Shown in pieces: positions 1 through 64,000 of a DNA stretch of 64,000 nucleotides. Source of the DNA: Candidatus Aminicenantota bacterium (GTDB lineage: Bacteria; Acidobacteriota; Aminicenantia; Aminicenantales; Aminicenantaceae); the NCBI GenBank assembly GCA_030603565.1, contig JAUVXM010000002.1, positions 1 through 64,000 of the forward strand, read 5' to 3'. The notes beneath the pieces were generated by a model, which was given only the letters and a program-made list of their open reading frames with translations, made no database searches and was not told the origin of the DNA. The translations under genes were made by a program, and so were the position numbers. The number at the start of each line of letters is the position of its first letter. Within the stretch, counting starts at the first letter, position 1.

Positions 1-2
1 TC

Positions 3-113
3 CGAGATTCCCTGACAAAAACACAGGAGCAAATTTTAAACCTTCTGGGGATCAGCTCAGATTACTATTGGAGACGGTCTGCCGTAGAAGGTGAAAAATC
101 AAAAAAAACGTGA
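3..113 (+). CDS. C-terminal fragment of a protein truncated by the window edge (possibly a transposase)
   Basis: Frame 3 is open from the window edge to TGA at 111-113: RDSLTKTQEQILNLLGISSDYYWRRSAVEGEKSKKT*. Family is a guess. Confidence 0.3.
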   Translation, partial: RDSLTKTQEQILNLLGISSDYYWRRSAVEGEKSKKT

Positions 114-297
114 TTTCAACTTGCGGAAAGTGAGTTATATATATTAAAATAGCAGTATTTATGGAATTCGTTTTTACTTGGATATATAATTATTATATGG
201 TAATTTTCGGTAGAATATAATGTTATATGTGCAGAAAACAAAGATAAATGAATACGGATATGGTATCTTAAAGAAAAAGATTGGCCAGTTTAAGAAA

Positions 298-316
298 CCC
301 GCACATTGTGTGCGGG
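298..316. promoter_or_regulatory. Perfect 7-bp hairpin/dyad CCCGCAC-ATTGT-GTGCGGG upstream of mod
   Basis: Inverted repeat 37 bp before the mod start codon; no T-tract follows, so an operator or 5'UTR structure is more likely than a terminator. Confidence 0.35.
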
Positions 317-352
317 TACGGGTAAAAGAAAAGAATAGGGGATAAAAACAGA

Positions 353-2206
353 ATGGATGGAAAGTCATTGAATCTTACAGAAGAAAAACTTAACAAACTC
401 AAAAAGATTATTCCCGAAGCATTTACGGAAAAGATGATTGATTGGGAAAAGCTGAAAGTCTCTTTAGGTGAAAACATAGAATTTAAAAACGAACGTTATG
501 TTCTAAACTGGGCTGGTAAATCCGATGCTTTCCGGGTATTACAATCTCCGACAACCGCAACTCTGGTTCCGGATAAGGACGAATCCGTTAATTTTGATAC
601 AACCGAAAACATTTTTATTGAAGGGGAAAATCTTGAAGTTTTAAAAGTCTTGCAGAAATCCTATTTCGGCAAAATCAAAATGATATATATTGACCCGCCG
701 TATAATACTGGCAATGATAATTTTATTTATCCCGATAAATTTTCCGAAACCAAAGAAGAATATTTGAGCAGAATCGGAGACAAAGACGAAACCGGTTATT
801 TGACCCGCGAGGGATTATTCCACAAGAACAGCAAAGACAGCGGGCATTATCATAGTAACTGGCTTTCCATGATGTATCCGAGGCTTTTTTTGGCAAGGAA
901 TTTACTGCGGGATGACGGGGTAATTTTTATTTCCATTGATGATAATGAAGTGCATAATTTACGGCTTTTGATGAATGAGGTTTTTGGGGAAGAGAATTTT
1001 GTTGCGGTACTAGTTTGGAGAAGAAGAGCATCATCTGCTTTCGCAGATAACAATGTATCTACAGATCATGAGTACGTTGTATGTTTCCAAAAAGGTAATT
1101 TTTCTGAATATGTTGGAAAAAAGAAGAATTTTAAAAGCTATAAAAATCCAGATAACGATCCTCGTGGTGATTGGGTTCCTGGCGACCTTACTGTTGGAAT
1201 GAATGCTTCTATGAGGCCCAATCAAGCATATGACCTTACAAATCCAAAAACTGGAAAAACATATTCGTATAACCCTAATCGTGTCTGGGCTTATATCCCC
1301 TCATCGATGCAAAAATTAATAGAGGAAAACCGCATTGTTTTTCCAGAAGATATTTCACAACGCCCAATGATGAAACGATTTAAAAATGATCTTAAAGATA
1401 CGAACAATCCTTTTTCGTCATTGATGAATGATGTTGGTTTGAATACAGAAGCAACAAAACAAATACAGAATATTATGGATAGAAACATTTTTGAATATTC
1501 GAAGCCATTATCTCTAAATAAGACAGTTATAGAACAGATAACATCATCAGATTCGGATATTGTCCTTGATTTTTTTGCTGGCTCAGCAACATTTGCACAC
1601 GCCGTCCTTGATTGCAATAAGAACGACGGTCGTAACCGCAAATTCATCCTTGTCCAACTCCCCGAAAAATGCAACGAAAATTCCGAAGCTTTCAAAGCCG
1701 GTTACAAAACAATAGCCGAAATCGGCAAGGAACGCATTCGTCGAGTGATTAAGAAAATTAAAAAAGAACAGGAAGGTAAACTTGATTTAGACGGCAATGC
1801 CAGTAAACAGGATTTAGGATTTAAGGTATTTAAATTACAGAATTCCAATTTTAAAATATGGCGAACGAAGATTGAAAACAAAGAACAGCTTATAGAGCAA
1901 TTGCAGCAACATCTTGAACCGCTTGACAAAAACGCAAAGACAGAAGATGTTCTTTATGAACTGCTTTTAAAGTCCGGCGTTCCGCTTACCGCTAAAATTG
2001 AACAAAAAGACGGTTTTTATCTTATAAATGATAATGAAATTGTTTTAATTCTTGAGAAAGTAGATAAGAAAATCATAAAGACGGTTATTGTTATAAAACC
2101 TCAAAAGGTGATTACAATTGACCGATTATTTAATAACAATGACAAATTAAAAACCAATACCGCATTACAGATGAAAAATGCGGGGATTGAGTTTAAGGTG
2201 GTTTAA
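353..2206 (+). CDS. mod: Type III restriction-modification system DNA adenine methyltransferase (Mod)
   Basis: 617 aa; DPPYNTGND catalytic motif followed by DFFAGSATFAHAV (beta-class motif order); res-like gene downstream. Confidence 0.95.
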   Translation: MDGKSLNLTEEKLNKLKKIIPEAFTEKMIDWEKLKVSLGENIEFKNERYVLNWAGKSDAFRVLQSPTTATLVPDKDESVNFDTTENIFIEGENLEVLKVLQKSYFGKIKMIYIDPPYNTGNDNFIYPDKFSETKEEYLSRIGDKDETGYLTREGLFHKNSKDSGHYHSNWLSMMYPRLFLARNLLRDDGVIFISIDDNEVHNLRLLMNEVFGEENFVAVLVWRRRASSAFADNNVSTDHEYVVCFQKGNFSEYVGKKKNFKSYKNPDNDPRGDWVPGDLTVGMNASMRPNQAYDLTNPKTGKTYSYNPNRVWAYIPSSMQKLIEENRIVFPEDISQRPMMKRFKNDLKDTNNPFSSLMNDVGLNTEATKQIQNIMDRNIFEYSKPLSLNKTVIEQITSSDSDIVLDFFAGSATFAHAVLDCNKNDGRNRKFILVQLPEKCNENSEAFKAGYKTIAEIGKERIRRVIKKIKKEQEGKLDLDGNASKQDLGFKVFKLQNSNFKIWRTKIENKEQLIEQLQQHLEPLDKNAKTEDVLYELLLKSGVPLTAKIEQKDGFYLINDNEIVLILEKVDKKIIKTVIVIKPQKVITIDRLFNNNDKLKTNTALQMKNAGIEFKVV

Positions 2207-2211
2207 GAATA

Positions 2212-2883
2212 ATGAGTTATAAAAGTGCACAATTGATCGACATAAAGGTTGCCGAAGGTGACTATTTCCTCAATGAAATAAAAAATGTCAAATCTAATAT
2301 TTTGATTGTCAACAGTTTGGTAAATGCCTTTGTTTCCTCATGTAGAAATATCACTTTTGCACTTCAATATGTCTTACATAACATTGAGGGGTTTCATGTT
2401 TGGTATAATGAAAAACAAGCATATATGAAAAATAATGCTTATTTTAATTTTTTTAATGAATATAGGCGTTTGTCTATACATAAAGGGCAATATTTTATTA
2501 AATCTGGAGACATGAAAAATAGTAAAATATCATGGTATTTTGATACAATTAAAAACATTCAATTTAATGATGATGTATTTATTGTCTGTAACAAATATTT
2601 TATTGAATTGCTACAACTAATATTTGATTGTTATCAAGAGTTTAAATTTACTCTAAGCGCTAAATGGTATTATACTCAAAATAATTTTACAATGTTAAAT
2701 AAAACTATTTCTGAAGCTGAAAACGAATTGAGGTTTCCGACAAATTGGACTAAAATAAATGGCAATAAAGAAGAATTTCCTAAACGATGGGCTGTTTTAA
2801 GAAGAAATGTAACCAGCTGTGAAATAAATCATTTTTTCAAAATGTATCTTAATAAATGTTTTAAAGAACCTGACGACATTTGA
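2212..2883 (+). CDS. Hypothetical protein, HEPN-like, within R-M island
   Basis: Starts 6 bp after mod; NAFVSSCRNITFALQYVL ... FFNEYRRLSIHKGQYF, with an R-x4-H (RRLSIH) HEPN-like motif. HEPN assignment is by pattern only. Confidence 0.55.
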   Translation: MSYKSAQLIDIKVAEGDYFLNEIKNVKSNILIVNSLVNAFVSSCRNITFALQYVLHNIEGFHVWYNEKQAYMKNNAYFNFFNEYRRLSIHKGQYFIKSGDMKNSKISWYFDTIKNIQFNDDVFIVCNKYFIELLQLIFDCYQEFKFTLSAKWYYTQNNFTMLNKTISEAENELRFPTNWTKINGNKEEFPKRWAVLRRNVTSCEINHFFKMYLNKCFKEPDDI

Positions 2884-2925
2884 AATATGTTGAGATAGAG
2901 TTTATATCAGTATAAGGACAAATAA

Positions 2926-4566
2926 ATGACTGAATCACCATTTAAAATGCAGTTTGATCCTCAAACAATCAAACATCTTGGTGTACGAATGTATTCAAGG
3001 CTTGCACCCGCACTAGCCGAAATTATTTCAAATGCATATGATGCCGATGCAAATAATGTCAGCATTGTTTTGACTGAAAAAAATGGAATTCCCAAAGAGA
3101 TACGGATTGAAGATGATGGAACAGGAATCTCACATAACGAAATCAATAGCAAATTTCTAATAATTGGTAGAAATAGGCGTGATGATGAAGGGGACAAGCC
3201 TTCAAAAAAATACAATCGTTTGCCTACCGGTAAAAAAGGTCTTGGCAAACTTGCTCTGTTTGGACTTGCCAAAACAATTACAATTTCAACAAGGCAATCT
3301 GGGAAACAAAATGAATTTGTATTAGACTGGGATGATTTAATGACAGCTAAAGATAGTTATCGACCTAGGGCAAATAGTATTAACACTGATACAAGTGCTG
3401 CCGATGGTACGGTTATTACTATGGAAGGGCTAAAAAGAAAAACGGCATTTGATTTAAATGAGTTAGCAGACAGTTTGTCTCGAATATTTATTTTTGATAA
3501 CAATTTTAATTTGGTGCTTGAATCACCCTCAGGAGACAGAATCTTAATAGATAATAAGAGAAAATACGGTCTACTTAATGAAGAATTTGAGTGGGATCTC
3601 GAATCCACATTTTTGGTACCTTCAGAATCTGAATATCACAGGAAAATAAACGGTCATCTAATAACTTCGGAAAAACCAATTACCCCTTCTTCCGGTTTAA
3701 GAGGAATAACTCTTTTTTCGCGAGGAAAACTTGTAAATGCTCCAGAATTTTTCTCCAGTAGCACCTCAAGCCACTTTTTCCAATACCTTACTGGATGGAT
3801 AAGTGTAGATTTTATAGATCTCTTAGATGATGATGTTATATCAACGAATCGTCAATCCATAGATTGGGAACATCCCGATATGACCAAATTAAGAAAATTT
3901 CTTTCAGGAATAGTTTCACAAGTTAATGCAGATTGGCGAAAGAGAAGAAAAGAAAAAAAAGCTGCTGATTTAAAGGAAAAAACAGGTATTGATGCAGAAA
4001 ATTGGACAAATACTTTACCGGATGACGTAAAAGAGAACACCAAACGAATTATAGAAACATTGGGTGGTGAAGATGCGCTTGAAAAATACACTCCCGTAAT
4101 CAAAGCCCTTCATGATATTATTCCGGAATACCCCCTTCTTCATTGGCGACATTTGCACGATTACCTAAGAGAAAGAATCAAATCATATTACGAGCATAAG
4201 CAGTACGGGGATGCTGCAAGCCAAGGGGTTCAAATATATTGTGAGATAATAAGAAAACTAACAGACAGAAAAGAGGACGGGACAGCTTTAGTCAATCGAA
4301 TATTCGGGAGTAGCCCTTTTGATAGTCTCCCAGAGGTCCAATTGAATGACTTAGACACAGAATCTAAGAAAAACATTCAGGAAGGGCAAGGCCATTTATC
4401 CAGAGGAGTAGTAACGGGCTTTAGGAACCCCATATCACACGGACCAATTGACACCAATGTCCCTGATTTGTTTACTGAACTTGATTGTCTGAATATTTTA
4501 AGTCTAGTTTCATATCTAATAACTCGAATGGATAATGCCAAGGTGAATGCTTCTTCTGGTAGTTAG
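2926..4566 (+). CDS. GHKL (HATPase_c_3, MORC/MutL-like) ATPase with C-terminal TIGR02391/Ymh-like (HEPN-type) domain
   Basis: N-box EIISNAYDADANNV, G1 EDDGTGI, G2 GKKGLGKLALFG; C-term LNDLDTESKKNIQEGQGHLSRGVVTGFRNPISHG resembles TIGR02391 and has an RX4H motif (RNPISH). Confidence 0.82.
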   Translation: MTESPFKMQFDPQTIKHLGVRMYSRLAPALAEIISNAYDADANNVSIVLTEKNGIPKEIRIEDDGTGISHNEINSKFLIIGRNRRDDEGDKPSKKYNRLPTGKKGLGKLALFGLAKTITISTRQSGKQNEFVLDWDDLMTAKDSYRPRANSINTDTSAADGTVITMEGLKRKTAFDLNELADSLSRIFIFDNNFNLVLESPSGDRILIDNKRKYGLLNEEFEWDLESTFLVPSESEYHRKINGHLITSEKPITPSSGLRGITLFSRGKLVNAPEFFSSSTSSHFFQYLTGWISVDFIDLLDDDVISTNRQSIDWEHPDMTKLRKFLSGIVSQVNADWRKRRKEKKAADLKEKTGIDAENWTNTLPDDVKENTKRIIETLGGEDALEKYTPVIKALHDIIPEYPLLHWRHLHDYLRERIKSYYEHKQYGDAASQGVQIYCEIIRKLTDRKEDGTALVNRIFGSSPFDSLPEVQLNDLDTESKKNIQEGQGHLSRGVVTGFRNPISHGPIDTNVPDLFTELDCLNILSLVSYLITRMDNAKVNASSGS

Positions 4567-4580
4567 CAAAAGAGAAAAAG

Positions 4581-5609
4581 ATGAAAAAAAATAACATTTT
4601 AAATGCAATTGACCTTTTTTCCGGTTGCGGCGGTTTATCCGAAGGATTAAAACAAGCCGGTTTTAACGTTATTGCAGGTGTTGAAGTTGATAAAAACGCA
4701 GCTAAGGCGTACCGCATGAACCATACGGACACCGTTCTTTATGAGGATGACATAAGAAAACTTGATTCTAATGAAATATTGAAGCTTCTTAACGGCAAAC
4801 CCTTGCATCTTCTTGCCGGATGCCCCCCGTGTCAGGGTTTTTCGACAATAAGGAAACTAAATCGTAAATTGGCTGTTCCGGATGAAAGAAACAGTTTGAT
4901 TAATGAATATTATAGATTTGTTAAGGAATTAAATCCGTTAACTATAATGCTTGAGAATGTCCCGAGTATTGTTGATTATACATTATTTAAAACTATCGCT
5001 CGAAAACTTAAAAAACTTGGTTACAATATTACTTATAAAGTCGTTAATGTTGCTGATTATTCCATTCCACAGCGACGGAAAAGATTGGTTTTGGTAGGCT
5101 CTAAAATATGCAAAATTGATATTGCATCAGGAACAAATACACTTACTACCGTTCGAGATGCTCTTGGTAAATTAAAAAATAATGTCAATGACGAGTTGCA
5201 TAAAATTTATCCGAAACATACCGAACATATTCAAAAAATGATTTCATTAATACCTAAAAACGGCGGTAGTAGAAAAGATTTACCGGAACAGTACACGTTG
5301 GAATGTCATAAAAAAAAGAATGTGGGATTTAAAGATGTATACGGAAGGTTGCGCTGGGATAGCGTATCTTCAACAATTACCGGCGGATGTCTGAATCCGT
5401 CAAAAGGAAGATTTTTACACCCGGATGAAGACAGATGCATTTCTGCAAGAGAAGCGTCATTATTACAAACCTTTCCGATTGATTACAAGTTTCCTACCGA
5501 TATTCCAAAAGCCGAACTCGCGTTATTAATAGGTAATGCTCTCCCTCCTGAATTTAGCAGAATACAGGCGGAAAACATTTTTCGTCATATTGAAGAATGT
5601 TATGGCTGA
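4581..5609 (+). CDS. dcm: DNA (cytosine-5)-methyltransferase
   Basis: DLFSGCGGLSEGLKQAGF, GCPPCQGFS, ENVPSI, QRRKRLVLVGS and C-terminal GNALPPEFS motifs. Confidence 0.96.
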   Translation: MKKNNILNAIDLFSGCGGLSEGLKQAGFNVIAGVEVDKNAAKAYRMNHTDTVLYEDDIRKLDSNEILKLLNGKPLHLLAGCPPCQGFSTIRKLNRKLAVPDERNSLINEYYRFVKELNPLTIMLENVPSIVDYTLFKTIARKLKKLGYNITYKVVNVADYSIPQRRKRLVLVGSKICKIDIASGTNTLTTVRDALGKLKNNVNDELHKIYPKHTEHIQKMISLIPKNGGSRKDLPEQYTLECHKKKNVGFKDVYGRLRWDSVSSTITGGCLNPSKGRFLHPDEDRCISAREASLLQTFPIDYKFPTDIPKAELALLIGNALPPEFSRIQAENIFRHIEECYG

Positions 5610-6015
5610 TATTTTTATCAAGGAAAAGCGCTCACAAATAATGAGTAGTATTTCCGGAAAAGACACAAAACCGGAGATGATTATTAGAAAGGCGCTTTTT
5701 TCGGAAGGATATAGATATAGACTACATAGGAAAGATTTACCGGGTAAGCCGGATATTGTTTTTCCAAGCAAAAATAAAGTGATTTTTATTAACGGTTGTT
5801 TTTGGCACGGCCATAATTGTAAGAAAGCTGCTTTACCGGCAACCAATAAAAGTTTTTGGGAAAAGAAGCTAACAGGCAACAAAGAGAGAGATAAGCGGAA
5901 TTTGGCAAAATTAAAAGCTATCGGTTGGAAAAGCTTGGTGATTTGGCAATGTCAAATAAAAAAGAACACGCTTGAAGCTCAAATCAATAAGATAAAAGCA
6001 TTCTTGGAAAAGTAA
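5602..6015 (+). CDS. vsr: Very short patch repair endonuclease (Vsr)
   Basis: Start MADIFIKEKRSQIMSSISGKDTKPEMIIRKAL; FINGCFWHGHNCKKAALPATNKSFWEKK. ORF-track start at 5536 is too early; ATG 5602 overlaps the dcm stop by 8 nt. Confidence 0.94.
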   Translation: MADIFIKEKRSQIMSSISGKDTKPEMIIRKALFSEGYRYRLHRKDLPGKPDIVFPSKNKVIFINGCFWHGHNCKKAALPATNKSFWEKKLTGNKERDKRNLAKLKAIGWKSLVIWQCQIKKNTLEAQINKIKAFLEK

Positions 6016-6031
6016 TAGGAATTCTCAATAG

Positions 6032-8656
6032 ATGAAACTCCACTTTGACCCAAACCAAAAGTTTCAGCACGATGCAATAAACTCGATTGTCGGCATATTT
6101 GAGGGACAACCTTTAAACCAGGGCGATTTCAGTTTTTCGATAAGTAGTGAAAGCTACATGTTTCAGGACGGTGGTGTTGGAAACAGACTTGAAATAAGCG
6201 AAGAACAGATTCTAAATAATGTTAAGGTAATACAGAAGAAAAATGAGTTAATTGTTTCCGATAAATTGGACGGAATGAATTTTTCCATTGAAATGGAAAC
6301 CGGAACCGGAAAAACTTATGTTTATCTCCGCACAATTTACGAATTGAATAAAAAATACGGATTTAAAAAATTCGTTATTGTTGTCCCCTCAATAGCCATT
6401 CGTGAAGGCGTATTAAAAAACCTTGAAATAACCTTTGAGCACTTTCAGAATCTTTACGATAAGACGCCGCTTAATTTCGATGTTTACGATTCCAAAAGGG
6501 TTTCCAATTTAAGAAATTTTTCCATCAATAATAACATTCAGATCCTTGTTATAAATATCGATTCCTTTGCCAAGGATGAAAACATAATCAATAAACCCAA
6601 CGACAAACTGACCGGCAAAAAACCGGTAGAGTTTATCCAGGCAACCTGCCCGATTGTAATCGTGGATGAACCGCAGAATATGGAGACGGAGATCAGAAAA
6701 AAAGCAATTGATAACCTGAATCCGCTCTGCACTCTGCGCTATTCCGCCACCCATATCAACCGTTACAATATGGTCTACAGCCTTGACCCGGTGAAAGCCT
6801 ATGACATGGGGCTGGTCAAGCAGATAGAAGTTGATTCCATTGTCACGGAAAATGACTTTAATGAAGCATTTCTTTGCCTTGAAAAAGTAGCCGCAACAAA
6901 AACCCGCACTTCCGCTAGAATTAAAATAGATTTAAATACGCCTGACGGTGTTAAAAGGAAATCCGTTACCGCAAAGGTCGGAGATGATTTATACGATTTA
7001 TCCAATAAAAGAGAGATTTATAAAAACGGATACATTATAAACGGTATTGATGTTGCAGAAAATCTGATAGAGCTTTCTAACGGTGAAACAGTTTTTACAG
7101 GTGATACATTCGGCGGGCTTTCCGATGAGATCAGGAAGGTTCAGATTCGCAAAACAATTGAAGAACACTTTTTAAAAGAACGAAAGCTAAAAAATAAAGG
7201 TATAAAAGTCCTTTCTCTTTTTTTTATTGACCGGGTAGCCAATTACCGTGATTATGATTTTGACGGCAATCCGGTTAAAGGCAAACTCGCCAAATGGTTT
7301 GAAGAAATATATACGGAATTATCTTCAAAACTCGCTTACAAAGATTTGATTCCGTTTAATTCGGAAGAAGTCCATAACGGCTATTTTGCAGCTGATAAAA
7401 AAGGCAAATGGAAAGACACGAAGGGAAACACACAGGCAGACAATGATACTTTTAAGCTTATAATGAAAAACAAAGAAAGGCTTTTAGACACTGATGAACC
7501 GTTGAGGTTTATTTTCAGCCATTCCGCTTTGCGTGAGGGATGGGACAATCCCAATGTTTTTCAGATATGTACATTAAATGAAACGCAATCGGAACTTAAA
7601 AAGAGACAGGAAATAGGTAGGGGATTAAGGCTTTCGGTAAATCAGGATGGAATTCGTATACAGGACACCAATATTAACCGATTAACGCTTGTTGCCAATG
7701 AATCTTATGAAGATTTTGCCAAGCAGTTGCAGAAGGAAATAGAAGAAGATTGCGGAGTATCATTTAAAGGCAGAATCAAAAATAAACGGAAAAGAACAAC
7801 TGTCAAATACCGAAAAGGATTTGAACTGGATGAAAAATTCAAAGATATCTGGGACAAGATTAAATATCAAACCACCTATCGGGTTGAATACGATACCGCC
7901 GAACTTATTAAGAAAGCAGCAAAAACCGTTAATCAAATGCCCTCTACCGGAAAAGCGGTTATAAAAACAACAAAAACCGCACTTGAATTTGATGAAGCCG
8001 GTATTATTATGGAAACAAAAGCCTCTTATATGACATCACTTGACGGCATGTTTTTAATACCTGACATCCTTTTTTACATACAGGAAAGAACGGAACTTAC
8101 ACGTTCCACAATTTTTGAAATTCTTAAGAAATCCGGGAGAATAAGTGAAGTTTTAATTAACCCGCAGCTTTTTCTTGATAATGTCGTTACTGCCATAAAA
8201 GATGTTCTCACGGAACTGGTGATTGAAGGTATAAAATATGAAAAAATCGGCTTAAAAGAATATGAAATGCGGTTGTTTGAGGACTATGAAATACATATCA
8301 ATGACCTGACATTTAAAATAAATAAGAAAGATAAAACCATTTACAGCAATCTTTTTCCGCTTGACTCCAATGTTGAATATGAATTTGCCAGAGAATGTGA
8401 AAGCAGAGATGACATTGAATTCTATTTTAAGCTTCCCTTCCGGTTTAAAATTAAAACACCAATCGGAAATTATAACCCTGACTGGGCTTTGATTAAAAAG
8501 AATGAAAAAACGGTTTACTTTGTCGCCGAAACCAAATCGGCAGGACAGGAATTAAAAATAAGTGAAAAAAGAAAGATAAAATGCGGGTATGCTCATTTTA
8601 ATGAATTTGAAGATGTTAAATATAGGCAAGTAGCGACAGTAGGAGAATTGGATTAA
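6032..8656 (+). CDS. res: Type III restriction endonuclease subunit R (SF2 helicase-nuclease)
   Basis: Walker A METGTGKTYVYL, IVDEPQNM, REGWDNPNVF, QEIGRGLRL; C-terminal PDWALI...VYFVAETKS PD-(D/E)xK-like nuclease motif. Confidence 0.96.
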   Translation: MKLHFDPNQKFQHDAINSIVGIFEGQPLNQGDFSFSISSESYMFQDGGVGNRLEISEEQILNNVKVIQKKNELIVSDKLDGMNFSIEMETGTGKTYVYLRTIYELNKKYGFKKFVIVVPSIAIREGVLKNLEITFEHFQNLYDKTPLNFDVYDSKRVSNLRNFSINNNIQILVINIDSFAKDENIINKPNDKLTGKKPVEFIQATCPIVIVDEPQNMETEIRKKAIDNLNPLCTLRYSATHINRYNMVYSLDPVKAYDMGLVKQIEVDSIVTENDFNEAFLCLEKVAATKTRTSARIKIDLNTPDGVKRKSVTAKVGDDLYDLSNKREIYKNGYIINGIDVAENLIELSNGETVFTGDTFGGLSDEIRKVQIRKTIEEHFLKERKLKNKGIKVLSLFFIDRVANYRDYDFDGNPVKGKLAKWFEEIYTELSSKLAYKDLIPFNSEEVHNGYFAADKKGKWKDTKGNTQADNDTFKLIMKNKERLLDTDEPLRFIFSHSALREGWDNPNVFQICTLNETQSELKKRQEIGRGLRLSVNQDGIRIQDTNINRLTLVANESYEDFAKQLQKEIEEDCGVSFKGRIKNKRKRTTVKYRKGFELDEKFKDIWDKIKYQTTYRVEYDTAELIKKAAKTVNQMPSTGKAVIKTTKTALEFDEAGIIMETKASYMTSLDGMFLIPDILFYIQERTELTRSTIFEILKKSGRISEVLINPQLFLDNVVTAIKDVLTELVIEGIKYEKIGLKEYEMRLFEDYEIHINDLTFKINKKDKTIYSNLFPLDSNVEYEFARECESRDDIEFYFKLPFRFKIKTPIGNYNPDWALIKKNEKTVYFVAETKSAGQELKISEKRKIKCGYAHFNEFEDVKYRQVATVGELD

Positions 8657-8710
8657 GAAGCGTTTTCGCACATCGGATGCTACAGCGGAATAAAACGGGC
8701 TATCTCAAAT

Positions 8711-8887
8711 ATGACGAAAGGAAAAAGCATATATAACAAATCGTTAGAACTCCGTTCGGAAGAACATCAGGAAAAAGTCTTAATCATTAAAAATGTCCCA
8801 CGCTATCCAGAAATCATTGACAAAGGAACCAGCGCATTTCTGCACAATCCTGCCTTCGCCGCCTCCAACCGCATAAAATATGAATAA
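8711..8887 (+). pseudogene. Short coding remnant after res
   Basis: MTKGKSIYNKSLELRSEEHQEKVLIIKNVPRYPEIIDKGTSAFLHNPAFAASNRIKYE*; the frame is open directly after the res stop (EAFSHIGCYSGIKRAISN-M...). Protein-like, family unknown. Confidence 0.3.
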
Positions 8888-8990
8888 TGTTCGGCTACAG
8901 GCCGCCCCATTTATTTAGGCCAAGCCAGTGAAATTTAGCTGAGATTGTCATGAACAAAAAAAATTTGAATAAGATTTTGAAGAGTGTCTC

Positions 8991-10151
8991 TTATATACCA
9001 CGATGCAGGCATGCAACCGGAAGTAGATGAACCTGATTAATTTGAGCATATTCTGTTCCTGAGTAGAATAAATATTTTTGAACCGGACGTTTTAATTGCT
9101 TTTCAAATTCAATCAGATTATTGATGTCACGTTTAGACGGATTTTGAGTGGATTTGATTTCTATGGCATAAAGTTGATTTTCAGATTCAAAGATCAGGTC
9201 AATTTCACGTCCGGCTTTAGTTTTGTAGTAAAAAAATTGGTCTGTTTTAATGAATCCCAGTTTTCTTCTTTTTTCCAGTTCTGCCAGGACAAAATTTTCA
9301 AACACTTGACCTTCAGTGATATTTGTATTAAAGCTTTTTATTATTCCAGTATCAGAAAAATATGATTTTGCGGCTTTAACATATCGTTTAGCCGGACCAT
9401 ATTGATATCCATACAGCTTGAATATAAGCTGTGATTGAAGCAATGTATTTAAATATTTTTTTGTGGTGGGGTAGCTGATCCCGGCTTCTCTGGCAAAATT
9501 GGAGACCTCGAGATGTGATCCAATTGAGCGGATTAAATGATTAAAAATAGCATATAACCCTTCTATGTTTTCTATATTACTAAGCTGCATTAAATCGCGT
9601 GTAAAATATGTATTCTTATAATTTGTCAGAAGTTCGTATTTGTTCTCAGTTTTTGTCGTGGTGAGAATTTCCGGGAATTGGCCGTATAATATAGCTTCTT
9701 GTGTTTTTCTGTTTGCCTCTGCCAATGCCCTTAATGCAATTTGGTCATGGAAAATACTATGAGTATGACTGCCCTCATTTTCACCCCAACAAGCAGTTGG
9801 TAAGGAATACAGGTTGATCCGCCCGGCAAGTGTATCTGCTGTGGAATCAAGAAGACCTATTGAACTCGAACCTGTCATCAAAAAATGGGCTTTTTCATTG
9901 TCTATTGCATACTTGGCAGCAATGGTTAATTCCGGATACCTTTGAATCTCATCTATAATTGCTCTGTCCCCCAATTGGGCTATAAATCCTTTTGAATCTT
10001 TTTTTGCCCAATTCAAGGCATCAAGGTCATCAAGAGTGATATAATTGTAATCAGGAAATTGTGATTTTAATAATGTGGTTTTACCACATCTTCGCGGCCC
10101 TAGAATAAGGCAACTCTTATTTGTTTTTAACTCTATCCATCTTTTAAACAT
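8991..10151 (-). CDS. ATP-binding protein, AAA_14 / DUF4143 family
   Basis: LILGPRRCGKTTLLKSQF Walker A, AIIDEIQRYPEL Walker B, C-terminal FYYKTKAGREIDLIFES...YAIEIKS. Confidence 0.94.
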   Translation of the reverse strand: MFKRWIELKTNKSCLILGPRRCGKTTLLKSQFPDYNYITLDDLDALNWAKKDSKGFIAQLGDRAIIDEIQRYPELTIAAKYAIDNEKAHFLMTGSSSIGLLDSTADTLAGRINLYSLPTACWGENEGSHTHSIFHDQIALRALAEANRKTQEAILYGQFPEILTTTKTENKYELLTNYKNTYFTRDLMQLSNIENIEGLYAIFNHLIRSIGSHLEVSNFAREAGISYPTTKKYLNTLLQSQLIFKLYGYQYGPAKRYVKAAKSYFSDTGIIKSFNTNITEGQVFENFVLAELEKRRKLGFIKTDQFFYYKTKAGREIDLIFESENQLYAIEIKSTQNPSKRDINNLIEFEKQLKRPVQKYLFYSGTEYAQINQVHLLPVACLHRGI

Positions 10152-10243
10152 AGTTATAAAATAGCATGCCTATTTTGAAAGTCAAGTATTAATATTGACA
10201 TGCTTAAATTAATTTTTATTTTTTTGCCACACTGACTTTTATC

Positions 10244-11338
10244 TTAGTCATGTTTCCAATTCCTCCTAAAAATTAAGACACAAACAATCGACAATAAGTA
10301 TGCTATACCCAGAAAGAGAAACCATTTACTATTTTCCCGGATATGTTGATAAAGCTCCCCTTCTCCAGGTTGGGGCAGAGGTACCGGATCCCAGGGTAAG
10401 CCATATTCCTCAGCCAAACCATGGATAAAAAGCAGGTGAATAACAGGAACCCCGCGAAAAGCCATGGCAAAGAGTAAGCCTCTTTTCTCGGAAGGCGGAA
10501 AATTATGAATATCCGTAAACCCGGGCTTTACTTTAAGGATCTCTTCATCCGTACCCATGTTTGATAGACTTCCTCCGATATTAATAAATGCCCGGATCTC
10601 AGCTTCGGCTGCAGCTGTATTATAGATCTGCATCTTCTTTTCTACATTTGTTTTCAGATCCGGTTCTTCAATAAAAAGCATTCCGCTCTGTTTTACAGCT
10701 TCTTTCAATATAGATCGCCCTTCAGGCAGCATGTTGTCTCCTGTATCCCGGTCTCCACCCAGAGAAAGGGCGACAGGTTTTACCTCGAATATTCCCTTCG
10801 TATCCAAACAGTCCTGAATTTTAAGCCAGTGAAAATGCGGGTCATTCGCACCCCACTGCGAAGCCCCCAGAGAGCATATTACCAGAGGATTCAATCCCAT
10901 CGCCTCAGCTGCTGAAAGTACTGCGATTATTAGCGCCGGAAAAGAGCCGGAAGCTCCCACGGCGATCGTATCCCCCCTTTTTACTCCTGCTTTTTTAAGC
11001 AGCAGCACAACTAACCCGGCAAAATTGGGATTGGTGGTCGTACGTTTTGCCTCCAGCTGCCCGAGCGAGGTCGTTATTTCCGAATATTCCCGTCCGATAA
11101 GGCCGGTCAGATTAGGATCACTCTTGTAATCCAAGCCGGAACCGTTTCGTCTGCGGCAGTCTGATACTGCTTCTGATGCATGAGCCATTAAGCGGGAAGC
11201 AGCGACCATATCCTTTGTCAAAGCATTTACATCTTTCAGAGGAGCAGTCCTGGCCAGAACATAAAAGACCAGACTTAACAAGAAAAGCCATATATATATC
11301 CGGGAACCCGGTTTATTTTCCCTCGCCGTACTATCCAC
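10244..11338 (-). CDS. Poly-gamma-glutamate system protein
   Basis: One N-terminal and one C-terminal TM; GDTIAVGASGSFPALIIAVLSAAEAMGLNPLVICSLGASQWGANDP typical of the poly-gamma-glutamate system family; pgsB/pgsC homologs lie about 27 kb away. Confidence 0.75.
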   Translation of the reverse strand: MDSTARENKPGSRIYIWLFLLSLVFYVLARTAPLKDVNALTKDMVAASRLMAHASEAVSDCRRRNGSGLDYKSDPNLTGLIGREYSEITTSLGQLEAKRTTTNPNFAGLVVLLLKKAGVKRGDTIAVGASGSFPALIIAVLSAAEAMGLNPLVICSLGASQWGANDPHFHWLKIQDCLDTKGIFEVKPVALSLGGDRDTGDNMLPEGRSILKEAVKQSGMLFIEEPDLKTNVEKKMQIYNTAAAEAEIRAFINIGGSLSNMGTDEEILKVKPGFTDIHNFPPSEKRGLLFAMAFRGVPVIHLLFIHGLAEEYGLPWDPVPLPQPGEGELYQHIRENSKWFLFLGIAYLLSIVCVLIFRRNWKHD

Positions 11339-11339
11339 T

Positions 11340-11834
11340 TTAAAGCCTGCATATAGAACATTTCGAAGGGTCTTTCTCGTTTATCCATGTTTTCCAATTG
11401 TTATATCTGGGAAAATACATGAATATAAGAAACAATGAGACAAAAAGCAAAATGTAAAAATCCTGGTTTAATCCGGCTAAAAGAAACAGGACAAGACCTA
11501 GTATTGCCGGAATCTCAGATAAGGCAAGAATCAATATGGAAGTTTTAAAAAGATCGCCAGCCAGGTTTGTTTTTTCAGAAGAAAATGTTTTCCTTAAAAG
11601 AAATCCTCTTAATACCCTGATAAGGATCACCTGAAAAACAGCAGCCCCATAAAAAACGTATCTTAAAAGCATGGTGTTTTTTATCTCTACCAATCCGGAG
11701 AAAGGGGCCATCCGGGCTCTTATTATCTCTACAGCTACCGGATAAATAAACAATACAGCCAGCATTGATGATGCAATGACCACCGCAGTTTTAACAACCT
11801 TTTTTAAATCATCATCTTGACCTGGACTATTCAT
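11340..11834 (-). CDS. Hypothetical membrane protein
   Basis: 164 aa with several TM segments, abuts the downstream pgs-system gene by 1 bp. Called ATG lies in the flank of a repeat element. Confidence 0.6.
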   Translation of the reverse strand: MNSPGQDDDLKKVVKTAVVIASSMLAVLFIYPVAVEIIRARMAPFSGLVEIKNTMLLRYVFYGAAVFQVILIRVLRGFLLRKTFSSEKTNLAGDLFKTSILILALSEIPAILGLVLFLLAGLNQDFYILLFVSLFLIFMYFPRYNNWKTWINEKDPSKCSICRL

Positions 11835-11917
11835 AAGAAATACCGATATATATGTAATATCCTTTTAGCTCAATATTTTACAATGATTATTGTCAATAGA
11901 CAATTAATCATTTCGTT
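11824..11917. repeat. 94-bp exact direct repeat, unit A
   Basis: GGACTATTCATAAGAAATACCGATATATATG...ATTAATCATTTCGTT identical to 12082-12175. Confidence 0.92.
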
Positions 11918-11953
11918 CATGATATAATCTCTATTAATAATCGACATTTCTTA
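11834..11953. repeat. 120-bp MITE-like element, copy 1
   Basis: Ends TAAGAAATACCGAT ... AATCGACATTTCTTA form imperfect terminal inverted repeats; flanked by CCTGGACTATTCAT. Confidence 0.65.
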
Positions 11954-12081
11954 CCCTTCAGGCGAGCCGATCTCACCGCATCTACTTCGTTACAGGGTAT
12001 TCGCGGTGAAGGACCACAGCTTCATACCCTGTGCCTCGTATCTACGGCAAGCTTGGCTCGTGAATAATCCAGGTCCTCCTA

Positions 12082-12175
12082 GGACTATTCATAAGAAATA
12101 CCGATATATATGTAATATCCTTTTAGCTCAATATTTTACAATGATTATTGTCAATAGACAATTAATCATTTCGTT
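12082..12175. repeat. 94-bp exact direct repeat, unit B (truncated copy of the MITE-like element)
   Basis: Identical to 11824-11917; lacks the right TIR and stops next to the tricorn gene 3' end. Confidence 0.92.
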
Positions 12176-12182
12176 AAAGCTT

Positions 12183-15100
12183 CTATTTTTTCTTATAATC
12201 AAAGGACTTGTCAGGGTAAGGGGGAGGTTCCGGGATATCTACAGGATGTTTCCGTATCTCTTCTTTTAAAAAGGCAATGGCAGCTTCAAGCTGAGCATCT
12301 TTCCCTTTGAATGTCGCATGCGGTAAATTGTCAACTACTATATCGGGGTCTACGCCGTGTCCTTCGATCAACCATTCTCTTTCAGGTCCGTAAACGCCTG
12401 TCTGGGGAGCTCTTGCCAAGCCCCGGTCTGTAAGGCGGTTATTACTGCTCAACCAGATCTCACCTCCCCAGGTCCGGGTGCCGATAACTTTACCCAGGCC
12501 CAGCCTCCGGAATCCCTCTGCAAAAGCTTCTCCGTCTGAAGCAGTATATTCATCACAAAGAACCACCATGTGCCCTCTAAAGGCATAATTCATGTTCCAG
12601 TAAGTAGCACCGGCGCGAGGTTTCCAAAAAAACCACGCTTTTCTTAGCAATTTTCCCAGGATAATACTGTCAATGTTTCCACCCCTGTTATGCCTGACGT
12701 CTACTATTAATCCCTTGCGTTTAAAGACGGGATAAAAGTTTCGGTACCATTCTGTGATATTACTGCCTCCCATAGCCCTAAGATGGACATACCCTATGTC
12801 GCCGCCTCCTTCTTCCTCGACCTGTAAACGGCGCGTATATTCCCAGTCACTGTACCTGAGGCCTGCTTCATACCCGATGGGGATGACAACAGCAAGGCTG
12901 ATTTTTCCTGTTTCAGCAGATTTGATCTCGATAAGAACCTGGCTGCCTGCCTTGTTGCGCAGCAAAGCATTTGGATGCCGGACCGAAAGAGTGCTGCGGC
13001 CATTGATACTTAAAAGGATATCACCTTCCCGGATATTTAAATCCGGATCGGCCAGAGGGGAAAGCTCCTCGGGATAATCCGGGTCTGATTTATAAATATA
13101 ATCTATTCTATAACCGCCGGCTGTTTTATCCCGCTCAAGCTTAGCTCCCAAAGTAGCGACTCTGACCTGATCTTGCCCCTGCCTGAGATCGCCACCCCGG
13201 ACACTGACATGAAGGGCTGATAGTTCTCCTACCAATTGTCCGATAAGGTCATTTAGTTCCCGGCGTGATGTAATCCGGTCTACCAGAGGGAGATATTTAG
13301 CAAGCACTGCATCCCAATCTAAACCATGCATACCCGGGTCATAGAAGTAGTCTCTTTCAAGCCTCCAAGCATCTATAAATAGCTGGCGGAAGTCATCTGC
13401 AACATCGATAGAAAAACTCCAGCCGCTTAGATTCACTTTATTTTTATTGAGATTTGATAACTTTTTTGGGGCTGCCTCAAATACATAAATCGAGTCGCCT
13501 TTTTGCACCATGATTTTTTTTCCGTCTGCAGAAAGTTCATATCTGCGGATTCCTTCGAGAACAGTTTCAATTTTAATGTCTTCACTGGCGATTTTAAGAG
13601 ACTCTAATTTGGCAGGATCTCCATATCCGGCTCCCCGTTCCACCCAGAAAAGAGCTTTTGAGTTTACGGAAAGACCGGAGTAATTGCCGGCACTTATAGG
13701 AATTTCGTGGATACGCCGCTGAATTCCGTTAAGGTCTATTTTAATTAAAGCCTCGGTCTGCTTTTTTTCCTCAGATTTTCTAGCGGGTCCATCTGCCTGA
13801 AAAAGCTCATCTTCATGTTTAAAAGGCGACCTTAGACCTTTACGGAGAGAAAGCACATATAGTTTGACCGGTTTGTCAAAATAAGGTTCCGGCTGCCTTG
13901 GCCCCCACGGGCTTCCTACAACTGAACGGAGATTTCTGTCAGACAAAAAGTAAATAAATCTACCGTCCGGACTCCAGGCAGGACTCATACTATTGACGCG
14001 GTCTGTTGTAAGAGGTATCTGCTCGCCTTTTTCCAGATTGTAAAGGTGGATCTGAGTAAATGTATTAAACGCCTGCTCTGAATAGGTCAGCCACTTGCTG
14101 TCAGGGGACCAGACAATATCCCCTATCCCGTTCCTTGTATTTGAGATTTTGTGCTGTTTTCCATTTGAAGTGTTCAACAGCCAAAGGTCGTTGTTCTTGT
14201 CATCAAAAGCTATCCATTTTCCATCAGGCGAAGGATGTCCCTGAAAGCGCAGTATTTTTCCGTTTTCAGTAAGAGGGATCTCTTTGCCTACCCCATCAGC
14301 AGGCAAGAAGGCAAATTCGATTTCATCACTTTCATCAGAAAGAGCAAGAAGTCTTTTACCGCTTGGCATAAAAACCACATCCCTGTAACGAACTCCCTCT
14401 TTAAAAGATGCTCTTACTAAACGGCCTTTTCCGGCAGGAGCTACAAATACACGGCCTCGGGACGTAAGTACAACACTATCACCTGAGGGGTGGATGTGAG
14501 CTGAAGTAAGATAATCCATAGGGTCATTTACCCATTTTTCACGTATCTGGTCAAAATCAGATGCCAGAGTGATAGGAATAAGGCGGCTTTCATTATTCCG
14601 CACATCAAGTATGCGCAGGTCAGCTCCTATCCGGTATACTATTTTACCATCATACATGTAAGGTGTTCTAACATCCCAGCCGCTGTGATGGGTGTGCTGC
14701 TTAAGGTCTTTTCCATCCTCATCCATTGACCAGATATTCCAGTCCCCATCTCGGTCGCAAACATAATAAATACGACTATTCCACCACATGGGTGCGAAAT
14801 TCTCTCCCGGGAAATCCTTTGTCAAGTTGCGGGCTTCCGGCCATTCCGACTTAATTTTCCAGATATTCCGGGCCGTGCCTCCTTTATAGCGTTTTGTATT
14901 GTTGTTGTGAAATCCAGGGCGGGCAAAATAAAGCGTCTGTTCTGAGGTATCGTAGGAGCCGCCACTTGCCTGGCTGAGTGGTATTAGGGCTCTTTTTCCG
15001 GTTTTTAGCTCAATATAGACCAACTGCGGGTTGGGAATGGTCGAAAAAGCACGGGTTGAATATATAAGTTTTCCTTTAGGAGTAAAACCAATTGCAGTTG

Positions 15101-15443
15101 AGGCATCGCCTTCATAGGTCAAGCGGGATGGCAGGCCTCCGCTAAGCGGCATGATGTAGAGCTCGGTCGGCCCTTCATAGGTTGCGGAAAAAGCCAAAGT
15201 TTTACCGTCTGGGGAAATCACAGGGTGAGTTTCTTCTCCAGGATGGGTTGTCAATCTCCGCCCTGTTCCTCCCTTAATGCTAACAGTCCAGAGGTCCCCT
15301 TCAGCTGCGAAAACAAGTGTGTCTTCATATAGGGCAGGATAGCGATAAAATCCTTTTGTAGAATCAGCAGAAGCAGACACCGTAAATACCAGGACCACTC
15401 CAAATATACAAATAAATAGGATCAAGTGTTTTTTTTGTATCAT
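12183..15443 (-). CDS. Tricorn protease homolog (WD40-like PD40 repeats, PDZ, S41 peptidase)
   Basis: 1086 aa, signal peptide, repeated beta-propeller motifs (PVISPDGKTLAFSA, WSPDGRFIYFLSD), C-terminal IVDVRHNRGGNIDSIIL and DEYTASDGEAFAEGFRRLGLGKVIGTRTWGGE. Confidence 0.93.
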   Translation of the reverse strand: MIQKKHLILFICIFGVVLVFTVSASADSTKGFYRYPALYEDTLVFAAEGDLWTVSIKGGTGRRLTTHPGEETHPVISPDGKTLAFSATYEGPTELYIMPLSGGLPSRLTYEGDASTAIGFTPKGKLIYSTRAFSTIPNPQLVYIELKTGKRALIPLSQASGGSYDTSEQTLYFARPGFHNNNTKRYKGGTARNIWKIKSEWPEARNLTKDFPGENFAPMWWNSRIYYVCDRDGDWNIWSMDEDGKDLKQHTHHSGWDVRTPYMYDGKIVYRIGADLRILDVRNNESRLIPITLASDFDQIREKWVNDPMDYLTSAHIHPSGDSVVLTSRGRVFVAPAGKGRLVRASFKEGVRYRDVVFMPSGKRLLALSDESDEIEFAFLPADGVGKEIPLTENGKILRFQGHPSPDGKWIAFDDKNNDLWLLNTSNGKQHKISNTRNGIGDIVWSPDSKWLTYSEQAFNTFTQIHLYNLEKGEQIPLTTDRVNSMSPAWSPDGRFIYFLSDRNLRSVVGSPWGPRQPEPYFDKPVKLYVLSLRKGLRSPFKHEDELFQADGPARKSEEKKQTEALIKIDLNGIQRRIHEIPISAGNYSGLSVNSKALFWVERGAGYGDPAKLESLKIASEDIKIETVLEGIRRYELSADGKKIMVQKGDSIYVFEAAPKKLSNLNKNKVNLSGWSFSIDVADDFRQLFIDAWRLERDYFYDPGMHGLDWDAVLAKYLPLVDRITSRRELNDLIGQLVGELSALHVSVRGGDLRQGQDQVRVATLGAKLERDKTAGGYRIDYIYKSDPDYPEELSPLADPDLNIREGDILLSINGRSTLSVRHPNALLRNKAGSQVLIEIKSAETGKISLAVVIPIGYEAGLRYSDWEYTRRLQVEEEGGGDIGYVHLRAMGGSNITEWYRNFYPVFKRKGLIVDVRHNRGGNIDSIILGKLLRKAWFFWKPRAGATYWNMNYAFRGHMVVLCDEYTASDGEAFAEGFRRLGLGKVIGTRTWGGEIWLSSNNRLTDRGLARAPQTGVYGPEREWLIEGHGVDPDIVVDNLPHATFKGKDAQLEAAIAFLKEEIRKHPVDIPEPPPYPDKSFDYKKK

Positions 15444-15745
15444 TTTTAACTCCTTTAACTTACTATATCAGCAATATTAGTTATTTTACTTAGAATAGAC
15501 ACATGCAGTCAATAAAAGATAGATAAAATTCATTATCAACAGCTAAACTATCATGTCAGGGTTTTATATTTAATTATCTTTGCTATAAAACAGATGAAAT
15601 CATGGATTTCAGATACAGAATACACCTTAAAGTAGGCTGTTTTCTGTCCAAACAATAGGGAGACCCTCATAACTATCAATATAAAATCTGACATAAAATA
15701 TTTGACAAGAAACTTTTTTTATGAAATAAAAGACTGTACTAAAAA

Positions 15746-15764
15746 ACTAATTTGGTTGATTAGT
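15746..15764. promoter_or_regulatory. Candidate TetR operator ACTAAT-TTGGTTG-ATTAGT
   Basis: Perfect 6-bp dyad 19 bp upstream of the tetR start; related dyad at 16389. Confidence 0.5.
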
Positions 15765-15783
15765 CTAACAAATGGCATATTAA

Positions 15784-16359
15784 ATGAAAAAAAACAAGAA
15801 AACTATAATTATCAAAGCTGCTCAGGAACTATTTGCTCGGTTTGGCTTTGTTAAAACGACTGTGGATGAGATCGCCAGGGCAGCACGGATGGGGAAAGCA
15901 ACTCTCTATCATTACTTCAGGAGCAAGGAAGATGTTTTCAAAGAAGTGATAGAGAAAGAAAGTAAAATTTTAAATGAGAAAGTAAAAGAAGCAATTGATA
16001 ATGAAGAAACGTCACAAAAAAAGTTAAGAGCTTTCGTGCTAACCAGGATGATGTATTTAAATGAATTGGCGAATATTTACAGTGCATTAAGGGATGAGTT
16101 TTTAAATCATTATGCTTTTATTGAAAAAACTCGGGAAAAAGATTTTTATCAGGAAATAAAATCGGTTAAAAATATTCTAAATGAAGGCATTGAGAAGAAT
16201 ATTTTTGTAATCAAGGATGCGGAATTAACTTCTTTTGCCATTATTTCGGCTCTGAAAGGACTGGAGTACCCCTGGTCAATAAAAGTATCTTTACCTGATA
16301 TTGAAAAAAATATTGATAAACTATTGGAAATTCTATTTCACGGAATATTGAAAAGATAA
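15784..16359 (+). CDS. TetR/AcrR family transcriptional regulator
   Basis: IIKAAQELFARFGFVKTTVDEIARAARMGKATLYHYFRSKEDVFKEV HTH. Confidence 0.95.
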   Translation: MKKNKKTIIIKAAQELFARFGFVKTTVDEIARAARMGKATLYHYFRSKEDVFKEVIEKESKILNEKVKEAIDNEETSQKKLRAFVLTRMMYLNELANIYSALRDEFLNHYAFIEKTREKDFYQEIKSVKNILNEGIEKNIFVIKDAELTSFAIISALKGLEYPWSIKVSLPDIEKNIDKLLEILFHGILKR

Positions 16360-16388
16360 ATTTTTTTAAAATCTTATCGAACAAAAAA

Positions 16389-16402
16389 CTAAATTGGTTT
16401 AG
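16389..16402. promoter_or_regulatory. Second candidate TetR operator CTAAA-TTGG-TTTAG
   Basis: Perfect 5-bp dyad sharing core ACTAA(A)TTGGTT with the 15746 site; lies between tetR and the downstream genes. Confidence 0.45.
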
Positions 16403-16499
16403 AAGTATAATATTCAAAAATGGACCAACCAAAGATAGGACCGGCTCTGGGATGCAGCGCAAAGCGAGTAAAAGATAATTATTATAAAAGGGAAATATT

Positions 16500-16694
16500 A
16501 TGAAAGAATCTAAAACTATCGCTTTAATGTTTTTATTGTCGGGAATTGCAATCTTGCTGTATTCGATACAGTCGCTAGTATTGGGTCCGGAAATTATTGC
16601 ATTTGAAACCATTCAAAAAGTAGGAGTTTGTTTTGGACTTATTCTAATTGCGACAGGCATTTATCTTCATGTGAAAGGCAAAAAAGAAGATTAA
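16500..16694 (+). CDS. Small two-TM membrane protein
   Basis: 64 aa, two hydrophobic helices, KKED C-terminus; upstream of fabH in the same direction. Confidence 0.55.
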   Translation: MKESKTIALMFLLSGIAILLYSIQSLVLGPEIIAFETIQKVGVCFGLILIATGIYLHVKGKKED

Positions 16695-16766
16695 ATAATA
16701 CTCCTTTATAGGATAAAAAAAGACATCGTTACTGTCGGTGATGCAGTAAAGATTATTGAGGAACAA

Positions 16767-17780
16767 ATGAAAATAGAAGATAACCCAATGGAAACAAGAT
16801 TTAGGTCAGTAGGAATTGCAGGCTCAGGTTTTTACGTTCCTAAAAAGGTTTTAACTAACTTTGATTTGGAGAAGATGGTTGACACCACTGATGAATGGAT
16901 AAGAACCAGAACAGGGATCAGGGAACGAAGGATTGCAGATGATAATGAGGCGACATCTGATCTGGCAGTTGAAGCGGCAAGAAAGGCATTAGAAAATGCT
17001 CGAATTAACCCTCAAGAAATTGATTTAATCATTGTAGCAACACTATCTCCAGATTATTTATTCCCATCCACTGCCTGCCTGGTGCAGGATAAACTTGGAA
17101 TAAAAAATGCCCGAGCCTTTGATGTTGAAGCGGCCTGTTCTGCATTTATTTATGCCTTATCGGTGGCTGAGGCATTTATTAAAAGTGATGCCTGTAAAAC
17201 AGCCCTGGTCATTGGAGCAGAGGTGTTTTCCCGAATAGTTGACTGGAAGGATAGAAATACCTGTATCCTGATGGGTGATGGGGCCGGGGCCGTAGTATTA
17301 AAAGAAGTGGAGAATGGCAAAGGAATTCTTTCCACACATCTTGGTGCCGATGGTTCAGGAGCATCTTTATTGAAACAGCCTGCTGGCGGTTCTCGCCTTC
17401 CGGCATCTGAGGAGACAGTCAGGCAGGGGCTGCATTATTTCAAGATGCAGGGTAATGATGTATTTAAACTTGCGGTAAGGATCATGAGCGAATCAGTAAT
17501 AAACGCTCTTAAAAAAGCAGGTTTATCAAATAAAAATGTAGATTTGATCATACCTCATCAGGCCAATTTGCGTATCTTGAATGCCATGGCCAAAAGGTTA
17601 TCTATACCGATGGAAAAGCTTATGGTCAATTTAGATAAATACGGGAATACCACTGCTGCGTCCATTCCTATTGCTCTGGATGAGGCGGTAAAACAGGGAA
17701 GAATAAAAGAAGGTGATATTGTTGTTCTTGTTGCCTTTGGAGCCGGCCTGACATGGGGTGCCGCAGTAATTCGCTGGTAA
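16767..17780 (+). CDS. fabH: Beta-ketoacyl-ACP synthase III
   Basis: Cys AFDVEAACSAFIYAL, His IPHQANLRI, Asn KYGNTTAASIP triad; WIRTRTGIRERRI. Confidence 0.96.
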   Translation: MKIEDNPMETRFRSVGIAGSGFYVPKKVLTNFDLEKMVDTTDEWIRTRTGIRERRIADDNEATSDLAVEAARKALENARINPQEIDLIIVATLSPDYLFPSTACLVQDKLGIKNARAFDVEAACSAFIYALSVAEAFIKSDACKTALVIGAEVFSRIVDWKDRNTCILMGDGAGAVVLKEVENGKGILSTHLGADGSGASLLKQPAGGSRLPASEETVRQGLHYFKMQGNDVFKLAVRIMSESVINALKKAGLSNKNVDLIIPHQANLRILNAMAKRLSIPMEKLMVNLDKYGNTTAASIPIALDEAVKQGRIKEGDIVVLVAFGAGLTWGAAVIRW

Positions 17781-17843
17781 AACGAACGTCAAGATATCAA
17801 TGAGATACTTAAAAAATGAATTTTTCAATCAGGAGGCTGCCAG

Positions 17844-20834
17844 TTGAATATGAAGAAATTTTCTGAGTCGGTGATTAAATACCGTAAATTAATTATTTTC
17901 GTTACTGTTTTTATTACTCTGATTCTGGGATTTTTCTTAAAAAATCTTACGATCAACAGCGACATTCTTAGCTATCTGCCGCAAGATGATCCCAAGGTGG
18001 TGCTTTTCAATGAGGTCGGCGACAAGTTTGGCGGCAGTTCACTTGCTATGGTGGCGCTTGAGTGTGAGGATGCCTTCAATCACGCAACCTTGACCAGGAT
18101 CAACGAGATTACGCAGCAATTCAAGGAGATGGCCGAGATATTCCAGGTGATGAGCCTGACCGATATTATCGATATAAAGAAAACGGATTGGGGCCTTGAG
18201 ATTGGCAAATTCATTGATGAGGATAATATCCCAAGAGATTCTGAAGAGCTGTTAAGATTAAGAAAGTATGCCCTTTCCAAGGATATGTACCGGGATAATC
18301 TTATCTCTGACGATGGCAAGATAACGTTAATCATAGCTCGTTTGAAAGAGGATGCCGATAAATTAGCAATCGGGCGCAGGATGAGAGAGGTAGTCGAAGG
18401 AACTCGAGGAAACGAGAAAATCTATTACGGTGGCATACCGTTCCAAATGATTTTCTTGACTGACATAGTCCAGTCCGACCTGACCATGCTTATTCCACTC
18501 GTTATTTTTCTGGTGATGGGAGTGCTCTTAATGAGTTTCAGAAGCCTACGTGGTGTTTTTCTTCCCCTCTCCTGCGTACTGATAAGCACTATCTGGGTTT
18601 TGGGATTTATGAGCCTGTTGAAGATTCCCCTTACCATCGCATCGGATGCAATGCCGGTATTGCTCGTCGCGATCGGCAGTGCATACGGGATACACATGCT
18701 TTCCAAATATAACGAAGATGTTCACAAGGAAGAAAGTAAAATTCAAGATATAAAAGACGTATTGAGCGAAGTGGGCTTTCCAATTCTTCTGACCGGTTTA
18801 ACAACTCTAATCGGTTTCCTGGCATTCCTGTCTTCAAATTTGAGCTTGATACGCGAGTTCGGTGTCTTTACAGCCATGGGAGTGGCGTTTGCCATGATCA
18901 TATCCGTCACCTTACTGCCGGCCGTGCTCTCCTTCATGAAAGTCAAACGGACCAAACGTAGTACCAAAAAGAAAGAGAATGGATGGTCAACCGGAATGAT
19001 GAACAAAGTGGGAGGATTTGTGCTGAGGAATGCAAAGCTCATTATTGCATTCTGCATAGTTGTGGTCCTGTTTTCGCTGTTCATGATTACCAGGCTGAGT
19101 CGGGAAGTCAACATGGTTGATTACTTCAAGAAAAACAGCGAGATAAGGCAGGCAGAGGAGATGATGGAGGAAAGACTCGGCGGCTCCATTCCTGTCCAGA
19201 TAGTGATTAAAGGTGATTTGAAAGACCCCTTTGTCCTGAAGGAAATGATAAGGTTTGAGAAATTTATAGAGGCACAACCATCCATCCATAATCCCCATTC
19301 AATTGCAGACTTAATCTGTGAAATGAACTGGGTAGTGAACGGGCACCATACAATCCCCGAAACCAGAGATGGAGTAGCGAATCTATGGTTTTTTATCGAG
19401 GGAAACGAGATTTTGAATCAACTCATAACCGACGACGCCATGGAGGCGCTCATCCAGGCAAATCTGGGCACAGTAAATACCAAACAGGTTATTGCCCTGG
19501 TGAATCAGGTCGAAGGTTATATAAATAAGGAGTTGAGAACAGACCTTATTAAGTTGAGAATTTCCCTTGTATCCTCTGATTTTGAGGCGGTACTTGCGAA
19601 AGAGCGGATGGAACAAATACTTTCAAAAATAAATTGGGACATCAAAAAAAGGGGTCTTGTATGGACCGCTCATAATTCAGAGCTAAGGGAGATGCTTTTC
19701 ACGGCAGCTAACCCAAACAGCGGCGGCTTAGATGATGCCATGATAGATGCGCTAGGAATGAAAGTTAGTGATTATCTGCGCACCGAGAGTACCGACATCC
19801 AGGTTGAGTCTGAAAAAGTCATCTCTGCGATTATCGCTGACATTGGCGATTCGCTGCGACTGAGCAAACCGGGAATCGGGGAAGCAAAAACGCCTGAATG
19901 GGGCGAGGAGGATATTGTCGATGTCCTGAAGAAGAATGTCCCTCAAGCCCTGTACGCCGAAGACCCGGAGGCGCTTGATTACGCTGCCGAAACGATTGTA
20001 ACGATTATTAAAGACGAGAAAAATTGGGCAAGAGTGAAGAGATTAATTCAGGATATAAAACCTTTTCTTCCTGAGTCTCTTGCAGACGACGATAAATTCC
20101 TGGGCGATTTACGCGATGATGTCTGGGAGATAAACGAGGATCGGATAGCCATTGAAGGTTCGAAATACGAGATTCTCCCCGGTAATACCAAGTTCCAGAG
20201 CCGAACAAAGCTTTCTGCTCAACAGACAGGAATGCCGATAATCTACAATGACCTAGACAAACAGATCATAAAAAGCCAGGCTTTTAGCCTTTCCATCGCC
20301 ATTCTACTGGTGTTCCTGCTTCTTGCCTACCGTCTGAAATCGATTATTGGCGGTTTTGTTTCGATAACTCCGATCACTCTGACCATACTCATCAACTTTA
20401 CGATAATGGCGATTTTCGGCATACCCCTGGATGTTGTAACCGTCCTGATTGGCAGTGTAGCGGTCGGCATTGGAATCGACTACACAATCCATTTTATAAT
20501 CAGGTTCAAGGTCGAACACGCTCTGGGCAAGACTGAGCTTGAAGCTCTGGGCAAGACACTGGAAACCACTGGAAAGGCAATTGTCATCAATGCACTCTCG
20601 GTGATGATGGGGTTTTTGGTGCTGGTTCTGGGGAATATCGTCCCGATGCAGCGCTTCGGCTACCTCATCGCTATTACGATGATTGTCAGCGCCACAGCCT
20701 CGATTACGGTCATGCCCGCGTTGCTCCTGGTGACAAGAGCCGGATTTATCGGGAGGCTCGGATTGCTGACTAATGGTTTAGTCTCCAAAGTGGCCAATAA
20801 AATCAATGTAAAAAATAATTACAGAAAAAAATAA
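17844..20834 (+). CDS. MMPL/RND family transporter
   Basis: 996 aa, TTG start, two copies of the RND TM module (LVAIGSAYGIHMLSKYNED; VAVGIGIDYTIHFIIRFK). Confidence 0.92.
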   Translation: MNMKKFSESVIKYRKLIIFVTVFITLILGFFLKNLTINSDILSYLPQDDPKVVLFNEVGDKFGGSSLAMVALECEDAFNHATLTRINEITQQFKEMAEIFQVMSLTDIIDIKKTDWGLEIGKFIDEDNIPRDSEELLRLRKYALSKDMYRDNLISDDGKITLIIARLKEDADKLAIGRRMREVVEGTRGNEKIYYGGIPFQMIFLTDIVQSDLTMLIPLVIFLVMGVLLMSFRSLRGVFLPLSCVLISTIWVLGFMSLLKIPLTIASDAMPVLLVAIGSAYGIHMLSKYNEDVHKEESKIQDIKDVLSEVGFPILLTGLTTLIGFLAFLSSNLSLIREFGVFTAMGVAFAMIISVTLLPAVLSFMKVKRTKRSTKKKENGWSTGMMNKVGGFVLRNAKLIIAFCIVVVLFSLFMITRLSREVNMVDYFKKNSEIRQAEEMMEERLGGSIPVQIVIKGDLKDPFVLKEMIRFEKFIEAQPSIHNPHSIADLICEMNWVVNGHHTIPETRDGVANLWFFIEGNEILNQLITDDAMEALIQANLGTVNTKQVIALVNQVEGYINKELRTDLIKLRISLVSSDFEAVLAKERMEQILSKINWDIKKRGLVWTAHNSELREMLFTAANPNSGGLDDAMIDALGMKVSDYLRTESTDIQVESEKVISAIIADIGDSLRLSKPGIGEAKTPEWGEEDIVDVLKKNVPQALYAEDPEALDYAAETIVTIIKDEKNWARVKRLIQDIKPFLPESLADDDKFLGDLRDDVWEINEDRIAIEGSKYEILPGNTKFQSRTKLSAQQTGMPIIYNDLDKQIIKSQAFSLSIAILLVFLLLAYRLKSIIGGFVSITPITLTILINFTIMAIFGIPLDVVTVLIGSVAVGIGIDYTIHFIIRFKVEHALGKTELEALGKTLETTGKAIVINALSVMMGFLVLVLGNIVPMQRFGYLIAITMIVSATASITVMPALLLVTRAGFIGRLGLLTNGLVSKVANKINVKNNYRKK

Positions 20835-20855
20835 TTTCAAAAATAAGGAGGAAAA

Positions 20856-21620
20856 ATGCAAAAAATAACATTGACTACTATTCTTTTTTTTCTGGTTGCC
20901 TTCCTATTTATATGCCAACCTGAGGAGCTGAATGCGGAAGAATTGACCCTCACGGCTTCACAGATTCTTGAAAAGTGTGATGATGTTATCAATGCTCCCA
21001 CGGATCAGGATTTAAGAATAAAACTTATCCTGATAGACAAAAAAGGCAAAGAAAAAATGCGTGAGATGAGCATGCTTCAGAAGGGGAATGATAAAAGGAT
21101 GGTGAAGTTTCTGTCGCCTGCTGATCAGAGGGGGATTGCTTTCCTTTCGCTTCCCGACGACATTATGTATCTTTATCTACCTGCTTTCAAAAAAATAAGA
21201 CGCATTGCCTCTCATGTAAAAAATACCAAATTCGCAGGAAGCGATTTTACCTATGAAGATATGGAGGCAATAAGGTATTCAAAAAAATACATCCCTGAAT
21301 TGCTGAAGAAAGAGGAAAATCATTATGTTCTCCAACTCAAACCAAGAGAAGGAGTGAAAACTGACTATTCCAAATTAGTTATGTGGGTGAGAATGGATAA
21401 CTTCTACCCAACTAAAATTGAACATTACAATAAGGGTGACAAGCTATACAAGATAATGATCAGCAAAAAAATTGAGAAGGTTAATGGATACTGGATATCC
21501 AAGGAATATGAAATGGAAGATTTAAAAGCAGAACATAAGACAAGAATGATGATATTGGATGTAAAGTTTGACTCGGGATTGTCCGATGACAAATTCACAA
21601 AACGTTATTTAAGTAGATGA
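20856..21620 (+). CDS. Outer membrane lipoprotein-sorting protein (LolA-like fold)
   Basis: Signal peptide; FLSPADQRGIAFLSLPDDIMYLYLPAFKKIRRIASHVKNTKFAGSDFTYEDM. Confidence 0.87.
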   Translation: MQKITLTTILFFLVAFLFICQPEELNAEELTLTASQILEKCDDVINAPTDQDLRIKLILIDKKGKEKMREMSMLQKGNDKRMVKFLSPADQRGIAFLSLPDDIMYLYLPAFKKIRRIASHVKNTKFAGSDFTYEDMEAIRYSKKYIPELLKKEENHYVLQLKPREGVKTDYSKLVMWVRMDNFYPTKIEHYNKGDKLYKIMISKKIEKVNGYWISKEYEMEDLKAEHKTRMMILDVKFDSGLSDDKFTKRYLSR

Positions 21621-21636
21621 AGAAGGGTAACATAAC

Positions 21637-22998
21637 ATGAAAAGGCGTAAAATCATATTGGCATCTGTATGTATTTTGTTGTTCTACTTTTCTTGTATTC
21701 TTCAGGCGCAAGAAAAAACGGATTCCGGAGTTAAATGGGGCGGGTATTTGCAAACAGATAATCGTCTCCGCTTAAAAGATAGTGATTTTTCCTGGCAGGA
21801 GTATCGGCTTGATTTAAAAGCGGATGTCAGTCCTTCGGAGAAGGCACATTTTTATAGCGAGTTCTGGATAAGGTCATGGGGATTTTCCGAGCTACAAAAT
21901 AGTTCCGATTTGATAAATAAAGATAAAGTCGCTCCCTGGAACCTGGATTTGCGAGAGGCATACGTTGACCTTTATGGGTTTCTTTTTGACAATCTCGATG
22001 TTCGGGTTGGAAGACAGCGCATAGCCTGGGGAACGGGAGATAAACTAAACCCCACTGACAATCTTAATCCCTATGATCTTGAAGACATCTGGGATTTCGG
22101 AAGACACCTGGGATCCAATGGACTTAAAATGTCCTATTACTTGGGAGATTATACGTTTGAAGCCGTTTTCATTCCAGCTTTCACACCTGCTGTATTGCCC
22201 AGAGGTGACTGGGCTTCGGCATTGTCACCCTCAATGGAATTGCCTCCTGGACTGACTTTAAGAAATCTCACCGATACGATAACAATTCCCGAAAACAACA
22301 TTAAAGAGAATTCTACTGTTGGTGTTAGAGTCTTGAAAAACTTTTTAGATTATGATTTTTCTCTGAGTTATGTTCATGGCAACGACTTTTTTCCGTTGGC
22401 AGAAAAAATAATCTTTACTCCTACAGATATGCCAGGCGACGTGGATATTGCAAGTGAACTTATATATCCGAAAAGGCATGTAGTCGGAGGGGATATGGCT
22501 GGAACCATTTACGATGTTGGGATATGGGCCGAAGCAGCGTTGTTTTTCCCTGAAAAAATCATGATGACTACTGACTTTTCTGCTCTGAGGATGGGCGTCC
22601 ATGAATCAACTGCTTTGGACAATGAGCCGTATGTAAAATACGTTGTTGGTGCAGATTATACCTTCAGGAATGGAATCTATATCAATGGGCAATACCTGCA
22701 TGGTTTCATACATGAACGGGGTAAAGACAATTTGGAAGATTATTTTATGTTTGGCATAGAGAAGAAATTATTTGACAATAAGCTGAAGCCAACGATTTCA
22801 GGAGGTTTAGAGGTAAAGGATTTTAAAGACTTTAAAAATAATTATGCCCTTATTCTTTCGCCTGAAATCGCTTATTATCCTCTTGACAATGCTGAGGTTA
22901 TCCTTGGCGTCCGATGGATAGAGGGAAAAGTCACGACTGCCTTTGGAAGGGTAAAAGATAATGACGAGTTTTATATCAGGGTAAAGTATAGCTTTTAG
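21637..22998 (+). CDS. Outer-membrane beta-barrel protein, DUF1302-like
   Basis: Signal peptide; DVRVGRQRIAWGTGDKLNPTDNLNPYDLEDIWDFGRHLGSNGLKMSYY; C-terminal YIRVKYSF. Confidence 0.8.
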   Translation: MKRRKIILASVCILLFYFSCILQAQEKTDSGVKWGGYLQTDNRLRLKDSDFSWQEYRLDLKADVSPSEKAHFYSEFWIRSWGFSELQNSSDLINKDKVAPWNLDLREAYVDLYGFLFDNLDVRVGRQRIAWGTGDKLNPTDNLNPYDLEDIWDFGRHLGSNGLKMSYYLGDYTFEAVFIPAFTPAVLPRGDWASALSPSMELPPGLTLRNLTDTITIPENNIKENSTVGVRVLKNFLDYDFSLSYVHGNDFFPLAEKIIFTPTDMPGDVDIASELIYPKRHVVGGDMAGTIYDVGIWAEAALFFPEKIMMTTDFSALRMGVHESTALDNEPYVKYVVGADYTFRNGIYINGQYLHGFIHERGKDNLEDYFMFGIEKKLFDNKLKPTISGGLEVKDFKDFKNNYALILSPEIAYYPLDNAEVILGVRWIEGKVTTAFGRVKDNDEFYIRVKYSF

Positions 22999-23076
22999 GA
23001 TGTTATTTTTAATGTGTTATGAATGAAGAAAGGGTAGTCAAAAAAGTTTTTTTTCACTTGAAACCGACTTCCCAAC

Positions 23077-23178
23077 AGAGTTTGTTTCTGCAGAAATCTT
23101 AAGGAAGGAAATCTCATTCTGACCGAGATGAAAGCAAAAGGATTTAATTTGTCTGTGAATTCTCTAAAAGAAATTTAG
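23077..23178 (+). pseudogene. Internally deleted remnant of a DUF3368-type toxin gene (homolog of 35593-36087)
   Basis: CAGAGTTTGTTTCTGCAGAAATCTTAAG matches 35693-35720, then continues as AAGGAAGGAAA.CTCATTCTGACCGAGATGA.AGCAAAAGGATTT...TCTGTGAATTCTCTAAAAGAAATTTA matching the 3' end at 36010-36086. Confidence 0.85.
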
Positions 23179-23246
23179 GATTGAAGAGCAGTCAGTCTCT
23201 TTTTTGCATCTTCCCCTTACCGAGAAAATTATTTTCAATTTTTTAC

Positions 23247-23294
23247 TTGACAAATACTCTAATATCATTATACTTTAAATATATTGAAGTATAA
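23247..23294 (+). promoter_or_regulatory. Sigma70-like promoter with overlapping operator
   Basis: TTGACA (23247-23252)-N16-TATACT (23269-23274); dyad TTATACTT-N11-AAGTATAA (23268-23294) overlaps the -10. Confidence 0.6.
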
Positions 23295-23328
23295 ACATAT
23301 TAGATTTATAATTAAGAGGAGGTAGAAA

Positions 23329-24102
23329 ATGGAAAAACCTGGAAAATTAAAAACGAGCAATTGGGGAATCGTCTTTTTTACTCTGCTGATTGTAGTAATT
23401 CTTACATGTTCCGCGATATTTTTTGGTAAAACAGTATTCTACACTGTACTTTGTTTTATGCCTTTATTAGCGGCTATTACCCACTTTATCAGTTTTCTCA
23501 GAACAAAGAATTGGGGTCATTTGATTCTAATGCTATTTTATGTGTTTATTGTCCTTCTTTTCTTCCCTACTTTAGCTTTTAACCAACAAACAAGAATAAT
23601 ACTTGCAGCATGTGCCTTGATCCTGTTCATAGGAGAGATTATTGTACTTTCAAGCAAAAGAATTAACTGGCGCTATCGGGAGATACTGGAACTTGCGGCA
23701 TATCCTGTAGAAGAGTCCACCGACGGTTTTACTCCCCGCGCATTCCCTGCCGGGGAAGCACAATACACAAAAGAAGAAATTATTGGATTCACAAAATTCA
23801 TGATTAAACATGTTATCGCCTACCCGTTCGTTGAAGAGAATAGAGTTGTCCTGGTAGTTCCGGAAAATATGTTTGTTTATATGCTTTTTCTAAAGCACAG
23901 CTACAAAAAAGACACCTATATCACTTTTGATTTCAAGGGAAATGTCTCTGTCACTATCGCCAAAAAGGACTATCAAAAATACAAGGAAGAATTCACTTTT
24001 GATCAATTATGTGCTTCTCTGGGAAATTTGTTCATAGAATTTCTGGAGCTGTACCAAAAAGATAAAAGCAGAGAAATCATTGACAAACTGAATGCAATCT
24101 AA
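23329..24102 (+). CDS. Hypothetical membrane protein with C-terminal soluble domain
   Basis: 257 aa, about four N-terminal TM helices, good RBS (aggaggtagaaaATG). Confidence 0.65.
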   Translation: MEKPGKLKTSNWGIVFFTLLIVVILTCSAIFFGKTVFYTVLCFMPLLAAITHFISFLRTKNWGHLILMLFYVFIVLLFFPTLAFNQQTRIILAACALILFIGEIIVLSSKRINWRYREILELAAYPVEESTDGFTPRAFPAGEAQYTKEEIIGFTKFMIKHVIAYPFVEENRVVLVVPENMFVYMLFLKHSYKKDTYITFDFKGNVSVTIAKKDYQKYKEEFTFDQLCASLGNLFIEFLELYQKDKSREIIDKLNAI

Positions 24103-24137
24103 AGTGAAATACAAAGAAGTAAATTGGAGAAATTTCA

Positions 24138-24734
24138 ATGGATTTTAAAACAGCATCTCAATTAGGCTCCATAATCTCTAAAGATTATGCCGAGGATTTC
24201 TTTAAGCTGCTGGTGATATATCAAGACATTTCAGCCTCAGAAGCAGCCTCCCGGCTTAACCTTCATATATCAACCGCCCAGGATTTTCTCGAGGGATTAA
24301 ACTCCCAGGATATAGTTTCAAAAAAAGAAGTCCTTGAAAAAAAGCGGCCCTATTTCAGGTATTCCCTTAAAAAGAAAACATTAACTATAACAATCGATTT
24401 TGTTGCCCTATATAACAAACAGGATCATCAGGATAGATTAAAATGGAAAATAAGGGAGAAAAAGAATTCCGGCGCTATATTTAAAAAATTCAGGAAAAGT
24501 GATTATATTTCTGCGGTGCACTTTTTTACAGGCAAGGGAAGAACCCGAATTGAAAAAAAAATCAATCTAACAAGAAACCAGGGAAATTTCCTTTTATATC
24601 TCCCTTTTCCGACAGAGCCTTTTTTAAGCGTGGCTGAAATTATAAAAAAAGCTAAAATTGAAGATTCAAACATTCCAGAAGTCCTGGATATTATCGATGC
24701 TTTACTCAACCATAAAATAATTGAAAAGAGATGA
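24138..24734 (+). CDS. Winged-helix/HTH transcriptional regulator
   Basis: DISASEAASRLNLHISTAQDFLEGLNSQDIVSKKEVLEKKRPYFRYSL is a typical wHTH with wing; downstream of 23329 gene. Confidence 0.7.
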   Translation: MDFKTASQLGSIISKDYAEDFFKLLVIYQDISASEAASRLNLHISTAQDFLEGLNSQDIVSKKEVLEKKRPYFRYSLKKKTLTITIDFVALYNKQDHQDRLKWKIREKKNSGAIFKKFRKSDYISAVHFFTGKGRTRIEKKINLTRNQGNFLLYLPFPTEPFLSVAEIIKKAKIEDSNIPEVLDIIDALLNHKIIEKR

Positions 24735-24834
24735 CACTTGTTATTTAAAAAATCCAATTCTTTTCAAGTGTCTGAGTATAGTCCTAGTTAAAGATTTTAT
24801 CTATTTGAGGCATTCCTTATTGAGCCTTGATTTC

Positions 24835-27327
24835 TCACTCATCTTTATCCCCGCGGATCATACGGATACCGAACACCGATGCAACAGAACTCCCCTCTGC
24901 AGCTTCAAAACGCACAGTTACTATCTCTTTGCCCTTGATGATGCTTGCATCGATGGCATACTCGACATTAAAAAATCGTTGGGGGTAGCTTCTTTTCACT
25001 TCCTGATGGCCGATAGGCCTCCCGTCCACAAGAATATTGAATGTGGCGCTTCGGCTTCGCTCACCAGTGTAGTAGGTCACGACCAGGACCATGGGAGACT
25101 CGGGCTCTACAGGCAGATCAAAGGAGAACCAGCTCCCGCTTCTGCGTCCGGGACGACCCCTCACCTGTGTGATACGCGCATCTTCAGAGCCTTGATAGTT
25201 AAAATCCCGTTCCGGCTGCATCTCTCCAGGTTGAGCATAGGCCACAGTGGCTTTTTCGGAGACGAGCTGCCGTTCTTGTTCAGCGACATACTCGGCTTTT
25301 TTCTCCTCCCATCCGGGCTTGGAAAAGAGGTCGAAATAGACAGCGTAGACACGACGGTGTAAACGGTAGAACGGCACCAAATTGGCCTCGATCTCAAGGT
25401 CGGCACCAAAATTATCGCGGCCAACACCAGTAATCCGAAAATGTCCCGGTTCGTTGGGAACTGGATGCACCCATTGGCCCACCGGCTGCTCGGCAGCCAC
25501 GAATACAGGAATTGTCAGCGGTTCACGCCTGACATCACTTCCGCGTCCTCTCTCACGTTCCGGTCCCAAGTCTGCAGCCAATGCAAGAGGCCCCCACATA
25601 ATAGCAGCGACCTGCGGATTGTCCGGTGTGGGCTCCAAACGAAGCGTCTTGGGGAGGGTTAGCTCGATTGTGTCGCCGGTATTCCAGGTCCGTTTCAGTT
25701 CGACATACACTCCGGAACTATCCACACCGGCACGGCCAGCAACGGGGCGACCCGATTCAGGCACATCGCGATAAGGATTGATGGTGTCTTCTGAGACGGG
25801 TATGCCATTGACATTTATGGAAAATCCGTCACCAGCCCATAAGGGCCGGCGCAGAGCCAGAGTTATTTTTTTGGGGGACTGGAGCATCATTTTTATGGTC
25901 ACGGACTCCCCTTCCGGGAAATCCGTATCCACCTCCAGGCTGACACCTGCCACAGTCCAGTCTAGCGTGGACGGTGCATACAAATTCACCCAGAGCTTGT
26001 CCTCTGCTTCATAGTAGATCCCGTCTCCATGAAGAGCATGACTCTCCATGCCCGTTCCCACACAGCAGGTGAAACTGCGGAACATATCCTGATATTCATG
26101 CTGGACTCCTCTACCGACCGGCACCATGTAGCATGTCCGGCCGTCCTCTGGATCAATAGAGGCCAAGATATGGTTGAAAAGAGCCCTCTCATAAAAATCG
26201 GCGTAATGGGCGTCGGGCCGGATCGCAAAAAGCCGGCGGGTTAGTTTGAGCATGTTGTAAACATTACACGTTTCAGCAGTCCGACCGTCAACACGATCAC
26301 TGAGCTTACCGGGTTCACCAAAATATTCGTCATGACCGTGTCCACCCGTGGCATAGCTGTGGTGCTGGACAACTTGATCCCAGAAAAAACTTGCAGCCAG
26401 AAAATCTCCTGCACTGCCCGTATAGGCATAACGGTCGGCCGAGCCGATAAGCTTGGGCACCTGCGTGTTAGCGTGTTTGCCCTCAAGGATGTCCTGGTGG
26501 CGTTTGAGAGGCTCAATAAAGGATCGGTGTTCAAATTTATAGGAAAGATCCAACCAGCGCTTGTCCCCTGTGTCAGCATAGAGATCGACCATAACCTCGT
26601 TCATGCCTCCAAACTCCGTGTTCAGCATACGCTGTATCTGTCCTGCATCGAGAGGTGCAAGAATGCGTTCTGCCCATTCCGCAAATTTGATTTCCAATTC
26701 CAAAGCCAACTTGTTGCCCGTATAACGAAAGGCGTCCCTTAAGCCTGCGAATGTTTTATGCAGGGTGTACCACGGTGACCATAAACCATTGAGATCAAAA
26801 CCGCCGGATTTGATTTCTCCCTGTGATAAGCGCATGAAAAGTTCATGCCCGTCAATACCGTCTCGATTGACAATGGCCCCAAGGTACCCGTCGCCCCTCT
26901 TGTCTTGAACTTCCTTGAATTCTGTGACGATATAATCTGCCCGTCGCTTGAACTCTTCATTGCCGGTAGCAGCGTACATTAAGCTGATAGCCGAGAGATA
27001 ATGCCCGGCAATGTGGCCGGTCAGCTGGCGGCTGTCCACTGCATCCCAACCTCCGTATCCCTCGGCCTTTGCTTTCAGGCCCGCACGGATACGGTAGCCG
27101 GCCAGCATGCGATTTGGTTCCAGCTGAAGCAAATATTCAGCCGTCACATCCTGGGCTTGCTTGAGAGGACCGCCCAACAGTCTAACTTTGCCTAAATCTA
27201 AGGGCCGTGCTTTAAGGATTTTTTCCTCAAAAGCCCCCACAACAGGATCCTGCCCCTCTGCAAGAATATTAAGGTTAAATACCAAGACCAAAAACAAAAG
27301 AGAAATAATTTTTGCTTTCATCATCAC
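24835..27327 (-). CDS. Glycoside hydrolase family 127-like (DUF1680, beta-L-arabinofuranosidase-like)
   Basis: Signal peptide; LLQLEPNRMLAGYR, GHIAGHYLSA, GLWSPWYTLHKTFAGLRDAF, ETCNVYNMLKLTRRLF, CCVGTGMESHALHGDGIYYE. Confidence 0.92.
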   Translation of the reverse strand: MMMKAKIISLLFLVLVFNLNILAEGQDPVVGAFEEKILKARPLDLGKVRLLGGPLKQAQDVTAEYLLQLEPNRMLAGYRIRAGLKAKAEGYGGWDAVDSRQLTGHIAGHYLSAISLMYAATGNEEFKRRADYIVTEFKEVQDKRGDGYLGAIVNRDGIDGHELFMRLSQGEIKSGGFDLNGLWSPWYTLHKTFAGLRDAFRYTGNKLALELEIKFAEWAERILAPLDAGQIQRMLNTEFGGMNEVMVDLYADTGDKRWLDLSYKFEHRSFIEPLKRHQDILEGKHANTQVPKLIGSADRYAYTGSAGDFLAASFFWDQVVQHHSYATGGHGHDEYFGEPGKLSDRVDGRTAETCNVYNMLKLTRRLFAIRPDAHYADFYERALFNHILASIDPEDGRTCYMVPVGRGVQHEYQDMFRSFTCCVGTGMESHALHGDGIYYEAEDKLWVNLYAPSTLDWTVAGVSLEVDTDFPEGESVTIKMMLQSPKKITLALRRPLWAGDGFSINVNGIPVSEDTINPYRDVPESGRPVAGRAGVDSSGVYVELKRTWNTGDTIELTLPKTLRLEPTPDNPQVAAIMWGPLALAADLGPERERGRGSDVRREPLTIPVFVAAEQPVGQWVHPVPNEPGHFRITGVGRDNFGADLEIEANLVPFYRLHRRVYAVYFDLFSKPGWEEKKAEYVAEQERQLVSEKATVAYAQPGEMQPERDFNYQGSEDARITQVRGRPGRRSGSWFSFDLPVEPESPMVLVVTYYTGERSRSATFNILVDGRPIGHQEVKRSYPQRFFNVEYAIDASIIKGKEIVTVRFEAAEGSSVASVFGIRMIRGDKDE

Positions 27328-27331
27328 TTCC

Positions 27332-29356
27332 TTACCGAGAAACCTTCACTATAGTTGTTGCGGACTTGGAAGGATCACTCTCGGACGTTGCTTGAAGAGT
27401 CACCGTAGCCATAGGGGCACCCCCGTCCTGTTGAGAGACATAGACTATAACCGGTTGGAATCTTCCCATCTCTACTGCAGCCAGACCGTTGAGCAGCCGG
27501 GCCGTCCACCCTTCTCCTTCCACAGAAACGGTAAGCCGATAGACATCAGAATTGACGTATGCACTTACGTCAACCGGATGCACTTTCGGTTCCGATCCTA
27601 CAACAGTACCAGTATTATTCAGAGTAAATGAAATAGGGGTGTTGGGTCGTTTGACTTTTTGTTCTGCCGGCCCATCAAGAACAACATCTCTTTCATGCTG
27701 GCCCGAGCCATCCAGGGACCGGACGGCCAGAGTGTAAGAGAGGATCCCATTCTTTTCCTTTTGAATGTCGATCACATAGAAATGCAGCCGATTTGGCGTA
27801 TCTTCCCATTCAAACTCACTGCCCGAGTTGAGCCCTGCATGAAAAAGAGCATCGTTGAGCTGCCGGTAGTCGGCGATCGTGCGCATAACCTCTTCACCAT
27901 TGGGCTTTACGTAGTCCACCATGTTTATATCTTCAGGGTGAGCGTCAATAACCCAGATGTAGCTGTTAAAGGCATTGGGACCGCCATTTCTGCCTCGCAG
28001 ACTATCTTTATTCTTGGCAATAAGTACCCCATTATCAGGAGTGAACGAGTCATAACCGATGCGCTGAACCACTTCCAGTGTATAGAAATTGTAGTTCGGA
28101 ATCCCAGGAGAGAGCGGATTTATCGCCGGATCATCCTCTGAAGTCCGGTCAAAGGGCTCCGCACCGTCAAGCCTGACTATGATGCCGGCAAAGGTGCCCG
28201 CTAGAGGATCCACCGCCCGTGCTGTGACTTGAGCTACGGCCAATCCGGATTGGGCCAGGCCATCCCTACTCAGAGTTAATATCTGGGATTCGGTAATAAA
28301 GCCGTTCTCCAGGCGGTTGCGCACCATTAGTCCTGCTGGCATCGCTGCCCCCTGAGTAGGCGGAACTACACAGCGCATGTGGGGTCCTCCCGGTCCGTTA
28401 AAACAGCCCCTGTCCATCATATCCCATGGACCCGCAGCAACTCTCCGGTATGGTGTAACATAGGGATTGTTATTGAGGTCGGGTAGACGAAACGCATAAT
28501 GACCGAGCTCGTGAGTGATAGTGCCGGAATTTTCTCCCTGACGCATGGACGACAGTCCCCACTGCTGTGAACCGGCCAACCAGCTCGTCCATTCAACGTA
28601 CCGAGTCGTGATCCAGCGGGGCATGTCCGGATTGGGATTGCCCCACTCCGGCGGGATATCCTCGGGGGAATTGAACTTCATCTCGCCAAATTCCTGCCAG
28701 ACACCCGTCTCATCATAACTTGCATACATGCGCAGAACGGCATCATAGTTTTTCCGAATGTCCTCCCCTATATCTTCAATCCAAATTGAATCACAATCCC
28801 GCTCCATGCGGCTGTTGGCGCGGCTGCCGTCGGGAGTTTGGTCATTCTGTCCATATTCATTAAGGCCGTAAGCCCAAATGGGTTTGGGCATGCGGTAAGG
28901 GCCAAAAACATCCACTTCGGTGACGCCGAACTTCCCCCGGGATTGCTCCATCCAGTAGCCGTTGATAGTCTGGCCGTTATTGACCTCACTTGGCGTCATG
29001 AAGAAGTCGGCATAGAACTGAGACACATTCTCCCTTTCTATGGGATCGATCTGTGGATTTCCGAAGGGATCTGATCCTTTGGGGAGGGTGACCACAAAAG
29101 GCTGGTCTGGAAAGTCGATGGCGAGTACTGCAAGACGAAAACCTCTTTCCGGTTTAAGTAAAGGATCTGCCCAATTGTGGTCGGGGATAGGGCGATAATC
29201 ATCCCAAGTCATGAGGTCCTGGTCCTGAACCTGTTGAGGATCGATTGGCAACATGGATTTATGTCTACCATCTCCTATATTGCACGCGGCCAAAATTACA
29301 AAAGAAAAACACATAAAAACAAGAACAGGCGGGATTTGTTTATAAGGCTTTGCCAT
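27332..29356 (-). CDS. M6-like metalloprotease, putative lipoprotein
   Basis: Lipobox-like VILAACN; zinc motif GTITHELGHYAFRLPDL; AAGPWDMMDRGCFNGPGGPHM. Confidence 0.8.
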   Translation of the reverse strand: MAKPYKQIPPVLVFMCFSFVILAACNIGDGRHKSMLPIDPQQVQDQDLMTWDDYRPIPDHNWADPLLKPERGFRLAVLAIDFPDQPFVVTLPKGSDPFGNPQIDPIERENVSQFYADFFMTPSEVNNGQTINGYWMEQSRGKFGVTEVDVFGPYRMPKPIWAYGLNEYGQNDQTPDGSRANSRMERDCDSIWIEDIGEDIRKNYDAVLRMYASYDETGVWQEFGEMKFNSPEDIPPEWGNPNPDMPRWITTRYVEWTSWLAGSQQWGLSSMRQGENSGTITHELGHYAFRLPDLNNNPYVTPYRRVAAGPWDMMDRGCFNGPGGPHMRCVVPPTQGAAMPAGLMVRNRLENGFITESQILTLSRDGLAQSGLAVAQVTARAVDPLAGTFAGIIVRLDGAEPFDRTSEDDPAINPLSPGIPNYNFYTLEVVQRIGYDSFTPDNGVLIAKNKDSLRGRNGGPNAFNSYIWVIDAHPEDINMVDYVKPNGEEVMRTIADYRQLNDALFHAGLNSGSEFEWEDTPNRLHFYVIDIQKEKNGILSYTLAVRSLDGSGQHERDVVLDGPAEQKVKRPNTPISFTLNNTGTVVGSEPKVHPVDVSAYVNSDVYRLTVSVEGEGWTARLLNGLAAVEMGRFQPVIVYVSQQDGGAPMATVTLQATSESDPSKSATTIVKVSR

Positions 29357-29483
29357 TATTCCTCCATTCTGTAAATCATGAATCTATTTTACTTTGATAA
29401 TTTATCCAATGCAATAATATATTACTTCAAGGCTCTCTCTATCACTAAAAGAAATTCCTATCCTGATCAAGCGATAAAATCAG

Positions 29484-30518
29484 CTAGCGGCTGTTGATGG
29501 GGGCTGTGAAGTAAAAGTAGTCGTAAATGAAACGGCTGATTTTAGCGATTTTTTCCTCTATTTCCTTGGTTTTTCCTTCTGCCGTATCTTTAAAGAAGAT
29601 GGAAACAGCCACATGCCCCAAGCCGTCAGGAAGATAAATGATCCCGACATCATTAACCGTGCCCCCAATGGTGCCGGTTTTATGCGCTACAGCAGTCCCC
29701 GGAGGGAGTTCGCCCTTGATTCGACCCCTGCCTGTGTCACATTTGAGCATAACATCAATTATAAAATCACAACTTTTTTTATCCAGAATTTTTTGAGTGA
29801 AAATTTTCTCCAAAAGATTGGTCATGGCTCTCGGAGTGCTTTGATCCAGCAAGATCGTACTGAATTCTTTTTGGGCTTGCTTTCCTAAATCAGGATCTTT
29901 TTTCAGCTTCTGGCGGTAAGAAGCGATCACTTCGTCCCTGGTTTTGCCTTTATGCGCTTCGAAATCGAGCCCCATAGCATCCATTATCAAATGCTGACAT
30001 GAGCGGTTAAGCGTAATACCTTCGATTCCAAAGGATTTAAGTCTGGCATTAATATTGTCAGGTCCCAGTTTGTTGAACAAAATATCTGTCGCGGAATTAT
30101 CACTGATCATCATCATCATGTTGGCCAGATTGCGAAGAGACAAGGTTATCCCCGGGGCATCCAAAGTTGCAAGCATCCCGCTTCCCAGGTGCTGGTCGGT
30201 TTTTTGAATGCGGATTTCATCCTCCAACGAAAATTCACCCTCTAATACCCGAGCCATCAGATCGACAAAAATGGGCACCTTGAAGACCGAGGCCAGGGGA
30301 AAAAACTCATCGCTATTGAGGGTAATATTTTCTCCCGACTCTATATGAGTAGCGGCCAGACCTACTTTCCCTTCCATCCCGCGGGTGATCCGTTCGATCT
30401 GCAGAAGAAGCCGCTTGACCCCCTGGGGAGGATTATCCTGAGAGAATCGAACCCCTGAAACCAGAGGCGATACCACCATTAAAATACAAAGGAATACGAT
30501 AACACGTATTTTTTTCAT
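29484..30518 (-). CDS. Class A beta-lactamase-like serine hydrolase
   Basis: Signal peptide; ASVFK (SxxK), SDN, HKTGTIGG (KTG). Omega-loop Glu166 motif not evident. Confidence 0.85.
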   Translation of the reverse strand: MKKIRVIVFLCILMVVSPLVSGVRFSQDNPPQGVKRLLLQIERITRGMEGKVGLAATHIESGENITLNSDEFFPLASVFKVPIFVDLMARVLEGEFSLEDEIRIQKTDQHLGSGMLATLDAPGITLSLRNLANMMMMISDNSATDILFNKLGPDNINARLKSFGIEGITLNRSCQHLIMDAMGLDFEAHKGKTRDEVIASYRQKLKKDPDLGKQAQKEFSTILLDQSTPRAMTNLLEKIFTQKILDKKSCDFIIDVMLKCDTGRGRIKGELPPGTAVAHKTGTIGGTVNDVGIIYLPDGLGHVAVSIFFKDTAEGKTKEIEEKIAKISRFIYDYFYFTAPINSR

Positions 30519-30527
30519 GTTAACCTC

Positions 30528-30545
30528 CTAGCCTGAACTATTCAT
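30528..30545 (-). promoter_or_regulatory. Mini-ORF leader ATGAATAGTTCAGGCTAG overlapping the SD of the beta-lactamase-like gene
   Basis: Minus strand ATG AAT AGT TCA GGC TAG GAGG ttaac ATG; the same motif precedes the 49526 gene. Confidence 0.5.
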
Positions 30546-30664
30546 AAAAAATGTCGATGTTCATAATAAGCCTATTTATATCAAGATGTTGGATTAATTT
30601 AAAGGAAATTCATAATCACCATTTCATTTTCGATGTAATCCCTGTTTATAATCGACATTTCTTA
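30545..30664. repeat. 120-bp MITE-like element, copy 2
   Basis: TAAAAAATGTCGAT ... AATCGACATTTCTTA TIRs; same 120-bp end-to-end length as 11834-11953; flanked by CCTGAACTATTCAT. Confidence 0.65.
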
Positions 30665-30741
30665 CTCCGTGCCTAGTATTGACAGAAATCCCAATTACGG
30701 TTACAGTTCGGCTTTGATAAGATTAACTACTGGAGAAAAAA

Positions 30742-32520
30742 ATGCATGATACACTGCCTGAGATATTGCTGCATTCCCTCAAATCATACCAGAAAGATAC
30801 CCTGATGCTGTATAAACAGGGATCAGACTATGTTCCTCTTTCCAGCCGGGATTTTGCCAACCGGATCAAACGGCTCTCTCTGGCCTTACAGGATATGGGA
30901 GTGCAACCGGGAGACAAGATCATTCTGCTGGCAGAAAACGGACCCCAATGGATTATGACAGATCTAGCCATTCTGTGTATAGGCGGAGTAACAGTGCCGG
31001 TCTACACGACCTTAATCCCTGAACATATTAAATATATTATCAATGACTCCGATGCCCAAATTGTATTCTGTTCCAATCAGGCTCTGTGGGATAAAGTCAA
31101 GGAAGTTCGGCCCGACTTGAATAAAGTAAAGCATTACGTTACTTTTCATAAAAATGATGACTCAGGGATTTTTTCCCTATCCCAACTCCTGGAACGGGGA
31201 AAAGAAATAGAAGATAACCATCCCGACCGGTTCGAAAAAACCGCCTTGCAGGTTCGGCCTGCAGATCTGGCTTCGATCATTTATACTTCAGGAACAACCG
31301 GCACGCCAAAAGGAGTTATCCTCACTCACAGCAATTTCACCAGCAATGTAAAAGCTGCAAGCGGCCTGCTCGATCTCAGGGAAACGGATACTGTGTTTTC
31401 ATTCCTGCCCTTATCCCATGTTTTCGAACGCACGGTTACTTTCGGCTATTTATATAACGGCTGTACCATTGGTTATGCCGGGAGCATGGAGACAATAGCG
31501 GATGACATTTATAGAATTAAACCGCATGCCTTTGCCAGTGTTCCCAGATTTTTCGAAAAGATATATGCCAAAATCATGGATGGCATTTTAACGGGATCTG
31601 CTCTAAAAAGAAAAATCTTTTATGGGGCGATCAAAACCGGTAAAACTTACAGCCGAAAAAAACTGACCAATCGACCCATCTCCCTGTTTCTGCGGACCAA
31701 ACGGCTTATTGCCAACAGATTAGTGTTTTCCAAGATAACCGACCGGATCGGAGGAAGGGTCAGATTTTGTGTTTCAGCCGCTGCTCCCTTGGCTAAAGAT
31801 ATTGCGGAATTTTTTCACGCTGTTGGTTTGGTTATTCTGGAAGGCTACGGTTTGACAGAGACTTCCCCCTGCAACACTATGAACACCATGAAAAGCCTAA
31901 AATTCGGCACAGTGGGTAAACCCATCCCGGGAGTTAAAATACGGATTGCTGAAGACGGCGAGATTTTGACACAAGGGCCTAACGTAATGAAAGGGTATTA
32001 TAAAAATTTAGACTGGACCCATGATGTTCTGAAAAACAATTGGTTTCACACCGGAGATATAGGCTTTTTCGATTCGGACGGATTCCTGGTTATTACAGAC
32101 CGCAAAAAGGACATCATCATCACCTCAGGGGGAAAGAATACAGCCCCCCAGCCTACAGAAAACATGCTGCGCATGAGCCCTTACATATCCAATGCTGTTG
32201 TTATCGGGGACCGGAGAAAATTTTTATCCGCTTTGATCGTGCCCGATTTTGACAAAATCAAAAAATATGCCCGCAGCAACAATATCTCTTATACCGGTCT
32301 TAAGGACCTGGTAAAAAATTCCCGGATCGTCAAGTTTATAGAAACAGAACTGGAAAAATACACTTCCAAGTTGTCCGCTTTTGAAAAAATAAAAAAACTG
32401 GCGCTCCTGGACCGAGATTTCGAAATAGGAAAAAATGAGATCACTCCGACTCTGAAGATCAAAAGGAAAATAATCACCCGGAAATACAGCACCTTGATAG
32501 AATCGCTTTACGCCGAATAG
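30742..32520 (+). CDS. Long-chain fatty acid--CoA ligase (AMP-dependent synthetase)
   Basis: IIYTSGTTGTPKGVILTHSNF, EGYGLTETSPC, HTGDIGFFDSDGFLVITDRKKDIIITSGGKN. Confidence 0.96.
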   Translation: MHDTLPEILLHSLKSYQKDTLMLYKQGSDYVPLSSRDFANRIKRLSLALQDMGVQPGDKIILLAENGPQWIMTDLAILCIGGVTVPVYTTLIPEHIKYIINDSDAQIVFCSNQALWDKVKEVRPDLNKVKHYVTFHKNDDSGIFSLSQLLERGKEIEDNHPDRFEKTALQVRPADLASIIYTSGTTGTPKGVILTHSNFTSNVKAASGLLDLRETDTVFSFLPLSHVFERTVTFGYLYNGCTIGYAGSMETIADDIYRIKPHAFASVPRFFEKIYAKIMDGILTGSALKRKIFYGAIKTGKTYSRKKLTNRPISLFLRTKRLIANRLVFSKITDRIGGRVRFCVSAAAPLAKDIAEFFHAVGLVILEGYGLTETSPCNTMNTMKSLKFGTVGKPIPGVKIRIAEDGEILTQGPNVMKGYYKNLDWTHDVLKNNWFHTGDIGFFDSDGFLVITDRKKDIIITSGGKNTAPQPTENMLRMSPYISNAVVIGDRRKFLSALIVPDFDKIKKYARSNNISYTGLKDLVKNSRIVKFIETELEKYTSKLSAFEKIKKLALLDRDFEIGKNEITPTLKIKRKIITRKYSTLIESLYAE

Positions 32521-32530
32521 AGGAAGCGTA

Positions 32531-34399
32531 TTATTTCTTCTTTTCGCTTTTTAACTTAAAAACAACCGTCACTGTAAAAATCACACCTCTCGGCTTACCG
32601 TCGATCAAAAACGGTTCATAAACCCACTGCATGACAGCATCAATGGCGGCTTGGTCAAGTTCAGGGATGGATCGCAGGATTTTTGTTTCTTGCACCCGGC
32701 CATATATGCCTGTTGTCGCTTCAAGGATGACGACACCCTCAATGCCCTCTTTTCTGGCCTCTTCAGGATAGATCGGATCAACTCCTTCTATCCGCTTTGG
32801 CGGTTTGATGTCCCCAGTAGCCCTGACAGGACCACCGGCTCTTGCTTCTGCTTCACCTACGACACCGCCGATTACACCGCCCACGACTCCTCCTTCTACT
32901 CCTGGCGCTTTAATCTGCTTCTTCTTTTCACTTTTTAACATAAACCGAACCGTCACTGTAAAAATCACACCTCTCGGCTTACCATCGATTATAAACGGTT
33001 CATAGACCCACTGCATGACAGCATCAATGGCGGCCTGATCAAGTTCAGGGATGGATCGCAGGATTTTTGTTTCTTGCACCCGGCCATATATGTCTGTTGT
33101 TGCTTCAAGGATGACGACACCTTCAATCCTCTCTTTTCTGGCCTCTTCGGGATAGATCGGATCAATTCTTCTTATCAGCTTTGGCGGTTTGATGTCACCA
33201 GTCGCTCTGACAGGTGCACTTTCCTCCTCTTTCTGTTTTTCCTTTTCCTGGAGAACATTATGACCAGTAATTTCATTGGAAGCAACTATTTCGGGCAGCA
33301 CTTTGTTATCAACGGCTGCAAAGGTCAGTCGGTAGCCTGCCATCATGCCAATTAAAAGAAGTGATACAAAAAGAATCACTCCCACAGTCGATTTTTTTAA
33401 TTGAGTTTCCATATTTCTCTCCTTGGATAAAATGTTTTTTATTCTTTCTGTCAAAGGAATATGCGGAGAAACAATAGCAGCGGGAACCAGAAAATGGATG
33501 GAAAGGGATGTTTTTTCCGCTAAGTTGACCAAACACTCTGCATATTCTCTTTTGTCGTTTTTTAAGAGGACATGATTATCTGATATTTCCTCTCTTGCTC
33601 TGGAGAAATCAGCACTTAAAGTATAGGCCAGAGGATTCCACCAATTTAGAATTAGAAAAATCCTCTGCAAAACTACTGTAATCTGATCTCGATGAAAAAT
33701 ATGGGACATTTCATGGAGCAGAACAACTCTCAATTCTTTATCTCGCATTTTTTCTATTAAACCACGCGGGACAAGTATGAGTGGTTTGAAGAATCCCAAT
33801 ACTATTGGGCTGCTGACCTCTGAAGACTCAAATATCTTTATTTTCATAGATTTCTGAAAGGCCAGCTCAGCTTCTTCTAAGACCTGAGAAATTCTATAGT
33901 TTTTGACTTCAACAATACCTTTTTTCAAATTCTTAAGAGAAGAAACCCCGTATACAAAACGGAACAAAAGGAGCACTACTCCCAATCCCCAGAGGACACC
34001 AAAAAAATTAAGGGCTTTTATCACAAATGGTCCTGATCCAAATATTTTCTTGAATGTTTTTGATATGAGATTAGATGATATAATTGTATTTTCGTTAATA
34101 GCTTCGTCCGTTCCTGAAGCAGTGTTCAAGCTATTTCCATCCACAAGAATGGGAGAAGAATCAAGCTCAAAAGGGAGTATGGTTTGAATAGGCTTTAATC
34201 CCAGTAAAGAAGAGGAAATTGTCAGGATAGGAAGAAATAAAAGGACCAGCATGATCATGAATACAATACCACTCCTCAGGGGAGCGGCCTTATGTTTTAA
34301 AAACTGTATGAACACCCAACCGATCCCTAAAATGATTAAGGAGGGGAGAGCTATATTCAGGATCCCTTCGGCTGTTGATATGTCTTGCAGTATTTTCAT
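32531..34399 (-). CDS. M56 (BlaR1-type) peptidase with two tandem C-terminal TonB domains
   Basis: VVLLHEMSHIFHRDQ zinc motif; two near-identical PIYPEEARKE.IEGVVILEATT.IYGRVQETKILRSIPELDQAAIDAVMQWVYEPF.IDGKPRGVIFTVTV domains. Confidence 0.94.
   Translation of the reverse strand: MKILQDISTAEGILNIALPSLIILGIGWVFIQFLKHKAAPLRSGIVFMIMLVLLFLPILTISSSLLGLKPIQTILPFELDSSPILVDGNSLNTASGTDEAINENTIISSNLISKTFKKIFGSGPFVIKALNFFGVLWGLGVVLLLFRFVYGVSSLKNLKKGIVEVKNYRISQVLEEAELAFQKSMKIKIFESSEVSSPIVLGFFKPLILVPRGLIEKMRDKELRVVLLHEMSHIFHRDQITVVLQRIFLILNWWNPLAYTLSADFSRAREEISDNHVLLKNDKREYAECLVNLAEKTSLSIHFLVPAAIVSPHIPLTERIKNILSKERNMETQLKKSTVGVILFVSLLLIGMMAGYRLTFAAVDNKVLPEIVASNEITGHNVLQEKEKQKEEESAPVRATGDIKPPKLIRRIDPIYPEEARKERIEGVVILEATTDIYGRVQETKILRSIPELDQAAIDAVMQWVYEPFIIDGKPRGVIFTVTVRFMLKSEKKKQIKAPGVEGGVVGGVIGGVVGEAEARAGGPVRATGDIKPPKRIEGVDPIYPEEARKEGIEGVVILEATTGIYGRVQETKILRSIPELDQAAIDAVMQWVYEPFLIDGKPRGVIFTVTVVFKLKSEKKK
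32555..32833. repeat. Intragenic duplication unit 1 (TonB domain)
   Basis: Highly similar at DNA level to 32937-33212. Confidence 0.85.
32937..33212. repeat. Intragenic duplication unit 2 (TonB domain)
   Basis: Highly similar at DNA level to 32555-32833; spacer encodes EGGVVGGVIGGVVGEAEARAGG. Confidence 0.85.
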
Positions 34400-34791
34400 G
34401 ACCCTGCCTCCTCGGTTTTTTTAAGGAGTTCACGTAGTTTGAGGATGTCCTCCGGAGAAACTTCCGAGGTTTCGAGCATGCACTTTACAAGCTCAGCCCT
34501 TGATCCTCCAAATACTCGATTGATGGTGTCATTCAAGATCTCCTTACGAGTTTTCTGTTCTTCTACAAGCGCAGAGTAGAAAAACGTCCGCCCTATTATT
34601 TTGTGTTTTAACCATCCATAGTCCTCAAGCCGGTTCATTTGAACCTGAATGGTTGTCCGCCGCAATTTATCAACTCTTTTTGCATTTATCGCGTCAAATA
34701 TGTCATTGACACTGACTTCACCCTTTGCCCAGACTATATTCATAATTTCGAGATTGGATGGAGAAAGCTTACGTACTCTTTTTTTTGCCAT
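34396..34791 (-). CDS. BlaI/MecI/CopY family transcriptional repressor
   Basis: RKLSPSNLEIMNIVWAKGEVSVNDIFDAI...TTIQVQMNRLEDYGWLKH; ATG at 34791 has SD ggaggccaaaca; track start 34818 lies inside the operator. Confidence 0.93.
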   Translation of the reverse strand: MAKKRVRKLSPSNLEIMNIVWAKGEVSVNDIFDAINAKRVDKLRRTTIQVQMNRLEDYGWLKHKIIGRTFFYSALVEEQKTRKEILNDTINRVFGGSRAELVKCMLETSEVSPEDILKLRELLKKTEEAGS

Positions 34792-34810
34792 TGTTTGGCC
34801 TCCTGCCTTA

Positions 34811-34855
34811 AACGACATCTGTCGTTAATATAAACGACTATTGTCGTTTTGTCAA
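34811..34855 (-). promoter_or_regulatory. BlaI-type promoter with two palindromic operators
   Basis: Minus strand TTGACA-AAACGACAATAGTCGTT(17)-TATATT-AACGACAGATGTCGTT; AAACGAC-TATT-GTCGTTT and AACGACA-TC-TGTCGTT are perfect dyads. Confidence 0.85.
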
Positions 34856-35225
34856 GTGCTTCTAATCTTTTTTTTTATGACAACTGACACATAAAACAGT
34901 TATAATGCCGGCTAAAGAAGGATTTGAGTTCAATTTAGGCGAAAAATATATTTTATTCCTCGGTCTTAACAGGAATGACCTGGATAAGGCATCAAGTACT
35001 GTAATACGGGTGCCTGAAGTGAGGATATCAACTAAAGGCTACCTACCCGGTAAAAAATACGTACCCAGAGACGTGTTTGATATTATTTATACGGACAAGT
35101 TTATTCTGCAGGAAGAACAGTTTCAAAAAAATGAACCGACCTAGTCAAATAAAGGGTAAAAATTTAGAGAAAACCGTAAGTTTAAAAAATATGAAATCCT
35201 ATCTGTAAATACCTATCTGCAAAGG

Positions 35226-35254
35226 TTGACACACAATTAGAAAAAACATATTAT
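35226..35254 (+). promoter_or_regulatory. Sigma70-like promoter of the TA operon
   Basis: TTGACA-N17-TATTAT, followed by repeated ACACATA motifs that could be operators. Confidence 0.6.
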
Positions 35255-35288
35255 ATACACATACTGTTACACATATATAGGAGGGGCA

Positions 35289-35600
35289 ATGAAAAGGACA
35301 AATATTATGCTAAGTGAAGACCAGCACAGAAAATTAAAGCTCTATTCTAAAAAAGAAGGCAGGACACTTGGGGGATTGATAAGAGATGCCCTTGATGTTG
35401 TTTATAAAAAAAAGGATGTGCTCGAACAGAGAAAGCAGGTTGCTATCAGCGCTTATGAGGAAGGATTCATCAGCCTGGGAAAACTTGCCGAAGTATTGGG
35501 TCTTGACCCGGTCAGCACGAGAAATTACTTAAAGGAGCATGGTAGACCAATCTATTCCCTGGATCTGCAGGAATTGAAAGAAGACGCAGAAAATGCCTGA
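35289..35600 (+). CDS. Antitoxin, ribbon-helix-helix plus UPF0175-like C-terminus
   Basis: MKRTNIMLSEDQHRKLKLYSKKEGRTLGGLIRDAL RHH; AISAYEEGFISLGKLAEVLGLDPVSTRNYLKEHG. Confidence 0.8.
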   Translation: MKRTNIMLSEDQHRKLKLYSKKEGRTLGGLIRDALDVVYKKKDVLEQRKQVAISAYEEGFISLGKLAEVLGLDPVSTRNYLKEHGRPIYSLDLQELKEDAENA

Positions 35601-36087
35601 GATCATATTAGACTGCTGCTGCCTTTCCAATTTTGCCCTTTCCAATTCCCTGTTCATCCTTAAAAAGCTTTACAGCAACTCTGCTTTCGTCACAGAGTTT
35701 GTTTCTGCAGAAATCTTAAGAGGAGTTCATAGGGGACACAAAGATTTGACGAAGATCCAGGATTCTTTGAGGGAAGGATGGCTCAAGGAGGTTGTCTTGA
35801 GCCCTAAAAAAGAAAAATCCCTTTATGAAACGCTTTCCGTCTCTCTCGGTCTTGGCGAGGCCTCTAGCATTGCTGTCGCAAAAGCCAGAGGATTTTTTTT
35901 TGCATGTGATGATAGAGCAGCACGGAGAGAGGCCGGGCTGTTGGGTGTAAAACTCTCAGGAACGCTCGGCATCCTTAAAAAATCCATCCGCGATAAAACA
36001 ATCAAGCTTAAGGAAGGAAACCTCATTCTGACCGAGATGATAGCAAAAGGATTTTATTCATCTGTGAATTCTCTAAAAGAAATTTAA
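35593..36087 (+). CDS. PIN-like toxin, DUF3368 family
   Basis: ILDCCCLSNFALSNSL, SLGLGEASSIAVAKARGFFFACDDRAARREAGLLGVKLSGTLGIL; overlaps the antitoxin by 8 bp. Confidence 0.85.
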   Translation: MPEIILDCCCLSNFALSNSLFILKKLYSNSAFVTEFVSAEILRGVHRGHKDLTKIQDSLREGWLKEVVLSPKKEKSLYETLSVSLGLGEASSIAVAKARGFFFACDDRAARREAGLLGVKLSGTLGILKKSIRDKTIKLKEGNLILTEMIAKGFYSSVNSLKEI

Positions 36088-36094
36088 GCATGTA

Positions 36095-36248
36095 CTTCAG
36101 AGCCCAGCCCAGAAAAGCAGCCTGGTCAGAAAATAGGTGATCACTGCTACCGTAAAAAGGGAAGCAAGCGTGGGTATATATTTTTGCTTTTCCAGGTTAT
36201 TTGCCAGAAGACCGGGAATTACCCAGCCTATAGCTTTTAGCTCAAAAG
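36095..36248. repeat. 154-bp duplication of the pgsC 3' end (other copy 37848-38001)
   Basis: Aligned by eye: 6 mismatches in 154 bp at constant offset 1753. Confidence 0.92.
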
Positions 36249-36345
36249 GGAATCTTTCATAAATATTAGCTTGTTTGGATTTATAAATGAAACTGCTTAA
36301 GGCTAAAACAATTACAATCAATAACGCTATTATATAATTTTTCAA
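36097..36345 (-). CDS. Chimeric small membrane protein: new N-terminus fused to a duplicate of the PgsC C-terminal 49 aa
   Basis: FELKAIGWVIPGLLANNLEKQKYIPTLASLFTVAVITYFLTRLLFWAGL identical to the PgsC C-terminus; ATGA overlap with the upstream propeller gene. Confidence 0.7.
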   Translation of the reverse strand: MKNYIIALLIVIVLALSSFIYKSKQANIYERFPFELKAIGWVIPGLLANNLEKQKYIPTLASLFTVAVITYFLTRLLFWAGL

Positions 36346-37424
36346 TTGACAATTTTATATTTTAAAATCTCATATTCATCCAAATAATTACTTTCATTTA
36401 GCCGTCTGGATAGGATATAGAGGTGGTGATTTTCTTTATGGTAGAAATATGAAGGACCCCGCATGGAAAAATCAACCGCATCCGGAAGCTTTACCTCGCT
36501 CAATAATTTACCCTCAAGACTATACAATTGTAAAAGAGCTTTCCAAAGCGAAGAAGCTTTATCATAGTTATTATAGAGTAGACCTATGAATTCATTATCT
36601 GCAAAAACTCCTCTTACCCAGGACATCTTTTGCTTTTCTTTTCTTTCTTTAATCGATTTTCTTTCGTTACGGGCTTGAAGAATTCCTTTTGTTACCTTAG
36701 GCCTCGTGTAATTTTTTGTTTCTTGACCAAAAAATTTCACTTTTTTTGTATTCAGATTCATTTGAATGATTCTTAATCGGCCCTCCCATACATGATAAAT
36801 ATAATCGTTATATATGTAAAAAAAAGATTCTGTTCCAATTGGGGAAATTTCTCTGTATTTTCTATCGAATCCATTTGCTGATTTAAATCCATATTTTAAA
36901 TATATAGGAAGAAGATAATGAATCTCTTTGTTCTCAAAATCTTTATAATAGAGGGAATATTTTTTTCCCGATCGATCTACTTTATATCCACCAATTAATA
37001 CATTTTTTTTAAATAATCGTACATCTGACATACATCCTAAACATAAAATTTCATTTATTCTTACAAACTTAGTTTTTTCAATCCTTTTATATATATAAAT
37101 TTTGCTTGTCATAGCATCTAGGTGTATATAGTAGGGATTTTGATAATCACAATAAAAAGGGCTAAGGAATTCATCAGGGCCACGTCCTCTTCTTCCCCAT
37201 ACTTTAATTAAATCACCGTGGATATTATATAATTTTATATTTCCTTCTTTTGAATCAGGAATTATTAGCATTTCATCTTCTGTTACAGAAAAACATACTA
37301 TATTCATTAGAATTACTTTTTTTTGCAGCAAGGTGGAGCTCTTGATAAGTTTAACTTCTATTCCAAACAATCCATTGGCTATAATAAACAGGAAAAATAA
37401 TGGCAACCAAATATTTTTTTTCAA
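36342..37424 (-). CDS. 6-bladed beta-propeller-type exported protein
   Basis: Signal peptide; LYNIHGDLIKVWGRRGRGPDEFLSPF typical of 6-bladed beta-propeller proteins. Confidence 0.75.
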   Translation of the reverse strand: MKKNIWLPLFFLFIIANGLFGIEVKLIKSSTLLQKKVILMNIVCFSVTEDEMLIIPDSKEGNIKLYNIHGDLIKVWGRRGRGPDEFLSPFYCDYQNPYYIHLDAMTSKIYIYKRIEKTKFVRINEILCLGCMSDVRLFKKNVLIGGYKVDRSGKKYSLYYKDFENKEIHYLLPIYLKYGFKSANGFDRKYREISPIGTESFFYIYNDYIYHVWEGRLRIIQMNLNTKKVKFFGQETKNYTRPKVTKGILQARNERKSIKERKEKQKMSWVRGVFADNEFIGLLYNNYDKASSLWKALLQLYSLEGKLLSEVKLPDAVDFSMRGPSYFYHKENHHLYILSRRLNESNYLDEYEILKYKIVN

Positions 37425-37438
37425 TCAATTTCTCCAAG

Positions 37439-37474
37439 AATTGAGGGGGCAGTTCTTTGGAACTACCCCCTTAA
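37439..37474. promoter_or_regulatory. Long imperfect hairpin AATTGAGGGGGCAGTTC-TTTG-GAACTACCCCCTTAATT
   Basis: Arms of about 16-17 bp with two mismatches; 15 bp upstream of the propeller gene start. Confidence 0.6.
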
Positions 37475-37849
37475 TTCCCCAATAAATATTCAGGTTTTAA
37501 ACTGTTTAGATAATCCTAATTCTCGAATACAATACAGCAATCGCTACCCCTTTTTTTGTATAATAAATTTATTTTTCGCAGAATTTGAAAAATCCCTTTT
37601 ACATAAAGTTTAGTCGTAGAAATAAGCATATATTGGAATTTTTTTTAATTATGAAAATCATTATGTTATTTATAAAATATTTGCTTTTATGCTGTTGATA
37701 GCAGGTGCGGTGATGCTCATTCCGGTTTCGTCGAAAAAATTTAGCGAAGGAAAAGTATTTCGGAATAATAAATTTAAAATCAAAGGGTGAAAGTAGTATA
37801 TCAATTAAGATCTCCTGAATTATTCACGAGTCGAGGATGCCGCTACCCT

Positions 37850-38290
37850 TCAGAGCCCGGCCCAGAAAAGCAGCCGGGTCAGAAAATAGGTAATCACTGC
37901 TACTGTAAAAAGGGAAGCAAGCGTGGGTATATATTTTTGTTTTTCCAGATTATTTGCCAGAAGACCGGGAATTACCCAGCCTATAGCTTTTAGCTCAAAA
38001 GAGGCAGGAAAAATATGAGGAAGCACTAAAAACCACAGCTGCGTCCATAATGCCCCCAAAAGCACAAGCATTACAAAACGCCTTTTTCCAAACAGAATAA
38101 GATAGCGGGATAAGAATTTATAACAATAAAGGCTCACAAAAGCGATCAGAACCGTTGCCAGCGCTCTTAACGGTTGGTCAAGGTAAAGGGCGATATAGGC
38201 AGGCACAATAATCCCGCCGGGATATATATCCATAATCTCAATATAAAGAACTGCAACCACAAGGCCGATAAAAAATGTTTCATACTGCAT
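37850..38290 (-). CDS. pgsC: Poly-gamma-glutamate biosynthesis protein PgsC/CapC
   Basis: MQYETFFIGLVVAVLYIEIMDIYPGGIIVPAYIALYLDQPLR; multi-TM; start trimmed from 38374 to 38290, slightly overlapping pgsB. Confidence 0.92.
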   Translation of the reverse strand: MQYETFFIGLVVAVLYIEIMDIYPGGIIVPAYIALYLDQPLRALATVLIAFVSLYCYKFLSRYLILFGKRRFVMLVLLGALWTQLWFLVLPHIFPASFELKAIGWVIPGLLANNLEKQKYIPTLASLFTVAVITYFLTRLLFWAGL

Positions 38291-39440
38291 AATACTCACC
38301 TGCCTTCTGCCAATACTTGACAAGCTCCTCCCCTGCTCCTCCCATATTTCCCATCCCGATAACAACCGCTTCATCCCGGCTTATTTCTAAAAGAGAGTCC
38401 ATTATCTTTTCCGCCTTTTTTTCCTTTAACACGGAAAGCTTGCTCCTGCAGGGGAATTTTCTTAATTTTCGTTTAAAAGACAGCGCATGTTCCCCGGAAA
38501 GGACCAACCTGTCAAATTCCGGAAAATCTCCCCGTTTTACAGCTTTCAGCCACTGAAGAGTCCTGCCGCCCCGGTCTCCACGCAGATTCAAGAGGCCGAT
38601 AAATTTTTTCCCTGCCAAGGATTTTACTTTGTTAATCTTCTCCAGAACCTGTCTGGTAGAAATGGGGTCATTGGCAGCAAAAGCACTCAGAAAATGCCAA
38701 ATACTTCCCCCCTCACCCATCGGGATTTTCCAGGCTTTAAGGCAGCCAAAATCGGGCTGAACGCTTGCAATCCCCTTTTTTACCTGGCTGCGGTCAATCC
38801 CAAGATGGTCAGAAACCGCTAAGCAAAGCCTGATATTCTGTTCAAATTTATTAGCGGTCGAGGATAATTTGTAAAGCGGGAAATCATTAAAAATCTCCTG
38901 GGAAACAGAGATCACTTTTGACCCGGCTTTCCGCGCCTTCTCCTGAAATACCGGATACATCTCTTCTGTGGGAATAAATACTGTACTTCCCCCAGGAACT
39001 GCCGCAGAAAAACAGGCCGCAGCTTCTTCTTTTGTTGTCCCCCAATGTTCGATATGATCGACCCTGACATTGGTAATGATCAATATATGGGGCCTTAATA
39101 TCCGGCCTGATTCAACCAGCATAGACTCGGGTTGAATACTCATCATTTCTGACACAAGTACCTGCACATTCAGATCCTCTCCAATTTTCAGGAGATTTTT
39201 CTGCTCCAAAATGGAGGGAGGGCTGCGGCGGATGATCTCTTTTTCCTTTCCGTCGGGAAAAATTATAACCGGCTTTGAACCTGTAGTTTTTGCTAAAACA
39301 GAAAATCCAGCCTGGTTAAGTATAGAGGCAATCAACCTGGTAACACTCGATTTTCCCCGGGCTCCGGTGATACATATCCGCAAAGGGATATAGCGATATT
39401 TTTTCTTTATCCTGATGCGTTCGCTCAACAGGTAAGCCAC
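38280..39440 (-). CDS. pgsB: Poly-gamma-glutamate synthase PgsB/CapB
   Basis: ICITGARGKSSVTRLIASIL (Mur ligase-type P-loop), ITNVRVDHIEHWG, LLNLRGDRGGRTLQW. In-frame TM lies upstream of the GTG start. Confidence 0.93.
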   Translation of the reverse strand: MAYLLSERIRIKKKYRYIPLRICITGARGKSSVTRLIASILNQAGFSVLAKTTGSKPVIIFPDGKEKEIIRRSPPSILEQKNLLKIGEDLNVQVLVSEMMSIQPESMLVESGRILRPHILIITNVRVDHIEHWGTTKEEAAACFSAAVPGGSTVFIPTEEMYPVFQEKARKAGSKVISVSQEIFNDFPLYKLSSTANKFEQNIRLCLAVSDHLGIDRSQVKKGIASVQPDFGCLKAWKIPMGEGGSIWHFLSAFAANDPISTRQVLEKINKVKSLAGKKFIGLLNLRGDRGGRTLQWLKAVKRGDFPEFDRLVLSGEHALSFKRKLRKFPCRSKLSVLKEKKAEKIMDSLLEISRDEAVVIGMGNMGGAGEELVKYWQKAGEYYAV

Positions 39441-39503
39441 AAGAAAGGCAAGGCTTCCGGCTGTGGCAATAAGTCCGTTAATTAGAAACTCCGTTTTTCG
39501 ATA

Positions 39504-39536
39504 GGGACAGTCCCTCTCCTTAAAAAGGACTATCCC
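39504..39536. repeat. REP-like hairpin GGGACAGTCC-N13-GGACTATCCC
   Basis: 10-bp arms with one mismatch, next to the pgsB 5' end. Confidence 0.5.
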
Positions 39537-39556
39537 GGTCGTTTATAGTCTTAAAG

Positions 39557-41860
39557 TTAAAAAGGGCGCCTTGCTGCAGTCAGGACTCTCAAGAAAGTCC
39601 CGGAAATCACATTCCGGAAATCCCCTCTATCATATTCAGCCTTAATGATCTCAGATATCACATCTACCATCTGCCCTTTCCCAGCATCTTTCCACACACA
39701 GTCTTCATTAACGATCATCAAATGTTCGGTCCCTACTGCTTCTTTAGCATTAGTGAGAATTTTAAAATACTCAGCCGCAGCCGCACCTTTGGCAAGAACC
39801 AGCCCTACAGCCGCTTCTTTTTCCTTAACCAAATCAAGCACATCCTGTTCCGGGAGGTTTTCCTCCAGTAGAACAAAAGGTTTTTTTGAAGCCTTTAAAA
39901 GTGCTTTTGCCTGAGCAGTATCGGTTCCTTTAACCATAAGGAGAAGACCGCTCCGGTTAATACCTTTTAGAATCTGTTTTCCGTTTTCACTAAGTTCCTC
40001 ACCCTCAAAAAGAGCCGCTGGATTATCAACTATAACAAAATAAGCCCCTTGTTTGGCTAAAACTTCAGCCCATTTCGGATCATCTTTGAAAGAATTGAGC
40101 CCCTTAAGCCCTGCCAGAATCGTAGTCTTTCCAGCCCGGACTGCCCGGCTAATTCCATTAGAGGGAGAAAATCCCTCAAGCCCTTCAGCTGCGTGTAATT
40201 TTTCAGCAGTAGTAAAAAGATTGTTTATTATATCAATCCTGAGCTCATCTCCGGAGAGTCCTTCTTTTTCGCCGATAATCGAAAGCTGTAGATCAACATA
40301 TGAGTCTTTAACATCTTTTTTATGCTCTACAACATTAGCTAATTTATCCAGCTTAAAATTAATAAGATCCTGGTATTTCAGGTTATAGACGGCCTGCCGC
40401 TGCGGTTTTATAAAATCACCCGGCTCATCAGCCATAATCTTGGTTGCAGTGTGGATAAAATCTCCTACTCTTTTTAATATATAAGGTTTGACGAGATCAG
40501 TATCATCCCGGACCTGGTGATATTTAAAATGGTGTCCTGCTGTCATTACCCCATAAGCCGGAACTCCTTTAGCAAGGAAAGGAGAATGGTCTGAACCACC
40601 GGGGCCGCCGCGTCCGGGTTTGACATATTCCAGCATCTCCTTGGAAATCTTTTCCTTCACAGCATCCCAAATCCAGGGACCATAATACACTCCGTTGAAA
40701 GGCACTATTCCATTCCCATGTGCAACCATATCCATATTAAAGTAAGTGATTGTCTTTTCGATCGGATGGGTGGGATGCCCACAATAATGCCGCGAGCCGA
40801 GCAGGCCCATCTCTTCTCCGGCCCAGGCAGCAAAGATCACTGTTCTTTTCGGTTTTGCCTTGTTAAGTTTCATAATGCGGGCGATCTCCATCATCACAGC
40901 AGATCCTGAGGCATTGTCATTAGCTCCATTGTAAACATCTCCATACGGGCTTACTCCCAGATGATCCATGTGTCCGCCGATAATAACATGTTCATCTTTC
41001 ATCTGCTTGTCGCTTCCTGTGATCTTGGCTAAAATATTTCTTGTCTTTCTTTCCGGGTCAAATTCCGCATCAACTGAAATATAAACCTTTACGCCCGTGG
41101 CAAAAGACATGGGTTTTCCTTTGTCATCTATCTCCTGAAAAGGATAGCGGAGGTCGGTTTTAAGTTCTTTAAAAATAAACTCTGTGATTCTGCTTTCCGC
41201 TGATAATATGACAAAATGCGGATCATAAAGTTCTTTACTTAGTCTGAGCCTGAAATAACGGCTCTGGCTTGAGGCGCGGTTGAAACCGATAACACCCACA
41301 GCGCCCAGTTTTTTTGCTGCTGTGATACGGTTGTCCATCTTGGCTTCTTCCTCAAGCTTATCAGCAAGCTTTGCTGGAGCCCCGGTTGTAAAGAGAACGA
41401 CTTTCCCTTTAACATCAACATCAGCATAGTCATCATAGCCTTTTTTTGGAGCATGAATACCGTAACCGGCAAAAACAACCTCAGCCACAAAATGTCCGGA
41501 GCCTGAATATCTCTGAACCCTCCAGTCTTCACCATAATAAAAATCACGATGCAGTTTATCTGTCCAGACCTCAAAAGATGCTCCCTGATTCACATACCTG
41601 TACTCTACTTTAAATTCCTGAAAATAGGACCCATTATCTCCGGCCGGCTCCAATCCCCACTGCTTAAACTTGGCTGCAATATATTCTTCACCCATTACTC
41701 CGCCGGGATGGCCGCTTTGCCGCCCCTGCATGCAGTCGCATGCCAGGTCTTTAATGTAGCTCAAAGCTGCCATTTCATCAAAAGCCAGTCTCTTGTCTTT
41801 AGCTAAAGACGGGGTGGTAAGTAGAATTAATACAAGTATAAGTCCAATAGCTTTTTTCAT
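39557..41860 (-). CDS. M28 family metallopeptidase with PA domain
   Basis: Signal peptide; HVIIGGHMDHLGVSPYGDVYNGANDNASGSAVMMEIAR; FAAWAGEEMGLLGSRHY; GGSDHSPFLAKGVPAYGVM. Confidence 0.95.
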   Translation of the reverse strand: MKKAIGLILVLILLTTPSLAKDKRLAFDEMAALSYIKDLACDCMQGRQSGHPGGVMGEEYIAAKFKQWGLEPAGDNGSYFQEFKVEYRYVNQGASFEVWTDKLHRDFYYGEDWRVQRYSGSGHFVAEVVFAGYGIHAPKKGYDDYADVDVKGKVVLFTTGAPAKLADKLEEEAKMDNRITAAKKLGAVGVIGFNRASSQSRYFRLRLSKELYDPHFVILSAESRITEFIFKELKTDLRYPFQEIDDKGKPMSFATGVKVYISVDAEFDPERKTRNILAKITGSDKQMKDEHVIIGGHMDHLGVSPYGDVYNGANDNASGSAVMMEIARIMKLNKAKPKRTVIFAAWAGEEMGLLGSRHYCGHPTHPIEKTITYFNMDMVAHGNGIVPFNGVYYGPWIWDAVKEKISKEMLEYVKPGRGGPGGSDHSPFLAKGVPAYGVMTAGHHFKYHQVRDDTDLVKPYILKRVGDFIHTATKIMADEPGDFIKPQRQAVYNLKYQDLINFKLDKLANVVEHKKDVKDSYVDLQLSIIGEKEGLSGDELRIDIINNLFTTAEKLHAAEGLEGFSPSNGISRAVRAGKTTILAGLKGLNSFKDDPKWAEVLAKQGAYFVIVDNPAALFEGEELSENGKQILKGINRSGLLLMVKGTDTAQAKALLKASKKPFVLLEENLPEQDVLDLVKEKEAAVGLVLAKGAAAAEYFKILTNAKEAVGTEHLMIVNEDCVWKDAGKGQMVDVISEIIKAEYDRGDFRNVISGTFLRVLTAARRPF

Positions 41861-41966
41861 AGATACCCTCCATAATTAAATTAAGAATTTTTATTATACA
41901 TAAAATGAAATGCAAACAAAACCTTGAATCGACTTGACCTTTATGAGAAAATTTTTTACATAAAAT

Positions 41967-43175
41967 ATGAGACTACTTTTATCTGTCGTTGTCATTTTGG
42001 TGATCGCCCTTTTGGGATCTCGCCTTACATTTTTAAACCGCCGCCTTCCCCTTGGTTTTAAAAACATATTATTTACAGGAGCTGAATACATATTCATCGG
42101 GGTTATCTTAGGTAGAATGGGCCTTAATCTTATAGATGCCCGGTCTTTAAATAATCTGGAACCATTTATAATCTTCGGGCTTTGCTGGATCGGCTTTTTA
42201 TTTGGCCTGCAATTCGAATTCCGTCAGCTCAAAAACCTGCCGCGTTTCTACTTTTCAATCTCGGCCATACAGGCCTTTATTACTTTTTTAATCGTTAGTT
42301 TTGCGGTTTATCTATCATTTAGAGCACTGTTTTCGATACCTAAAAACACCCTGTTAATAATGGCCATTACCCTAGGAAGCGTAGCCTCTTGTACAGCCCA
42401 ATCTGCCCTTGCCATAGTAAGTAATAACTATCAGTTTGAAAACCGCAAGCTTTTAGCTCTTTTGCGTTATATCTCCAGTGTTGACGGAATCTTTGCCTTG
42501 GGTTTTTTTACTATTGCTATTTGGATAATGCCAGGCGTTAATAATGCTGACTTTAGCTTAGCAAGGTCTCTAAGATGGTTTATTTTATCAATATCTTTAG
42601 GAATCCTCTCAGCGCTCATCCTTATTACTCTGAGTAAGACAAAATTTTCTCAACAGGAATTCCTTGTTTTTTTAATCGGGACAGTTCTATTCTGCGGCGG
42701 ATTAGCATCGAAAGCAAACTCTTCACCTCTTGTGATCGGCTTTATCTGTGGGACTATTACAGCAAACTTCTGCCGGCACCGCCTGCGTGCCCTGGCAACT
42801 ATCATTCATTCTGAAAAATCCATTTATATTATTCTGCTCATTATAATCGGGGCAAGCTGGTCTTTTAAATTAGGTTATATTGTTTTGATCACAGGGATAT
42901 ATTTTTTAACAAGGACAATTGGCAAAGTTATTGGAACATTTACGGCCACAAGAATATTTAGAACAGAATTTTATACTCCCCCCGCTCTCGGTTTAGGCCT
43001 TCTTTCTGAAGGTGGGTTGACTATTGCAATAATAATTAATTTCAAACTCCTCTATCCCTCTTTATCAGATTACCTGGTAACAATAATCATATTGTCCCTG
43101 TTTGTTAATGAACTCATAAGCCCTAAGTTTATTCTCTATCAACTAAAAGGTTTTAAAAAGATAACAAAAAGATAA
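41967..43175 (+). CDS. Cation:proton antiporter-like membrane protein
   Basis: 402 aa, multiple TMs, LGLLSEGGLTIAIIINF; overlaps the next antiporter gene by 1 bp. Confidence 0.75.
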   Translation: MRLLLSVVVILVIALLGSRLTFLNRRLPLGFKNILFTGAEYIFIGVILGRMGLNLIDARSLNNLEPFIIFGLCWIGFLFGLQFEFRQLKNLPRFYFSISAIQAFITFLIVSFAVYLSFRALFSIPKNTLLIMAITLGSVASCTAQSALAIVSNNYQFENRKLLALLRYISSVDGIFALGFFTIAIWIMPGVNNADFSLARSLRWFILSISLGILSALILITLSKTKFSQQEFLVFLIGTVLFCGGLASKANSSPLVIGFICGTITANFCRHRLRALATIIHSEKSIYIILLIIIGASWSFKLGYIVLITGIYFLTRTIGKVIGTFTATRIFRTEFYTPPALGLGLLSEGGLTIAIIINFKLLYPSLSDYLVTIIILSLFVNELISPKFILYQLKGFKKITKR

Positions 43176-44491
43176 TGTTAAATAAAATAATCAGCCTTTT
43201 TCTTGCCCTTGCGACCATGTTTTTCATCGTTCATGCCGGACTAAAATTAAATCAGAAAAACTGTCCTGTACTTGTTCTCGGTTTTATCCTTATCGCTGCC
43301 TACTGTATCGGTCAATTATTAGAAAAAATAGGGCTTCCAGGCATAGTAGGTTATATCTTAACAGGCCTTTTTATGGGTCCCTATTTCTTAAAATTCTACA
43401 CAAGCTCTGCAATCAATGAGCTGAGTTTCATAAATAACTTAGCGCTCGCTTTCATCGCCTTTTGTGCCGGAGGTGAATTACGACTTTCAAATATACGCCG
43501 TATTTTAAAACCCATCATTTATTATATTTCCGGAATTACTCTTGTAGTATTTACAGGGGTCACATTATTAATTTTTTCTATATCCAACCTTATCCCTTTT
43601 CTAAGGGGGCTAAGCCCGGAAGTCAAGCTTGCTGTCTCGGCTATTTTTGGGGTCATCACTGTAGCACGTTCTCCCTCATCCGCTATTGCCATTATAAGCG
43701 AAACAAAAGCTAAAGGTCCCTACACTGACTTAGTATTAAGTGTATCAGTCGCCATGGATGTTATTATCATCATGCTCTTTGCTGTTATCATATCAGTCTG
43801 TCAAATTTTTATACATACAAAAGACGGAATGGATTTATCTTTTATAGCAGTACTTATCTTTGAAATCGCTATTGCTTTTCTACTTGGTTATCTGTTAGGG
43901 AAATTTATTGTTTTTCTAATTGAGAAAGCAAAAGTCGAATTTGCTTTTGTTATTATAGCCATGGGTTTTTTTGTAATAGAATTTTCCCGCCTTTTAGGCA
44001 AATATTTACATGAAGTCCATAATATCGGGTTTGAGATAGAACCTCTTCTAATCTGTATGGCAGCGGGTTTTACTGTGCAAAATTTTTCTGACTATGGCAA
44101 AAATTTTCTAGAGAGAATGGACAGGGTTTCACTTCCGATCTATATTGCCTTTTTTGCCATGACAGGAGCTGCAATGAACATCGATATACTACGCACAGGT
44201 TGGTTATTTGGACTTATTATCGTTGCGGCACGTTTAATATTAATCAATATCGGCTCATATTTCAGTGGAAAACTTTCCAAAACTTCACCAAAGATCTATA
44301 AAAATGCCTGGTTAGGCTTTATTACTCAGGCAGGTGTAAGCTTAGGGCTGTTGACAGAAGTCGTGCGACGATTCCCTGATATTGGACCCTCTATCCAAAC
44401 CATCCTCATTGCTGCTATAATAATGAACCAGATAATTGGTCCTATAGCTTTTAAATATGGGCTTAAAAAAGTGGGTGAGACTAATGTATAA
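43175..44491 (+). CDS. Cation:proton antiporter (CPA2-like)
   Basis: LLEKIGLPGIVGYILTGLFMGPYFL; ITVARSPSSAIAIISETKAKGPYTDLVLSVSVAMDVIIIMLFA. Confidence 0.88.
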   Translation: MLNKIISLFLALATMFFIVHAGLKLNQKNCPVLVLGFILIAAYCIGQLLEKIGLPGIVGYILTGLFMGPYFLKFYTSSAINELSFINNLALAFIAFCAGGELRLSNIRRILKPIIYYISGITLVVFTGVTLLIFSISNLIPFLRGLSPEVKLAVSAIFGVITVARSPSSAIAIISETKAKGPYTDLVLSVSVAMDVIIIMLFAVIISVCQIFIHTKDGMDLSFIAVLIFEIAIAFLLGYLLGKFIVFLIEKAKVEFAFVIIAMGFFVIEFSRLLGKYLHEVHNIGFEIEPLLICMAAGFTVQNFSDYGKNFLERMDRVSLPIYIAFFAMTGAAMNIDILRTGWLFGLIIVAARLILINIGSYFSGKLSKTSPKIYKNAWLGFITQAGVSLGLLTEVVRRFPDIGPSIQTILIAAIIMNQIIGPIAFKYGLKKVGETNV

Positions 44492-44502
44492 AGGAGAAAA
44501 TC

Positions 44503-44970
44503 ATGCGGATTACTGATTATTTAAACAAAGAGTGCATTAAAATACCCCTATCTAAAACAACCAAAAAGGAAATAATAGAAGAACTATTAGAGCTCATCCT
44601 ATCAGTTAATCCCGAAATTGACAAAGAAAAAGCATTCCACTGCCTTATTGAACGTGAAAAAGTAGAGACAACCGCCATAGGAGACTATGTAGCGATTCCC
44701 CATGCGAGAATAAAAAACCTGGCAAAGATTTATCTCGCTTTTGGATTATCTGAAAACGGTATCGATTGTCACTCGATAGACGGCGAATGCGTTAAGCTTT
44801 TTTTCCTGATCCTTTTTCCTGAAGAGGAGATCAATGCTCAATTAAAGTTCCTAGCCCGTATTTCCCGCCTCCTTAAGGATAAAAACCTCCGTACTAAACT
44901 ATTTAAGTGTAAAGACCATGAAAAAGTAATAGATGCCTTTAAACAATACGAAGAGCATCATTTCCAATGA
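44503..44970 (+). CDS. PTS EIIA type-2 (EIIA-Ntr-like) domain protein
   Basis: REKVETTAIGDYVAIPHARIKNLAKIYLAFG with active-site His in IPH. Confidence 0.9.
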   Translation: MRITDYLNKECIKIPLSKTTKKEIIEELLELILSVNPEIDKEKAFHCLIEREKVETTAIGDYVAIPHARIKNLAKIYLAFGLSENGIDCHSIDGECVKLFFLILFPEEEINAQLKFLARISRLLKDKNLRTKLFKCKDHEKVIDAFKQYEEHHFQ

Positions 44971-44986
44971 TCGGCAGGACAGTAAT

Positions 44987-45316
44987 ATGAAACTTGTAAT
45001 AATTTTCCTCAATCAAATCGAATACCTGGACGATCTGCTTGCTGCATTTCTTGAAATAGGAGTGCCCGGTGCTACAGTTTTAGATTCAGTCGGAATGTGG
45101 CATGTCATAAGCCATGATATTCCTATATTCGCAGGATTAAGAGACGCTTTTGCCGGAAGCAGTCCAACTAATAAAACAATCCTGATTGTAACTCAAGAAG
45201 ATCGAATCGACCAAATAGATGAAGTATTACAGGATATCACAGGATATCCGGATGAAACAGGCATAGCAAAGATGGTTTCTCTGCCGGTCGATAAATTGTT
45301 CGGTTTTAAGTTTTGA
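44987..45316 (+). CDS. PII-like regulatory protein
   Basis: MKLVIIFLNQIEYLDDLLAAFLEIGVPGATVLDSVGMWHVI ferredoxin-like PII pattern; start moved from 44933 to 44987. Confidence 0.6.
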   Translation: MKLVIIFLNQIEYLDDLLAAFLEIGVPGATVLDSVGMWHVISHDIPIFAGLRDAFAGSSPTNKTILIVTQEDRIDQIDEVLQDITGYPDETGIAKMVSLPVDKLFGFKF

Positions 45317-45363
45317 GAAACTCAAGCTATTTGATTTAAAATAGGCATACAAAGGAGACAAAT

Positions 45364-46185
45364 ATGAAATATTTTAAGATGAGATTTTTTATGTTAGGCA
45401 TTTGTTTTGGATTGATGCTTGGCACTGCCAATATTAATGCTCTGGAAGCTGAAGGAGAGCAAGCAAAAGATGGGATCAATGTAACAATATTGTATGACAA
45501 TTATATCCATACAGAAGGGACAAAGGCAGATTGGGGATTCTCCTGCCTTATCGAAGGCACAGAAAAAACCATTCTCTTTGACACAGGGACAAAACCTGAT
45601 ATTCTCTGGCACAATATAAAAAAACTCAACATCGATATCAATAAAGTTGAGCAGATCGTGATCTCTCATGAGCATGGGGACCATTTCGGAGGCCTATTTT
45701 CATTTCTTGAAAAAAAGACCGATGCCCCTGTCTATATCCCGGCATCATTTTCTGATGCCTTTGTAAAGAGGACAGAAAAAGCCGGAGGAAAAGTTGTCAA
45801 GGTCACAGAACCTGTGGAATTATGCAAAAACGTTTACCTGACCGGTGAGATGGGAACCGGCATCATTGAACAATCACTGATATTTGATACCAGCAAAGGG
45901 CTGGTTGTCATAACAGGCTGCGCTCATCCCGGAGTGACAGAGATCGTCAACAAAGCACGCGAGATTCTAAACAAAGATGTTTATTTTGTTTTGGGCGGCT
46001 TCCATCTGATGCAAAAATCTCAGGCCCAGGTACAGGCTATTATCAAACAATTCGAAGCAGCAGGAGTAGTCAAATGCGGGGCCACCCACTGCACCGGCGA
46101 CAAACAGATCGAGTGGTTTAAAGAGGCTTATGGCGATAATTATGTCTCAATGGGGGTCGGGAAAATAATAAAAATCATCGAGTAA
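45364..46185 (+). CDS. MBL-fold metallohydrolase
   Basis: IVISHEHGDHFGG, TGCAHPGV, FHLM; signal peptide. Confidence 0.92.
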   Translation: MKYFKMRFFMLGICFGLMLGTANINALEAEGEQAKDGINVTILYDNYIHTEGTKADWGFSCLIEGTEKTILFDTGTKPDILWHNIKKLNIDINKVEQIVISHEHGDHFGGLFSFLEKKTDAPVYIPASFSDAFVKRTEKAGGKVVKVTEPVELCKNVYLTGEMGTGIIEQSLIFDTSKGLVVITGCAHPGVTEIVNKAREILNKDVYFVLGGFHLMQKSQAQVQAIIKQFEAAGVVKCGATHCTGDKQIEWFKEAYGDNYVSMGVGKIIKIIE

Positions 46186-46258
46186 ATAACACCCGGCAGT
46201 TACGCGTTGCAGCAATAAGAGCATCCAGGTCAATAACCTTAACGTCCTCAATAGATAG

Positions 46259-46281
46259 AGGAAGCAGGGGAGATGCTTCCT
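46259..46281. promoter_or_regulatory. Hairpin AGGAAGCA-GGGGAGA-TGCTTCCT
   Basis: Perfect 8-bp arms, intergenic upstream of the MNT/HEPN pair. Confidence 0.4.
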
Positions 46282-46359
46282 GCAAATGAAAAACTATATA
46301 CTGATTGACGAAATAGCTTTATTCTTATATTATTAATGACAATTGAGGGTGGAAAGGCA

Positions 46360-46851
46360 ATGCTGAAAGAAAAATTTAAAGAACTTCAAGACAAACTCTT
46401 AGAGGAAACCAAATCTTTTTATAGGGACCGGCTTGTCTCTTTTATCGTCTATGGTTCAGTTGCCAGAGAAACATTTCGATTTAATTCTGATATCGATCTC
46501 TTGATAATCGCCAGAAATCTTCCTAAAGGAAGAATGAAGAGAGTCACCCAATTTTCGACCGTCGAAGACCGGGTCGAGCCTTTTTTAGAGTGCCTTAAAA
46601 AGGAAGGAATCAACACCTTTGTCTCGGCTATTTTTAAAACTCCTCAGGAAGTTGAAAGGGGAAGCCTTCTCTTTCTCGATATGGTGGAGGATGCCCGTAT
46701 TCTTTATGATAAGAATAAATTCTTCACGAAATGGCTTGAAAAGTTCCGAAGCAGACTAAGAGAGCTGGGCGCAAAGAGAGTGTGGAAAGGAAATATGTGG
46801 TACTGGGTATTGAAACCGGATTATCAGCCGGGTGAGGTCATTGAATTATGA
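46360..46851 (+). CDS. Nucleotidyltransferase-domain protein (MNT type)
   Basis: FIVYGSVARETFRFNSDIDLLIIA (GSx10DxD); paired with HEPN gene. Confidence 0.92.
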   Translation: MLKEKFKELQDKLLEETKSFYRDRLVSFIVYGSVARETFRFNSDIDLLIIARNLPKGRMKRVTQFSTVEDRVEPFLECLKKEGINTFVSAIFKTPQEVERGSLLFLDMVEDARILYDKNKFFTKWLEKFRSRLRELGAKRVWKGNMWYWVLKPDYQPGEVIEL

Positions 46852-47252
46852 ATACCAAGAGCCTTGCGGAGAGTTATCTGAAAAAAGCTTTAGACAGGCT
46901 GGATATTTTGGACCTGCTTTTTAAGAAAGGCGCTTTTTCTGATGTTATAAGAGAATCCCAGGAAATAGTCGAACTGTCACTTAAAGGTATGCTGCGGTTT
47001 GTAGGAGTGGAGCCTCCAAAAATTCATGATGTTGGTAGCCTTCTCCTTGAGCACAACAATAAATTTCCCAAGGATATCTCAAAACAATTAAACAAGCTTG
47101 CTGATGTTTCAAAAAGGCTCAGGAAAGAAAGGGAATTGGCTTTTTACGGAGACATTGATTTTATACCAACAGAAGAGTATACAAAAGAAGATGCAAAAGA
47201 AGCCATCAGAGATACTCGGTTAATTGTCGAAACAGCAAGAAAATTACTGTAA
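46848..47252 (+). CDS. HEPN-domain protein
   Basis: SLAESYLKKALDRLDILDLLFKKGAFSDVIRESQEIVELSLKGMLRFVGVEPPKIHDVG; 4-bp ATGA overlap with MNT. Confidence 0.92.
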   Translation: MNTKSLAESYLKKALDRLDILDLLFKKGAFSDVIRESQEIVELSLKGMLRFVGVEPPKIHDVGSLLLEHNNKFPKDISKQLNKLADVSKRLRKERELAFYGDIDFIPTEEYTKEDAKEAIRDTRLIVETARKLL

Positions 47253-47260
47253 AACTGCCG

Positions 47261-48556
47261 CTACTTTCTGTGACCTGCTATTTTTTTGATCCCATCCAGA
47301 AGCATATCCACTTCTTTATGGGTGATATATATATGAGTTGAGACCCGGCAGCCGTATGTGCCTTTTTTACTGCTCCCTACAGTGCGTATCACAATATTAT
47401 ATTTCTGTCTGACAAATTCCACAATATCCTTTGGTTCGACTCCTTTGATTGAAAAAGCTGTTAAGCCGCCGCTTATATAGGGATCCTGAGAAGTGTGCAG
47501 TTTTGCTCCCGGAATCTTTTTCAATTCCTGTTTAAAATGTCCGGCCAAAGACTTTATTCTTTTCTCGATCCGTGCTTTGCCAATATAGTTCTGAAAGTTG
47601 ACCGCCTCACCCAACGCAATACCAAGCGCATCAGCTCTTTGTCCTAGTGTTTCATATTTCCGGGCACTTTTGCTGCTCCAACCAGAGGTGACGATCGAAG
47701 GCCAGAGCCTGTCTTGAACTTCTTTGCGTACATAAAACACGCCAACTCCGGTGGGCGCTCCCAGCCATTTATAAGGGCTTGTAGCAAAAAAATCGATTCC
47801 CAGCTCCTTCATATCCAAGTCCAGCATCCCGATCCCATGGGCACTGTCAGCTACAACTAAAAGGCCTTTTTCATGAGCCATTTTGCTCAGCTCTTTAAGG
47901 GGAGATATCAGGCCGGAAATATACACTGTATGGCTGACACTTATTACCTTAGTTTTTGGGCTTATCGCTTTTCTAAATCCGTCGACAAATTCATCAACGC
48001 TTTTGGGAGGGAGCCCGATGGGAACTTCTTTTATGTTAATACCGAAGCGCTCTTCCTTGATCTTCCAGGGATGAGTTCCTCCGGGATGCTCCATGGTCGA
48101 AATCAAAACCTCATCTCCCTCTTTCATATCCAACCCATTGGCTACAAAATTCATGCCTTCTGTTGTGTTATGGACAATCGCTACTTCATCTGTAGAGGCA
48201 TTGATAAACTCTGCCACTTTGGAGCGCACCTCTTCTTTTTTGCGGGGTAAATAAGTATAAGCATCGACCGGGCTAGTAGCCTGCACTTTAAATGCTTTCA
48301 TAAGAGTATTAAACACCGGTTTAGGCATGGGGCCGACTGTTCCGTTATTCATCATTATAAGCCCGTCCTGGAATAAGAATTTATCTCTTATAGCATCCCA
48401 GTACACACCGTCAGGCGCTTCATCTTTGACATACTTCTGGTTTAAGGTTTTTATGCCCTGGTATATAGAAGCGTTCAATTTATCCAAAGCAGTTACAGAT
48501 AAAGCAGAACCTGCAACCATATACTTAACAAAGGCTCTTCTTGTAAGATTTTCCAT
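47261..48556 (-). CDS. Class V aminotransferase-like PLP enzyme with TAT-type signal
   Basis: LTRRAFVKYMVAGSALSV; HTVYISGLISPLKELSKMAHEKGLLVVADSAHGIGMLDLDMKELGIDFFATSPYKWLGAPTGVGVFYVRK. Confidence 0.93.
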   Translation of the reverse strand: MENLTRRAFVKYMVAGSALSVTALDKLNASIYQGIKTLNQKYVKDEAPDGVYWDAIRDKFLFQDGLIMMNNGTVGPMPKPVFNTLMKAFKVQATSPVDAYTYLPRKKEEVRSKVAEFINASTDEVAIVHNTTEGMNFVANGLDMKEGDEVLISTMEHPGGTHPWKIKEERFGINIKEVPIGLPPKSVDEFVDGFRKAISPKTKVISVSHTVYISGLISPLKELSKMAHEKGLLVVADSAHGIGMLDLDMKELGIDFFATSPYKWLGAPTGVGVFYVRKEVQDRLWPSIVTSGWSSKSARKYETLGQRADALGIALGEAVNFQNYIGKARIEKRIKSLAGHFKQELKKIPGAKLHTSQDPYISGGLTAFSIKGVEPKDIVEFVRQKYNIVIRTVGSSKKGTYGCRVSTHIYITHKEVDMLLDGIKKIAGHRK

Positions 48557-48569
48557 TAAAGTCTCCTTA

Positions 48570-49526
48570 TTAGACTTTTACTTCTTTTATTTTTATTTTT
48601 TTCAGAGCCATATTGCCCAAGCCGCATTTATGAGCATGGGTTATTTGAGTACAGTCTTCAGCTTTGACATCCCAAAGGGTTGTACAAAAAGAATCCACGG
48701 CAACCCGGTCAACCCCGGCAATTACTTTTTGCGGTTTATTAAGCTCGCCCGGCCCCATCGGTCCGTTTGTTATGATAAATTCTGTAGCATCTACTACACA
48801 AAGGTCAGGTTTAACAGCTCTGTTTAAATCAACAATACAGTAGTCCAGGTGTCGTATGGCATTTACATCAGTCGTCCAGTTTTCTTTATGAAAATTCGAG
48901 CGGTTATGAGTGGGAAAGTTAATACCCATGAGATTTTTCATAGTGCCGGTAAATTTGTTCCCGGCATGGTCTTTTGTAATGGGCATGTCAATAAAAACAT
49001 CATTATTATAGAGTTCTTTTATTATCATGGCATCTTTAATAGCCGTGCCGTCAGGTATCTTTACCTGCTTGAAGAGGGCTTCTTCCCGTTCGACCAACTT
49101 CAAGTTTGCACCTTCCGCTTTCAGAGCCTTTGTCATTCCGGTTGATTCCCAGTTTTTTTCACCAAGCCATGACAGAACATTCACTTCTGCGGCCCCAGCC
49201 TTTTTACACATCCGGATCACTGCCCGCACGATCTCCCGCTTAGTAAAAGTCCCCGGATGCCATCTCTGGACATTAGGCAACAGTGCCACTTTGGAGCCTT
49301 TAGATACGATCTTGTCCATCCCGCCCAATAATTCAACCGCTTTAAAGGTGCTTTTATAATAATCAGCACCGCTTACTACGGTTAAATCCGCAAGCTGTCC
49401 TTCAAAAAAATAAGTACTGCCGACTCCAGGTCTGCTCTGAGCAATAAGGCTTCCTCCTATTGCCGCAGTCAAACCAAACTGCGCACTTTGTTTAAAAAAT
49501 TCTCTCCGCCCAATTTTTTTTGTCAT
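48570..49526 (-). CDS. DUF362 family protein with TAT-type signal
   Basis: GRREFFKQSAQFGLTAAIGGSL; VALLPNVQRWHPGTFTKREIVRAVIRMCKKAGA; GTMKNLMGINFPTHNR. Confidence 0.88.
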   Translation of the reverse strand: MTKKIGRREFFKQSAQFGLTAAIGGSLIAQSRPGVGSTYFFEGQLADLTVVSGADYYKSTFKAVELLGGMDKIVSKGSKVALLPNVQRWHPGTFTKREIVRAVIRMCKKAGAAEVNVLSWLGEKNWESTGMTKALKAEGANLKLVEREEALFKQVKIPDGTAIKDAMIIKELYNNDVFIDMPITKDHAGNKFTGTMKNLMGINFPTHNRSNFHKENWTTDVNAIRHLDYCIVDLNRAVKPDLCVVDATEFIITNGPMGPGELNKPQKVIAGVDRVAVDSFCTTLWDVKAEDCTQITHAHKCGLGNMALKKIKIKEVKV

Positions 49527-49535
49527 AATTCCCTC

Positions 49536-49579
49536 CTAACCTGAACTATTCATAAAACTCAACTCGTGAATAATTTAGG
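49536..49579 (-). promoter_or_regulatory. Leader hairpin plus mini-ORF upstream of the DUF362 gene
   Basis: Minus strand CCTAAATTATTCAC...ATGAATAGTTCAGG imperfect inverted repeat; ATG AAT AGT TCA GGT TAG GAGGGAATT ATG. Confidence 0.5.
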
Positions 49580-49640
49580 CTAATAATTCTTCTGTTATAA
49601 TATATGTAAAAATAGTACAACAGAAAATAAAAAAGTTCAA

Positions 49641-50495
49641 TCAAGCTGACGATTTACTTTTCCTTTTGAGAATGATACTTCCCTCCTCGACTCCGATATC
49701 ACGAGCAATAACATGGCATTTGGCTTTTAAAAGAAAAAAAACCGGGAGGTTTTCATCTGAAAGCCCTTCGTAATTGCCCTGCCCTTTGCTGATAATAAGG
49801 TCAGCTGTCCGCAAAATATCTAAAAATTCCGGATCACACATTCCAAGTATAGTACCGGGACCATCACATCCGGAGGAGATTATCTCAGCAGTTTTATCAA
49901 TTCCCGCCGCTACAGCATCTTCGTAGACCGCATCATTTATTATAGGCTTTTCCCGGACAACATAAGTAACCGGCTTCCGCATCTCTTCAATAAGGATCCG
50001 GTCAAACACAGTCTCCCCGGCATTATCACCAAGATAGATAATCTTCTCTGCACTTTCCAAAGCAAGCCTGAATTCCTGGTAATCATCTATAGTCAAGCCG
50101 CCGGCAAGAATCTCTCTTACATCCTTTTCCAGATCGAATTTCTCTGCTATACCAAAATCAATAATATTTCCGGCAATTGCCAGCTTTGCAGCAGTCAGGA
50201 GAGAATCATCTGAATTCGCGACTATTTTTTTAAACTCGGGATATAGAGTAAGCGCCTGTTTAGTGCATTTATTTTTTAGTTCATAATAAGGGTCCTCAAC
50301 TCCTGTATATTCAGCAATGATCCGGTATATTTCCCGCCCAATCTCAGGCGGGGTTACCCCAAATGCCACTCCGGAAAGATAAGAGCTTAAAGCAGACAAT
50401 ATTTTCCAGATCTCTCTCTCATCCGTCAGTATCATCCGGGAAGTTTTTAGCGCCTGTGTGAAAAAACAGGGATAACAGTCCAAATATGCGCGCAT
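49641..50495 (-). CDS. DUF89 (ARMT1-like, damage-control phosphatase type) protein
   Basis: LDCYPCFFTQALKTSRM; YLGDNAGETVFDRILIEEM; DLIISKGQGNYEGLSDE. Confidence 0.92.
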   Translation of the reverse strand: MRAYLDCYPCFFTQALKTSRMILTDEREIWKILSALSSYLSGVAFGVTPPEIGREIYRIIAEYTGVEDPYYELKNKCTKQALTLYPEFKKIVANSDDSLLTAAKLAIAGNIIDFGIAEKFDLEKDVREILAGGLTIDDYQEFRLALESAEKIIYLGDNAGETVFDRILIEEMRKPVTYVVREKPIINDAVYEDAVAAGIDKTAEIISSGCDGPGTILGMCDPEFLDILRTADLIISKGQGNYEGLSDENLPVFFLLKAKCHVIARDIGVEEGSIILKRKSKSSA

Positions 50496-50506
50496 ATGTC
50501 CTCTCC

Positions 50507-51001
50507 TTATCTTTGGCTATCCTTGATCATTTCCCGGTGGCTGCGAAATGCGATCTCCGGCAGGCTGTCCGGAGGGAAATAGCCGGCAGCCATAGAATCT
50601 GAACCGGGCTGCAGGTTTCCCCGGACTTCCATACGGTATCCAATAATTATTACTCGCTTATACAGGGATGACTCCTGAGAATACACTCCGATCAATTCAG
50701 AGATATTCCCATCCAGACCAGTTTCTTCCTTAAGTTCCCTGAGGCAGCCTTGCTGCGGATTTTCATCGATCTCTATAAAACCGGATGGCAAGCCCCATTT
50801 CCCTTTTCCCGGTTCTACTCCTCTTTGGACAAGAAGGATATCGCCTCGTTCATTCTGGACAAAAGCAGCTGAACAGGGCAAAGGATTTTCATAATGAATC
50901 CATCCGCAGGCAGAGCAGACCTGTCTTTTTCTGCCTTCAATACTCTTGTCCAGCATTTCACTGCTGCATAAGGGACAATACTTAAACAAAGAATTATTCA
51001 T
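50507..51001 (-). CDS. NUDIX hydrolase with N-terminal zinc ribbon
   Basis: CPLC...CSACGWIHYENP; GFIEIDENPQQGCLRELKEETGLDG Nudix box. Confidence 0.94.
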   Translation of the reverse strand: MNNSLFKYCPLCSSEMLDKSIEGRKRQVCSACGWIHYENPLPCSAAFVQNERGDILLVQRGVEPGKGKWGLPSGFIEIDENPQQGCLRELKEETGLDGNISELIGVYSQESSLYKRVIIIGYRMEVRGNLQPGSDSMAAGYFPPDSLPEIAFRSHREMIKDSQR

Positions 51002-51219
51002 AATAGATGTCGATATGTATAATATAAAGTAAAATGCAAATTGTAAATTGTTTCATTGCTTCATTGTTAAAATTCATTAACCGGAAAATAGTAAATAGGG
51101 AGACTGGATACGTATTTTTGGGGATGTCCTGGTATTTGTCCCGGGAAATTGGATATAATAAATTTAGTCGGAGGAAAAGATATGATAGATACAGACAACC
51201 TGACAAAGCTTTCTCCCTA

Positions 51220-51247
51220 CGATTCTCTAGTTTCGATTCTCTAGTTT
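51220..51247. repeat. Tandem 2 x 14 bp CGATTCTCTAGTTT
   Basis: Exact tandem duplication upstream of the RAYT gene. Confidence 0.85.
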
Positions 51248-51360
51248 GGCTGTTCTAACTTGTTTATTTCAATGAAGTAAGTTCCAATTTTCTTTCCGAT
51301 AATTGCCTTAAATGAGAATTTCTACCTGCAAAATCGTCTATCTAAGAAAAGGAGGATATT

Positions 51361-52134
51361 ATGGCTCGTGCTAAACTCTATTACATCCCCGGAATTGTCT
51401 GGCACATTACCCAACGATGCCACAACAAAGATTTTCTTCTGAAATTTTCAAGAGACCGCAAAAATTGGCTCTATTGGCTGTTTCAAGCAAAAAAGAGGTA
51501 TGGACTGCATATCTTGAACTATGCAGTCACTTCAAACCATATTCACCTTCTCGTCTATGATGACGGCAAAAGAGACGTAATTCCCAGATCTATTCAATTA
51601 ACAGCGAGCCGAACGGCCAGAGAATACAATCAAAGGAAAGGCCGCAGAGGTGCTTTCTGGGAGGACCACTATCATGCCACTGCAGTAGAAACAGGTGATC
51701 ACTTGAATTGGTGCATGGTGTACATTGATTTAAATATGGTGCGGGCAGGGGTAGTAAAGCATCCGGCCGATTGGCCCTTCTGTGGATATAATGAGATCAA
51801 AAGCAGCCCGCAAAGATATAAACTAATCGATACCAAAAAATTAATGAGATTATTGCATATAGATAGTCAACAGAGACTGAAAGAATTCTACAAGAAATGG
51901 ATAGAATCTGCACTAATATCCAAAGGCATCAAGAGGGAAAGCCGATGGACGGAAAGTATTGCTGTAGGGAATAAGGATTTTGTTGAAGCAATAAAAACCA
52001 GACTCGGAATTAAGGCGAATTATAGAGAAATCAAAGAAGCGAATGGAACCTTTGTTTTACAAAATCAAAGAAATCCTTACAGGTCGAATTTTCCTACCAA
52101 AATGGGCCATTTAAAAGGGACAGCAGGGGATTAA
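51361..52134 (+). mobile_element. REP-associated tyrosine transposase (RAYT, Y1_Tnp/TnpA_REP)
   Basis: HUH-like SNHIHLLVY; AREYNQRKGRRGAFWEDHYHATAVETGDHLNWCMVYIDLNMVRAGVVKHPADWPF. Confidence 0.94.
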
Positions 52135-52180
52135 TTTTGACTATCTCTATTGTAATCTATAGGTTGGCGTAGCCTAACTG

Positions 52181-52223
52181 CAATTTCAATTTCAATTTCC
52201 AATTATCCATTATCCATTATCCA
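52181..52223. repeat. Compound microsatellite (CAATTT)x3 ... (TTATCCA)x3
   Basis: Exact hexamer and heptamer tandems downstream of RAYT. Confidence 0.85.
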
Positions 52224-52276
52224 TTCTCTATTTTCTATTCTCTGCCTTCCTTCACATTTTACCGCAGTTTAAATTT

Positions 52277-53773
52277 TCATCTCTCAGAATAATCCAGTAT
52301 CTCGATCTTTAGTTTCCCGATTATCTCAGAGATAGAGGTTATCATCTCTTTGAACATATTCTCATCCAGGTTGCTGTGACCGAATTTAAGGTGAGTGGCA
52401 TCAGTATAATATTCTCCACTGGCCTTATCAACAGCCAGCCATTTAGCATCCAGGCTGACCCATTCGCCTACATAGACTTCCGGCCACATATGATAAGCAA
52501 ACAGTCCTCCTCCATACATAATACCTACAGACGCCCTGGCAGGAATTCCCACAGCCCGGCATAAGGAGATAAAAAGCACAGTATATTCACTGCAGTCCCC
52601 TTTTCGGTTATTGAATATTTCTTTTGCTGAGGCAAACCCTACATCATAATTTGGCGTCATATTTTTATCGACCCATTCCGCTATTTTCTTGGCGGCACGC
52701 CAAGAGTTTCGCTCAGTCCCAATAATATCATTTGCTGCCTCAACAATTTCCGGAGCATCCGCCTGACAAAAAACCGTTGGTTTCAAGGCCGCCTGCAGCT
52801 CTTCCCTTTTTAGCGGAAAAACGCAGGCTTCTTTTTCATTAAATATCCTGGAGTATGTTCTGATCAAAAAAGAATCCCCCTCTGCTTTTATGAGCTTCTG
52901 ACTTCCATCACCCCAGGGAAATCCTTTTATCCTCTCTGCTGAAACCCCGCTTAGCTTAAACTTCATTTTCCTGACTTTTTGAGGATTATCAAATAACACA
53001 TTGGATTTAATGATAGATGAAAAGGCAATATCAAAATTTTCCTCAGAAGGCTCTTGTGCCTTCTCTTGCGACATACGAATGGAAACTGTATTAAAAAAAC
53101 CGGACCGGGTTATTGACTTATATATATCTCCCTCTTCATTGATCCACTCCTCTACCTCAATCGGAATTATTGACTTAAGCTCTGACTTTAAATGCCACAA
53201 TTTTAACCTTTCCCCCAGGATTAGAGTCTCCTCCTCGCCCAATATTTCAACCCGGCAGTCTGAAAAAGAGTAAGCTATCGGATCAAGAATTTTATAATTA
53301 AGAATATTTCCCGGTTTAAAATCCCCACCTCGTATAATGTTTTCCAGCGGCACCTCAAGATAAAACTCTTTATCATAAAGCAATTCTTTTACAACCTCTC
53401 CGGCAAGTTTAAAAATAACTTTCTCTGGAGTTATTTCTGCTTTAATAACAGTTTCTATTTCCGACATCCTGGTCTTTAATAAAACCTCCAGTGGTTTTTT
53501 TTTAAGATCAGTCAAAGACTCCTGGATGCTTATAATCTCTACCGGGTTGCCTCCAAAGCGGGAAACCTTCATTCTGGACTGGTTAAAGGCCTCAATCAGC
53601 TTTTTTCCTTCTTTTTTTATTATTGTCTCTTGGCTATGACTGTACCCGACCTTGATCCCATTCATATAAATACCCATCCAGAATTCAGAAGGATTTTCTA
53701 TTTGAATTCCTGAACCTGTCTGTATGGACAATAAAAAAAGGGAAACAATGATCAATATTCTTGTTTTTTTCAT
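52277..53773 (-). CDS. Transglutaminase-like domain exported protein
   Basis: FNNRKGDCSEYTVLFISLCRAVGIPARASVGIMYGGGLFAYHMWPEVYVGEWVSLDA; signal peptide from Met at 53773. Confidence 0.9.
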   Translation of the reverse strand: MKKTRILIIVSLFLLSIQTGSGIQIENPSEFWMGIYMNGIKVGYSHSQETIIKKEGKKLIEAFNQSRMKVSRFGGNPVEIISIQESLTDLKKKPLEVLLKTRMSEIETVIKAEITPEKVIFKLAGEVVKELLYDKEFYLEVPLENIIRGGDFKPGNILNYKILDPIAYSFSDCRVEILGEEETLILGERLKLWHLKSELKSIIPIEVEEWINEEGDIYKSITRSGFFNTVSIRMSQEKAQEPSEENFDIAFSSIIKSNVLFDNPQKVRKMKFKLSGVSAERIKGFPWGDGSQKLIKAEGDSFLIRTYSRIFNEKEACVFPLKREELQAALKPTVFCQADAPEIVEAANDIIGTERNSWRAAKKIAEWVDKNMTPNYDVGFASAKEIFNNRKGDCSEYTVLFISLCRAVGIPARASVGIMYGGGLFAYHMWPEVYVGEWVSLDAKWLAVDKASGEYYTDATHLKFGHSNLDENMFKEMITSISEIIGKLKIEILDYSER

Positions 53774-53813
53774 GATTAACTCCAAAAAATTAAGTCCGCA
53801 ACCCAAAATCTTG

Positions 53814-55151
53814 CTAAATAGAAATATTATAGTCCTTAATTTTTTTATCCAGGGTAGGTCGGCTGATCTGCAGGATCTGGCTTGCCTGAGTCTTTGAACC
53901 TTTTACAGATTTTAATACATGCTGAATATATTGACTTTCCACCTCTTTTATAGGGACAAGTTTCTGCGGAAACAGTTTTTTTTCTCCGCTTTCAAGTGGC
54001 AGGTTTTCATCTAAAATAACATCACCCTTTGCCAGGATAACCGCTCTGGTCAAAGCATTTTCCAGCTCTCTCACATTACCTTTCCAGGGGATATTTAAAA
54101 GAGTCCTCATAACCTGGGGCGGCACTTTTCGTACATTCTTGCGTAGCTCCCGGTTGATCTTTTCAAGCAGATAAGCTACAAGCTCTGGGATATCCTCCTT
54201 CCTTTCACGCAAAGGAGGCAGGTTTATCTCCACAACTTTCAAACGGTAATACAGATCCTCCCGGAACTGTTCTTTTTTGATTAAAGCTATAAGGTCCTGG
54301 TTTGTCGCAGCAATAATCCGGGCCTCTGTTTTTAACACTTTTTCACCACCAACCTTCATAAAATCCCGGGATTCGATCACCCGCAGCATCTTTGACTGCA
54401 GATTAGGAGAGACATCACCCACTTCATCCAGGAATAGAGTCCCTTTTCCGGCTATCTCAAACTTCCCTTTTGTCTCATATACGGCATCTGTAAAAGCACC
54501 TTTTACATGGCCAAAAAGCTCGCTTTCCAGTAAAGTATCGGAAATAGCGGAACAGTTTATCACAATAAACGGCTCGTTTTTAAAATGACTGTTGTAATGA
54601 ATTGCTTTGGCACACAACTCCTTCCCGGTACCGCTTTCCCCTTGAATAAGCACATTAGCCCTATTATTTACAACGGAACCTATTAACTTGAACACTTCCC
54701 GCATCCGGGAAGAGCGTCCGATGATATTATCAATTGTATATTCCTTTAATTTCTCTTCCACAAGATAGCTGAGCTTATTTTCCAACCCCCTGGCTTGAAA
54801 GGCTTTATCAATAGTCAGATCCAGTTCCACATAATCAAGCGGTTTGACCAAATATTCAAAAGCGCCTGATTTTATAGCTTCCACAGTTGTTTTCATATCA
54901 TCATAAGCGGTTATTATAATGATATGCGCTTTCTCATTTATTTCCTTGATCTTTCTTAGGGCTTCAAGTCCGTTGATATCAGGAAGTCGAATATCAAGGA
55001 TGACAAGATCAGGGAAATTCTCCTCATATTTCTGTAAGCCCTCCCGGCCATCCTCTGCCAGAGTGATCTCATAGCCTTCCCCGGATGAAAAATGAGCAGC
55101 CAGTGTTTTTCTGATCAATGGGTCGTCATCGATAATTAAAATTGTTTTCAT
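53814..55151 (-). CDS. Sigma-54-dependent response regulator (NtrC family)
   Basis: Receiver domain; GESGTGKELCAKAIH; GHVKGAFTDA; GSKTQASQILQISRPTLDKKIK HTH. Confidence 0.97.
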   Translation of the reverse strand: MKTILIIDDDPLIRKTLAAHFSSGEGYEITLAEDGREGLQKYEENFPDLVILDIRLPDINGLEALRKIKEINEKAHIIIITAYDDMKTTVEAIKSGAFEYLVKPLDYVELDLTIDKAFQARGLENKLSYLVEEKLKEYTIDNIIGRSSRMREVFKLIGSVVNNRANVLIQGESGTGKELCAKAIHYNSHFKNEPFIVINCSAISDTLLESELFGHVKGAFTDAVYETKGKFEIAGKGTLFLDEVGDVSPNLQSKMLRVIESRDFMKVGGEKVLKTEARIIAATNQDLIALIKKEQFREDLYYRLKVVEINLPPLRERKEDIPELVAYLLEKINRELRKNVRKVPPQVMRTLLNIPWKGNVRELENALTRAVILAKGDVILDENLPLESGEKKLFPQKLVPIKEVESQYIQHVLKSVKGSKTQASQILQISRPTLDKKIKDYNISI

Positions 55152-56629
55152 TATTCCTCGTTACAGGGAATAAGGATTTCAAAAGAAGTCCCTACTCCCT
55201 TTTGTGATATAACCTTGATCGAACCAGCATGCTGTTCGATTATTTTCAAAGCGATAGCCAAACCCAGGCCTATTCCCTGGGCTTTAGTGGTATAAAAAGG
55301 CTCAAAAATATCCTTGATATCTTTTTCCGGGATACCCGGTCCATTATCGGATATTTTAATCTTTATTTTACTCTCTTTCTGTATGGAAATCCGGGTAACG
55401 TCAATATCGATCTTCCCGCCCTTATCTACTGCTTCGCAGGAATTTTGAATGATATTTAAAATTACCTGCCTAATTTTATCTGCATCAACTTGTACTTCAG
55501 GAAGCCCCTTCTGGCAATAAGATTCCAGTTTGACTTCCTTCAACTCTAAGAGATCAGCCATCATTTTTAGCGACCCTTCAATTATCTGTTCGATAGAAAA
55601 ATATTCCAGATTCAACTCGGAGACTCTGGCAAAATTAAGAAGTTCTTTAATAAATTTTTCTATAACAGCGATTCCCTCCCGGGAGATATTAAGATAAGCT
55701 TTCTCCGCTTCACTCAGTATATTTTTTTCAAACAGTTTTTGGATATTAAGTTTTACCGATGTCAAAGGATTTCTGATCTCATGGGCGATCCCTGCTGAAA
55801 TATGACCGATCGAAGCTAACTTTTCTACCTGGACCAATTTTTTATTGGCATCTTCCACCCTCTCTTTAAACAAGAGAAGCTTGCGACTCATTTCATTAAA
55901 ACCTTTTGCCAGATTACCAATCTCATCCTGCGAGTCTATATCAATTTTAAGCGAGAAATCTCCGCGGCTTATCTTAACAGTACCATCAACCAATTTTTTA
56001 ATCGGTTCAGTTATCTTTCTGGTCAGCCAGGCTACTCCCAAAACTCCTACTAACAGCCCCACGAATCCTATCAGTACAAGCAGCAGCCGGGTTTTCTGTA
56101 CTTCAGCCTTGATATCATCCTGTGATAGACCGATGTTTATAGAACCCCATTTCACAGGAGATTCGGGTAAGAAAATAGGCACTTCGATCTCTACTACACT
56201 AAATATCGGGCTGTTATCCCCTTTATCAAGTTTTCTGGATTTAGAAAAAGAATCACCCTCTTTAGCAGAAGCTGGAAGATTGCTGAACTGATAGATATCT
56301 TCATAGCCAATAATAAAATCATTAGCAACAAAAGGCCGGTTGTAGCGGTTATAAAAAATCACATACACTAGTTTTTCATCAATACGCCTTTCTATACTTT
56401 CCTTGACTCCCTCAAAATCCCAGCGGATAAAGGCCTGAAGATTTTCCTGAGCAATGTTCTTTGCCAGTAAGATCCCTTTGTCTTTTTGCTCCTCATATAT
56501 TGCCTGCACTTCCCGGCTTTGAATAACAAAGAGAATAAATACTGTCTGAGCAAGCAGCATAAGAATTACCGACACAGAAAGCTTGGTTCGTAGAGACACA
56601 TTCCACTTGATCTTATTTTTCATTTTCAA
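55151..56629 (-). CDS. Sensor histidine kinase with HAMP domain
   Basis: GHISAGIAHEIRNPLTSVK, NIIQNSCEAV, DNGPGIP, GIGLGLAIALKI; two TMs; overlaps the RR gene by 1 nt. Confidence 0.97.
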   Translation of the reverse strand: MKMKNKIKWNVSLRTKLSVSVILMLLAQTVFILFVIQSREVQAIYEEQKDKGILLAKNIAQENLQAFIRWDFEGVKESIERRIDEKLVYVIFYNRYNRPFVANDFIIGYEDIYQFSNLPASAKEGDSFSKSRKLDKGDNSPIFSVVEIEVPIFLPESPVKWGSINIGLSQDDIKAEVQKTRLLLVLIGFVGLLVGVLGVAWLTRKITEPIKKLVDGTVKISRGDFSLKIDIDSQDEIGNLAKGFNEMSRKLLLFKERVEDANKKLVQVEKLASIGHISAGIAHEIRNPLTSVKLNIQKLFEKNILSEAEKAYLNISREGIAVIEKFIKELLNFARVSELNLEYFSIEQIIEGSLKMMADLLELKEVKLESYCQKGLPEVQVDADKIRQVILNIIQNSCEAVDKGGKIDIDVTRISIQKESKIKIKISDNGPGIPEKDIKDIFEPFYTTKAQGIGLGLAIALKIIEQHAGSIKVISQKGVGTSFEILIPCNEE

Positions 56630-58232
56630 ACCATATTTTAAATGTCCTCAAATACTGAAGGCCCATAGGGGGAATTTCCACACCCTTAACCCGCTCCTGC
56701 ATAGCAATCCTGTTCTGCTGCGAATAAAGCGGAACAGCAGGAATTTCTGAATTTAAAATCAGCTGTATTCTGTGGAACAATTTATTCCTTCTTGTCCAGC
56801 TCGGTTCTATCTCGGTCCGAGATAAAAGGCTATCAAGTTCAGAGTTAATATAACCACAATGATTTGTTTCCGATTTAGAATAAAATAATGGCCGGATGAT
56901 ATCGTCAGGGTCAGGAAAGAGCATCAGCTTATCCATTAAAATCAGATACGGCTTACGACAGTCTTTAATCTCCTTAGTAGACCTATAATAATCAACTTTT
57001 AATGATATCCCCAGGATTGAAAGCTGCTTTTTAAGTTCTCGGAAAAACTTGATCTTAAACTCGTTTCTTGGGTGAGAGAGAAAAAGGGTTATGGCTGGAA
57101 TCTTTTTATTTTGTGGAAATCCCCCCTCTTTTAATATTTTTTTTGCCCTCTCCGGATAATAAGTAGTTCTGTCATCCGTAAGAAACAGTCCCGGCAGTTT
57201 GGGAGGAATAAAACTGTATAACAGCTCCTTTTTATAACGTGCTTCGTGGGTTTCTTGAATAAGCTCACTTTTATTTATCCCCCAGAAAATCGCCCGGCGT
57301 AGAATTATATTATTTAGAGGCGAGATGTGACAGCTCATACCTAAGTAAACGGGATTAAGGGAGCCATCCTCAAATATAAAATAGTCTGATTTAAGCAGTC
57401 TATTTGAAAGGACAGGTATGGAATCAATCTCACCATTAAAAAAATGCTCCAGGGTGTATAAAGGGCAGAATTCCACTACTTCCAAGCGGGGAGAACCTTG
57501 AAAATACTGCTCATTCCTGATCAGTCGGACTCCGCAAATTTTCAGTCGTGTATCTCTTATCCAGGAGTCGAATTTAAACGGTCCTGTCCCTGATGGCTTA
57601 CGGAAAAAATCTTTTCCTTTCTCAAGCACAAGCTTCCGGGGTAATATCTTGCAGAAATGCATACTCATCAAATATAAGGCCAATGTCAGAGGCTTTTTCC
57701 AGAGAATCTCTATAGTTAATTCATCAATGACTTTTATCCCTGAGATACCCTTTGTTCTTCCGGCGTGGAAATCGGAAGCACCGGCTATTCTTGTTGCTAA
57801 AAATTGATAATAGGGCGAATTGACTTCAGGGTCCAGCAGTCTTTCCAATGAAAATTTTACATCATGGGCAGTGAGTTCTTCCCCATGATGGAATTTGACT
57901 CCTTTTCTTAAATAAAAACGATATCTTTTTCCATCAGGAGACGTCTCCCAATATTCAGCCAGAGCAGGGACAATGTCAAAATTATTATTCCGGTTTTCCA
58001 ACCTTACTAATCCATCAAAAATCTGCTCAGATACAAATATCGACGAATCCGAATTAACAGGGTCTAACTGTACCTTGAATGTATCTGAAAACAATTTTAT
58101 GCGGAATACGTTCTTCTGTGGCGCCGAATTTATAATAATTCCCTCTATAGAACCTGAACCTATAACTATTGCTGATTGAAATAAAAAGAAAAATGCAATA
58201 AAGAAAAGATTTATCCTGCTAATAATCCTCAT
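56613..58232 (-). CDS. ABC transporter substrate-binding protein, SBP family 5
   Basis: YRFYLRKGVKFHHGEELTAHDVKFSLERLLDPE; overlaps the HK gene by 17 bp; no permease/ATPase genes nearby. Confidence 0.93.
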   Translation of the reverse strand: MRIISRINLFFIAFFFLFQSAIVIGSGSIEGIIINSAPQKNVFRIKLFSDTFKVQLDPVNSDSSIFVSEQIFDGLVRLENRNNNFDIVPALAEYWETSPDGKRYRFYLRKGVKFHHGEELTAHDVKFSLERLLDPEVNSPYYQFLATRIAGASDFHAGRTKGISGIKVIDELTIEILWKKPLTLALYLMSMHFCKILPRKLVLEKGKDFFRKPSGTGPFKFDSWIRDTRLKICGVRLIRNEQYFQGSPRLEVVEFCPLYTLEHFFNGEIDSIPVLSNRLLKSDYFIFEDGSLNPVYLGMSCHISPLNNIILRRAIFWGINKSELIQETHEARYKKELLYSFIPPKLPGLFLTDDRTTYYPERAKKILKEGGFPQNKKIPAITLFLSHPRNEFKIKFFRELKKQLSILGISLKVDYYRSTKEIKDCRKPYLILMDKLMLFPDPDDIIRPLFYSKSETNHCGYINSELDSLLSRTEIEPSWTRRNKLFHRIQLILNSEIPAVPLYSQQNRIAMQERVKGVEIPPMGLQYLRTFKIWFENEK

Positions 58233-58279
58233 TTCCTTTCGTTTTCGATGTAATCTATATTTATAATCGACATTTCTTA
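58230..58279. repeat. Half copy of the MITE-like element
   Basis: CATTTCCTTTCGTTTTCGATGTAATCTATATTTATAATCGACATTTCTTA resembles 30620-30664; followed by ATGAATAGTTCAGGTTAG. Confidence 0.7.
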
Positions 58280-58391
58280 TGAATAGTTCAGGTTAGATAC
58301 AGTTTACCTGATAACCAATAGAATGTAAAGATTTTTTACAAGAAAGAAAGTGACCCTGTCCATGAAGAATCCAGGCAAGCTGACCTGATTC

Positions 58392-59360
58392 TTATTTCAG
58401 CTCCTTAGACAGCACATAGAAATCCCGCATGCGTTCTTTGATTTTTTTGTAACGAAAGTCAATTATTTTATATCCATCCTTTAATATAGAACAAAAAGCT
58501 TCCTTGGTTTTTTTTCTCCAGTCAACCGGAATATTACGAACTTCTTTATCTAAAACATCTGTTTCCTGCAGCATGGCATAGAAATCATAAGGTATTTCAA
58601 TAAGCATAATGTTGCCCAAGGAACAGCCACTTTTTTTTGCTAAAGGCAGGCAAACTTGCCCGGTTTTCCCCCTGACTTCCCGGCTTTCAGAATAGATAAT
58701 TAATCTATCTTTTTCGAGTAATAAGTCCAAGTCATATTCAGGCCTCTTGATCTCTTTCTTTAAATCCCATGATACAAAAAGGCGGTCACCGGGGACATCT
58801 ACCCTGTTTAGTTTTCCCGCAAATCCTTCATAAAATGCCTCTTTATAAGCTATAACTTCCATTCCAAATATATGGAAATTTCGATAGGCATTTACTCCGG
58901 TTAAAGGATCAAAAGTGCAGGTAATTGTATTAATGCCTAAAATCCCTAATACTTTTTGCCTTTGAAACTGTTTTAAAAAAAAACCCAGGCCATATTTTTG
59001 AAAATCCGGCTTCACTGAAGCATACTGGGAATAAAATTCCAGGTTAGCCGGATTTTTATAGCCAATATTCAGGTCTTTGATCCCAACATAGCCATAAGAA
59101 AATCCAACCAGGTGCTCTCTATTTCTGGGAAATCCCCCATTTTTATCCTCTAAATATATTCCTATATAGAGGCTGCTTCCATCATTGAAAATGTTTTCGC
59201 CAGCCATATTCCTGGCTGCTGAAAAGTTATCATCCGGGTCCTCCCATATCTCATATCTCAACTCTTCAAACTTTGTATAATCAGCTAACTTATCTGAAGT
59301 TTCAACCGCAAATAAAAAACGCCTTCCCTTTGACTCATGGATCACTTCTAAATTTCTCAT
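58392..59360 (-). CDS. GNAT-like acetyltransferase superfamily protein
   Basis: HLVGFSYGYVGI...LEFYSQYASVKPDFQKYGLGFFLKQFQRQKVLGILGINTITCTFDPLTGVNAYRNFHIFGMEV. Confidence 0.65.
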   Translation of the reverse strand: MRNLEVIHESKGRRFLFAVETSDKLADYTKFEELRYEIWEDPDDNFSAARNMAGENIFNDGSSLYIGIYLEDKNGGFPRNREHLVGFSYGYVGIKDLNIGYKNPANLEFYSQYASVKPDFQKYGLGFFLKQFQRQKVLGILGINTITCTFDPLTGVNAYRNFHIFGMEVIAYKEAFYEGFAGKLNRVDVPGDRLFVSWDLKKEIKRPEYDLDLLLEKDRLIIYSESREVRGKTGQVCLPLAKKSGCSLGNIMLIEIPYDFYAMLQETDVLDKEVRNIPVDWRKKTKEAFCSILKDGYKIIDFRYKKIKERMRDFYVLSKELK

Positions 59361-59482
59361 TTAATCTAATTTTACCGAAACATGCTGTTAAAAGGCAAGA
59401 GGCTACTTGCCTGTAAGAAAAGAGTTTGAATCAAATCAAATTTTAATATATATAATATGAGGATAATACATTGGAGGAAAAA

Positions 59483-61927
59483 ATGAATATCCTAAGAAAA
59501 ATTTTAGCTCTTACATGTTTACTTTGTATCCCGATTGCCCTGACTGCTGCCCAAGGACAGCCCAAAATCACTCAAAACGAAGACCATGTCATCTCTTTTG
59601 GAAATAATCTGGCGATTATTGGCGCTTCCTCTCGAATTTTTCAATCCATCTTAAACTATCCTGTTGCCGATACTATGGGATGCCTGATCAGCTTTGTCCC
59701 TGCCGGAGAAAATCTTAACAACACACTTTGCATAGGCTCTCCATACCTTAAACTCAGGGATAAACAGGAGTTCGTTGCTTATTCCTCTGTTAAAAAGATA
59801 GAAAGTTTGACTCCCGAAAGTTCCCTGAGTATGGAGGCAACCGGAAATTATGAGGGATACCGGGGAGAAAAAGCCAGTATTACAACGACTTACAATTTTA
59901 TCCCACAATCAGGAAAAATAGATATTTCCTCCACCATAAAAAATACCGGCAAAAATACAATAGATAAATTCTCCTACTCGGTCTATTGCGGAACAAACAC
60001 CCGTTATTCTTTTTCCCCTTTTCACAAAGAAATATTCCCCGGTTTAAACTTCCAAATATATCAGAAAGAAGACCTGGCTCTAGGCTGGATAAACCTTAAT
60101 TCGACATCAGATAACGATACAGACTCTCTAGCCCCGGAAGAAAGCTTTAATGTCCGCTACTCTATGTTGGTCGGCAGCCAGGTTGCCACTTTGATGGAAA
60201 GGGTTTATCAGATCCTGGGGGTAAAAACTGTACAAGCCGGAATCCTCCTGGAAGAATATAAGGGAAACCTGGCTGAAGTGATTATAAGTGACGTCTTATC
60301 CGGATCGATTTTTTTCCGCACATTTTTAACATCAAAAAAGATCATAGGCATCCCCCTTCCAGAAGGCACTTATTCCGCCAGGGCAAATCTATTTCCAGCT
60401 GTACAGAGGACAACCTTTGCTGCAGGTTCTGGTATAGAAAATATCTGTATCATAAAAGATACTGCCAAGGGAAAAATCAAGGTCCGAATCTTAACCGGAC
60501 AGGGGGAATTTGTCCCGGGAAAAGTTACTTTTATTGGTCTATCCCCAACTGAATCCCCTTACTTCAAGCCGGACAACCCCTTGATAACCGGAAAATACTG
60601 GGAGACATTTAAAAACTCACGCTTCTCCGGTGAACAAAGCCTCGAGATCACTCTGCCGGTCGGAACCTATCTTATCTATGCTTCCCGCGGCCCTGAATAT
60701 TCGTTCGACCAACAGGTAGTAGAAATCCTGAAAAACGACCAGCAAAAATTTGACTTCCATATCAATAAAGAAGTCGATACAGCAGATTTGATATCCATAG
60801 ACCCCCATATGCATACAACAAAATCAGATGGGAAGATGAGCATTGCAGCCCGGCTGAAATCCCTGGCAGCCGAAGGCATTGAAGTAGCCATTTTAACAGA
60901 CCATAACTATATCACCAACTATCTCCCTGCTCTTAAATCCACAGGCCTGGAAAATATTCTTTCTTTAATATCAGGGAATGAAGTAACCATCAACGGAATG
61001 ATCCACTATAATACTTACCCTCTGACATGCCGGGAAGATAAGAAAAACAATGGAGCAATAAATCCGGTATCCGACACTGTGACCCCCCTCTTTAAACTAA
61101 GCCGAGATACCGACCCCGAAACTCTTATACAGGTAAATCATCCCAGAAGCGGCAGCCTAGGCTATTTCAATATGCTCCAGCTTGACCCGGAAACAGCCGC
61201 CTATGCTTTAAAAGGTTTTGACACTTCTTTTGATGTTCTGGAAATAATAAACGGTCCTTACTGCCATCCGGCCAATGCCGCTTCCATCCAGGATTGGCTT
61301 CATCTTTTAGACCGCGGCTACTACTATCCCCTGGTAGGTTCCTCTGATTCACACGGAATCGACCGAAGAGAGCCTGGATACTCACGCACATATGTCTATT
61401 ACAAAGGTGAAAAGGGAGGCGACCTTGATGAAAATGCCCTGATACAAGCAATAAAATGGGGCCACTCATTTGCCAGTAATGGCCCAATAATCGATGTTAA
61501 AGTCAATGATACTTTTAAGTGTGGAGATACCTTAACAGACAAAGACGGGAATGTGGACTTAGAAGTCAGAGTCCAAAGTGCTTCCTGGGTCGCTTTGGAT
61601 GCGGCCCGGCTAATAATCAATGGAAAAAGAAAATTGGGATTTCCGATACAACAAAAAGACCCAGGGGCCTTAGATTTTACAAAAAATATTCAGCTGAATA
61701 TCAAAGAGGATTCCTATATTGTGGTCGAAATCTTAGGCAAAAAAAGCCTCTATCCTGTTATGCAGGCCACAGCCCGCAACGGACTTTCAAGTAACGCTAT
61801 CCTTCCCTATGCTTTAACCAATCCCATCTTTATCGATGTGGATGGAAATGGAAAATTCGACCCCCCTATAAAGGACGAAATCAGACTCGTCGATCAAATA
61901 CCGGAAACTGACAATACAGAAAAATAG
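59483..61927 (+). CDS. CehA/McbA-like PHP-domain metallohydrolase
   Basis: SIDPHMHTTKSDGKMSIAARLKSLAAEGIEVAILTDHNYI; VGSSDSHGID; signal peptide from Met at 59483. Confidence 0.9.
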   Translation: MNILRKILALTCLLCIPIALTAAQGQPKITQNEDHVISFGNNLAIIGASSRIFQSILNYPVADTMGCLISFVPAGENLNNTLCIGSPYLKLRDKQEFVAYSSVKKIESLTPESSLSMEATGNYEGYRGEKASITTTYNFIPQSGKIDISSTIKNTGKNTIDKFSYSVYCGTNTRYSFSPFHKEIFPGLNFQIYQKEDLALGWINLNSTSDNDTDSLAPEESFNVRYSMLVGSQVATLMERVYQILGVKTVQAGILLEEYKGNLAEVIISDVLSGSIFFRTFLTSKKIIGIPLPEGTYSARANLFPAVQRTTFAAGSGIENICIIKDTAKGKIKVRILTGQGEFVPGKVTFIGLSPTESPYFKPDNPLITGKYWETFKNSRFSGEQSLEITLPVGTYLIYASRGPEYSFDQQVVEILKNDQQKFDFHINKEVDTADLISIDPHMHTTKSDGKMSIAARLKSLAAEGIEVAILTDHNYITNYLPALKSTGLENILSLISGNEVTINGMIHYNTYPLTCREDKKNNGAINPVSDTVTPLFKLSRDTDPETLIQVNHPRSGSLGYFNMLQLDPETAAYALKGFDTSFDVLEIINGPYCHPANAASIQDWLHLLDRGYYYPLVGSSDSHGIDRREPGYSRTYVYYKGEKGGDLDENALIQAIKWGHSFASNGPIIDVKVNDTFKCGDTLTDKDGNVDLEVRVQSASWVALDAARLIINGKRKLGFPIQQKDPGALDFTKNIQLNIKEDSYIVVEILGKKSLYPVMQATARNGLSSNAILPYALTNPIFIDVDGNGKFDPPIKDEIRLVDQIPETDNTEK

Positions 61928-61941
61928 CACCCCAAATAAAG

Positions 61942-63138
61942 CTATTTGCGTTCATTTCCCCAAAGCTTCTTATTTCCATGTGCCTGGCGCCAGACATCCC
62001 GCCAACGGTGCATCTCAACCGGCCCTATTGCCGGCATATTCTGTCTCTCTTCCTTTGGTCTCATTTCCGGAAAGGGCTTGTGTGGTTCTTTTTGATACCA
62101 GTAGGCTACAGTTACGAGGTCAAGCGTTAGGCAGTTATTGTGGCCATGTTCAATCGTCGCCTTTAATGACTTTTCAAAAGCAATAGGAGATTCCAGAAAA
62201 AAATTATAACAATGTGTCCTACCCAGCCATCCTATCTGCTCATTGACCCGGGCATAGCCAAAATAAGGATGCATATAGATCTCTTTTGGGCACCAGGAAG
62301 AATTAAAAAAGTCTTCCGTTCCAGTACCATGGAGTGAAGAAGGCCACTTTTCTCCATCGATAAAAAACATATCATCCCCCTCCCCATACCAGACAGGGCT
62401 GGGGCTATCAACATAATAATTCACACCGACAAAATGCCCTTTTCCTTCAATATCCGCAAAAACATAGTTGCCGGTACCATCTGTATTTGCCCCCTGAGGG
62501 CCTAATATACTCCATTCATTTTCCCCATCCGGCAGCGGCTCGGTCAGTTCCCTACTCCAGAATGCATGGAATCTCCCCAGTTCAGGACCAATAGTATCAT
62601 GTTCTTCATAATCAATATAATAGTAAAATGCATCGATTTGTTTTTCGGATTGATTTTCAACAGTTATAAGAGCACCATTGCTAAAGGGCATAGAAAAATA
62701 ACAGTTTAAAGCATTTCCGTCTTTTGGAGCCACCGCCAAAGGAAGGGAAATAAAATTGTATTTTTCCCCCCAACCCTGGCCAAAAAAATCTCCGATTGGA
62801 GATTCCACGCTTGGTTCCTGTTCTCCATCCCAATACATACGCAAAATCCCATTGCGTCGCAACATGGGGTCTTGGGAGGAAATCGTAACCCAGATATGCT
62901 TTATAATACCCGCGCCTTCAATCCGGGCGAGTTCTGCAGTCTCTCCTGACTTAATGACCAGCCGGTCAGCATTTTTCCCGCTCCGGTCATAACTGGAAAT
63001 CCTTTTAGAACGGTATTGTTTGAAATGAGCGAGATTATTCAGAATAGTCACTGATTGGTCACTATCCTGAATAAATCCAAATAATGTTCCGGTCAAAATA
63101 GAAACTGGCATAATAAAAATCCACTTTCTCAAGCGCAT
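61942..63138 (-). CDS. DUF2961 / glycoside hydrolase family 172-like protein
   Basis: SPIGDFFGQGWGEKYNFISLPLAV; GTGNYVFADIEGKGHFVGVNYYV; FIDGEKWPSSLHGTGTEDFFNSSWC. Confidence 0.92.
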   Translation of the reverse strand: MRLRKWIFIMPVSILTGTLFGFIQDSDQSVTILNNLAHFKQYRSKRISSYDRSGKNADRLVIKSGETAELARIEGAGIIKHIWVTISSQDPMLRRNGILRMYWDGEQEPSVESPIGDFFGQGWGEKYNFISLPLAVAPKDGNALNCYFSMPFSNGALITVENQSEKQIDAFYYYIDYEEHDTIGPELGRFHAFWSRELTEPLPDGENEWSILGPQGANTDGTGNYVFADIEGKGHFVGVNYYVDSPSPVWYGEGDDMFFIDGEKWPSSLHGTGTEDFFNSSWCPKEIYMHPYFGYARVNEQIGWLGRTHCYNFFLESPIAFEKSLKATIEHGHNNCLTLDLVTVAYWYQKEPHKPFPEMRPKEERQNMPAIGPVEMHRWRDVWRQAHGNKKLWGNERK

Positions 63139-63215
63139 TTATTCCTCCTTTTTTTACTCAAATTATTCTCTATCTTTTATATACTAAAATCAGCAAAAAC
63201 ATGTATCTGCAAGAG

Positions 63216-63295
63216 GGGTCAAGTCTTCATCTTCCACATTTCTATATTTTCCTTAGTTTTATATCAGAAAAATGTGGAATACGAAGACTTGACCC
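63216..63295. repeat. 80-bp inverted-repeat element GGGTCAAGTCTTC...TTCCACATTT / AAATGTGGAA...GAAGACTTGACCC
   Basis: Arms of 13 + 10 matching bp separated by 3-nt mismatch blocks. Confidence 0.85.
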
Positions 63296-63312
63296 TTTTT
63301 TCCAGGATAGGC

Positions 63313-63978
63313 TTAGGATTCATCAACCAGGATAAAGGCCGCAACAGCAGAGGCATGAAAAGCACGCCCTGAGAGTTTTTTAATATCAGCAATAGATTTA
63401 TATTCTTCCACTCCCTGGAAGGGCGGGGCATGATTTGATATTTTGTCTCTAATATGGGCTAAAGCCAAAATACTTGCTCCAATAGGAATTTCATTTAAAT
63501 CCTTTTCTAAAATTCCAGCTTCCCGGATATAATACAGGTTAAAACTGTTTAATAAAGGCGCCACCTCTTTTAAAAGAGATGCTGTTGATTTTAATATCAC
63601 TTTATCGTGATCATCAAGGGAATTTTCTGAAGTTTTTATGTCTGCTCCCAAAAAATCTGTCATTTCCACAAAAAAGGCTACGTTAGTATGCAAGGCCCCT
63701 GCTTCAGAAAGAAGAGCAGCTGATTTGATGTTTTCCATCTCCCGGGTATCAAGCCCGACAGCAACAGCGAGCTTCCCAGCGAAGCTGGCAATGCGCAAAG
63801 AGGACGGTTTAATATCATCCCCGCATTCAAGATATTTAAATAAGACTTCCAATATACCTATATAAGCGTTTCTCATTTTTTGAATTCTTTTCTCTCTTTG
63901 CTCGGAAATAACTCCAATAAGAGCACCGGTTAATATTAAGAAGCTTGCCCAGGAAACAAGAGTGATGACCTCATCCAT
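63313..63978 (-). CDS. Membrane-anchored protein with degenerate HD-GYP-like domain
   Basis: N-terminal TM; PSSLRIASFAGKLAVAVGLDTREMENIKSAALLSEAG aligns with the HD-GYP helical pattern but lacks HD residues. Confidence 0.5.
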   Translation of the reverse strand: MDEVITLVSWASFLILTGALIGVISEQREKRIQKMRNAYIGILEVLFKYLECGDDIKPSSLRIASFAGKLAVAVGLDTREMENIKSAALLSEAGALHTNVAFFVEMTDFLGADIKTSENSLDDHDKVILKSTASLLKEVAPLLNSFNLYYIREAGILEKDLNEIPIGASILALAHIRDKISNHAPPFQGVEEYKSIADIKKLSGRAFHASAVAAFILVDES

Positions 63979-64000
63979 CGAAAAGGAAAGTCCTATTCCT

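Follow-up and report, generated by a model that had tools for sequence, protein, structure and literature searches.

How does a restriction-modification (R-M) operon come to carry four additional genes between its modification and restriction genes, and do these genes serve the host system or constitute a system of their own? The question is raised by a six-gene operon at positions 353-8656 of the window, i.e. the whole 64,000-nt stretch of DNA analysed; wherever loci are compared below, the window is represented by this operon.

A type III operon with four genes between mod and res

All six open reading frames are intact and run in the same direction (Table 1), and the distances between successive genes from mod to res are 5, 42, 14, -8 and 16 bases; a preliminary description had put the first at 6 and gave the other four as found here. 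Mod matches N6_N4_Mtase (PF01555, E = 1.6e-34) in Pfam and MTase_III in PADLOC over residues 3-615 (E = 8.3e-200), and DPPYNTG and FAGS motifs are seen in its translation. Res is recovered by ResIII (PF04851, E = 1e-16) and RE_endonuc (PF19778, E = 5e-32) in Pfam and by REase_III in PADLOC (E = 0). A Mod-family protein and a Res protein with an SF2 helicase and a C-terminal nuclease, encoded in one operon, identify the system as type III R-M.

Within it, Dcm matches DNA_methylase (PF00145, E = 7e-58) and TIGR00675 (170.7 bits against a cut-off of 100.65), with the PCQ motif lying in GCPPCQGFS, while Vsr matches TIGR00632 (144.8 bits, cut-off 97.85) and the Vsr family PF03852 (E = 9e-33). The locus is a type III R-M operon with hepn?, ghkl, dcm and vsr between mod and res: both the mod/res pair with four co-directional genes between them and the earlier calls of dcm, vsr and a GHKL ATPase with a TIGR02391-like C-terminus are borne out by the reading frames and family matches. 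A promoter scan of the operon returned sites no commoner than in shuffled sequence.

Table 1. Features of the six-gene operon (positions in the 64,000-nt window)
Feature	Position	Strand	Length	Description
mod	353..2206	+	617 aa	type III N6-adenine methyltransferase; chassis gene 1
hepn?	2212..2883	+	223 aa	accessory gene
mod-end copy	2894..2915	+		probable duplicate of the 3' end of mod, now decayed (EIEFISV-stop); lies between hepn? and ghkl
ghkl-Ymh	2926..4566	+	546 aa	
dcm	4581..5609	+	342 aa	C5-cytosine methyltransferase
vsr	5602..6015	+	137 aa	very-short-patch T:G mismatch nicking endonuclease
res	6032..8656	+	874 aa	type III SF2 helicase with C-terminal endonuclease domain; chassis gene 2
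mod-res cargo slot	2207..6031	+	3825 bp	

A restriction-enzyme ATPase joined to a HEPN domain

The GHKL-Ymh protein combines an ATPase part of the BbrUII/HgiDII restriction-enzyme type (residues ~6-379; HATPase_c_3 in Pfam, E = 4.6e-23) with a C-terminal Ymh HEPN domain (residues ~408-537), which is recovered by both Hypoth_Ymh (PF09509, E = 9.6e-20, 71.1 bits against a gathering cut-off of 25) and TIGR02391 (E = 5.3e-28, 97.6 bits, cut-off 39.45). It is not a full-length member of the BbrUII/HgiDII family (NF050001), scoring 223 bits against a cut-off of 550 and aligning only to profile positions 1-398 of 659, whereas a true HgiDII-type protein from Rhizobium (locus L011) scores 830 bits over nearly the whole profile length. 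The Ymh-type proteins of the window and of L020, L022 and L027 align only to positions 1-407 of 659, after which each continues with a TIGR02391 match. By these profile alignments the GHKL protein is a domain swap, in which the HgiDII-type N-terminal ~380 aa were kept and the C-terminal half was exchanged for the Ymh HEPN domain.

R500, P502 and H505 of its RNPISH motif (R500-NPIS-H505, R-x4-H) are invariant in 8/8 aligned relatives, in keeping with the catalytic R-x4-6-H signature, and R-x4-H is also present in three further relatives (RNPVQH, RNPLTH and RSPLSH). Alternatively, the Ymh domain may lack catalytic activity and serve in dimerisation or RNA binding. The predicted fold of the protein, from a model of modest confidence, resembles GyrB, Hsp90, MutL-type and MORC4 structures, the last being one match among many GHKL proteins. 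Profile searches of solved-structure sequences likewise matched Hsp90/MutL ATPase domains; searches of these with single sequences gave no useful match.

A variable slot and an exchanged gene block

In all 20 related type III operons inspected, mod and res are neighbours with cargo or nothing between them: nine hold other cargo, nine have mod and res adjacent and two are ambiguous. The cargo includes IetAS (IetA and IetS identified by PADLOC at E = 1.7e-142 and 2.7e-276), a PD-T4-6-like kinase, DUF1016, RhuM, GmrSD and PLD genes. The mod-res junction of these operons is a cargo slot for varied defence modules. At L055, duplicated res 5' and mod 3' ends flank the PLD gene, which suggests that cargo may enter by a single crossover at the chassis ends.

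The complete order mod-hepn?-ghkl-dcm-vsr-res recurs at L017, in a Cloacimonadota MAG; L018, in a Parcubacteria MAG, has the other five genes in this order but lacks hepn?. The nested order with ghkl is hence known from two genomes besides the window, with L016, cut off upstream, as a third; the window and L016-L018 are all MAGs or metagenome-type assemblies, in which misbinning or chimeric assembly is possible. L017 and L018 support a composite island of the sort envisaged previously, here a type III operon that houses an m5C module equipped with a GHKL-HEPN effector, and they answer the concern that no other genome might keep the six genes together, the order being kept with six genes in the one and five in the other. 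They also rule out that the gene order is conserved only by chance.

A dcm/ghkl(/vsr) core stands by itself, lacking type III genes, at seven loci, the hosts including Neisseria gonorrhoeae, Desulfobacteraceae, an archaeon, a contig of a viral collection, Cloacimonadota and Patescibacteria. The viral collection yielded no match to a single GHKL protein and three loci to an alignment query. The idea that the four internal genes are an independent cassette thus holds for dcm-ghkl(-vsr) but not for hepn?, which was not found at any of the standalone loci.

The nested genes differ in history from their flanks. Synonymous divergence (dS) is 0.20-0.48 for ghkl and 0.23 for hepn?, against 1.0 to saturated, mostly saturated, for the flanking genes. 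In AU tests the ghkl tree rejects grouping the window with L018 (p = 0.001), whereas the other genes reject grouping it with L017 (dcm, p = 6e-4; vsr, 2e-4; mod, 7e-5; res, 1e-122). The edges of the similarity block spanning ghkl, with or without hepn?, fall at gene boundaries. Strong synonymous constraint as the source of the ghkl similarity was rejected, as remoter ghkl relatives drop to 66-72% DNA identity. The divergences, trees and block edges argue that the ghkl block, with or without hepn?, moved between operons of remotely related bacteria independently of its flanks, probably by recombination.

A mechanistic interpretation

Building on the gene content, the domain swap, the conserved catalytic motif, the variable slot and the conflicting phylogenies, we favour, with a probability of roughly 0.55, a reading of the nested module as a Dcm-protected, ATP-gated HEPN-RNase defence, presumably abortive, borne on a type III chassis. 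The operon would act as a chassis whose mod-res junction takes whole defence modules; Dcm would methylate host DNA as the self-protection of the nested module, Vsr would repair the T:G mismatches left by deamination of 5-methylcytosine, and GHKL-Ymh would take the place of the restriction enzyme. Its HgiDII-type N-terminal half is presumed to sense unmodified or foreign DNA via ATP-driven dimer closure; instead of cutting DNA, the protein would activate its HEPN RNase, which would cut cellular RNA (perhaps tRNA) and so halt infection by dormancy or death. Mod and Res would restrict on their own by the normal type III mechanism, while ghkl, with or without hepn?, would be handed from one such operon to another through recombination at gene boundaries. 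More tentatively, the mod-res junction might be an active exchange site at which GHKL-HEPN moves alone, gene-exact and across phyla, while the specificity genes diverge; the effector would therefore be independent of the paired methylation sequence, and could serve as a generic "kill module" for any Dcm.

Alternatively, all six genes might form one integrated system, with Mod and Dcm protecting, Res and GHKL-Ymh acting jointly, and the HEPN RNase serving as a PrrC-like fail-safe that guards the type III complex and fires only if its restriction or modification is blocked. In type I operons, PrrC is a guard of this kind. This precedent, the strictly uniform gene direction, the very short gaps and the recurrence of the order in the Cloacimonadota and Parcubacteria MAGs all fit such a system, and a PrrC/RloC-like role has been proposed for Ymh-paraMORC fusions (Anantharaman et al., 2013; PMC3710099). 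However, dcm-ghkl(-vsr) occurs alone at the seven loci, the same chassis family holds many unrelated cargos or none, and the history of ghkl conflicts with those of mod and res, which makes full integration unlikely. The earlier proposal that two methylases "share or back up" two nucleases is unsupported. Because the slot cargo is varied or missing and the history of ghkl differs from those of mod, dcm, vsr and res, the nested genes would seem to be separable modules; their independence is evolutionary, and functional cross-talk with Mod/Res may occur.

The accessory protein

The hepn? product is mostly helical and carries an RRLSIH motif at residues 85-90. Searches of Pfam, NCBIfam and PADLOC assign it to no family, and its distant homologs at L011, L012 and L028 keep R85 and have lost H90, so that neither a family match nor a conserved R-x4-6-H places it among HEPN proteins. 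Its AlphaFold model is helical but unreliable (mean pLDDT 45) and too poor for a fold search, its profile has no useful match among solved-structure sequences, and no homologs were found in phages and viral contigs. Where the preliminary description spoke of two HEPN-motif proteins, the GHKL C-terminus is the one that is supported, and the absence of a family match together with the loss of H90 leaves a second HEPN effector without support.

Nineteen of the 22 bases of the probable mod-end copy (Table 1) are identical to the mod end of L018 (GIEFKSV-stop), which there directly abuts ghkl. At the corresponding place in L017, 25 nt match that locus's own mod end at 84% (E = 0.002); the window copy resembles the mod end of its own operon less well (29 nt, 76%, E = 0.02). 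As this probable decayed copy lies between hepn? and ghkl, it suggests that hepn? entered at the 3' end of mod.

The protein might form a two-component RNase with GHKL-Ymh, in which it would act as a HEPN toxin or antitoxin, given that hepn? adjoins ghkl, was exchanged together with it in the window and L017 (85% identity), and has a distant homolog behind the true HgiDII-type gene of Rhizobium. Yet hepn? is missing from L018 and the standalone loci, and a stop shortens the L017 copy to 191 of 223 residues; these points, with the lost histidine and the want of a HEPN family match, render the partnership rather improbable.

Vsr, repair and assembly

dcm adjoins ghkl at every locus with a visible flank, and vsr is present at most; at L019 and L030, which lack vsr there, the gene after ghkl encodes an HhH-GPD glycosylase. 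GHKL-Ymh might assist Vsr and Dcm as a MORC/MutL-like factor for DNA remodelling or repair, with a structural HEPN domain, in a module that mainly limits the mutagenic cost of 5-methylcytosine. In E. coli, MutL is a partner of Vsr, and the MutL- and MORC4-like GHKL fold and the steady Vsr or glycosylase neighbour agree with such a role. We regard it as less probable still, for the catalytic-type R-x4-H motif is invariant in an otherwise divergent domain, the N-terminal half is nearest to restriction enzymes rather than MutL, and patchy, horizontally moved operon cargo ill suits housekeeping repair. As the glycosylase stands in where Vsr is absent, Vsr is better read as repairing deaminated 5-methylcytosine within the Dcm-protected defence favoured above.

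Finally, it is very improbable that the ghkl/hepn? similarity arose by assembly graphs switching at a shared gene, even though the window, L017 and L018 come from MAGs or multi-contig drafts: the exchanged blocks differ by 6-12% in DNA among four separately deposited assemblies, far from identical k-mers, the window mod and res fall in one chassis clade in their trees, and independent studies recovered the same architecture.

Significance and comparison with known systems

The locus offers a concrete case of layered immunity, in which an R-M operon serves as chassis and the contents of its slot can be exchanged, and of a restriction enzyme that has become a predicted RNase through replacement of its C-terminal half. 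Should GHKL-Ymh function with unrelated Dcm proteins, as the mosaic histories suggest, mixing effectors and methylases could help to show what MORC-type GHKL ATPases sense in R-M systems, a question of long standing; the mod-res slot is also a place to seek new defence genes in type III operons.

The fusion of Ymh HEPN domains (PF09509/TIGR02391) to paraMORC GHKL ATPases in R-M operons has been published (Anantharaman et al., 2013; PMC3710099), and the domain fusion, genomic setting and predicted RNase motif are alike here; the accessible part of that account does not describe nesting between mod and res, gene exchange between operons or the swap of the HgiDII nuclease half. With the BbrUII/HgiDII enzymes (NF050001) the window shares the N-terminal ~380 aa, the adjacent dcm and the frequent vsr, but has HEPN in place of the C-terminal ~260 profile positions. 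Prokaryotic MORC/paraMORC operons (Iyer, Abhiman and Aravind, 2008; PMC2292703), in which a GHKL+S5 protein is accompanied by a DNA methylase, Vsr and a type III-type helicase, keep similar gene company. A MORC-like sequence in the window, GITLFSRGKLV, has K where their motif GhXhhpXXRhl has R, whereas a Neisseria relative keeps the R (GITLFANGRMV); the window further differs in its HEPN C-terminus and in that its helicase belongs to a complete mod-res pair whose slot takes unrelated cargo. Compared with the PrrC/RloC anticodon nucleases, the ATPase-gated HEPN effector tied to R-M is alike (as predicted here), but the ATPase is GHKL rather than ABC, the protein is not known to act as an anticodon nuclease, and it is not a member. 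Other R-M loci likewise have defence genes embedded between their subunit genes, as when DarTG2 or PrrC lies within an hsd gene set ("guilt-by-embedding"; Payne et al., 2024 preprint, cited in PMC12255303), and the hsdS-hsdR gap has been termed a potential recombination hotspot; relative to these cases, the window extends such embedding to a type III host and the mod-res site, with signs of cargo entry and phylogenetic evidence of movement between chassis.

A type III operon enclosing a GHKL-Ymh module

The operon comprises six intact, co-directional ORFs, with intergenic gaps of 5, 42, 14, -8 and 16 bases. Family matches to both Mod and Res identify them as a type III pair, and the 3825 bp slot between their genes holds a gene for a 223-aa protein, ghkl, dcm and vsr. 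As the window begins at base 1 of its 82,633-base contig, 352 bases are visible upstream of mod.

The 546-aa GHKL protein matches positions 1-398 of 659 in NF050001, the BbrUII/HgiDII restriction-enzyme profile (223 bits; cut-off of 550 not reached), and this part is followed by a match to the Ymh HEPN domain (TIGR02391/PF09509) at residues 410-537. Relatives lacking Ymh (the compared loci L010, L011, L013, L029 and L030) match the profile through to its end. Thus, as judged from the profile matches, the Ymh domain took the place of the restriction enzyme's nuclease half, or the reverse swap occurred. R500, P502 and H505 are invariant across eight aligned sequences, and additional relatives display RNPVQH, RNPLTH or RSPLSH. 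The predicted structure (mean pLDDT 60) yields fold matches to GyrB, Hsp90, MutL-type and MORC4 ATPase structures, a modeled likeness that supports the ATPase half only. At the MORC signature GhXhhpXXRhl the protein reads GITLFSRGKLV, with K where the signature has R.

Searches of Pfam, NCBIfam and PADLOC found no family for the 223-aa protein, and both its identity as a HEPN protein and its role are unproven. R85 is retained, and H90 is replaced by K, in three homologs at 20-26% identity: L011 on a Rhizobium plasmid, L012 in Methylobacterium and L028 from the window's phylum. R-M genes do not adjoin the Methylobacterium homolog, and the L017 copy has a stop, ending at residue 191.

Coordinates and gene content of the window and of compared loci
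Locus	Positions	Strand	Content
Window	353-8656	+	mod, 223-aa gene, ghkl, dcm, vsr, res
Window	2207-6031	+	mod-res slot
Window	8991-10151	-	AAA_14/DUF4143 ATPase gene adjoining the operon, convergent with res
L009, N. gonorrhoeae	7107-9644		dcm and GHKL-Ymh frames in pieces; vsr intact
L011	8962-10457		223-aa homolog immediately 3' of dcm and a true HgiDII-type gene; next, a 191-aa gene without family match, PIN-like by eye
L016, Bacterium BMS3Abin15			ghkl-dcm-vsr; sequence ends upstream of ghkl
L017, Candidatus Cloacimonadota			mod-223-aa gene-ghkl-dcm-vsr-res
L018, Candidatus Parcubacteria			mod-ghkl-dcm-vsr-[76 aa]-res
L018	5176-5406		76-aa ORF without confident family match
L019	806-1522		HhH-GPD glycosylase gene 3' of ghkl, at the expected vsr place; sequence ends on the upstream side
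L030	3742-4377		HhH-GPD glycosylase gene, likewise placed
L020, L021/L009, L022			dcm-ghkl(-vsr); type III genes absent
L027, L077, L078, L079			additional standalone loci
L051	3901-7642	-	slot: IetA (PADLOC E 1.7e-142) and IetS (2.7e-276), a complete pair
L052	4977-7609	-	slot: PD-T4-6-like kinase and uncharacterized 204-aa ORF
L054, L059			slot: DUF1016
L055	7752-9369		slot: PLD nuclease gene
L058, L063			slot: RhuM
L060, L062			slot: GmrSD/DUF262

Distribution and independent exchange of the ghkl block

Searched with the linker and Ymh region, 84,980 species genomes yielded seven loci. The nested loci have ghkl followed by dcm, and the standalone ones dcm followed by ghkl; the broken N. gonorrhoeae cassette is a standalone form that has decayed. 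At the DNA level ghkl occurs in one of 38 genomes of the window's family, the window's own, and the other GHKL matches in its phylum (396 genomes; ≤41% identity) end at or before residue 416, that is, without the Ymh half. The gene is therefore patchy in these lineages and was probably acquired.

Among the window, L016, L017 and L018, ghkl shows dS of 0.20-0.48 (88-94% DNA identity) and the 223-aa gene 0.23 (91%), whereas mod, dcm, vsr and res range from 1.0 to saturation; identity falls at two edges, the mod end and the dcm start. Among the operons compared, the mod-res chassis nearest to that of L017 is the kinase-bearing L052, and those nearest to the window's are L018 and the IetAS-bearing L051. 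In AU tests, ghkl rejects a window+L018 grouping (p 0.001), while window+L017 is rejected by dcm (6e-4), vsr (2e-4), mod (7e-5) and res (1e-122). Taken together, these sequence conflicts indicate that the ghkl block moved independently of its neighbors. Since L017 and L018 bear different phylum names and share ghkl at dS 0.36 despite saturated flanks, the exchange would span phyla, unless the contigs are misbinned.

The mod-res slot as a site of cargo

Of 20 related type III operons, picked as best matches rather than sampled randomly, nine hold cargo in the mod-res slot, nine have mod adjoining res (L053, L057, L061, L064, L065, L067-L070) and two are ambiguous (L056, L066). A limited literature search found no description of this slot. 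A 2024 preprint by Payne and colleagues reportedly deals with the embedding of defense genes in R-M operons. That theme is already known (PMC12255303).

As to entry, bases 2894-2915, 3' of the 223-aa gene, share 19 of 22 positions with the L018 mod end and match the window's own mod end weakly, as a short repeat (E 0.02). At most, this suggests that the 223-aa gene entered at the mod 3' end, with a mod-end copy left behind. In L055, the PLD gene has a 284-nt copy of the res 5' end on one side and a 129-nt copy of the mod 3' end on the other, both at 78%; such duplicated chassis ends are what a single crossover by a circle bearing a mod-res junction would be expected to leave.

Proposed mechanism and relation to known systems

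Most likely, the nested module acts on its own, apart from Mod and Res. Beside the observed gene content, domain swap, motif, slot and exchange, its workings are predictions: Dcm would mark self DNA and Vsr would repair deamination, with a glycosylase doing so elsewhere, as if the HhH-GPD enzymes of L019 and L030 filled Vsr's T:G repair job. GHKL-Ymh would sense unmarked or foreign DNA, upon which its HEPN domain would cut RNA, with a presumably abortive outcome. Possibly, GHKL-Ymh instead guards the type III system, its RNase firing only when restriction or modification is inhibited, in the manner of PrrC. The R-M operons to which Iyer et al. 2008 (PMC2292703) assigned such GHKL proteins also encode Dcm, Vsr and type III-type helicases. 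The Ymh-GHKL fusion is itself not new, because Anantharaman et al. 2013 (PMC3710099) had reported Ymh-paraMORC in R-M operons and proposed a PrrC/RloC-like role.
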